Origin: Longimicrobiales bacterium
GTDB lineage: Bacteria; Gemmatimonadota; Gemmatimonadetes; Longimicrobiales; RSA9
Assembly (NCBI GenBank): GCA_035461765.1
Contig: DATHUY010000111.1
Coordinates: 1 to 35,033 of the forward strand
DNA length: 35,033 nt
Direction: 5' to 3'
Positions 1-35,033 of the stretch are shown in pieces. Positions within the stretch are counted from its first letter, which is position 1; each line of letters begins with the position of its first letter. The translations under genes and the position numbers were made by a program. The notes under the pieces were generated by a model. It worked only from the letters and a program-made list of their open reading frames with translations. It ran no database searches and was not told the DNA's origin.

Positions 1-216
1 CGGCGTCATGTCAGCTGCGGCCAGAGCGTTCTTCAGGTTCTGCCATGCGAGCCTGAATTGCGCGACCAGATCCCCGACGTGCATGGGCGCTCCGTCGGGA
101 CCACTGGACGTCTGTCCGGAGAGGTAAAGGACCCGCTGCCCTTCGGTGACCTCCACGCCGTGATTCAATCCGAACCCCTGGAGCCAGTCGGTCGGGTTGA
201 TGCTGCGCCTCTTCAT
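1..216 (-). CDS. RidA/YjgF-family protein (3' end cut by window edge)
   Basis: Reading the minus strand from the ATG at 216 gives 72 codons that run off the left edge without a stop. The sequence has the N-terminal half of a RidA/YjgF/Rid-family enamine/imine deaminase: a short lead, a hydrophobic strand ending in the hallmark LYLSGQT, then a Gly-Asp-Leu turn and the amphipathic helix QFRLAWQNLKNALAAADM. The catalytic Arg region of the family would lie beyond the edge and cannot be judged. Family members hydrolyse reactive 2-aminoacrylate-type enamines, but many Rid subfamilies have unknown substrates. A second, exported-looking RidA relative lies at 29137-29607. Confidence 0.85.
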   Translation of the reverse strand, partial: MKRRSINPTDWLQGFGLNHGVEVTEGQRVLYLSGQTSSGPDGAPMHVGDLVAQFRLAWQNLKNALAAADMTP

Positions 217-657
217 GATTGCCTTGTGTTTCGAAGGTGGTCGAGTGGGGTGCAGGACCCCGAGTGAATCGAGATCTGCCGGTGGGCGAGCGTCAAGCTA
301 CAGGGCCCCGCTGAACGCGTGCAACACCGCCATCGAGACCTCGCCCCACTCCGCCTCGCTCCACGGCCCGCCTTGGATCCACCTGCTCTTGACCCCGGGA
401 CACCACAGTGCCCATCCGACGAAAAGTGGTTGAAAGGGCGTTTGGACCAACCTATCCGTGGAGATCGAGGAGCTGGAGGAAGAGCTGGGGACGATCCTCG
501 GGGTGGTGTACGGCATTCGTCCGGTGGAAGGAGACCACTGAAGTGCCGGGGGAGCCGTCCGACGAAGCAGCCATGCGCTCCGCGCTTAGAGGATTGAGCT
601 GGCGGCCGAGCCTCCGCTGGTTCGCCGCGGAGATCGTCGAACGATCGAGTTCGACCG
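217..657. other. Gene-poor stretch with possible coding remnants
   Basis: I see no gene I can name in these 441 bases. A 72-codon minus-strand frame (298-516) has GC-rich third positions in its second half (ends HAFSGAL). On the plus strand, codons after a TGA near 426 up to the TGA at about 540 read like a protein tail (IEELEEELGTILGVVYG) with coding-like third-position GC. They overlap on opposite strands, so both cannot be real as drawn; this may be decayed coding sequence. A small inverted repeat GATCGT-cga-ACGATC (632-646) lies just past the queG stop codon and could be a weak transcription stop; it has no T-run. Confidence 0.35.
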
Positions 658-1905
658 TCAGGCGTCCATCGCCGCCGCCAACTCATACAGCACGCGCGCG
701 TCGGTTTCCACCGACGCATACGCCGACAGCGCTGACCTGGCCTCGGCAGAGCCCACTCTGCCGAGTGCCCAGGCGGCATGCGCACGCACCAACGGCTCGG
801 GGTCGGACAACGCCCGCGAGAGCACGGGGACCGCTGCCGGCGAGCCCCAGTTGCCGAGCCCGACGCACACGTTGCGAGCGAACCCCGCCCTGCCGGAGCG
901 CCGTATTGCGGAGCCGCGCGAGAACGAGTCCCACGCCTCCTCCTCCAGTGCCGTCTCGAGCAGGGCAATGAGCGAGGGCGAGCGCGTGCCGGGGTGCGAC
1001 GTCGACACGCCTGCCTCCAGCTGCACACCGAACGGCGCTTCCCCCGGCCCGCGGGAAGCGAATGCCGGTTCCGAGGACGGTCGTGAGAACTTACGGGTGT
1101 ATGGGCACACCTCCTGACAGATATCACATCCGAAAATCCGATTACCGATGAGCGGGCGCAGCTCGCGCGGTATCTCACCACGATTTTCGATCGTCAGATA
1201 GGAGATGCAGCGCGTCGCATCCATGACCGGCGCACCGCTCTCGTCGCGACCGAGCAGCGCACCCGTCGGACACGCAGCCACGCACGCGTTGCATGTGCCG
1301 CAGTGATCGCGCTCGAACGGCGTGTCGTACTCGTCGAACTCCAGCTCGACGAGCAGTGTGGCGAGGAAGAAGTACGACCCGCGCTTCGGGTTGATCAGCA
1401 TCGTGCTGCGGCCGAACCAGCCGAGTCCTGCGCGCTGCGCCAGCTCGCGCTCGAGCACGGGCGCAGTATCGACGCTCGCGCGGGCGAGCGGCAGCGCCGT
1501 GCCCGCCTGCTCCTCGAGCCGGCGGAGCAGCGTCAGCAGTCTGCTCTTGATGACTTTGTGGTAGTCCCGGCCGCGCGCGTATCGCGCGATGACGCCGCGC
1601 GCCGCATCGGGCACCGGGTCGGCGTCCGGGTCATCCGCGTAGCTCACGCCCAGCACGATGGCCGAACGCAGCTCCGGATGTGCGACATCAGGGCGGAGCC
1701 GTCGCTCGACTGCATCCTCCCGGGCCAGATAGGACATCGTGCCGTGTCGGCCGGCCGCAAGCCAGTCGCGCAGGTACCGGCCATGCGCGCTCGGCTGCAC
1801 GCGAGCAAGGCCGACGAGCTCGAAGCCGAGCCTGAGGCACTCTCTTCGTACGTCCGCCGCACTGTGCGGATCCGCTGCTACTCCGCTGATCTCATCGTAC
1901 TGCAT
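658..1905 (-). CDS. queG: Epoxyqueuosine reductase QueG
   Basis: QueG reduces epoxyqueuosine to queuosine in the anticodon wobble position of tRNAs for Asp, Asn, His and Tyr; it is a cobalamin- and iron-sulphur-dependent cytoplasmic enzyme. The protein has the N-terminal QueG domain (SYLAREDAVERR, later GWFGRSTMLI), then the ferredoxin-like double cluster region with CGTCNACVAACPTGAL followed by CDICQEVCPYTRKF, then a C-terminal HEAT-like helical repeat region (AHAAWALGRVGS). I chose the ATG at 1905 rather than the start at 1950 because GTGGGG lies just upstream and the extra 15 residues are not family-like. queE, an earlier enzyme of the same pathway, is at 17372 in this window but not linked to it. 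Confidence 0.95.
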   Translation of the reverse strand: MQYDEISGVAADPHSAADVRRECLRLGFELVGLARVQPSAHGRYLRDWLAAGRHGTMSYLAREDAVERRLRPDVAHPELRSAIVLGVSYADDPDADPVPDAARGVIARYARGRDYHKVIKSRLLTLLRRLEEQAGTALPLARASVDTAPVLERELAQRAGLGWFGRSTMLINPKRGSYFFLATLLVELEFDEYDTPFERDHCGTCNACVAACPTGALLGRDESGAPVMDATRCISYLTIENRGEIPRELRPLIGNRIFGCDICQEVCPYTRKFSRPSSEPAFASRGPGEAPFGVQLEAGVSTSHPGTRSPSLIALLETALEEEAWDSFSRGSAIRRSGRAGFARNVCVGLGNWGSPAAVPVLSRALSDPEPLVRAHAAWALGRVGSAEARSALSAYASVETDARVLYELAAAMDA

Positions 1906-1990
1906 GCTGCGACCCCACTCTGACGCGTGGCAACCCGACCTCTGGTACACCAGTCCAGCCGTGTGGTGCGCGTTCGAACGAGCAGCGCCG

Positions 1991-2347
1991 TCAGGTGATG
2001 GCGCGGACCAGCCATTCAGCGACCGTGCCGATCAGCGAAATCATCAGCGCGCCGAGCAGCGCGTTACGGAATCCATCGATCGTCAGATGGTCCGTGAGTG
2101 CGTCCGTCAGCTTGAGCAGAATCGCATTGATGATCCAGCGCGTGATGAACGCCAGCAGTAGCGCCAGGCCCAGCGTCGCAATCGCGAAAACGGTGAAGAA
2201 GAGCCAGCCCAGCAGCACGTTCAGCGCACCGAAGATTGCCGCCACGACGATGGCGCTCGTAAAGCTCTTCACATGGAAGCCGGGCAGCACCATTGCCGTG
2301 ATCCACACCGCCAGCGTCAGAATCAGCCAGGAGATTATCAGGCTCAT
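1991..2347 (-). CDS. Holin-like family IV small membrane protein
   Basis: This is a small integral membrane protein of about 118 residues with three to four hydrophobic helices (SLIISWLILTLAVWITAMVLPGF, then AIVVAAIFGALNVLLGWLFF, then FAIATLGLALLLAFITRWI and a C-terminal segment). The spacing and the LPGFHVKSF motif after helix 1 match the phage holin superfamily IV (Phage_holin_4_2), which in bacterial chromosomes is a widespread conserved membrane family of unknown role, not evidence of a prophage. The start at 2347 begins exactly at the first membrane helix; a longer frame to 2395 adds a polar stretch that the family lacks. Confidence 0.75.
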   Translation of the reverse strand: MSLIISWLILTLAVWITAMVLPGFHVKSFTSAIVVAAIFGALNVLLGWLFFTVFAIATLGLALLLAFITRWIINAILLKLTDALTDHLTIDGFRNALLGALMISLIGTVAEWLVRAIT

Positions 2348-2469
2348 GCGGGCCTCGCTCGTACGGGAATCGATTGGGTAGGTCCCAATCTGCATGCGCC
2401 GCGGCAGTTGTCCAGCATTACATGTCGTGCGCGGCGACCGGGCCCAGCATCGATCAAAAAGCGCTGGCT

Positions 2470-2547
2470 CGCGCCGGCCGGGCGCCCCATCGACCCTGAC
2501 GAGTGGATCGCGCCCGCCGGTCCCCCAATCGACCCTACGGCGCTGGC
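2470..2547. repeat. Two-copy 39-bp imperfect direct repeat
   Basis: Two copies of a GC-rich unit start at 2470 and 2509, 39 bases apart. Each begins CGCGCC, continues through a GCCGG block and contains ATCGACCCT. The 39-bp period equals 13 codons, so one plus-strand frame reads APAGRPIDP then APAGPPIDP, but this frame is otherwise not protein-like. Confidence 0.45.
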
Positions 2548-2725
2548 GACTGTCCGGGATGGAGGATTCGCCGCGCTATGCGCGTCGAACTTTCCATGAA
2601 TCGCCTGGCGCGACGCCGCTGTGTACGATTGTGTGTTGCAGTTGCGTTCAACCGTCCGGCGGTGGCAAAGGCGCTCGCAGAATGGTCGATTCGATGCGCG
2701 CCGCCGACCCGGGCCGACCCGCCGA

Positions 2726-2774
2726 CCCCGCGCCGATCCGTCGACCCCGCGCCGACCCGTCGACCCCACGCCGT
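2726..2774. repeat. 19-bp tandem repeat, about 2.6 copies
   Basis: A 19-base unit beginning CCCCGCGCCGA and ending CCGTCGA occurs at 2726-2744 and 2745-2763 with one mismatch, followed by a partial third copy to about 2774. Related GACCCG-rich sequence flanks it on both sides (about 2698-2800). It is tandem and without spacers, so it is not a CRISPR array. Confidence 0.6.
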
Positions 2775-2937
2775 CGCGCACCACCAGTCGACCCGGCCCC
2801 GCGCCACCTCTCGAACGCGCAAGCGGCCGACACGCACCACTCCGCCGAAGCCGGCTACAGTCCACCGGTTGCAGGCACCCGCCGACGCCTGTAAGATCCG
2901 GCCACCCGTACTAATCCAACCCTGGAGCAGCACAGCC

Positions 2938-3777
2938 ATGGCCCGCACCATCCGCGTCGCGCATTCGCCCGACTCAGACGACGCGTTCATGTTCTACGCG
3001 CTCGCCGAGAATCTCATCGATACCGGCGACATCGAGTTCGTCCACGAGCTGCAGGATATCGAGACACTGAACCGGCGCGCGCTGAACGGCGAGCTGGAGG
3101 TGACCGCGGTTTCGATACACGCGTACTCCTACATCGCCGACCGGTACGCGCTGCTGCCGCACGGCGCATCGATGGGTGAGGGCTACGGCCCGCGCGTCGT
3201 AGCGAGTGACCCGCTCCAGCCTGGCGACCTGCGCGGCCGGCGCATCGCCATCCCGGGCGAGATGACGTCCGCGTATCTCGCCCTGCGCATGTACATGCCG
3301 GAATTCGAGCCCGTGACCGTTCCGTTCGACGAGATCATCGATTACGTCGCTGCCGGCAATGCCGATGCAGGACTGATCATCCACGAGGGCCAGCTCACAT
3401 TCGGCGATGCAGGACTCCACCTGATCGTCGACCTCGGCGAATGGTGGGCTGGTGAGACGGGCGGACTGCCGCTGCCGCTGGGCGGCAATGTCATTCGTCG
3501 TGACCTCGGTGATGACCTGATTCGCCGGGTGTCGAAGCTGCTGCGCGAATCCATTGCCTACGGCCTCGACCACCGCACCCCGGCCCTCGAGCATGCCATG
3601 CAGTTCGGCCGCGACCTGGACGCGAGCCAGACGGACGAATTCGTCGGCATGTATGTGAACCAGCGCACGCTGGATTATGGCGCGGATGGGAGGCGAGCGG
3701 TGCAGATGTTCCTGGATCGCGGGTTCGAGGAAGGTCTGATCCCCAATCGCGTTCACGTCGATTTCGTGGAGGACTGA
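2938..3777 (+). CDS. mqnD: MqnD, 1,4-dihydroxy-6-naphthoate synthase (futalosine pathway)
   Basis: The 279-residue product belongs to the MqnA/MqnD family, periplasmic-binding-protein-fold enzymes of the futalosine route to menaquinone. Features closer to MqnD than MqnA are the N-terminal [13 protein letters not shown] (the family form is SPCPNDTF-F-AL), the [13 protein letters not shown] block, [22 protein letters not shown] and the [19 protein letters not shown] stretch, then SIAYGL. MqnD converts cyclic de-hypoxanthine futalosine to 1,4-dihydroxy-6-naphthoate in the cytosol. The ATG at 2938 starts exactly at the conserved first strand; upstream in-frame sequence is repeat-rich and not family-like. 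No other mqn gene is in the window. The precise step (MqnD against a close paralogue) is inferred from motifs. Confidence 0.85.
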
Positions 3778-3824
3778 GCCGCGCTCGAACCGGCGGCTCG
3801 AACGTCACGCAGCGGCAGGAGCAA

Positions 3825-5822
3825 TCACAGCGGCTCCGTCGGGGACGGGCCGTCGATGTTCTGCATGGCCTCCCGCACTACGTCAACGAGCGCGTTCGGC
3901 GTGAACGGTTTCTCGAGGAAATGGTCGTGCTCGCCGATCCTGCCTTCGCGCACGAGTGACACCTCCGAGAAGCCCGACATCAGGACGATGCCTGCGTCCG
4001 GATTCGTCTCGCGGATACGCGTCGCCAGCTCGTCGCCGCCGAGATGGGGCATGGTCAGGTCGGTGACGACCACATCGATGCCTGCTTTACCATCCGCAAT
4101 GCGAAGCGCTTCCTCTCCATCCGCAGCTTCCACGACCTCATAGCCGCTGGCCTCGAGCGTGCGCTTCGCAAGCGCGCGCACCGACGCATCGTCCTCGACG
4201 AGCAGGACCGTACCCGTTCCGCTCTGGCTCATGCCTTCACTGATCACGGTAGTGGTCGCATCACCGGCTTCCTGCACAGGCAGATACACCCTGAACGTGG
4301 TGCCCCTGCCGGACTCGCTGTAAACCGAGATGTGACCGCCGGCCTGCTTCACGATTCCGTAGACCGTCGACAGTCCGAGCCCGGTGCCTTCCGCCTTCGT
4401 GGTGAAGAACGGTTCGAAGATCTGCAGCTGCGTCGCCTGGCTCATTCCCTCACCGGTATCACTCACGGCGATCTTGACGTAGTCGCCGGGCGTGAGATCC
4501 AGACCGCGAGCGGAGCCGATCTGATCGACACTGACGCGCGACGTGGTGATCGTGATTCCGCCGGTGCCACCGATGGCGTCGCGCGCATTCACGACCAGGT
4601 TGACGATGACCTGCTCCAGCTGGCCGGGATCGATCAGTACGTTCGGCACATCCTCGAGCACCGTGTCGAGCGTGACATCGGCGCGGATCAGACGGCGGAG
4701 CAGCTTCTCGATCTCGGTGATCAGCGTGTTCGGGCTGAGCGAGATGGGTTTGCTCGGCTGTTTGCGTGCGAACGTCAGCAGCTGCCGCGTCAGCTCGGTT
4801 GCGCGGTCCGCCGCCTTCCTGATCTCTTCCGCATCATCACGCGAAGCGAGGTCCTGCGGCAGATCCTCGAGCAGGAACTGCACGTGACCCTGAATGGCCG
4901 TGAGGACATTGTTGAAATCGTGAGCGATGCCGGACGCGAGACGGCCGACCGCGTCCATCTTCTGCGAGTGCCGAAGCTGCTCTTCGCTGCGGCGCAGGTT
5001 CTCTTCCGCCCGCATCTGCTCTGACAGATCCCGCAGAACGATCGCGAAGGATGTCGGCTGCTGCCCCATGTCGTTGAGCCGCGCGATCGTGACGTGCGCC
5101 GGCATCGTCGCACCGTTCGAACGACGCACGTCCATCTTCATTTCCGCCCTGCCGGTTCCCGCCGCACGTTCCAGGAGCGCGACAATCTGCGCGGGCTCCT
5201 GCACCAGCAGTACCGCCAGGTGCCTGCCCATGACGTGCTCCGCCGCAATGCCGGTCAATCTCTCGGCACCACTGTTCCAGCTCGCGATCTGGCCGCGTTC
5301 GTCCGCTACCAGCATCGCGTGATCACGCACGACATCCGACAGCTGATCCAGGAACTGCCGCAGCCTGTGCTCCTTCACACTGGCATGCCGTGGCCTCCCG
5401 ACTTCGTTCGTGCAGTCCCGTATCAGCACCAGCAGATCACGATCCGCGAAACGGCTCGCCCGCAGCCTGAGCACCCGGCGGGTGCCATCGCGCCGCTGCC
5501 GCGAGATGACCACGAGCCCCGAGCCCTCGACCTCCACCGCGCCCAGCAGGCGGAGCAGCCAGGGTGCATTCGCTCCCGCGAGTCGCGGCTGCGCGCCGTG
5601 CTTCCAGCCCAGCAGCGCGGCGGCATCCCGGTTCCAGGCCAGGACCCGGCCGTCGGAGGCGAGGACAGCGGCGGCGGCGGACAGCTGATTCAGCCGACCG
5701 ACGACATCCTCCGGCATCTGCCTGCGCAGACCGCCCGCTCCCTCAGGCCCTCGTTCGACCACACGCCCCCCGCGCCACTGATCGCGCCGGCGACCATCGC
5801 CGGCGCGTTGACTGCGCCCCAT
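3825..5822 (-). CDS. PAS-domain hybrid sensor histidine kinase with C-terminal receiver
   Basis: A soluble 665-residue hybrid kinase. From the N terminus: an Arg/Gly-rich lead (1-35), a PAS-like domain (about 40-140), a second PAS domain (about 155-270, SWNSGAERLTG), a short coiled coil, a dimerisation/phosphoacceptor helix with GIAHDFNNVLTAI (His301), an ATPase domain with N box NLVVNARDA, G1 DTGEGM and G2 GTGLGLSTV, then a receiver domain with acidic pair EDD, phospho-acceptor Asp588 (VVVTDLTMP) and the conserved KPF lysine. No membrane helix is seen, so the signal is probably cytoplasmic. The start at 5822 is four bases past the stop of the lasso precursor but lacks a clear ribosome site; the ATG at 5717 is a good alternative. 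It may be read through from the lasso operon. Confidence 0.9.
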   Translation of the reverse strand: MGRSQRAGDGRRRDQWRGGRVVERGPEGAGGLRRQMPEDVVGRLNQLSAAAAVLASDGRVLAWNRDAAALLGWKHGAQPRLAGANAPWLLRLLGAVEVEGSGLVVISRQRRDGTRRVLRLRASRFADRDLLVLIRDCTNEVGRPRHASVKEHRLRQFLDQLSDVVRDHAMLVADERGQIASWNSGAERLTGIAAEHVMGRHLAVLLVQEPAQIVALLERAAGTGRAEMKMDVRRSNGATMPAHVTIARLNDMGQQPTSFAIVLRDLSEQMRAEENLRRSEEQLRHSQKMDAVGRLASGIAHDFNNVLTAIQGHVQFLLEDLPQDLASRDDAEEIRKAADRATELTRQLLTFARKQPSKPISLSPNTLITEIEKLLRRLIRADVTLDTVLEDVPNVLIDPGQLEQVIVNLVVNARDAIGGTGGITITTSRVSVDQIGSARGLDLTPGDYVKIAVSDTGEGMSQATQLQIFEPFFTTKAEGTGLGLSTVYGIVKQAGGHISVYSESGRGTTFRVYLPVQEAGDATTTVISEGMSQSGTGTVLLVEDDASVRALAKRTLEASGYEVVEAADGEEALRIADGKAGIDVVVTDLTMPHLGGDELATRIRETNPDAGIVLMSGFSEVSLVREGRIGEHDHFLEKPFTPNALVDVVREAMQNIDGPSPTEPL

Positions 5823-5826
5823 CTGA

Positions 5827-5961
5827 CTACCAGTCGACCTTCACGTCGGAGGTGTTCTTCGCCGACATGATCTCCCAGTACTCACCGCCGAATCCCTTCG
5901 TCTCCTTCACCGCGTCACCATGCTCCGTGATGGTCGGCGGGGTGTAGGGCTTCTTTTCCAT
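5827..5961 (-). CDS. Lasso peptide precursor (A gene)
   Basis: A 44-residue peptide. Residues 1-22 are the leader and contain the lasso recognition pattern Y6-x2-P9-x-I11-x3-G15-x5-T21-x-G23, with Thr at position -2 of the cleavage site. The core is residues 23-44, begins GFGGEYWE and ends in Asp-Trp. Counting Gly23 as core residue 1, core positions 7 and 9 are Trp and Ile and only position 8 (Glu30) can form the macrolactam, so an 8-residue ring and 14-residue threaded tail are predicted. A strong ribosome site GAGGAG lies 7 bases before the ATG. It sits downstream of B1, B2 and the cyclase on the same strand, 59 bases after the cyclase stop. Leader logic and ring rules are established for the family; the actual product is inferred. 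Confidence 0.93.
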   Translation of the reverse strand: MEKKPYTPPTITEHGDAVKETKGFGGEYWEIMSAKNTSDVKVDW

Positions 5962-5968
5962 GATTCAT

Positions 5969-5974
5969 CTCCTC
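5969..5974 (-). promoter_or_regulatory. Strong ribosome binding site of the lasso precursor
   Basis: GAGGAG on the minus strand, 7 bases before the ATG at 5961. It is one of the strongest ribosome sites in this region and fits high expression of the precursor relative to the enzymes. Confidence 0.8.
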
Positions 5975-6000
5975 GCAAGTATGAAGTGCGCCATTACAGG

Positions 6001-6018
6001 CGCGTGAAAGTTCACGCG
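6001..6018. repeat. Inverted repeat between lasso cyclase and precursor
   Basis: CGCGTGAA-ag-TTCACGCG is a perfect 8-bp inverted repeat lying two bases after the cyclase stop codon and 39 bases before the precursor ribosome site. As RNA it can form a 7-bp stem with a 4-base loop. No T-run follows, so a classical terminator is unlikely; it may be an RNA-processing or stability element, or a protein site. Confidence 0.6.
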
Positions 6019-6020
6019 GC

Positions 6021-7811
6021 TCATGCCGCGCTCACGGTCAACTCCGCAGCGCCCGTGTGGACGCCATTGCGCACGGACAGCCACGTCTCGAGCGCCAGTG
6101 CACTGAACAGCTGTACGTTGTTCACTGCGATGCCGCGCCGCGCTTCGTCCACCGCACGGCGGAGCGCGCCGGCATCGATGCAGCCCAGCTGCGCCAGTAT
6201 CGGATCGCGCAGCATCGCGTCCAGACGCGGCTTCTCGCGATGCAGCGACCACAGGATCCTTGCGTCGATACCACCCTTGGTCGAGCGCATGCGTACCTGC
6301 TCCGGCAGCACATCCCGTGTCGCCTGCCGCAGGATCCACTTGCGTGCATTCGGCCGCACCCGCTGCGTGGCTGGAAGTCGCAGCGATGCCTCGACCAGCG
6401 GCCGGTAGAGGAACGGGTATCGCATCTCGATCTCGTGACCGTACGGCCACCGCTCGAGCCACGCAGGCAGCGCATTCAGGTTGGCCGTGATCTGCCGGGC
6501 GAAGCGGTGGCTGCCCGCCATGCGAGAGCCCGTGCCGGTACAGCCCGCGAAGGAAGGTGCCAGCCAGTGCGGTCGCTCGACACGCTGTCCCGAGCGCGAC
6601 AGGAACGGATCGAGGAGGTAGCGGCGACCGACGCTCCAGAAGGACTGCCGCATGGCCACTGACCAGGCCGTCACTTCGCCAACCGCGTCGCGGATCCGAC
6701 CCTTCGCCGCGAGGTCCGTGATGTAGTCGAGGTTGCCGTGGAGGTACTGGTCGGCGCCGAAACCGCTCAGCAGCACCCGGCCGCCCGCCTGCCGCACGGT
6801 ATTCCACGCGCGTCGATCCCGCGCATGGAACGGGTAGAGCGGCGACGGCTGATCCGTCATGGGTGGCGCTTCGCCGTCATCCTGCCAGGCCCAGTAGTCG
6901 CGAACCTGCTCGTTGCGCAGATCGTAGCGCTGCACGACCGTGTCTGAATACGCGCGCTCGTCGCCCTCACCGAGCGTGTCGACGATCGTGATCGTGTTGA
7001 CGATCCGCCTGTCCTCCACGCCGGCTGCATTCGACAGCGCCACGATCGACGATGAATCCAGACCCCCCGACAGATGCGCCCACGTCTCTTCCGCGCCTTC
7101 CACGCGGGATTGTACCGACTCCTCGAGAAGTGAACGGAACCGCTGGCAGTTCTCCTCTTCGTCGCCGTCCTCGGCGGGCACGAACTCTTCGGCGCGCCAG
7201 TAGCGCTCCGGGCTCTGCACGGTGCCGCGCTGGCGCACCAGGCTGCCGGCGGCGATGGGCGTGATGCCGCGCCACACCGTCGCCTCCAGGCCCGCTGTCT
7301 GACCGCTCAGGAAGTCGGCGATGTACTCGAAGTCATAGCTCTCGTCGATCCGCAGCGGTTCGATATCCGACGAAAACAGCTGCAGGCCCGGCGCCGCACG
7401 CCGGTACAGGGGCCTGACGCCGAATGCGTCGCGGACGGCCAGCAGCTTCTGCGCGCGCGCGTCCCAGCAGACGAAGGCGAAGTCGCCGAGCAGCCGCGGT
7501 ATGACGCCCTCGCCCCTGCGGTCGATGGCCGCCAGCACCAGCTCCAGATCGGTGTGTGCCTGCGCGCTCACGCCGGCCAGACCGGCCACTTCCGAACGGT
7601 TGTCCAGCCGCACGTCGCCCGCGCCGATCAGGCCGCCGAAACGGCCGAGCATCTTGCGATGCTGCCCCGGCCGTTCCGCGGCCACTGCGGCGAACGGTCC
7701 TTCGACGATGGAATGAAGCGAAGCTCCATCCCGCTTGAGGCGCGTGATGTAACCGAAGACATCCGCCTTCGACAGCGACTCGCCGCGGGGCCGCAGCGCG
7801 CAAACGTACAT
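6021..7811 (-). CDS. Lasso peptide cyclase (C protein, asparagine synthetase-like)
   Basis: A 596-residue asparagine-synthetase homologue. The N-terminal half resembles a class II glutaminase domain (LLGDFAFVCWD, AVRDAFGVRPLYRR) but the start is Met-Tyr-Val-Cys, without the catalytic Cys2, so it should not use glutamine. The C-terminal half has the ATP pyrophosphatase loop LSGGLDSSS (about 247-255), which adenylates the Glu side chain of the core so that Gly1 can close the ring. ATG at 7811 is two bases past the B2 stop; upstream in-frame sequence overlaps B2 and is not conserved. Length and domain order match lasso cyclases. The next gene is the precursor. Ordinary AsnB is excluded by the missing Cys2 and the B1/B2/A neighbours. 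Confidence 0.93.
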   Translation of the reverse strand: MYVCALRPRGESLSKADVFGYITRLKRDGASLHSIVEGPFAAVAAERPGQHRKMLGRFGGLIGAGDVRLDNRSEVAGLAGVSAQAHTDLELVLAAIDRRGEGVIPRLLGDFAFVCWDARAQKLLAVRDAFGVRPLYRRAAPGLQLFSSDIEPLRIDESYDFEYIADFLSGQTAGLEATVWRGITPIAAGSLVRQRGTVQSPERYWRAEEFVPAEDGDEEENCQRFRSLLEESVQSRVEGAEETWAHLSGGLDSSSIVALSNAAGVEDRRIVNTITIVDTLGEGDERAYSDTVVQRYDLRNEQVRDYWAWQDDGEAPPMTDQPSPLYPFHARDRRAWNTVRQAGGRVLLSGFGADQYLHGNLDYITDLAAKGRIRDAVGEVTAWSVAMRQSFWSVGRRYLLDPFLSRSGQRVERPHWLAPSFAGCTGTGSRMAGSHRFARQITANLNALPAWLERWPYGHEIEMRYPFLYRPLVEASLRLPATQRVRPNARKWILRQATRDVLPEQVRMRSTKGGIDARILWSLHREKPRLDAMLRDPILAQLGCIDAGALRRAVDEARRGIAVNNVQLFSALALETWLSVRNGVHTGAAELTVSAA

Positions 7812-7813
7812 GA

Positions 7814-8212
7814 TCAGACTCCGAGACCGGGGAAGGCGGCGAACGTGAGCGGCAGATTCTCCGATTCGCTGACCGGCCTGCCACCCGCTTCGACCCAGGC
7901 GTGGGCGTAGAACGGACGCGGCTGCACTCCCAGCCGGAGCTCCGCAGCCACACCGCGCCGGCGCAGCAGCACCAGGAGCGTCAGGGACTGCTCCAGGCAG
8001 AGGGCGCGGCGCGGATAGAACGCCGCAGCCAGCGCTACGCGATGAGCCGTCGCCTCGATCAGCTCGTCCGGACGCGACTCCGCAGCAGACGCGGGTGTCA
8101 CGCGGCGCAGGAAGGCCAGCGTGCGGCGCAGACCGATGACGCGCGAGAGCACATCCATGCACAGGAGAGTGGCCAGGCAGGACAGGACGCCGGGTGGACG
8201 CTGCGTATTCAT
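7814..8212 (-). CDS. Lasso peptide leader peptidase (B2, transglutaminase-like)
   Basis: A 132-residue protein of the lasso B2 family (transglutaminase-core cysteine protease), which cuts the leader after the residue that follows the conserved Thr. Cys72 in RRALCLEQSLTL and His104 in YAHAWVEAGGRP match the catalytic Cys and His; the third catalytic position, 12 residues after the His, is Glu116 here. The N-terminal 60 residues are the helical part typical of B2 proteins. It starts by an ATGA overlap with the B1 stop codon and ends two bases before the cyclase, so B1-B2-C is translationally coupled. Confidence 0.93.
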   Translation of the reverse strand: MNTQRPPGVLSCLATLLCMDVLSRVIGLRRTLAFLRRVTPASAAESRPDELIEATAHRVALAAAFYPRRALCLEQSLTLLVLLRRRGVAAELRLGVQPRPFYAHAWVEAGGRPVSESENLPLTFAAFPGLGV

Positions 8213-8526
8213 GCGGTCACCACCAGACGGCGCCGGCGCAGATCCGTGATGAACTTCTGGATGTCCGCCTGCACGAGGTCGGCCGGAGCGTCGTATTCCT
8301 CGCAGACACGACGCGTCACCGAGGCCGGGCTGCCGCCATTCTCGATCTCGCGCCACGCCACCGTACCGACCTCATCGAGGCCGAGATACACCGAACGCCT
8401 GAGGTCCAGCAGGACCGCGACGCCGTCCCGCTCCGCCACGAGGACGTCCCGTGACGGACGCAGCGGAGCGTCCTGCCGCACTGTCCCGGAAGCCCTGCGG
8501 CGCCGTCCCAGCAGCTGGTCGAACAT
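8209..8526 (-). CDS. Lasso leader-binding protein B1 (PqqD-like RRE)
   Basis: A 105-residue PqqD-like RiPP recognition element. The core (VLLDLRRSVYLGLDEVGTVAWREIENG, in two segments) is the usual PqqD wing of beta strands followed by helices with a Tyr-x-Leu-Asp signature. Such proteins grip the precursor leader and hand it to the B2 protease. The ATG at 8526 is preferred over the ATG at 8550 because GGGAGG lies 6 bases before it, whereas the upstream ATG has no ribosome site. It is the first gene of the lasso operon, just downstream of the direct-repeat array, and overlaps B2 by four bases. Confidence 0.9.
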   Translation of the reverse strand: MFDQLLGRRRRASGTVRQDAPLRPSRDVLVAERDGVAVLLDLRRSVYLGLDEVGTVAWREIENGGSPASVTRRVCEEYDAPADLVQADIQKFITDLRRRRLVVTA

Positions 8527-8532
8527 TCCACG

Positions 8533-8538
8533 CCTCCC
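8533..8538 (-). promoter_or_regulatory. Ribosome binding site deciding the B1 start
   Basis: GGGAGG on the minus strand, 6 bases upstream of the ATG at 8526. Its position supports the shorter B1 reading frame over the alternative at 8550. Confidence 0.7.
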
Positions 8539-8583
8539 TGTGTCAGCCATGATTCCAAGCTAATCGGCAGGCGCGGCAGGCGA

Positions 8584-8631
8584 GTCAGCGTAACGTCAGA
8601 AGTATGTCAGGAACTCGTGGGGAAATGTCAG
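8584..8631 (-). promoter_or_regulatory. Pho-box-like direct-repeat operator of the lasso operon
   Basis: Four CTGAC pentamers occur in the same orientation on the minus strand, with 5' ends at 8631, 8610, 8599 and 8588, i.e. spacings of 21, 11 and 11 bases. The inner copies read CTGACAT-ACTT-CTGACGT-TACG-CTGACTC, 7-bp repeats with 4-bp spacers, the geometry of OmpR/PhoB-family sites (the E. coli pho box half-site is CTGTCAT). The array lies between the stop of the response regulator and the start of B1; a TTAGCT-like -10 element could sit around 8562-8567. Binding by the adjacent regulator is inferred. Confidence 0.72.
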
Positions 8632-8647
8632 GAGTCTGTGAAGTTGC

Positions 8648-9334
8648 TCACGCCTGAAGCCGGTAGCCCCGCTTTCTGACGGTCACCAGATGCCGGGGGG
8701 CGGCGGGGTCATCCTCCAGCTTGCGGCGCAGCTCTGCGACGTGTGTGTCGACCGTGCGGCTGAGCACGGTCCCGCGATGACCCCATACCTCCAGCAGCAG
8801 ATCCTGTCGGCTGGCTACGGCACCGCCACGACCGGCCAGCGCCATCAGCAGCGAGAATTCACGGTCCGTCAGCTCGACCGCCTCGCCCCGTCGAGTCACG
8901 CGCCGCGCTGCCGGATCGATGCGCACGTCCCCGAACTGGAACGTCTGCGCCGACGTGGCACGGTCGTCCTGTGACGACCGACGCAGCAGCGCCTCCACGC
9001 GCGCCAGGAGCTCGAGGAGGCTGAACGGCTTCGTGACGAAGTCGTCCGCACCCATTCGGAAGCCCCGCACCTTGTCCGCTTCTTCGCCCTTGGCCGACAG
9101 GATCAGCACCGGAGTGCTGTTGCCTTCATCCCGCAGCGTCCGCAACACGCGGTAGCCGTCCAGGCCGGGCATCATGAGGTCGAGGATGATCAGATCGGGT
9201 CGGCTGGACCGGGCTTCCCGCAGGCCGGCCAGGCCGTCCTCGGCTACGGAGATGTCGTAGCCCTCGATCTCCAGGTTGTTGCGGAGGCCGAACGCAAGGT
9301 CCGGATTGTCTTCAACGATGAGTATGCGGCGCAT
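8648..9334 (-). CDS. OmpR/PhoB-type response regulator
   Basis: A 228-residue two-domain regulator. The receiver domain (1-115) has the acidic pair in VEDN, phospho-acceptor Asp52 (IILDLMMPG), Ser80 (ILSAKG) and Lys102 (VTKPFS). The C-terminal winged helix (about 130-226) carries the typical ELTDREFSLLMAL, SRQDLLLEVWG and RTVDTHVAELRRKLE blocks; this class binds tandem direct repeats about 11 bp apart. It follows the membrane kinase gene by 21 bases and its stop lies 16 bases from the CTGAC repeat array that precedes the lasso genes, which makes the lasso operon its most likely target. Confidence 0.93.
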   Translation of the reverse strand: MRRILIVEDNPDLAFGLRNNLEIEGYDISVAEDGLAGLREARSSRPDLIILDLMMPGLDGYRVLRTLRDEGNSTPVLILSAKGEEADKVRGFRMGADDFVTKPFSLLELLARVEALLRRSSQDDRATSAQTFQFGDVRIDPAARRVTRRGEAVELTDREFSLLMALAGRGGAVASRQDLLLEVWGHRGTVLSRTVDTHVAELRRKLEDDPAAPRHLVTVRKRGYRLQA

Positions 9335-9355
9335 TACGTCCCTGGCACGTCCGAA

Positions 9356-11002
9356 CTACGATGCGGCTGCGAAATCACCCGCCTGATCGCTGCGAACGTA
9401 TGCATCAGGGAACTGCACGACAATGCGCGTGCCCCGGCCCGGTGCGGCTTCGGCCCACGCGTCCCCGCCGTGCAGCCGCGCCAGCTCACGCACGACGGCC
9501 AGTCCGATGCCGCTACCGGTCACACGCGATTCGATGTCGCGCGGAAGACGGTAGAACGACTCGAACACCCGAGACCGCTCCTCTGCCGGGATTCCCGTCC
9601 CCTCGTCGTCCACCCAGAGACGGGCCACGTCATCGAACAGCGCTGCACCGACCGTGATACGCTGCCCCGCCGGGCCATACTTCAGCGCGTTGTCCACCAG
9701 GTTGATCAGGATCTGCCGCAGCGCCATCCGGTCTACCTCGACGGTGATGTTCTCCTGCAGCTCCGTGCGCAGCTCCACGTCGCGGTTGCGGCTCAGCAGC
9801 GTGAAGCTCTCCACGGCATGCCGCACCTCCTCCGCGAAATGCGTCGGCTCCGGCGCCACCCGCGCGCGCCGGCCGCCTTCCGTCTTTGAGAACAGCAGCA
9901 CGTTCTCCACCAGGTGCGCTAGACGACGCGCCTCCTGGTCGATGATCTCCAGCGACCTCCGCCGCTCCACATCCGAGCGCACACGTCCGAGCAGCAGCGT
10001 TTCCGTGAACATCCGGATCTGCGCCAGCGGCGTGCGCAATTCATGCGATACGCCGGACACGAAATCCGCACGCAGCCGCGTCAGCTCCGCTTCCCGACGC
10101 ACCTGCAACAGCGCCATCGCCAGCAGTGCCCCGATCACCAGCAGCAGCATGATCATCGTCAGGCGCTCCGCCACTGGATCCGCGCCGAACTGCAACAGAT
10201 CCACTGCCGCAGGCTGCGGCCCGACCGCAAGCGTGAGACCGTATACCGGTGTGCCTACCGAGCCCCGCTGGAACGCCTCACTCGACCCCGCGCCGAACAA
10301 CTGCGTATCACCGACATAGGCCGATCGCGCAAACAACTCCTCCGCGGTCGCGCCCGGCACCGTCGAGGTCTGGAGCAGCCGCGCCTTCGTCGCTGCAAAG
10401 GCCAGCATCTCCTGCGACGTGACACGGTCCAGCACCACGCCGGTGATACGCGGAGCGGTTGCGCCATCCTCCGAGATCACGAAGACCAGTGCACTCACGG
10501 TCGTCGTGTCCGTCTCGATGAAGTAGAAGCCGCCCCGTAACGCGTCGTGGAACTTCGAAATTTCGCCCACAGCAATGCGCGCCAGCACCGCCGGTCCGAC
10601 ACGCGCATCGACCGGGTCACCCGACCATTCCACCGCACCGGTTACCGCATCGATGGTGAATGCCGATGGAATCCGCTGTCCGGGACTGCATATTGCGCAG
10701 ATGTCCGCCACCCCCACCGCCTCCCTCAGCGTGTCGAGCGAGAGCTGCGGCTTCATCACGTGCTGCGCATAATGGGGGATCAGCGATCCGGCATAGGTGT
10801 TGTAAAGCAGGCTCCAGTCCTTCAGGGCCGTCTGCGCCGTCTTGTCCAGCGTCTTGCGCGCCAGCTCCGCGCGGTCACGTTCCGCTGCGCTCGCCCGCCA
10901 CGCCACCACCCCGGTCAGCACGAACACCAGCGCCAGCACCCCAACCAGGAAGGCCAGGTGCCGGCGCGGATTATCGAGCTGCTCCAGAAGACGGTTGATC
11001 AA
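9356..11002 (-). CDS. Membrane sensor histidine kinase, partner of the regulator
   Basis: A 548-residue membrane kinase. Membrane helices at about 15-37 and 281-300 enclose a sensor domain of roughly 240 residues that contains a CxxC pair (ICAIC, Cys102 and Cys105). After the second helix come the phosphoacceptor helix DFVSGVSHELRTPLAQIRMF (His320), N box LINLVDNALKY, G1 DEGTGIP and G2 GSGIGLAVV. No HAMP domain is obvious. The frame opens with TTG at 11002; no in-frame ATG upstream fits. It lies upstream of, and on the same strand as, the response regulator and the lasso operon. The signal sensed is unknown; the CxxC could bind metal or respond to redox. Confidence 0.92.
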   Translation of the reverse strand: MINRLLEQLDNPRRHLAFLVGVLALVFVLTGVVAWRASAAERDRAELARKTLDKTAQTALKDWSLLYNTYAGSLIPHYAQHVMKPQLSLDTLREAVGVADICAICSPGQRIPSAFTIDAVTGAVEWSGDPVDARVGPAVLARIAVGEISKFHDALRGGFYFIETDTTTVSALVFVISEDGATAPRITGVVLDRVTSQEMLAFAATKARLLQTSTVPGATAEELFARSAYVGDTQLFGAGSSEAFQRGSVGTPVYGLTLAVGPQPAAVDLLQFGADPVAERLTMIMLLLVIGALLAMALLQVRREAELTRLRADFVSGVSHELRTPLAQIRMFTETLLLGRVRSDVERRRSLEIIDQEARRLAHLVENVLLFSKTEGGRRARVAPEPTHFAEEVRHAVESFTLLSRNRDVELRTELQENITVEVDRMALRQILINLVDNALKYGPAGQRITVGAALFDDVARLWVDDEGTGIPAEERSRVFESFYRLPRDIESRVTGSGIGLAVVRELARLHGGDAWAEAAPGRGTRIVVQFPDAYVRSDQAGDFAAAS

Positions 11003-11131
11003 GTCCCCGTTCCCGGGTCTGAGGGGTGCGGTTGCCAGCCCCGGGCATCACCCGGGAGCTCCAGTGGCGCGCGTCGCCGTGACTGAATGGAATGTACGTA
11101 TGCAATCTACTCCGCGATCACCTCACATCTC

Positions 11132-11146
11132 AAGGGCATAGCCCCT
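11132..11146 (-). terminator. Weak hairpin after the glycosyltransferase
   Basis: On the minus strand AGGGGC-TAT-GCCCTT can form a 6-bp stem (one G-U pair), about 15 bases beyond the stop of the glycosyltransferase gene. There is no T-run, so this is only a candidate. A second perfect repeat, CCCGGG-catca-CCCGGG (11040-11056), lies in the leader of the sensor kinase. Confidence 0.3.
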
Positions 11147-11160
11147 GATCTGTCCGGAAA

Positions 11161-12357
11161 TCATACATTCGACGGCCGCTCCACGCTCCGGGGACCCTCT
11201 TCCACACGGTATTCCCGACCCTTCCACGCAACCCGCGGGCCCTTGACGATGCTGCGCACAACCAGACCCGCTGCGGCCAGGGCACCCAGGGGGTAGGTGA
11301 GCGCGTAGGGCAGCGGCACACGCTGCGCGGCGTGGGCGAGCAGCCAGAACAGGAGTGAAGCGGCCGTTACGGCCACGCTCCAGCCCTGTACCCAGCCGCC
11401 GAGGGGTGTCATCAGAACGGTCAGCAGGATGACGGGCGGGACGACCCACATCCCGATGAGGAAGATGGCGATCAGCCAGGGGACGACGGGGGCGGCCCAG
11501 CCGGGTGAGGCCCGGCGTGAAGCGATGGCGAGGTTCTTGGTCCAGCCCTCGATGATGCCGCGGAGCGAGCGGTACATCCGCGTCTCCATGAGGTCCTCGG
11601 CATGGGCGATGAGAATGCGGCGTCCGGCGGCGACCAGTCGCTGGGCGATGCGCTGGTCCTCGACGATCTCCGCGCGCAGAGCATCGTGTCCGCCGATGGC
11701 GTCATAGGCCTCGCGCCGGATGAGCATGAACTGGCCGTTGGCGATCACGTCGCGCGGCCTGTGAGTGCGGTTGACGCGTTCGAGGTTGATGAAGCGGAGT
11801 GAGATGAGTGCGAAGATGTGGGGGAGGATGAGGCGCTCCCAGAGTCCGATCATCAGCTGTCGTGGCATCACGCTGGTCATGTCCGCGCGGCGGCTCGTGA
11901 GCGCACCGACCGCGTGGCCGAGCAGTCGTTCCTCGTGGCGGGTGTCCGCGTCGGTGAACAGGAGCAGATCGCCCTTTGCGCGGCGGTAGCCCTGCCAGCA
12001 GGCCCACGGCTTACCGAGCCAGCCGTCGGGCAGCGGCTGGCCATCGACGAGCTGGACTTTTCCGTCGGCGTGATCGGCGAGGATCCGTACGATGTCGCCG
12101 GTACCGTCGGTGCTGTCGTCATCGACGACGATGATCTCGTAGTTGGGGTAGACGGTGTTGAGCAGGCTGGCGAGGCAGACGCTGATGTTGACGGCCTCGT
12201 TGCGCGCAGGAACGATGATGGACACCAGCGGCGCATCATCGGGTGCCGGCGGCGGGAACGAGGACAGGCGCGGCCGGCGCAGCAGCATGAGCGGCATGAT
12301 GAGGAGCATGGCGATCCACGGCAGCGACGCGAGCAGCTGGAACGCGTCCGGCATCAT
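11161..12357 (-). CDS. Family 2 glycosyltransferase, membrane-bound
   Basis: A 398-residue GT-A fold glycosyltransferase. An N-terminal membrane helix (about 8-26) precedes the catalytic domain: VSIIVPARNEAVNI, EIIVVDDDSTDGT, the DxD metal motif in LLFTDADTR, and the acidic EDQRIAQRL block, followed by RGIIEGWTKNL. Three hydrophobic segments in the last third (about 290-370) anchor it again. The arrangement resembles enzymes that act on lipid acceptors such as carotenoid glycosyltransferases or the hopanoid-associated HpnB group; which acceptor is used cannot be told. It is divergent from the class V aminotransferase with a 56-base shared promoter region. Confidence 0.88.
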   Translation of the reverse strand: MMPDAFQLLASLPWIAMLLIMPLMLLRRPRLSSFPPPAPDDAPLVSIIVPARNEAVNISVCLASLLNTVYPNYEIIVVDDDSTDGTGDIVRILADHADGKVQLVDGQPLPDGWLGKPWACWQGYRRAKGDLLLFTDADTRHEERLLGHAVGALTSRRADMTSVMPRQLMIGLWERLILPHIFALISLRFINLERVNRTHRPRDVIANGQFMLIRREAYDAIGGHDALRAEIVEDQRIAQRLVAAGRRILIAHAEDLMETRMYRSLRGIIEGWTKNLAIASRRASPGWAAPVVPWLIAIFLIGMWVVPPVILLTVLMTPLGGWVQGWSVAVTAASLLFWLLAHAAQRVPLPYALTYPLGALAAAGLVVRSIVKGPRVAWKGREYRVEEGPRSVERPSNV

Positions 12358-12413
12358 GCGCGACCTCGCGCTGCGTCTTGCCGGTCGTCGCAGCGGCTGT
12401 CTACCTTGCCGCC

Positions 12414-13541
12414 ATGAACTGGACTGACTGGCGGGGCGAGTTCCCCATCCTCGAGCGCAAGACCTATCTGAACTCCTGCTCGCTCGGCGCCCTGTCGCAC
12501 CGGGCGCTCGCGCGCATCAGCACGTTCCACGAGGAGTGGCATACGTACGGTGCGTCGGCCTGGTACGAGACGTGGATGGGCCGGCTGGCGGAATTGCGAT
12601 CGCGCGTCGGCGCGATGGTCGGGGCGGGCGACGGCGAGATCGCGCTCGCGGCGAGCACGTCGGCTGCGCTGTCCGTGCTCGGCTCCGCGTTCGACTACTC
12701 GAAACGCAGTCGTGTCGTGGTGGCTGAGCTCGACTTCCCCACCGTCGCCTATCAGTGGATGGTACGGCCGGACGTGGAGGTGACACGCGTGCCGAGCGAT
12801 GACGGCGTCAGCATCGATCCGGAGCGCATGGCCGCCGCCATCGACGACCGTACAGCGATCGTGTCGATCAGTCACGTGTTCTTCACCACGGGCGCCATTC
12901 AGCAGATGCAGCCGATCGCCGAGGCCGCCCGGCGCCACGGCGCGTTCTTCATCATCGATGCCTACCAGAGCGCCGGGCAGGTACCGATCGATGTGAAAGC
13001 GCTCGGCGCCGATGCACTCGTCACCGGCCCGCTCAAGTGGCTGCTCGGCGGCCCCGGTCTCGCGTACCTCTACGTGCGCGACGAATGGCTGCATGAGCTG
13101 CACCCCACGATTACAGGCTGGTTCGCTGCGCGCGCTCAGTTCGACTTCGACATCCATGACTTCGAGTTCAAGGAGGATGCGCGCCGCTTCGAGCTCGGCA
13201 CGCCTGCTCTTCCCACCGTCCACAGTGCGCTCGGCGGACAGGACATCATCGACCAGATCGGCGTAGTGCCCATCCGCGAGCGGAACAGCGATCTCACCGA
13301 GCACCTGCTCGTCCGGCTCGAGGAGGCGGGCCTCAGCTTCCGCGGCGCCACCGACGCGACCGCGCGCTCCGCACTCGTCATGATCCCGCACGAGGACCCC
13401 GCGGGCGCGGTGCAGCGGCTGGCCGATCACGACATCATTGTCGATTCCCGCCCCGGATACGTACGGGTTTCACCGCACTTTTACAACACCCACGACGAGA
13501 TCGACCGCTTCGTGCAGGTCCTCGCCGGCGGACGCTCATGA
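12414..13541 (+). CDS. Class V aminotransferase-fold PLP enzyme
   Basis: A 375-residue PLP enzyme of fold type I, aminotransferase class V. The PLP-binding Asp182 is in IIDAYQSAGQ and the Schiff-base Lys208 in TGPLKWLLGGPG; the end of the small domain is VRVSPHFYNTHDEIDRFV. The layout resembles cysteine desulfurase-like, kynureninase-like and isopenicillin N epimerase-like members; the substrate is not apparent and a persulfide-forming active-site Cys loop is not obvious. ATG at 12414 is chosen because a longer frame to 12378 would read into the shared promoter. The stop overlaps the MazG-like start by ATGA, so the two are co-transcribed. Confidence 0.88.
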   Translation: MNWTDWRGEFPILERKTYLNSCSLGALSHRALARISTFHEEWHTYGASAWYETWMGRLAELRSRVGAMVGAGDGEIALAASTSAALSVLGSAFDYSKRSRVVVAELDFPTVAYQWMVRPDVEVTRVPSDDGVSIDPERMAAAIDDRTAIVSISHVFFTTGAIQQMQPIAEAARRHGAFFIIDAYQSAGQVPIDVKALGADALVTGPLKWLLGGPGLAYLYVRDEWLHELHPTITGWFAARAQFDFDIHDFEFKEDARRFELGTPALPTVHSALGGQDIIDQIGVVPIRERNSDLTEHLLVRLEEAGLSFRGATDATARSALVMIPHEDPAGAVQRLADHDIIVDSRPGYVRVSPHFYNTHDEIDRFVQVLAGGRS

Positions 13542-13855
13542 AGATATCCGACGCACAGAAGGCCGTCGACACGTACATCGGACAGTTCGAGGCCGGCTAC
13601 TGGCCGCCGCTCACCAATCTCGCTCGCCTCGTCGAGGAAGTCGGCGAGCTCGCCCGCGAGCTCAATCATCGCTTCGGTCACAAGACGAAGAAGCCCGGCG
13701 AGCCGGAGCAGGACCTCGCACTCGAGCTCGCCGATATCATGTTCGTCCTCATCGCGATTGCCAACGAGCAGAAGATAGATCTGGAAGAGGCTTTCGTGCG
13801 TGTGCTCGAGAAATACGACGTGCGCGACGCCGATCGCTGGACCCGTCGAAGCTGA
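13538..13855 (+). CDS. MazG-like nucleotide pyrophosphohydrolase
   Basis: A 105-residue all-alpha NTP pyrophosphohydrolase of the MazG superfamily. The metal-binding helices are visible as LVEEVGELARELN and, further on, LELADIMFVLIAIANEQKIDLEEAF, which hold the ExxE and ExxD carboxylates. Such small MazG proteins act as house-cleaning enzymes on non-canonical (d)NTPs. It starts with a 4-base overlap on the preceding PLP enzyme and ends 3 bases from the convergent NUDIX gene. Confidence 0.88.
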   Translation: MKISDAQKAVDTYIGQFEAGYWPPLTNLARLVEEVGELARELNHRFGHKTKKPGEPEQDLALELADIMFVLIAIANEQKIDLEEAFVRVLEKYDVRDADRWTRRS

Positions 13856-13858
13856 CCG

Positions 13859-14416
13859 CTATCCCTGAAACCGGCGATTCTGCCGCTCATACAGATGCCA
13901 GGCGGTGATACAGGCTGCGTGCCTGATCCTGCCGTCATCGATCAGTCTCTCGATCTCCGCCGGCTCCACGATCCGCACCGCCACGTCCTCACCATCGTCC
14001 TGATCCCGTTCGCCGCCCGGCCGACAGCCCCGCGCCACAATGACCTGGATGGCGTTCGACTGGATCGCCGGATCCGGATCGAAGTCGCCCACGATATCCG
14101 CCGTCTCCGCGCAGTAGCCCGTCTCCTCCTGCAGCTCGCGCACGGCCGCACGTACGGGATCCTCCCCCGCCTCCACGATGCCCGCGGGAAACTCGAGCGA
14201 CACGCGCTGCACGCCCTGCCGGAACTGCTCGACCAGAACGATATGGCCGTCCGTGGTGAACGGGATCACGTGGACGCTGGCCGGAACGTCGACCACGTGA
14301 AACGCGTGCAGGTCGCCCGTCCGGGGTGACCGCATCACGTGCCGGCGGATGTTGAACACGTCGTATTCCCCGACAATCTCGTTCTCCACCGGATCCCACG
14401 TGCGAGCCCGCGCCAT
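13859..14416 (-). CDS. NUDIX hydrolase, ADP-ribose pyrophosphatase-like
   Basis: A 185-residue NUDIX enzyme with a complete box, GIVEAGEDPVRAAVRELQEE followed by TGYC, which gives G-x5-E-x7-R-E-x2-E-E-x-G. Upstream strands (HVIPFTTDGHIVLVEQFRQG, then LEFPAGIVE) match the ADP-sugar pyrophosphatase (NudF-like) group, which cleaves ADP-ribose. The ATG at 14416 has GGAGAGGG just upstream; the longer frame reading back into the dehydrogenase gene is not family-like. Exact substrate is inferred from similarity of layout only. Confidence 0.9.
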   Translation of the reverse strand: MARARTWDPVENEIVGEYDVFNIRRHVMRSPRTGDLHAFHVVDVPASVHVIPFTTDGHIVLVEQFRQGVQRVSLEFPAGIVEAGEDPVRAAVRELQEETGYCAETADIVGDFDPDPAIQSNAIQVIVARGCRPGGERDQDDGEDVAVRIVEPAEIERLIDDGRIRHAACITAWHLYERQNRRFQG

Positions 14417-14507
14417 TTTCCCTCTCCAGTCGCGCCAACCCTGCGCTCTGCGTCGTGCCTGAATGCCTTCCACGCCGGGCAGGAAGCGTTCCAGATGGCG
14501 GGCCTGC

Positions 14508-15545
14508 TCAGGAGATCGACGGCGAGGGCCGGAGCACGATGCGGCCGAACTGCCGGCCGGCCTCCAGGCGCTCGTGGGCCTCACGCGCCCGGTCGAGGTC
14601 CCAGACCACGTCGACGACCGGTTCGAGAACGCGTGAAAACACGAGCTCCATGACAGCCCGGAACTCGGCGCGGCTGGACATGGTGGTCCCGACGATCTCG
14701 AGCTGCTTCCAGAACAGCACGCGCGCATCCGTCTCGAGTCGTGGTCCGGTCGTGCCGCCATACACGACGATGCGGCCGGCGCGGGCGGCCGCGCGCACGT
14801 TCTGCTGCCAGGTCTGCTCGCCCACGGAGTCGAAGATGAGGTCTACACCTCGCTTCTTCGTATCGCGCCAGATCTCGCGCGAATAGTCCACCTGTTCGCG
14901 ATCGTATACGACATCGGCGCCGAGGGCACGCACGCGTTCGACGTTCTCGCCGGTGGTGACGGCGTATACGCGCGCGCCGAGGTGTCGTGCGATCTGGATG
15001 GCTGCGGTCGCGACACCGCCCGACGCGCCGGTGACGAGCACGCTCTCCCCGGCGGTCAGCCGTCCGCGCGTCACGAGCCCGCGCCAGGCGGTCAGGAACC
15101 CCAGCGGCGCCGCCGCCGCAGTCTCCACCGGATAACCGTCCGGTATGCGCAGGAGGTTGCGTGCCGGCACGGTCACATACTCCGCAAAACCCCCGTTCGT
15201 GTGCTCGCCCAGGATGCGGTACTCCACACAGAGCGGCTCTTCGCCGCGCGTGCACCACTCACACACGCCGCAGGAAATGGAGGGGTCCGCCACGACACGC
15301 GCACCGAGCCAGTCGGCGGCAACACCGGGACCGGCTGCATCCACGACGCCGGCGATGTCGGATCCGCCGATGTGCGGCATGGTCGTCTCGATCGGCAGCC
15401 CGCGCCGGACCCACAGGTCCAGGTGGTTCATTCCCGCAGCCGCAACGCGCAGCCGCACCTCCCCCTGATCCGGCTCGGGACGCGGGACGTCCTCGATGCG
15501 GATGACGTCCGGGGCCCCGTGTTGCGAGAAGATCGCTGCCTTCAA
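14508..15545 (-). CDS. Zinc-type alcohol dehydrogenase / quinone reductase family oxidoreductase
   Basis: A 345-residue medium-chain dehydrogenase/reductase. The GroES-like domain has HIGGSDIAGVV and a structural zinc lobe with Cys92, Cys95, Cys98 and Cys106 (CGVCEWC...LC). The Rossmann domain has VLVTGASGGVATAAIQIA, followed by a GADVVYD strand and VDLIFDSVGE. The presence of the structural zinc Cys set, with catalytic-zinc ligands less clear (Asn40-His41 replaces the usual Cys), places it near the zinc-binding/quinone oxidoreductase boundary. It starts divergently from the acidic protein gene. Confidence 0.9.
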   Translation of the reverse strand: MKAAIFSQHGAPDVIRIEDVPRPEPDQGEVRLRVAAAGMNHLDLWVRRGLPIETTMPHIGGSDIAGVVDAAGPGVAADWLGARVVADPSISCGVCEWCTRGEEPLCVEYRILGEHTNGGFAEYVTVPARNLLRIPDGYPVETAAAAPLGFLTAWRGLVTRGRLTAGESVLVTGASGGVATAAIQIARHLGARVYAVTTGENVERVRALGADVVYDREQVDYSREIWRDTKKRGVDLIFDSVGEQTWQQNVRAAARAGRIVVYGGTTGPRLETDARVLFWKQLEIVGTTMSSRAEFRAVMELVFSRVLEPVVDVVWDLDRAREAHERLEAGRQFGRIVLRPSPSIS

Positions 15546-15617
15546 ACCATGCCTCCCGTGTGCAGCAGTGGCTCGCTACCCCTTGCTCACCCCAACGTAA
15601 CCGACGAAGCTTCTCCC

Positions 15618-16076
15618 ATGAAAGATGAGGAGAGAGACGGGCAGGACGGGCTGTACGAGGAGCTGGAGCGGAACGCTCTGTTCGGGCTTACGGAGGATGA
15701 CGACGAGGAGCAGCCGGATCTGATCGGCTCGCTCACCGGCGCTGACGCGGCCGAAGCGAAGGACATGACGCTCGCCGGCTACGTCGAAGAGCACAACCGG
15801 GCGCCGGCGTTCGAGGGAGCGGACGGACAGCCGTACACGGTCGATGTCGACGTCGAGCACGACCCCGCGACGTCGCCGCCCTGGGCGGCTTTCCTCATCT
15901 TCATCCGCTGGGCCGCGACCGGTGCCGGTATCATGGACCACGCGGAGTCCGGAGACGTCGCCCGCGCGCAGACCGAGGACGAAGCGCGGCGCGGTGCAAT
16001 GGACCTGTCGCTTTACGAAGTCAAGGCGGAGCTGGATGCCGCCATCGCGCGCCGCAGAGAGGCGCTGGAGGACTGA
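15618..16076 (+). CDS. Acidic protein of unknown function
   Basis: A 152-residue protein I do not recognise. It is strongly acidic (DDDEE near residue 28, many Asp/Glu throughout), has one hydrophobic segment near residues 88-104 (PPWAAFLIFIRWAATGAG) and ends in a charged helix (VKAELDAAIARRREALED). The hydrophobic stretch is short and contains Arg-Trp, so a membrane helix is doubtful. It ends four bases before the TTG start of proline dehydrogenase and is most likely co-transcribed with it. Confidence 0.7.
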   Translation: MKDEERDGQDGLYEELERNALFGLTEDDDEEQPDLIGSLTGADAAEAKDMTLAGYVEEHNRAPAFEGADGQPYTVDVDVEHDPATSPPWAAFLIFIRWAATGAGIMDHAESGDVARAQTEDEARRGAMDLSLYEVKAELDAAIARRREALED

Positions 16077-16080
16077 GCAC

Positions 16081-17190
16081 TTGCTACGCGATGTTTTCAT
16101 TTTCCTGAGCGAGAACGCCCTGGCGCGCCGCATGTCCATGTCGGCGCCGGGCGCCCGCACCATGTCGCGCCGGTTCGTAGCAGGCGAGACGGTCGAGGAC
16201 GGACTCAATGCCGCGCGCGCACTCGTCGCACGCGGCTTCTTCGTATCTCTCGACTACCTGGGCGAGTCGGTACGCACGCGTGAGGAGGCCGCAGCGGCGG
16301 CTGACACGTATGTGCGATTGCTCGGACTCATCGCGGCAGACAGCCAGCTCCGCGACCGCGTCAACGTCTCACTCAAGCTCACACAGATGGGCCAGGACGT
16401 CAGAATCCGGAGAGGCGCCGGCGAAACAGCCGCGCGACAGCATGCGGGCCCGGCCGCGCGGCGCCATGCGGCTGAATCCACAGGCGATGCTCTCGACCCG
16501 CTGTGGCCGCGCCCGCCGAAGCACAACACGCCCGAGAACCGCGCCGACTGGGACGTCGAGTTCCTGCGCACCAATGTCAAGCGCGTGCTCGATGCCGCCC
16601 GCACGCATGAGATTTTCGTGCGCTTCGACATGGAGGGCACTCCGCATACGCAGCGGACGCTCGACTTCTTCCGCTCGCTCTGGGAGGAAGGCTACCACAA
16701 TATCGGCATCGTGCTCCAGTCGTACCTGCGTCGCTCCGACCACGACGTCCGTGAAGCCAATCTGCTCGGCGCACGCGTCCGGCTCTGCAAGGGAGCGTAC
16801 AAGGAGCCGGAGGAATACGCGTTCCAGCCGAAGCCGGAAGTCGACGCCAGCTTCGTCGCTCTCATGAAGATGTTGCTCTCCGACGGAAACTTCCCGGGCA
16901 TCGCCACTCACGACCCGGCCATGATCCGGGCAACCCGCGAGTACGCCGCGCAGCACGACCTGCCGCCGTCCGGCTGGGAATTCCAGATGCTGTACGGTAT
17001 CGCCCGCGACGTACAAAACCAGTTGATCGATCAGGGGTACAACCTCCGGGTATATGTCCCGTTCGGAGAGGCGTGGTACCCCTATCTGATGCGACGCATG
17101 GCGGAACGACCGGCGAACGTGCTGTTCGTCGTCAATTCCGTGCTGCGTGAATCCCCGTTCCGGTTTCTCTTCGGCCGGAACGCACGTTAG
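16081..17190 (+). CDS. Proline dehydrogenase
   Basis: A 369-residue monofunctional proline dehydrogenase (FAD-dependent oxidation of proline to pyrroline-5-carboxylate, membrane-associated, feeding electrons to quinone). Family marks include RRFVAGET near the start, VSLDYLGE, SLKLTQMG, VRFDMEG, the FAD/substrate-binding SYLRRSDHD, LCKGAYKEP, GIATHDP and FQMLYGI. The start is TTG at 16081: GGAGG precedes it, and the sequence opens on the family's usual helix; ATG frames further upstream run through the acidic gene. Residues about 107-157 form a Gly/Ala/Arg/Pro-rich insertion that I do not expect in this family. The stop codon TAG lies in the left arm of a palindromic element. No pyrroline-5-carboxylate dehydrogenase is nearby. 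Confidence 0.93.
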   Translation: MLRDVFIFLSENALARRMSMSAPGARTMSRRFVAGETVEDGLNAARALVARGFFVSLDYLGESVRTREEAAAAADTYVRLLGLIAADSQLRDRVNVSLKLTQMGQDVRIRRGAGETAARQHAGPAARRHAAESTGDALDPLWPRPPKHNTPENRADWDVEFLRTNVKRVLDAARTHEIFVRFDMEGTPHTQRTLDFFRSLWEEGYHNIGIVLQSYLRRSDHDVREANLLGARVRLCKGAYKEPEEYAFQPKPEVDASFVALMKMLLSDGNFPGIATHDPAMIRATREYAAQHDLPPSGWEFQMLYGIARDVQNQLIDQGYNLRVYVPFGEAWYPYLMRRMAERPANVLFVVNSVLRESPFRFLFGRNAR

Positions 17191-17354
17191 TGGACTGTCT
17201 CCGAAGTATCGCGAGCACCGGGAGCGCGGATGCGCGCCGCTGGCAGGGAGTGGCGACGACGGCATAGCAGAGCTATTTCGAGGAGCCGCGACGCAGTGTC
17301 CAGCGGCGCGCAGGCGCACTCGAATGCCGCGGAACTTCGGAGACAGTCCACTAA
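17187..17354. mobile_element. MITE-like palindromic element with 21-bp perfect arms
   Basis: Arms 17187-17207 and 17334-17354 are exact inverted copies (left arm starts TTAGTGGACTGTCTCC). Inside, TGCGCGCCGCTGG and CCAGCGGCGCGCA form a second 13-bp perfect pair, and ATAGC-aga-GCTAT (17264-17276) lies at the exact centre, so the 168-bp element is one long imperfect palindrome with no coding capacity. Read as TA-AG...CT-TA style ends, it may carry a TA target duplication, as for IS630/Tc1-type MITEs. It lies between proline dehydrogenase and queE and contains the former's stop codon. Confidence 0.8.
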
Positions 17355-17371
17355 ATCGAACTGGTCGTGAG

Positions 17372-18058
17372 ATGAACGAGCCGGTCGGCAGCGAACGCGA
17401 GTTCCTGCGCATCACAGAGATCTTCCATTCGGTCCAGGGCGAAAGCACCTGGGCCGGGCTGCCGTGTACCTTCGTGCGCCTCACCGGCTGCCCGCTCCGC
17501 TGCAGGTGGTGCGACACGGAGTACGCATTCCATGGCGGAGAGAAGATGTCGCTCGATGCGATCGTTGCACGCGTCGAGGAGATCGGGACGCGACTGGTCG
17601 AGATCACGGGCGGCGAGCCGCTCATCCACAGCAATGCATTCGTCCTCACCACGCGCCTGCTCGACCTCGGCTTCACGGTGCTCGTCGAGACGTCCGGTGC
17701 CATCGATGTCGCACCGCTCGACGCGCGTGCGCACAGGATCATGGACCTGAAGTGCCCCGACTCCGGAGAGTCCGCCCGCAATCTCTGGTCGAACCTGGAT
17801 CACCTCACCGGTCGCGATGAGATCAAGTTCGTCATCGCAAGCCGCGGCGACTACGAATGGGCTCGCGATGTCATCCGCGAGCGACGTCTCGATGTGAAGG
17901 TGAACACCGGAGAGCTGCGCGCACTGCTGATGTCGCCGGTGTGGGAGATGATGGATTTTCAGCAGCTCGCCGACTGGATCCTGCAGGACCGCCTGCCCGT
18001 CCGCTACCAGATCCAGCTGCACAAGATCATCTGGGGCGCAAACGTACCCGGGGTGTAG
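17372..18058 (+). CDS. queE: 7-carboxy-7-deazaguanine synthase QueE
   Basis: A 228-residue radical SAM enzyme that contracts 6-carboxytetrahydropterin to 7-carboxy-7-deazaguanine, on the path to preQ0 and queuosine. The N terminus has the family's SVQGESTWAGLPCTFVRLTGC entry and the [4Fe-4S] motif with Cys40, Cys44 and Cys47 (CPLRCRWCD), followed by LVEITGGEPL. The C terminus ends in the usual QIHK-like helix (YQIQLHKIIWG). The ATG at 17372 lies 17 bases after the palindromic element, which has probably separated it from proline dehydrogenase. queC and queD are not in the window; queG is at 658-1905. Confidence 0.95.
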   Translation: MNEPVGSEREFLRITEIFHSVQGESTWAGLPCTFVRLTGCPLRCRWCDTEYAFHGGEKMSLDAIVARVEEIGTRLVEITGGEPLIHSNAFVLTTRLLDLGFTVLVETSGAIDVAPLDARAHRIMDLKCPDSGESARNLWSNLDHLTGRDEIKFVIASRGDYEWARDVIRERRLDVKVNTGELRALLMSPVWEMMDFQQLADWILQDRLPVRYQIQLHKIIWGANVPGV

Positions 18059-18134
18059 GGAACACACCGACTGCGAGGCCGAGCAATTGTTCAATCGCGA
18101 GCTGCAACAGCCCGCGGTTGAAGCGGGGCTGCCG

Positions 18135-18147
18135 CCCGCCTGGCGGG
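18135..18147. terminator. GC hairpin between convergent genes
   Basis: CCCGC-ctg-GCGGG lies 76 bases after the queE stop and just past the stop of the opposing lipoprotein gene. It has no T-run; it could be a bidirectional stop. Confidence 0.3.
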
Positions 18148-18152
18148 GGCCG

Positions 18153-20465
18153 CTAGAAGCGCTGCGCGCAGTGTGCCGGAAGTCTGAGCAGGTCGAACGT
18201 CTGGCCGGCGGGACGCACTTCGATGCGCTCCACCTCACGAGCCGCCTCGACCAGCTCGGTGAGCAGCTCTTCCATTCCCTCATCCAGAGACTGCGTCGGC
18301 CACGGGCCGCCGTAGAGCTTGTGGGCGACCCAGCGTGCGCCATCCTCCCCGTGCAGGCGCTCCGCGTGCTGCAGTGCGACACCGCGTGCGCGGGCGGCCG
18401 TGGCTTCCGCGACCAGCCGGCGCCGCAGCTGCTCCAGCTCGGCGTTGTGCGCGCCTGCGGGAGCACGGCAGATCCACTCGTCGATGGCGGCGAAACCGCG
18501 CGTGCGTGCCCCGACCAGAGCATCGAGTGCCGCGGCGACGTCCTCGTTGGCCGCGCCGGCCAGCAGGCCGGCGGGCGTGGGCTCCGGCAGCTCGACATCC
18601 GCCATTCCGCGGATCAGATCGAAGGAGTTCTGTGCGCGCGTGCTGCCATAGCTCCGGAGGAACCAGTCGCGCGTCTCGGGATAGAGCGGCGCGACCTCAT
18701 CGAGGATGTTGATGAGCGCGTCGCCGCCGCGTCCACTGATGTCCGGCGGCCGCACCGTCCCGTAGCCGGTGAGCATGTGGTCCTGCACGGATGACAGGTA
18801 GCCGTTCGTCATGCCCTGTGAGGCGAGAGATGCAGCCACGAACCAGTCGACCGCGCGTGCAAAGTTCTCCGCCGGCCGGCGGGCGTGTGCACCGGCGCGA
18901 TCGCCGGCGACGTCAAGTGCCGCGCTCGGGTTCAGGTCACGTACGCGCGCGGCCAGACGGTCGGATCCGCTGCGCAGGGCGCGGTCGCTCGCATAATCAC
19001 CGCGCACCCGGTAGCGACGCAGTGCGACCTGCCAGTCGAGGTCATGCGCGACTTCGTGCGCCATTGTGCCTGCCGAGCTGCCGGGCGGCAGGATCAGCTC
19101 GCGCGAACGTGGGTCGTGCATCGCGAGGGTGCCCGCGCGCCCCACGTCCGAAAAGCGGACCGTCAGTCCGCGCAGGTCCAGCGCCGGCAGCACGCGCTGC
19201 ATGTCCTGCACGGCACGCTCGAGCTGCCCCCGGAAATACGGCCGCCAGTCGGCTGGCACACCTTCCGCAAAACGCACCGCCGCGAAGCCATACCTCTCCT
19301 CGAGCTCGCGCGCGGTCGGGCCGCCGAAGCCCGGGAACCACACGGGGTCCTGCGCGCTCGGGCGCAGCGCCACCGCCGCCCACAGTGCGGAGAGTGACGG
19401 CGCGGCATCGTTCGGCGAGAGACGCTTCAGCTGCGCGAGCGCTGCGACAAACTGCTCTTCCGTCGCCGTCTCGGCGAACGCTTCGCGCCGCGTGCGCTCC
19501 GCTTCAGTGAGCCAGGCCTGCTCGAGCAGCTCGACGCGATACGTCCGGCTCGCGATGGCGACCGGCGCCTGCGGCGGCATGGCCGTGGAATCGGCAATAG
19601 CGGCCAGACGGCGCGCGGCCGCCGGCGCCAGATACGACACGTTCACGTCCGGCTCCTCAGCGAGGTGCGACGTGACGTCGCCGAGCCGTGGCCGCAGCAT
19701 GCGCAGCGTCTGCGCCAGTCGCGGCGCCAGCTCCAGCGCCTCGCGCTCCGCCTCCTCCGACATCACCGCCAGGCCCGGACGCTCCACACGCAGCCAGCGC
19801 TCCGATCGCCACTGCGAGATGGCGCCCAGCGGATCACCATGCACCACTTCCGCCGAACGAAGCAGCCGCGCGACATCGGCGCGCGCAAGCTCGCGATCCC
19901 GGATGAGCGCGGCTGCGCGTGTCGCGAAAAGCGGCGCCTGTGCGGGCAGACTGCCCTCCATCGCTGCCAGCTGATACGCCAGTCGCACCGCCTGCTCGCC
20001 CGCACGCGGATCGCGCGACTCCGTAACTGCGCTTTCGATGAGACTCAAATGATGCCGGCCGAGACCCGGCCAGCTCGGTATGCCCGCGATGCCCGCCCTG
20101 TCGAGCGCGACAGGATCGATCTCGTACGCCTCGCCCGACAGCATCAGTGACAGCAGACCCCACGCCACTTCACGACGCGCCTCCTCAGGCAGGCGCGGAT
20201 CCCGCAACGCGGTCTCGACCAGCCTGAACGGACTGCCCAGCCCGAGTCGCAGCCGCTCCGCATATCCCAGTCCGATCACGGCCTCGTCCGACAGCACCGT
20301 GCCGGTACGCCCATCCTCCACCCAGCCGGCGAACGTCGACCGCCCCTGCTCCAGCTCCCGCCGGACATCCGGCGCGAGACCCGCGTGCTCCGGCCGCCCG
20401 CAGCCGGAGAATGCAGCAGCGCAGGCCAGCGCAATCAGGATCAGGTGGCGTCGAAGGTTCAACAT
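18153..20465 (-). CDS. Large HExxH zinc-metallopeptidase-like lipoprotein
   Basis: A 770-residue predicted lipoprotein: a basic start, hydrophobic helix and lipobox ending at Cys22 (AFSGCG). The first 430 residues are Ala/Arg/Glu-rich and helical, without a family I recognise. Around residue 470 lies GTMAHEVAHDLDWQVA, a HExxH zinc motif (His470, Glu471, His474) with Asp475; a glutamate ligand may be in RRPAENFARAVDWF about 60 residues later. The remainder includes conserved-looking YLSSVQDHMLTGYG. It probably acts in the envelope as a protease, but substrate and family are unknown. It ends opposite queE, about 95 bases away. Confidence 0.8.
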   Translation of the reverse strand: MLNLRRHLILIALACAAAFSGCGRPEHAGLAPDVRRELEQGRSTFAGWVEDGRTGTVLSDEAVIGLGYAERLRLGLGSPFRLVETALRDPRLPEEARREVAWGLLSLMLSGEAYEIDPVALDRAGIAGIPSWPGLGRHHLSLIESAVTESRDPRAGEQAVRLAYQLAAMEGSLPAQAPLFATRAAALIRDRELARADVARLLRSAEVVHGDPLGAISQWRSERWLRVERPGLAVMSEEAEREALELAPRLAQTLRMLRPRLGDVTSHLAEEPDVNVSYLAPAAARRLAAIADSTAMPPQAPVAIASRTYRVELLEQAWLTEAERTRREAFAETATEEQFVAALAQLKRLSPNDAAPSLSALWAAVALRPSAQDPVWFPGFGGPTARELEERYGFAAVRFAEGVPADWRPYFRGQLERAVQDMQRVLPALDLRGLTVRFSDVGRAGTLAMHDPRSRELILPPGSSAGTMAHEVAHDLDWQVALRRYRVRGDYASDRALRSGSDRLAARVRDLNPSAALDVAGDRAGAHARRPAENFARAVDWFVAASLASQGMTNGYLSSVQDHMLTGYGTVRPPDISGRGGDALINILDEVAPLYPETRDWFLRSYGSTRAQNSFDLIRGMADVELPEPTPAGLLAGAANEDVAAALDALVGARTRGFAAIDEWICRAPAGAHNAELEQLRRRLVAEATAARARGVALQHAERLHGEDGARWVAHKLYGGPWPTQSLDEGMEELLTELVEAAREVERIEVRPAGQTFDLLRLPAHCAQRF

Positions 20466-20561
20466 CGAACTTCGTTCTCTCTCAGGGTCCTGGTTCTGCG
20501 AAACGTCGGAAGCGACCCGCTCCTCTTCCTATGAGACGGACGACACGGCGGAAACGTTACA

Positions 20562-20933
20562 TCAGCCACTCTTCTCAGCGGCCTCGCTGACTGCGCGCAG
20601 CAGCCGCGCCCAGACCGGCCGGGCATGTGTAGTATCGCAGCGCTCCGCGGCGCTCATGAAGTTCGCACGCAGGTCGGGCCGTCGCGCCAGGAACGCCCAG
20701 GCCGCCAGGCCGCCCTTCAGCTCGTTGCAGCGCCGGCATGCCGCCACCAGGTTGCCCTCGGAGTCGTCTCCGCCCCGCATGCGCGGTTCGACATGATCCA
20801 GCGTCAGGTCTTCCGGCGCGCAGACTTCGGCGCAGTATACACACTGGTGCCTGTCACGTCTGAGCACCCGCTCCCGCCGGCCTGTCAATGCGTCTCTCGC
20901 TCCCACAACCTTCATACACGCGTGGTTCCCCAT
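20562..20933 (-). CDS. HNH endonuclease domain protein
   Basis: A 123-residue protein with a zinc-bound HNH nuclease fold: CVYC (Cys31, Cys34), DLTLDHVEPRMRGGDDSEGN with the catalytic Asp-His, and CRRCN (Cys66, Cys69) before ELKGG. This is the common stand-alone bacterial HNH type related to McrA-like nucleases. The ATG at 20933 (Met-Gly-Asn-His) has GGGGGAG just upstream; the Met at 20915 is an alternative. The tail after the HNH core (about 75-123) is helical. It is divergent from the CoA-type NUDIX gene; role unknown. Confidence 0.85.
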   Translation of the reverse strand: MGNHACMKVVGARDALTGRRERVLRRDRHQCVYCAEVCAPEDLTLDHVEPRMRGGDDSEGNLVAACRRCNELKGGLAAWAFLARRPDLRANFMSAAERCDTTHARPVWARLLRAVSEAAEKSG

Positions 20934-20986
20934 TTGCTCCCCCGCGGGCGGTCGCGGAGCCGATGCGGCCGTGCTACTCTCCTCCC

Positions 20987-21571
20987 ATGCTCGACGACCC
21001 CCGCATAGCACAGCTCCGCCACGCCTTCGAAAACCGTCCCGCACGGGCCGCCGATCGCGCTCACGAACCGCGCGAGGCAGCCGTCGCCGTGCTCGTACGA
21101 CCCCGCGAATCCCTCGAGGTCCTCCTCATCCGGCGCGCCGAGCTCCACGGCGATCCCTGGTCCGGTCACGTCGCGCTGCCCGGCGGCCGGCGCGACCCCG
21201 CAGACGGCGACCTGCTCGCCACCGCCTGCCGCGAAACCCACGAAGAGGTCGGCATCCACGCCGTTCGCGTCGCCACCTTCATCGGCGCCCTCGACGAGGT
21301 GGCGCCCACCACCCTCAACCTCCCGCCCATCCTCATCGCCCCCTACGTCCTCGCCGTGCCGCCCGACACCAGCGCCACCCCCGACCCCCGCGAGGTGCAG
21401 GCCGCGTTCTGGGTACCCATCTCCGCCCTCAGCGACACCGGCGCCGCCTCCGAGATCCTCATCCACGGCGACACCGGGCCCCTCCGCCTCCCATCTCTGA
21501 CGTACGAAGATTACGTGATCTGGGGCCTGACCTACCGGATCCTCCAGCAGTTCCTCGAAACCGTCGGCTGA
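20987..21571 (+). CDS. NUDIX hydrolase, CoA pyrophosphatase-like
   Basis: A 194-residue NUDIX enzyme. The motif region reads GHVALPGGRRDPADGDLLAT followed by ACRETHEEVGI; the insertion with DGDLLATA before RETHEEVG is the form found in the CoA-specific branch (NudL/NUDT7/8 type), which cleaves CoA and acyl-CoA to phosphopantetheine and 3',5'-ADP. Other marks are VLLIRRAELHGDPWSGHVAL. The ATG at 20987 starts the usual short N-terminal helix. Codons are unusually rich in C-ending choices, like its neighbours. Confidence 0.88.
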   Translation: MLDDPRIAQLRHAFENRPARAADRAHEPREAAVAVLVRPRESLEVLLIRRAELHGDPWSGHVALPGGRRDPADGDLLATACRETHEEVGIHAVRVATFIGALDEVAPTTLNLPPILIAPYVLAVPPDTSATPDPREVQAAFWVPISALSDTGAASEILIHGDTGPLRLPSLTYEDYVIWGLTYRILQQFLETVG

Positions 21572-21744
21572 TTCGAACATCGGCCGAATTCGTGATGGCT
21601 GGCGCGACGCCAGAGTTGCCCCACCCGCCGCGCGATGGCGCCCGGGGCACATTCCACGTCGTGCTGATGGCTGGATGGGATCACCGACCGTGCGGACGAT
21701 GGGTCGGACAAAGGGATGGATGGGACGGGGCGGGACCAGACACA

Positions 21745-21777
21745 CGCCGCCGCCCCGTGTTCAACGGTGCGGCGGCG
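21745..21777. terminator. GC-rich inverted repeat between convergent genes
   Basis: CGCCGCCGC (21745-21753) and GCGGCGGCG (21769-21777) can pair as a 9-bp stem with a 15-base loop. It lies between the NUDIX gene (plus) and clpP (minus), 13 bases beyond the clpP stop. The surrounding 218-base gap has no gene I can see. Confidence 0.4.
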
Positions 21778-21789
21778 CGGACCGGTCGT

Positions 21790-22458
21790 TCAGACGAGCT
21801 CTTCCGCGTGGCGGATGATCTTGCCGACCAGGCCGTACTCGACTGCCTCCTGAGCGCCAAGCCAGAAGTTGCGGCGCGTGTCGTCCTCGATGCGCTCGAC
21901 GGTCTGACCGGTGCGCTCGGCGAACACGCGATTGAGACGCTCGCGCATTTTCAGGATCTCACGTGCCTCGATCTCGACGTCGGCCGCACTGCCTCGCGCT
22001 CCGCCCGCGGGCTGGTGCAGCAGGTAGCGGGTATGCGGCAGCGAGAACCGGCGGTCGGTGGGGACGGCGACGTAGATCAGCGCCCCGGCACTGGCGACCC
22101 AGCCGGTGCCGACCATTCGGACGGGCGAGCGGATGTACTGGACCATGTCGTGGATGGTATCGCCAGACTCGACGTGTCCGCCCTGCGAGTTGATGTAGAT
22201 GGTGATCGGTTCATTGGACTGTGAGTCCATGGCGAGGAGCTGACCGATGACATTGGCGGCGAGCTTCTGATTGACCTCGCCGCTGATGATGAGCGTGCGC
22301 GCCTTGAACAGCAGATTGCGCGTGTCCTCGGTGAGGACGGTTGGCGTGACGCGCGGCGAATCGTCGGGCTGCGCCGGCTGTTCGTCCGGATGCTCCGGGT
22401 CGGGATCCTCCATGGGATCGGGGAACTGGCGCGGCGGGTCGTGCTGGTGGTGTCTCAT
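21790..22458 (-). CDS. clpP: ATP-dependent Clp protease proteolytic subunit
   Basis: A 222-residue ClpP serine peptidase, the barrel chamber partner of ClpX/ClpA-type unfoldases. The catalytic triad is Ser123 (GWVASAGALIYVA), His148 (YLLHQPAGG) and Asp193 (IEDDTRRNFW); YINSQGGHVESG forms the first conserved loop. The first 35 residues are an extra Pro/Asp/Glu-rich tail (PMEDPDPEHPDEQPAQP) with a His-rich start that standard ClpP lacks. GAGGAG lies upstream of the ATG at 22458. It follows the E1 alpha gene by 29 bases on the same strand. The Ser loop (VASAGAL instead of AASMGAF) points to a divergent paralogue rather than the main ClpP. Confidence 0.93.
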   Translation of the reverse strand: MRHHQHDPPRQFPDPMEDPDPEHPDEQPAQPDDSPRVTPTVLTEDTRNLLFKARTLIISGEVNQKLAANVIGQLLAMDSQSNEPITIYINSQGGHVESGDTIHDMVQYIRSPVRMVGTGWVASAGALIYVAVPTDRRFSLPHTRYLLHQPAGGARGSAADVEIEAREILKMRERLNRVFAERTGQTVERIEDDTRRNFWLGAQEAVEYGLVGKIIRHAEELV

Positions 22459-22487
22459 CGTCTCCTCATTATCGACAGTGAACGTCC

Positions 22488-23615
22488 TCAGATTCCATTC
22501 ATGCGTGCGGCCAGGCCCGGCTGCCGGACGCCGGCACTGATGCCGTCGTACTCCGCCGTGGCGGGCGCCGGTGTGCGCGCGTCCCGATCCTGGAGAGCTG
22601 CCTCCGCGGCGACATCCATCTCCATCGCGATCTGCTCCTCGATGGTTTCGAGTCTGCCCCGACTGATACCCTGCCGCACGAGATGTTCTTCATACAGGCC
22701 GATCGGATCGCGCCGCCCCCAGTGCTCGAACAGCGACGCGTCGAACGTCGCGCGTGCCTCGGCCTCGTCATGCGTCGCGTGCCCGCCCATGCGGAACGTT
22801 TCAGCAACGAGCAGCGTAGCCCCGCCGCCGTTGCGTGCGTGATCCGCGGCGAGCCGTGTGGCAGCGAACACATCGAGCACGTTGTTGCCATCGGCGAACG
22901 CGCCGCGCAGGCCGTACATCGCGGGCCAGGCGTCGAAGCCGCCCACCTGGTGCTGACCGAGCTTCGTGCCGAGCGCGACCTGGTTGTTCTGCAGCACGAA
23001 TATGACCGGGACGCGGAGCACACCGGCGAGGTTGAAGCCCTCGTGTACCGCCGCTGTCTTGGTGGCGCCGTCGCCGACCCATGTGAGTGCGACGCGCTTC
23101 TCCCCGCGTTGCTGGAACGCCAGGGCCAGCCCGGTCGACACGGGTACCATGTCGCCGACGTGAGAGATCGGCTGGAGCACGCCGCATGCGAGATCGCCGA
23201 AATGGCCGTCACGACCGCCGTTCGGCCCATCACTCGTGCCGAGGTAGCCGGCGAACATGTGCTGGAGCGGCATCCCCATCTCGTGACACGCGCCGGCATT
23301 GCGGATCATCGGCGCCACGATGTCGCTGTCGCGCTCCAGCGCATGCACGCACCCGACCGTCACCGCTTCCTCGCCCGTTCCGAGCCACGCCTTCGAGATG
23401 ACGCCGCGCCGCACCCATCGCTTCAGCGCGATGTCATGGAGTCGAAAACGCACCATCCCTGCGTACAGCCCGAGGAGGGCATCCTCATCGAGCTCGTCGA
23501 TGACCCGGCGGCGTTCGGCATCGCTGCGCGTGCGCTCCGCGTACTCGTCCACGAGCTGCGGGTCCGGCTTCCAGCCGACGTATTCGGGCGGATCGTAGGG
23601 AGGGTAGCGGCGCAT
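22488..23615 (-). CDS. 2-oxoacid/pyruvate dehydrogenase E1 component, alpha subunit
   Basis: A 375-residue thiamine-diphosphate enzyme of the E1 alpha family. Marks include GTGEEAVTVGCVHAL, GRDGHFGD, the TPP motif GDGATKTAAVHEGFNLAGVL ending in VLQNNQ, and FRMGGHATHDEAEA, which is the phosphorylation-loop-like region. It would pair with an E1 beta chain to decarboxylate a 2-oxo acid and pass the acyl group to lipoyl-E2, but no E1 beta or E2 gene is within the window. The ATG at 23615 is used; a TTG nine bases earlier is possible. Lipoyl-dependent branched-chain or pyruvate substrate cannot be decided. Confidence 0.9.
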   Translation of the reverse strand: MRRYPPYDPPEYVGWKPDPQLVDEYAERTRSDAERRRVIDELDEDALLGLYAGMVRFRLHDIALKRWVRRGVISKAWLGTGEEAVTVGCVHALERDSDIVAPMIRNAGACHEMGMPLQHMFAGYLGTSDGPNGGRDGHFGDLACGVLQPISHVGDMVPVSTGLALAFQQRGEKRVALTWVGDGATKTAAVHEGFNLAGVLRVPVIFVLQNNQVALGTKLGQHQVGGFDAWPAMYGLRGAFADGNNVLDVFAATRLAADHARNGGGATLLVAETFRMGGHATHDEAEARATFDASLFEHWGRRDPIGLYEEHLVRQGISRGRLETIEEQIAMEMDVAAEAALQDRDARTPAPATAEYDGISAGVRQPGLAARMNGI

Positions 23616-23720
23616 GGGCGACAACGTAGCCGCGGCGGGCGTGCTGGAAAAGGAGAACGGCCGGCCATGAAACCGGGCCGCCGCCGATCCGGAAGCCCGG
23701 TGTTGAATGCGACCGGCTCT

Positions 23721-24173
23721 TCAGGCGACGGCCACGACTTCGGTCTCCTGGATGGCACGTCCGACGCGAGCAGCCGTAATATCGAGATCAGCCCGCGATG
23801 GGATCGGTGCATCGGGCATCGGCAGCTGCAGTGCGAACGGCTCGCCTTCACGCACGGGTATGAGGTGGAGATGGAAGTGCGGCACGTCCTGACCACCGGC
23901 CTTCCCGTTTGCGCTGAAGATGTTGATCGCCTGTGCGTCCATGGCGCGCTGGATCCCGGGCGCAATGCGCCGCGCGACCGCCAGGCAGTGAGCCGCCAGG
24001 TCCTCCGGCATGTCGAACAGCGTCTCGTGATGGTCCTTCGTCACGATGAGAGTATGACCCTTGCTCATCGGCTGGATGTCCAGAAATGCCAGTGTCCTGT
24101 CATCCTCGTGGACCAGGCTGACCATCTCCTCCCCGCCGATGATACGGCAGAATACGCAGCTATGCTCGACCAT
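23721..24173 (-). CDS. HIT-family nucleotide hydrolase
   Basis: A 150-residue histidine-triad protein. The triad motif HFHLHLIP is present at about residues 99-106, with FLDIQPMSKGHTLIVTK upstream and the CVFCRII zinc-like start at the N terminus. Members hydrolyse AMP-amides or dinucleoside polyphosphates. The last 40 residues (PMPDAPIPSRADLDITAARV...) extend past the usual HIT end. It precedes the E1 alpha gene by about 105 bases. Confidence 0.92.
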   Translation of the reverse strand: MVEHSCVFCRIIGGEEMVSLVHEDDRTLAFLDIQPMSKGHTLIVTKDHHETLFDMPEDLAAHCLAVARRIAPGIQRAMDAQAINIFSANGKAGGQDVPHFHLHLIPVREGEPFALQLPMPDAPIPSRADLDITAARVGRAIQETEVVAVA

Positions 24174-24340
24174 GTCGCCTCGCTTGACCTGAAATCTCCT
24201 GGTGGTTCCCCCATCACCAACGCAGGATGCGGGCCCGATTCCTGCCCCCGCGGCTACTGGCCGGCGGCGCCGCCGGGCTTAGATTGTCGCGCCGCTGCAT
24301 CGCCCCGTTGCCGCAGGGGCGCGTTACCCCGGAGAGGTGA

Positions 24341-24991
24341 ATGTCACGCCAGGAAGTCAATGTGAAGCTGCGATTCGACGGCACCGTCGCCGCGGCTTTC
24401 CCGCTCGCACTGCTGGAGTCCGTCCGCTCTCACGACCGGCCGGGTGAGGTGCTGGAGGACGAGGACCTCACGATCAGCCTGCCGCGCCGTCTCGGCCTCA
24501 CTGGCGTCATCGAAACCCAGATCTTCCGTTACGAGGCGGCGCAGAAGGCCGGCCGCGAGGTACCGCTCGACGAGGTGATGAGTCTGATCCGCCTCGTCAT
24601 GCGCCGTCCGGATTCCGAGCCCATCCTCCGCGAGACCGGGCAGCGGATGGCACGCTGGCACTTCCGCCGCGCACCCGAGATGTGGACGCGCGTGCTGCAC
24701 CGCGCACCCGCTCGCTTCGGCCTGCGTTCGGCACGACGCGCGGCCACGCGCGCGCTCCGCGCCCTGCAGATCGGCAGCTCGATCGAAGCGGCAAAACCGT
24801 TCAGCATCCGCATTCCCGATTGCGCGAGCGCGCGGCTCGAGGAAACCGGCATCGGCTGCACCATGGTCACCGGCCTTCTGGAGGAGCAGTTGCTGCTTTC
24901 GACCGGCAAGCCGCGGCGTGCCCGCCACACGTGTTGCCTGGCCCGCGGCGACAATGCCTGCGAATGGGAGATGATCGAGCCCGAGGGTTAG
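24341..24991 (+). CDS. V4R-like hydrocarbon-binding-type protein (tentative)
   Basis: A 216-residue protein I recognise only in its tail. The C terminus HTCCLARGDNACEWEM has the C-x5-G-D-x2-C-x-(F/W) pattern that closes V4R/4-vinyl reductase domains, which bind small hydrophobic ligands. The first 40 residues (LRFDGTVAAAFPLALLESVRS) and the middle (DEVMSLIRLVMRRPDSEPILRET) are not assigned. It starts divergently from the HIT gene (about 170 bases) and its stop overlaps the stop of the convergent DHH gene by two bases. Confidence 0.55.
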   Translation: MSRQEVNVKLRFDGTVAAAFPLALLESVRSHDRPGEVLEDEDLTISLPRRLGLTGVIETQIFRYEAAQKAGREVPLDEVMSLIRLVMRRPDSEPILRETGQRMARWHFRRAPEMWTRVLHRAPARFGLRSARRAATRALRALQIGSSIEAAKPFSIRIPDCASARLEETGIGCTMVTGLLEEQLLLSTGKPRRARHTCCLARGDNACEWEMIEPEG

Positions 24992-26148
24992 TCGTCCTCG
25001 TCCTCGTCCACGGTCTCGATACCGGCCGCGCGCAGCAGCTTGCCGCGGATCTGCTGATCGAACGCTTCCCACTTCTTCCTGAGCTGATCGGCGTCCGCCG
25101 TACCCTCCAGGAACCCGACCGGGATCTCGAATCCGCCCGCACGGCTGCGGCCGCCGCCGTAATAGCGGCCGCGCGCATCGCTGCCCAGCGCGGACTTGAG
25201 GAAGTTGTCGACGTCGAGCGTCAATTTGCTGGTGCGCACACTGCCGACCACAACCTCGCGGTCGCCCTCCCCGAGGAGAATGCCGTAGACGATGGCGGTA
25301 TGGACGTTCTCTTCCGTCTGGAGGAAGTCCGTGGCCTGCGGGATGGCATCGCGATCGGCCTGGCGCAGGTAGCCCACGCCCGCTATCGAATAGCCACCGA
25401 TCACCAGCCGGTCGGTGAGCGCGACCCGGATCACATCCATCGTTCCGCGTGAACGCTGCACACGCAGAATCGCATTCAGCAGCTCCTGGTCCGCGAACCG
25501 GCTCAGATAGGCACCGGCCGCATACTCCTCCGGACCTGCGCGGATGAAGCCATTCGTTTCGCTGCGTAGTGCGTGCACGAGTGCGGTTGCAAGATGCGCG
25601 TGCAGCGTGCTCGTCTCATCCAGCGTCAGGACCTCGCCGCTGCGCAGGTAATCCGTGAAGATGGTGGCGGCGGCACCGATCGGACGGATGTCCGTATACT
25701 GCGCCTCCAGCAGTCCCTGCGGAGCGTGATGATCGATGATCGCAATCGTCGGAACGCGCGCCCTCTGCAGCCGGTCGGTCAGCCGGGTCGTTGTCCCCTG
25801 ATTGTCAATGAACACCGCACCATCGTACTGATCGAGCGGGATGGAGTCCGTCACCCTCGTAAGCTCGATGTCGAGCAGGTGCACGAGCGCGAGGTTCTCC
25901 TGGTGACTGATCCGGCCCTCGTAGAGTATTTCGACGCCGATGTCGAACGTACCGGCCATCAGCTGATAGGCGAACGCGCCCGCGATCGCGTCGGGGTCCG
26001 GGAAATCCTGGAGCGCGACGCAGTGTCGCTCGTCGCGGTGTGTGCGCAGGAAGTTGCAGAACGCGCGTGCCTGGTCGGCATCGTTGAAGTGCACGAGCTC
26101 GCCTGACGAGGTGAGCGGCACGGTCTGGCGCAGCACGGGCTCCGCCAT
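24988..26148 (-). CDS. DHH-family phosphoesterase (NrnA/RecJ-like)
   Basis: A 386-residue DHH/DHHA1 phosphoesterase. Metal-binding motifs are FPDPDAIAGA (motif I), VFIDNQG (motif II) and IDHHAPQG (the DHH motif), and the DHHA1 RNA-binding signature is YYGGGRSRAGGFEIP. Relatives degrade short RNAs or pAp, or cyclic dinucleotides (GdpP/NrnA types); no transmembrane or PAS part is present, so an NrnA-like nano-RNase/pAp phosphatase role is most likely. An acidic C-terminal tail (DEDEDD) ends the protein. It begins 4 bases before the stop of ftsH on the same strand, so the two may be co-transcribed. Confidence 0.88.
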   Translation of the reverse strand: MAEPVLRQTVPLTSSGELVHFNDADQARAFCNFLRTHRDERHCVALQDFPDPDAIAGAFAYQLMAGTFDIGVEILYEGRISHQENLALVHLLDIELTRVTDSIPLDQYDGAVFIDNQGTTTRLTDRLQRARVPTIAIIDHHAPQGLLEAQYTDIRPIGAAATIFTDYLRSGEVLTLDETSTLHAHLATALVHALRSETNGFIRAGPEEYAAGAYLSRFADQELLNAILRVQRSRGTMDVIRVALTDRLVIGGYSIAGVGYLRQADRDAIPQATDFLQTEENVHTAIVYGILLGEGDREVVVGSVRTSKLTLDVDNFLKSALGSDARGRYYGGGRSRAGGFEIPVGFLEGTADADQLRKKWEAFDQQIRGKLLRAAGIETVDEDEDD

Positions 26149-26152
26149 GGCT

Positions 26153-28108
26153 CTACTCCGGCGTCGTCACGGGCACGTGGCCGACTTCCGGCCGCGCGCC
26201 GTCACCGTGGACGTTTGCAGGCACACCCATGAGCTCGCGCAGCTCGGCCCGCTCTACCACTTCCTTCTCGAGCAGCATGCGTGCAAGCTGCTCGAGTATC
26301 GCACGGTCCTTCTTGAGGACCTCGATGGCGCGATTGTATCCCTCGACGAGCAGGCGCTGAATCTCGGCATCGATGATCTGTGCCGTCGCCTCGCTGTAGT
26401 CGGCCCGTCCGTTCCCATCCTGCTCGAGGAACGTGCCCTGCCGCCGCATCAGATTCACGGGCCCGATGCGCGATGACATGCCGAGCTCGGCGACCATGCG
26501 CCGCGCGATGTCCGTCGCGCGCTCCAGATCATTGCCCGCGCCCGTCGAGATCTCGCCGAACACCACCTCCTCGGCGGCACGCCCAGCGAGCAGTACGGCG
26601 ATGCGGTCGTACAGCTCCGGTCGCTGGATCAGGTAGCGCTCGTCCGTCGGCAGCTGCTGTGTATAGCCGAGTGCCGCCACGCCACGCGGGATGATGGAGA
26701 TCTTGTGCACCGGGTCAGCATGCTCCGCACGCTCCGCCACGATTGCGTGGCCGGCCTCGTGGTATGCGACGATCTCGCGTTCGGTGTCGTGAACGAGACG
26801 GTTCTTCTTTTCGAGCCCGGCGATGATGCGATCGATCGCATGCTCGATGTCCACCATCTCGACCTCGTCCTTGTCATCACGCGCCGCCAGCAGCGCCGCC
26901 TCGTTCAGCAGGTTGGCCAGGTCCGCGCCGACGAAGCCGGGCGTGCGTCGCGCCACGGTGAGCAGCTCGACGTCTCCGCCCAGCTTGATCTGTGCGGAGT
27001 GAACGGCCAGGATCGCGAGCCGGCCCGCCATGTCCGGCCGGTCCACTACCACCTGCCGGTCGAAACGGCCGGGCCGCAGGAGCGCCTGGTCCAGGATCTC
27101 GGGACGGTTCGTCGCGCCCATGATGATCACGCCGGTGCGCGGATCGAAGCCGTCCATCTCGACAAGCAGCTGGTTCAGCGTCTGTTCCCGTTCGTCGTGA
27201 CCGCCCATCGGGCCGCCGCCGCCGCGCTGCTTGCCGAGCGCGTCCAGCTCATCGATGAACACGATGCACGGCGCGCGCTGCTTCGCCTGCTCGAACAGGT
27301 CGCGCACACGCGCCGCGCCCACACCGACGAACATCTCCACGAACTCCGACCCGCTGATCGAAAAGAACGTCACATCCGCTTCGCCCGCCACGGCGCGCGC
27401 AAGCAGCGTCTTGCCCGTGCCGGGCGGTCCGACCAGCAGCACGCCTTTCGGGATCTTCGCACCGAGCCGCGCGAACTTGTCCGGCGTCTTCAGGAACTCG
27501 ACGACTTCGACGAGCTCCTGCTTGGCCTCATCCGCGCCTGCGACGTCGCCGAACGTGACGCCCGTCCCTTCCTCGCCCATGATGCGCGCGCGATTCTTCC
27601 CCACCGTCATCACGCTCTGCGCGGGGTTGATGCGTCGCATCATCCAGATCCAGAACAGGATCAGCAGCCCCAGCGGCAGCAGCCAGCCGAGCAGCTGCGT
27701 GAAGACGCCGGCACGCGTGAACTCGTGCTCTGTCCCTGTCGATTCCAGCAGCGGGATGAGTTCGTCGTCGCCCTGCGGCGCGACCGTGGTCGTCCACACG
27801 TCGGGCGCACCGGCCGATACGAGGCTGTCGTTCGGCTCCGCCCGCATCTGCTGCGGACCGATCACCACACGCTCGATCTGGCCGGCCGCGATGCGCGCCT
27901 TCAGCTCGCTGTACGGCAGCCGCTCGGACGTGCCCTGGCCGAGCATGTAGTTCAGGCCCAGTACGAACGCCACCACAAGGAAGAAATAGAGCAGCGAAAA
28001 ACGCGTCCGCCGGTCCTGCATGACCGGCGGACTGCCGCGACGGCGGTCGTTCTTCCGACGATCGCTGCGGCGGCGGTCCTCCGCCTGACTGCGCCGTTCG
28101 TCTTTCAT
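26153..28108 (-). CDS. ftsH: ATP-dependent zinc metalloprotease FtsH
   Basis: A 651-residue membrane AAA+ protease that removes misassembled membrane proteins and short-lived regulators. Two membrane helices (about 37-53 and 137-157) flank a periplasmic domain; then Walker A GPPGTGKT (227-234), Walker [11 protein letters not shown], the second region of homology [21 protein letters not shown] and the zinc motif HEAGH (450-454). The first 36 residues are an unusual cytoplasmic extension made largely of Arg and Asp ([13 protein letters not shown]), longer than the few residues typical before helix 1. The ATG at 28108 starts this extension; no strong ribosome site is visible. It is divergent from the dehydratase gene with 78 bases between. 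Confidence 0.95.
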
Positions 28109-28186
28109 GGGCGCCAGAGGGGGCAAGGATTGTACCGATTGGCCGCCTCTGGCACGGTGCACCGTTCCTGCCGTACCATTCCCGCC

Positions 28187-29140
28187 ATGATCGATATTCA
28201 GGACATCCGGCGCGCGCAGCGGCGGCTGGCGGGACACGTGCACCGCACGCCCGTGCTGGGCTCGCGTACACTGAGCGACCGTATCGGCGCGACCGCGCAC
28301 CTCAAAGTCGAGGCGTTCCAGCGCACGGGCTCGTTCAAGGTGCGCGGCGTACTGAACCGTCTGGCGCAGCTGTCACCTGACGAGCGCGAACGCGGCCTGG
28401 TGACGGTATCGGCGGGGAACCACGCCCAGGCCGTAGCGTATGGCGCGGCACGGGAAGGAGTACGCGCGGTTGTGGTGATGCCGGAACATGCGTCGCCGGC
28501 CAAGGTCGACGCCTGCCGCGAGTACGGCGCCGAAGTGGTGCTGCACGGCGACGTATTCGCCGCCTTCGGGCGCATGGAGGAGCTGCGCGTAGAGCACGGT
28601 TACACGCTGGTGCACCCGTTCGACGATATCCACGTCATCGCCGGACAGGGCACGGTCGGCGCCGAGCTGTGCGAGGACCTGCCGGACGTCGATGTGGTGG
28701 TCGTGCCCGTCGGAGGCGGCGGCCTGCTCTCGGGCGTCGCGACGGCCGTGCGTGCGCAGCGTCCGCGCGCGCGCATCATCGGCGTCGAGCCCACGGGCGC
28801 ACCGGCCGTCCGCCGCGCACTGGATGCGGGCGAGCCAGTGCGTCTCGAGCGCGTCGACACGATCGCGGACGGCCTGGGCGCGCCGATGACCGGACCGAAT
28901 GTGCTCGAACACGTGCGCGCCCTGGTGGACGATGTCGTTGCCGTGGGCGATGACAGCATTGCCGACGGCCTGAGGTTCCTGCTCGAGCGCTGCAAGCTGC
29001 TCGTCGAGCCTGCCGGCGCGGCGGCGGTTGCCGCATTGATGGACGGCACCGTGCAGGTACCTCCGCGCGCACGTGTCGCCGCGATACTGAGCGGCGGGAA
29101 CATCGACCTCCCGCGTCTGCGCACACTCCTCCCTTCATGA
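28187..29140 (+). CDS. Threonine/serine dehydratase (PLP)
   Basis: A 317-residue fold-type II PLP enzyme of the threonine dehydratase/serine racemase group, without an ACT domain, hence a catabolic or serine-type member. The Schiff-base Lys51 lies in RTGSFKVRG; the phosphate loop is [19 protein letters not shown] is the Asn loop. It eliminates water from Thr or Ser via reactive enamine intermediates. The ATG at 28187 is chosen because the frame upstream is only open DNA opposite ftsH. It overlaps the RidA-family gene by ATGA, a coupling that fits enamine clearance. Confidence 0.92.
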
Positions 29141-29607
29141 GAGCTGCCATGAGAACCGTCAGCCGCGTAGCATTGCCCGTTATCCTCTGCGCCCTTGCGA
29201 CCGCGTGTGCGAGCGCCGACCCGGCCGCGCGCGCGGTCATTGCACCAGCAGGCACGTCCACGCTCGCGCCGTACTCCCCGGGCGTACGCGCTGCCGGTCT
29301 CGTGTTCCTCTCCGGTCAGATCGGGCTGCGGCCCGGCACCCGCGAGCTCGCGGCTGGAGGCGTGGCGGGAGAGACCGAGCAGGCACTCGAGAACGTCCGT
29401 ACCGTGCTGGCGGCAGCGGGACTCGCACCGCGCGATGTCGTGAAATGCACCGTGTTCCTCGCTGACATGCGCGATTACGATGCGATGAACGCCGTATACG
29501 GTCGCTTCTTCGATTCTGCGCCGCCCGCGCGCTCCGCCATCGGCGTCAACGGACTGCCGCTCGGAGCACGGGTCGAGATCGAATGCATCGCGAGGGCCCG
29601 CGCGTGA
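29137..29607 (+). CDS. RidA-family protein with lipoprotein signal
   Basis: A 156-residue RidA/YjgF domain preceded by an export signal: a basic start, hydrophobic helix (VALPVILCALATAC) and a candidate lipobox ending at Cys24. The RidA part has LVFLSGQIG, ALENVRTVLAAAGL, VVKCTVFLADM and the catalytic-arginine block PPARSAIGV with closing RVEIECIA. Cytosolic RidA hydrolyses 2-aminoacrylate/2-aminocrotonate made by threonine/serine dehydratases, and the dehydratase is the preceding, overlapping gene; yet the signal suggests this one is exported. Start at 29137 (ATGA overlap) or the Met at 29149. Confidence 0.85.
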   Translation: MRAAMRTVSRVALPVILCALATACASADPAARAVIAPAGTSTLAPYSPGVRAAGLVFLSGQIGLRPGTRELAAGGVAGETEQALENVRTVLAAAGLAPRDVVKCTVFLADMRDYDAMNAVYGRFFDSAPPARSAIGVNGLPLGARVEIECIARARA

Positions 29608-30254
29608 ACCTGCAGTTCGCCATACTTGCGTTCACCTCGCTGCTCGCCATTGTCAATCCGCTCGGAGCGATCCCGCTCTTCGTCGCACTGACGGCGCAGT
29701 ATCCGCGCGATCAGCGGCGCGCGACACTGCGTCGTGCGATCATTACGGGGTTTGGCGTGCTGTTCGTGTTCGCACTCGCCGGCACTTACATCCTCGAATT
29801 CTTCGGAATCACGCGGCAGGCGTTCCAGGTAGCGGGCGGTATCCTGTTCTTCGCGGTCGGCTGGGACATGCTGCAGGCGCGGCGGTCGCGCGTGAAGACG
29901 ACGGAGGAGGAGGAGAGCGAGAGCACGCATCGTGAGGATGTCGGCATCATTCCGCTCGGCCTGCCGACCCTCGCGGGCCCGGGCGCGATCACGACCGTGA
30001 TCGCGCTCAACGGCCAGGCCCAGTCGGTGCTCGACTCCGCCTCTGTCTATGTGGCCATTGTGCTCGTGCTCGCGATCTGCTGGATCACGCTTGCAGCCGC
30101 ACCCATGCTCACACGACGCATGGGGCAGACCGGCATGAACGTGATGACCCGCCTGATGGGTCTGCTCGTCATGGTGATAGGTGCACAGTTCGTCATAAAC
30201 GGCGCGACCACGGTGGTGCTCGACATCATCGGCCGCGCCCGCGTACCCCTCTGA
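29604..30254 (+). CDS. MarC-family integral membrane protein
   Basis: A 216-residue membrane protein with about six helices and the MarC/UPF0056 signatures AIVNPLGAIPLF and GLPTLAGPGAITTVI. The charged loop between (EEEESESTHRED) is cytoplasmic. Family function is unresolved; early links to multiple-antibiotic resistance were not upheld. GTG at 29604 (GTGA overlap with the RidA stop) starts right at the first helix, preferred over an ATG at 29583 that adds a charged lead. Confidence 0.9.
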   Translation: MNLQFAILAFTSLLAIVNPLGAIPLFVALTAQYPRDQRRATLRRAIITGFGVLFVFALAGTYILEFFGITRQAFQVAGGILFFAVGWDMLQARRSRVKTTEEEESESTHREDVGIIPLGLPTLAGPGAITTVIALNGQAQSVLDSASVYVAIVLVLAICWITLAAAPMLTRRMGQTGMNVMTRLMGLLVMVIGAQFVINGATTVVLDIIGRARVPL

Positions 30255-30271
30255 TTACCGAACTCGACAGC

Positions 30272-32449
30272 ATGAACGACAGTTACCCTGTAACCGAAGT
30301 CCCGCGCCGTGCGCACCGCACGCTCATCGCGATACTCGCTGCAGCCATGGCGACGGGATGCTCCTTCCTGAATCCGCCGCCGCCCCCGCCCCCTGCACCT
30401 GTCGAGCCGGCGGTCACTGCGCCGCTCGTGAACACGGGGCGTGTCGAGCTGTTGTGGGACACGTACGGCGTGCCGCATATCATCGCGCAGGACGCCGCAG
30501 CGCTGCTGTACGGCATGGGCTGGGCACAGATGCGCAGCCACGGCGACCTGCTGCTACGGCTGTACGGGCAGGCGCGCGGCCGTGCTGCGGAATACTGGGG
30601 GGCGGATTTCGTCGAGTCCGACATGTGGGTGCGAACGAACGGTGTGCCGGGCCGCGCCGCCGAGTGGCTGGAGGCGCAGCCGCCGCACATGCGCGCGTAT
30701 CTCGACGCGTTCGTGTCCGGCCTCAATGCATACGCCGCGCAGCACCCGGATTCGCTGAGCGCCGAGATGCGACGCGCGCTTCCCGTGCAGCCGGCGGACG
30801 TGCTGGCTCATCAGCAGCGCGTACTCAACTTCACGTTCGTCGCCAATCCCGGCCTCGCACTCGGCGCCCGCCGCGCGCTCGGGGTGCCGGGCTCCAACGC
30901 CTGGGCGATCGCGCCCGCTCGTACGGATGCGCGCAACACGATGCTGCTGGCCAATCCGCACCTGCCGTGGGATGACCTGTTCACGTGGTACGAAGCACAC
31001 CTGGTCGCGCCGGAACTGGACGCGTATGGCGCGACGCTCGTGGGCCTGCCCATGCTGACCATCGCGTTCAATCCTCATCTCGGCTGGACGCATACCGTCA
31101 ACACGATAGACGGGGCAGACCTCTTCGAGCTCCAGACGAACGGAGACTACTACCTGTTCGATGGCGAGATGCGCGGGATGACCGTGAGCGATCAGGTACT
31201 CCGTGTCAGGCAGCCGAACGGCACTCTCGCGGATCAGCCGCTGCGCGTCCGCAGCTCCGTGCACGGCCCGATCATCGCCGGCGCGGGCAACCGCGCGATC
31301 GCTCTCAGTGTCACCGGCCTCGACGCGCCGCACCTGATGCAGCAGTACTGGGACATGATGCGCGCGCGCGACCTGACAGAATTCGAGATGGCCATGACGC
31401 GGCTCCAGCTGCCGATGTTCACGACCATATACGCTGACCGCGCCGGCAACATCATGCACCTGTTCAACGGCCGCGTCCCCGCTCGCCCGCGGCGCGAGTG
31501 GGAGTACTGGCAGGGTGTGGTGCCGGGTGACTCGTCGGCGACAATGTGGCGCGGGACGCATGGCTATCTCGCCCTGCCGCGCATCCTGAACCCTGCCAGC
31601 GGCTGGGTGCACAACTCGAACGATCCGCCGTGGACGGGGACGCTGCCGATGCCGCTCAACCCGGAATTCTTCCCCTCGTACATGGCGCCGCGCCCGTCCA
31701 TGTCGTTCCGTGCGCAGCGCTCCGCGCGCATGCTCGAGGAGGATTCGCGGGTGACGTTCGAGGAGCTGGTCTCATACAAGCACTCGACGCGCATGGAGGC
31801 CGCCGACCATTTCCTGCTCGACCTGATCGCCGCCGCCCGCCAGTCGACGAACGCCGATGCACGCGCGGCCGCCGAAGTGTTGGAACAGTGGGATCGCAGT
31901 GCGGACGCAGGCAGCCGTGGCGCTGTCCTGTTCGTGAACTACTACCGCGCGCTTCGGCGTGAGCAGTGGCCGTCCGGCACTCCATGGGAGATTCCCTGGA
32001 CCGCCCGCGCGCCGCTCGCCACGCCGGACGGACTCTCCGATCCGCGGCGCGCCGTTGCGCTGCTCGGCGATGTCGCGCAGCGCGTGCGCGCGCTGTACGG
32101 CTCACTCAATGTTGCATGGGGCGACGTGTACCGCCTGCGGCGAGATGGGCTCGATCTGCCGGCGAACGGCGGCCCGGACGCGACCGGAGTGTTCAGGGTG
32201 ACGGAATTCCAGCCGGTTCCCGGCGACAGCACGAAGTTCATGGCGACGTCCGGCGACTCGTACGTGCTGGCACTCGAATTTTCGACGCCGCTTCGTGCCC
32301 GCTCACTGCTCAGCTACGGCAACGCCAGCCAGGCGGGCTCGCCGCACCGCACCGATCAGCTCGAGCTGTACGCCGGGAAAGAGCTCAAGCCGGTGTGGCT
32401 CACGCGCGAGGAGATCATGGCAAATCTCAAGGCGCGCGAGGCGTTCTGA
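30272..32449 (+). CDS. Penicillin acylase (Ntn-hydrolase) family lipoprotein
   Basis: A 725-residue precursor of the penicillin amidase/acyl-homoserine-lactone acylase family. After a signal with lipobox ending at Cys30 (AMATGC) and a run of seven prolines comes the alpha chain (YGVPHIIAQD, GMGWAQMRSHGDLLL), the autocatalytic cleavage site with nucleophile Ser208 in GVPGSNAWAIAP, then the beta chain with HLPWDDLFTWYEAHL, GLPMLTIAFNPHLGWTHTVN and GWVHNSNDPPW. Such enzymes hydrolyse amide bonds of acylated amines, lactone signals or beta-lactams; the substrate cannot be read from sequence. It follows the MarC gene by 17 bases and closes the operon that starts with the dehydratase. Confidence 0.92.
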   Translation: MNDSYPVTEVPRRAHRTLIAILAAAMATGCSFLNPPPPPPPAPVEPAVTAPLVNTGRVELLWDTYGVPHIIAQDAAALLYGMGWAQMRSHGDLLLRLYGQARGRAAEYWGADFVESDMWVRTNGVPGRAAEWLEAQPPHMRAYLDAFVSGLNAYAAQHPDSLSAEMRRALPVQPADVLAHQQRVLNFTFVANPGLALGARRALGVPGSNAWAIAPARTDARNTMLLANPHLPWDDLFTWYEAHLVAPELDAYGATLVGLPMLTIAFNPHLGWTHTVNTIDGADLFELQTNGDYYLFDGEMRGMTVSDQVLRVRQPNGTLADQPLRVRSSVHGPIIAGAGNRAIALSVTGLDAPHLMQQYWDMMRARDLTEFEMAMTRLQLPMFTTIYADRAGNIMHLFNGRVPARPRREWEYWQGVVPGDSSATMWRGTHGYLALPRILNPASGWVHNSNDPPWTGTLPMPLNPEFFPSYMAPRPSMSFRAQRSARMLEEDSRVTFEELVSYKHSTRMEAADHFLLDLIAAARQSTNADARAAAEVLEQWDRSADAGSRGAVLFVNYYRALRREQWPSGTPWEIPWTARAPLATPDGLSDPRRAVALLGDVAQRVRALYGSLNVAWGDVYRLRRDGLDLPANGGPDATGVFRVTEFQPVPGDSTKFMATSGDSYVLALEFSTPLRARSLLSYGNASQAGSPHRTDQLELYAGKELKPVWLTREEIMANLKAREAF

Positions 32450-32476
32450 CGGAGGCAGCCGATGCGACACCACCGT

Positions 32477-32681
32477 GCGGCACAGTCGGACGCGGCACCC
32501 GTTCTGCAGGTTGGCCCGTCGCGCCATGGTAACGCGCACCGCGGCATCCTGACGGGGCGGCTGCATCCGCGTCCGTCACGGTCCAGCCCGGCGCCAACCC
32601 GTGGCGGACCGGGCGCCCGGCAGACGCGGCATGGCTGAATGCGTCAATCTGCAGAACGGGTGCCGCGTCCGACTGTGCCGC
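32477..32681. mobile_element. Palindromic element with 33-bp perfect arms
   Basis: Arms 32477-32509 and 32649-32681 are exact inverted copies of 33 bases (left arm starts GCGGCACAGTCGGACG, ends CGTTCTGCAG). Inward sequence keeps partial symmetry (TTG...GCCATG on both sides) and CCGT-c-ACGG (32573-32581) sits near the centre, so the 205-bp element is a long imperfect palindrome without its own gene. It differs in sequence from the element at 17187-17354. It supplies the last codons and stop of the adjacent methyltransferase. No clear target duplication is visible. Confidence 0.8.
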
Positions 32682-33318
32682 GGCCGAATCGGTAGACCCG
32701 CGCCTCTCTCCGCGTGACCCCTTCCAGGTCCTGCGGCACCTCGATATCGTACGATGCCATCCGTTCCATGCCGGTATCCTCGAAATAGGTTCTGCCGGCA
32801 TCGGCAACGAGCACGAGCGCCTGATTCGCGACCGCGCGCTGCAGCACTGCACGCTGCCGCGGCGCTTCCCGTCGCTCGTAGGCCAGGTCGCTGCACAGCA
32901 CGACATCGTAGTCGTCCACCAGCGCCGGCGTCTCGCAGATGTCGTCCTCGAGTGTGGAGACGGCCAGACTCTGCGCCCGCGCGGCGATGTCCACGACAAG
33001 CAGTGCCCACGGGTCGATGTCGTTCGCCGTCACGGACGCCGCGCCTGCCCGTGCGGCCGCCAGTGCCGTCACTCCGCCGCCCGCACCGAAATCGAGGACC
33101 CTCTGCCCGCGCACGAGCCCGGGATCGTCGAGCAGCACGCGCGCGAGCGCGCAACCGCCCGGCCACGCGTATGCCCAGAACGGAGCCGCGAGCGGCTGTC
33201 CGGCCAGACGCTCGGCCGCCTCCCAGATGTCGATGAGTGCACGGGCCTGATGAGCGAGGACTTCCGGGCACAGCGGGACGGGAGCGAGCGGCGCGTGGTC
33301 GGCGAGAAGCCGTTCCAT
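32644..33318 (-). CDS. Class I SAM-dependent methyltransferase (ETFB-lysine/nicotinamide N-methyltransferase-like)
   Basis: A 224-residue methyltransferase. PFWAYAWPGGCALARVLL followed by VLDFGAGGGVTALAAARAGA (motif I) and VTANDIDPWA (motif II) match the family of ETF-beta lysine and related protein methyltransferases, as does the SDLAYERR post-motif. The ATG at 33318 is the first start after the stop of the CAP gene; a start at 33411 would overlap that gene by 50 bases. The C-terminal residues VGRGTRSAD and the stop lie inside the palindromic element, so the native C terminus may have been replaced. Target unknown. Confidence 0.82.
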   Translation of the reverse strand: MERLLADHAPLAPVPLCPEVLAHQARALIDIWEAAERLAGQPLAAPFWAYAWPGGCALARVLLDDPGLVRGQRVLDFGAGGGVTALAAARAGAASVTANDIDPWALLVVDIAARAQSLAVSTLEDDICETPALVDDYDVVLCSDLAYERREAPRQRAVLQRAVANQALVLVADAGRTYFEDTGMERMASYDIEVPQDLEGVTRREARVYRFGRGTVGRGTRSAD

Positions 33319-33361
33319 CGTGGCACGCGACGGTGCCGGGTTGCGTGGATCGTTCAGCGGG

Positions 33362-33916
33362 TCAGCGCGGCAGAACGTACAACTGGGTGATGTACCAGAC
33401 GCCGCGTTCATCGATCGCGACGCCGACGCCCGTGTGTGTATAGGCGGCCTCCAGCAGGTTGCGTCGGTGTCCCTGGGAGCGCAGCCACATCGCTACGGTT
33501 CGGGTCGCAACGTCGGACGCAGCTCCGCTTACGTTGCCCAGATTCTCGGCCCCGCGGCTCCACGCACCGCCTGCAGCGTCGAGCCGCATGGCCATGGTAC
33601 GTCGCGTCTGGTTGGTCGACGTGTGAGACAGCGTGCGCCGCACCGCCAGCTCCTCGGCGTAATCGCGTGCGGCGCGATTCAGTGCCGCGTCGGCGCGCAG
33701 CGCGCGCAGCCCGTTTGCTTCGCGAGTGCGGTTCACTTCGGCGATCACGTCACGCGTCACGGCTGCAATAGCAGCGTCCGACGCGGGAGCGGGGACCGGC
33801 GCGGTCGATTGCAGCGGCGGACCGGCAGGTACCGAGCACGCCGCGCAGAGCAGCACGACCGTGAGCGCGATCCTGCGCACACCCGCTTCCACCGCTGCAC
33901 GGAGCCGGCTGCGCAT
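33362..33916 (-). CDS. CAP-domain (SCP/PR1-like) lipoprotein
   Basis: A 184-residue lipoprotein: signal helix with lipobox LCAAC, a Pro/Ala linker, then a bacterial CAP domain (VNRTREANGLRALRADAALNRAARDYAEELA, then SHTST, GAENLG and WLRSQGHRRNLLEAAYTHTGVGV). The CAP His and Glu signature residues are in place. Bacterial CAP proteins are secreted or surface-anchored; roles vary and many are unknown. ATG at 33916 has GGAGGGA upstream. It follows the GMC oxidoreductase gene by 25 bases. Confidence 0.9.
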   Translation of the reverse strand: MRSRLRAAVEAGVRRIALTVVLLCAACSVPAGPPLQSTAPVPAPASDAAIAAVTRDVIAEVNRTREANGLRALRADAALNRAARDYAEELAVRRTLSHTSTNQTRRTMAMRLDAAGGAWSRGAENLGNVSGAASDVATRTVAMWLRSQGHRRNLLEAAYTHTGVGVAIDERGVWYITQLYVLPR

Positions 33917-33941
33917 CCGTGGTCCCTCCAGCGGGCGATCG

Positions 33942-35033
33942 CTACGCACCCGTGCGCCCCATTCGCTCGTGCAGCCCGGCGGCAATGTGACGCGCCACGC
34001 CCATGATCGTGAGCGACGGATCCACGGACACCGAACCGGGTAGCGCGGCGCCGTCCGCGACATAGAGACCACGCACACGATGCGCCTCACCGGTAGGACC
34101 GGCGAACGAGTCGGACGGGTCGGTTCCCATAGACGCCGTGCCCATGAGGTGCGAGCCCGCGCAGAACTGGGCGTTCGGCTGCACGCTGCGCAGCCCGATC
34201 CGCTCGACCTCGGCTTCAGTGCGGACGGTCGTGCCGTAGACATCGGGGATCCACACCTCCTGCGCGCCCGCGGCGAGGAAGATGCGCGATGCGTTCTTCA
34301 GGTAATCGACAGCCTTCAGCTGGTCGACTCCCTTCACATTGTACTCAGTGCGACGGACACCGTCCTTGCCGAGAACCACGCGGCCGGGATGATCCTCATC
34401 GATGACGCTCATCAGCGAGCCCAGCTGGCGATAGCGCGTCATGCGCTCCGTGTGCGCAGCACCGATCCCGTTCAGCATGGCACCGGCGATCGCGGGCGAC
34501 TGGTGGTTCGTCAGCATGATGTAGCCGCCGCCCGCATAATCGCCCCGCGCATCGCGCTCCACGTGACGGAATCCGTGGACCACGTACGCGCACGGAATGC
34601 CGGTGACGTTGTCGATCTGACGGCCGAAGTCCGCCCATACGAAGTAGTGCGGATTGATGTAGAATCGCTTTCCGACGGTCTCGTCCTCGACGTTGCGCAG
34701 CAGGATGTCCGCCGTACCGAGAGCGCCGCCGGCCAGGACCACTATCGGCGCAACCACGCGGATGCTACCGGTCGCGGCCTTCGTGCGGCGGTCGACGAAC
34801 GCCGCCTCGACACCCACGACCCGCTCCCCATCCATCATGAGCTTCGTCACGTGTGCGTCGCTGTAGATCCGACCGCCCGACTTCGACACGCGCGGGATGG
34901 TCGTGATGAGCTGCGACGTTTTGCGGTTGTACGCGCAGCCGAACTGCGTCCAGCCGCAGCCGATGCAGTCCACGCGCGCCGTTGGCGGCGCATGTCCCTC
35001 GATGCCGAGCTTCTCGCAGCCCGCGCGCACCAG
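33942..35033 (-). CDS. GMC-family FAD oxidoreductase (5' end beyond window)
   Basis: The C-terminal 363 residues of a glucose-methanol-choline oxidoreductase; the frame stays open to the right edge, so the N-terminal FAD-binding GxGxxG part is outside. Visible marks: VVLAGGALGTADILLRN, a Cys-rich CIGCGWTQFGCAYNRK near the cut, and the C-terminal signature HLMGTASMGTDPSDS followed by LYVADGAALPGSVSVDPSLTIMGVARHIA. The Cys-rich motif and lack of a cytochrome or Tat signal in view leave sugar, sterol and alcohol oxidases open. The stop is 25 bases before the CAP gene start. Confidence 0.9.
   Translation of the reverse strand: MVRAGCEKLGIEGHAPPTARVDCIGCGWTQFGCAYNRKTSQLITTIPRVSKSGGRIYSDAHVTKLMMDGERVVGVEAAFVDRRTKAATGSIRVVAPIVVLAGGALGTADILLRNVEDETVGKRFYINPHYFVWADFGRQIDNVTGIPCAYVVHGFRHVERDARGDYAGGGYIMLTNHQSPAIAGAMLNGIGAAHTERMTRYRQLGSLMSVIDEDHPGRVVLGKDGVRRTEYNVKGVDQLKAVDYLKNASRIFLAAGAQEVWIPDVYGTTVRTEAEVERIGLRSVQPNAQFCAGSHLMGTASMGTDPSDSFAGPTGEAHRVRGLYVADGAALPGSVSVDPSLTIMGVARHIAAGLHERMGRTGA

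Follow-up and report, generated by a model that had tools for sequence, protein, structure and literature searches.

The window (the whole 35,033-nucleotide stretch analyzed here, from a Longimicrobiales bacterium) very probably contains an intact operon for the biosynthesis of a lasso peptide, one that is new as a sequence but known as a kind. The initial annotation had described four minus-strand genes in the order B1-B2-C-A, running from 8526 to 5827, and these are arranged as it described, the B1 stop codon TGA and the B2 ATG sharing the bases ATGA (8212 to 8209) and two bases separating the B2 TGA from the C ATG. It had also called the cluster complete, which holds for the biosynthetic core but does not extend to an exporter or immunity gene, none being linked; and its four-gene extent, although sound for those genes, leaves out an upstream pair encoding a histidine kinase (HK) and a response regulator (RR), together with a box of direct repeats (Table 1). 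What we add is a precise prediction of the product and the recognition of this conserved sensor-regulator pair and its box.

Several boundaries of the operon merit comment. For B1, the start at 8526, an ATG preceded by GGGAGG and the one adopted initially, is favored over the upstream alternative because relatives use the equivalent short start, the B1 equivalents in G009 and G001 beginning at the inner ATG. At codon position 3, the G+C content of both B1 and A is of the coding type. Beyond A, an inverted repeat without a T run possibly forms the 3′ end of the transcript. A hairpin between C and A was considered as a conserved regulatory element and rejected, being weak (z of −1.55, with 15 of 200 shuffles as good) and replaced by different hairpins in relatives. 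Directly after A, at 3825 to 5822, lies a gene for a PAS/CckA-like hybrid sensor kinase whose longest-frame start overlaps the GC-rich inverted repeat, such that its true start is probably further in; we excluded this kinase from the system because G001 has mqnD straight after A, with no such kinase.

Table 1. Features of the lasso operon and its upstream region (window coordinates)
Feature	Position	Strand	Remarks
HK, PhoR/PnpS-like sensor kinase, proposed lasso regulator	9356..11002	(-)	HisKA + HATPase_c
RR, OmpR/PhoB-type response regulator	8648..9334	(-)	Response_reg + Trans_reg_C
Proposed response-regulator box, CTGAC repeats spaced 21, 11, 11	8584..8631	(-)	Same spacing in G009
B1, PqqD-like leader-binding protein (RRE)	8209..8526	(-)	Pfam PqqD; alternative start 8550
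B2, leader peptidase	7814..8212	(-)	NF033537, Transglut_core3
C, lasso cyclase (best match), asparagine-synthetase-like	6021..7811	(-)	NF033535 best of NCBIfam; Pfam Asn_synthase
A, lasso precursor, 44 aa	5827..5961	(-)	NF033521 above cut-off
Perfect 11-bp inverted repeat CGCGCCGGCGA-TGG-TCGCCGGCGCG	5783..5807	(-)	Directly 3′ of A; read in sequence

Profile searches, which the initial annotation had proposed as a check, came out in favor of a lasso cluster. B2 matches the lasso leader peptidase model NF033537 at 85.3 bits (cut-off of 33) and Pfam Transglut_core3 at 87 bits, and it carries a Cys in RRALCLEQ, a His in FYAHAWVE, and an acidic Glu 12 residues past the His; the Cys and His are kept in relatives, and the acid of the Cys-His-acid set is a Glu at the position where McjB has Asp. 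B1 is PqqD-like, as annotated (Pfam PqqD, 53.6 bits), and falls under the cut-offs of both narrow NCBI lasso B1 models; the solved chains closest to it are the lasso RREs TbiB1 (5v1u; E of 1.8e-9) and TfuB1 (6jx3; E of 2.8e-5). The first residues of C are MYVC, which puts a Tyr at position 2 and bears out the reported lack of Cys2 (the C proteins of relatives likewise have none), and it keeps the ATP motif SGGLDSSS. Of the NCBIfam models, the lasso cyclase model NF033535 is the best for C, at 217.5 bits, ahead of asparagine synthase (160.3 bits) and NF033561 (albusnodin/ikarugamycin cyclase; 151.8 bits), but this score lies below the cut-off of 525 set for what is an NCBI “exception” model, and C is thus best placed as a lasso cyclase without being certified as one. 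Pfam Asn_synthase matches C at 127 bits. The subthreshold score and the similarity of C to the asparagine-synthetase-like macrolactam cyclases of NF033561 are what speak for a non-lasso RiPP (e.g., an unthreaded macrolactam), a reading that we consider very improbable given that a lasso model is the best for C, that the models passed by B2 and by the leader are lasso models, and that the structures closest to B1 are lasso RREs.

Support for the lasso identity that is independent of these searches comes from synteny and precursor comparison. Relatives of B2 at an E value of 1e-8 occur in 34 of 395 same-phylum genomes, many of them 45 to 54% identical to it, and the arrangement HK-RR-B1-B2-C recurs in G001, G003, and G005, which represent three other genera of the family; C is 46 to 50% identical to the C of the syntenic relatives. 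Synteny with G001 extends via A to mqnD, a gene that also lies near the window cluster, and the two precursors are 54% identical over 35 aa; the A genes of G003 and G005 are out of view because both contigs end inside C. Most retrieved loci having C place a precursor gene just 3′ of it, at times as part of a tandem of two or three. In the order-level relatives L062, L064, and L066, one to three tandem precursors have cores resembling GxxGxxLELINFRP, with no transporter motif nearby. A search of the literature library for lasso peptides with Longimicrobium gave nothing, and none of its papers that mention both lasso peptides and Gemmatimonadetes or Gemmatimonadota refers to lasso peptides in the title.

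The leader of A, MEKKPYTPPTITEHGDAVKETK, has the YxxP motif and a Thr at −2 and fits the lasso pattern as initially suggested, matching NF033521 (lasso_leader_L3) at 19.8 bits against a cut-off of 19; A is the sole match above that cut-off in its own genome. When the window precursor and 23 from related clusters are aligned on this Thr, every one of the 24 cores carries a Glu or Asp at position 8 (20 precursors) or 9 (4 precursors); 5,000 shuffles of the cores averaged 4.2 and never exceeded 11 of 24. We selected the 24 manually from the scan output; most come from loci whose C is at least 34% identical to that of the window, and they include related, hence nonindependent, sequences; having been picked by leader pattern, their Thr at −2 is partly built in, but an acid at 8 or 9 was no selection criterion of the scan. 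The pattern of Thr at −2 and acid at 8 or 9 places the predicted ring closure of the window peptide between Gly1 and Glu8, against Glu5. The core does carry a Glu5 as well, and closure of the ring on this or another acid, or a core that begins elsewhere, would still leave a lasso operon; such a reading has very little probability, as no relative has an acid at position 5, Glu8 is the only acid in the corresponding stretch of the closest relative (GMAGAAWE), and we know of no lasso peptides with five-residue rings. A search of the literature library for the ring GFGGEYWE gave no match.

From sequence-based evidence (genes, families, synteny, precursor pattern, and repeats), we infer enzyme activities, product, ring position, and regulation as follows. 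A would be translated as its 44-residue precursor, whose leader B1 would bind via the YxxP region; B2, acting as a cysteine protease, would cut after Lys22, two residues beyond the conserved Thr; and C would activate the side chain of Glu8 with ATP and link it to the Gly1 amino group, so that the ring closes around the tail. The predicted core, GFGGEYWEIMSAKNTSDVKVDW, would thereby yield a disulfide-free class II lasso peptide (no Cys) with the 8-residue ring GFGGEYWE, a 14-residue loop and tail (IMSAKNTSDVKVDW), and a monoisotopic mass of 2500.137 Da. Transcription would be switched by the adjacent PhoR/PhoB-like pair, acting at the direct repeats of 11-bp spacing that immediately precede B1.

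Regulation of the operon by this pair at these repeats is probable, if less secure than the identity of the operon itself. The RR is 64 to 69% identical to the RR directly upstream of the lasso genes in G001, G003, and G005, and the HK, for which the best NCBIfam model is PnpS/PhoR at a score under the cut-off, has a counterpart at the same place in these three genomes and in G009. PhoB-type response regulators bind 11-bp direct repeats, and the gap between RR and B1 contains TGAC direct repeats at this spacing near a presumed −35; we infer that the RR acts there. The same-genus G009 shows identical CTGAC spacings of 21, 11, and 11; TGAC is spaced 11, 21, and 11 in the G001 gap, and the repeats of G003 and G005 are degenerate at 11 bp. 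Shuffling gave P values for 11-bp repetition of 0.001 in the window, 0.002 in G009 and G005, 0.026 in G003, and 0.15 in G001. Allowing up to three mismatches, the longer box has four matches in 12 genomes and none in a backward control, three of the four lying at lasso-type promoters (equivalents of the B1 promoter) and one at another site. The lasso genes of G009 are only presumed, its contig (L114; G009:C138) ending 231 bases past the RR; they may have been lost to assembly rather than being absent, because in the terminal stretch of the contig (6749 to 6979) the box and a B1-like start are immediately followed by the break. A repeat with a 19-bp period lies upstream of the box in that contig.

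Within the window's own genome, three exactly spaced CTGAC repeats occur only at the window site and at C24:24529-24555. This second 21-11-11 box (L129, G000:C24:17000-31000, at 7530 to 7577) lies between a gene for a HAD phosphatase and a divergent gene for a CDC48-like AAA ATPase, and a −10-like CATATT follows it. We considered an ABC transporter near the C24 box as the missing exporter and rejected it because an opposite-strand gene separates it from the box and it resembles the ABC pair commonly located next to a TesA-like gene.

The pair in the window is apparently dedicated to the lasso operon. As a family, the pair is not solely a lasso regulator, because in several members of the bacterial family HK-RR homologues have no lasso genes next to them. 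They lie beside other genes in G002, G007, and G011, which is why we think that the lasso operon probably either came under the control of a preexisting regulator or disappeared from those lineages. This wider occurrence, the lack of a linked exporter, and the metagenomic (MAG) origin of the assembly would also suit a cluster that is silent or decaying and to which the kinase-regulator pair is an unrelated neighbor. Such a situation is unlikely, as the reading frames of all cluster genes are intact, the catalytic motifs are retained, and synteny and box are conserved across genera.

Our search for export and immunity functions in the window was negative: the scanned proteins include no ABC transporter, no S9-type peptidase that could represent an isopeptidase, and no linked immunity protein, and scanning the first 20 kb for motifs revealed neither a transporter nor an isopeptidase. 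No transporter motif was found near the close relatives of the cluster. In the more distant relatives L071 to L073, an ABC-transporter-like gene lies in the neighborhood of B1 and B2. Elsewhere in the window's own genome is a second lasso cluster (L010, G000:C160:58000-77900, at about 4688 to 11736 on the minus strand), comprising genes for an HprK-like kinase, B1, B2, C, an ABC transporter, and a nucleotidyltransferase (NTP_transf_5), with the candidate precursor MTKATWVRPVLVRKPVSETAQGAGTNNDALGGEYPVQS; its gene set resembles that of paeninodin clusters (for the paeninodin kinase, see PMC9266682).

Reading the window operon as intact and sensor regulated, one might go further and envisage a lasso subfamily of the family that is governed by a dedicated PhoR/PhoB-like sensor through a distinctive TGAC 11-bp box shared with one unlinked pair (the HAD phosphatase and CDC48-like ATPase genes) and that lacks an exporter, the peptide therefore acting within the cell or envelope or leaving by the transporter of the second cluster. 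We offer this extension as a speculation, conceivable but unlikely. The value of the present analysis lies in the prediction of a specific lasso peptide together with its exact mass, in 24 related precursors that fix its predicted ring position, and in a candidate regulatory site that could explain when such clusters switch on.

Compared with known systems, the predicted product is closest to microcin J25, burhizin, and caulosegnin I, class II lasso peptides whose Gly1-Glu8 ring has eight residues, with which it would share Gly1, Glu8, the lack of Cys, and the B and C chemistry; the window differs in having separate B1 and B2 genes, A in last place, and no ABC transporter gene nearby. Separate RRE and peptidase genes are a feature of the fusilassin (TfuB1) and Thermobaculum TbiB1 clusters, the source of the B1 relatives with solved structures, but clusters split in this way have the order A-C-B1-B2, in contrast to B1-B2-C-A with an upstream HK-RR pair. 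The tandem repeats spaced at 11 bp near a presumed −35 and the OmpR/PhoB-type domains are shared with PhoB-type regulators, although the repeat in the window is TGAC and not a Pho box. There is also precedent for a lasso cluster that encodes a two-component system: the class I clusters for humidimycin and MS-271 contain genes for a histidine kinase and for response regulators (PMC7168211). Those clusters specify disulfide-bonded class I peptides and have several transporter genes, whereas the window combines a predicted class II peptide and no transporter with PhoB-type repeats before B1.
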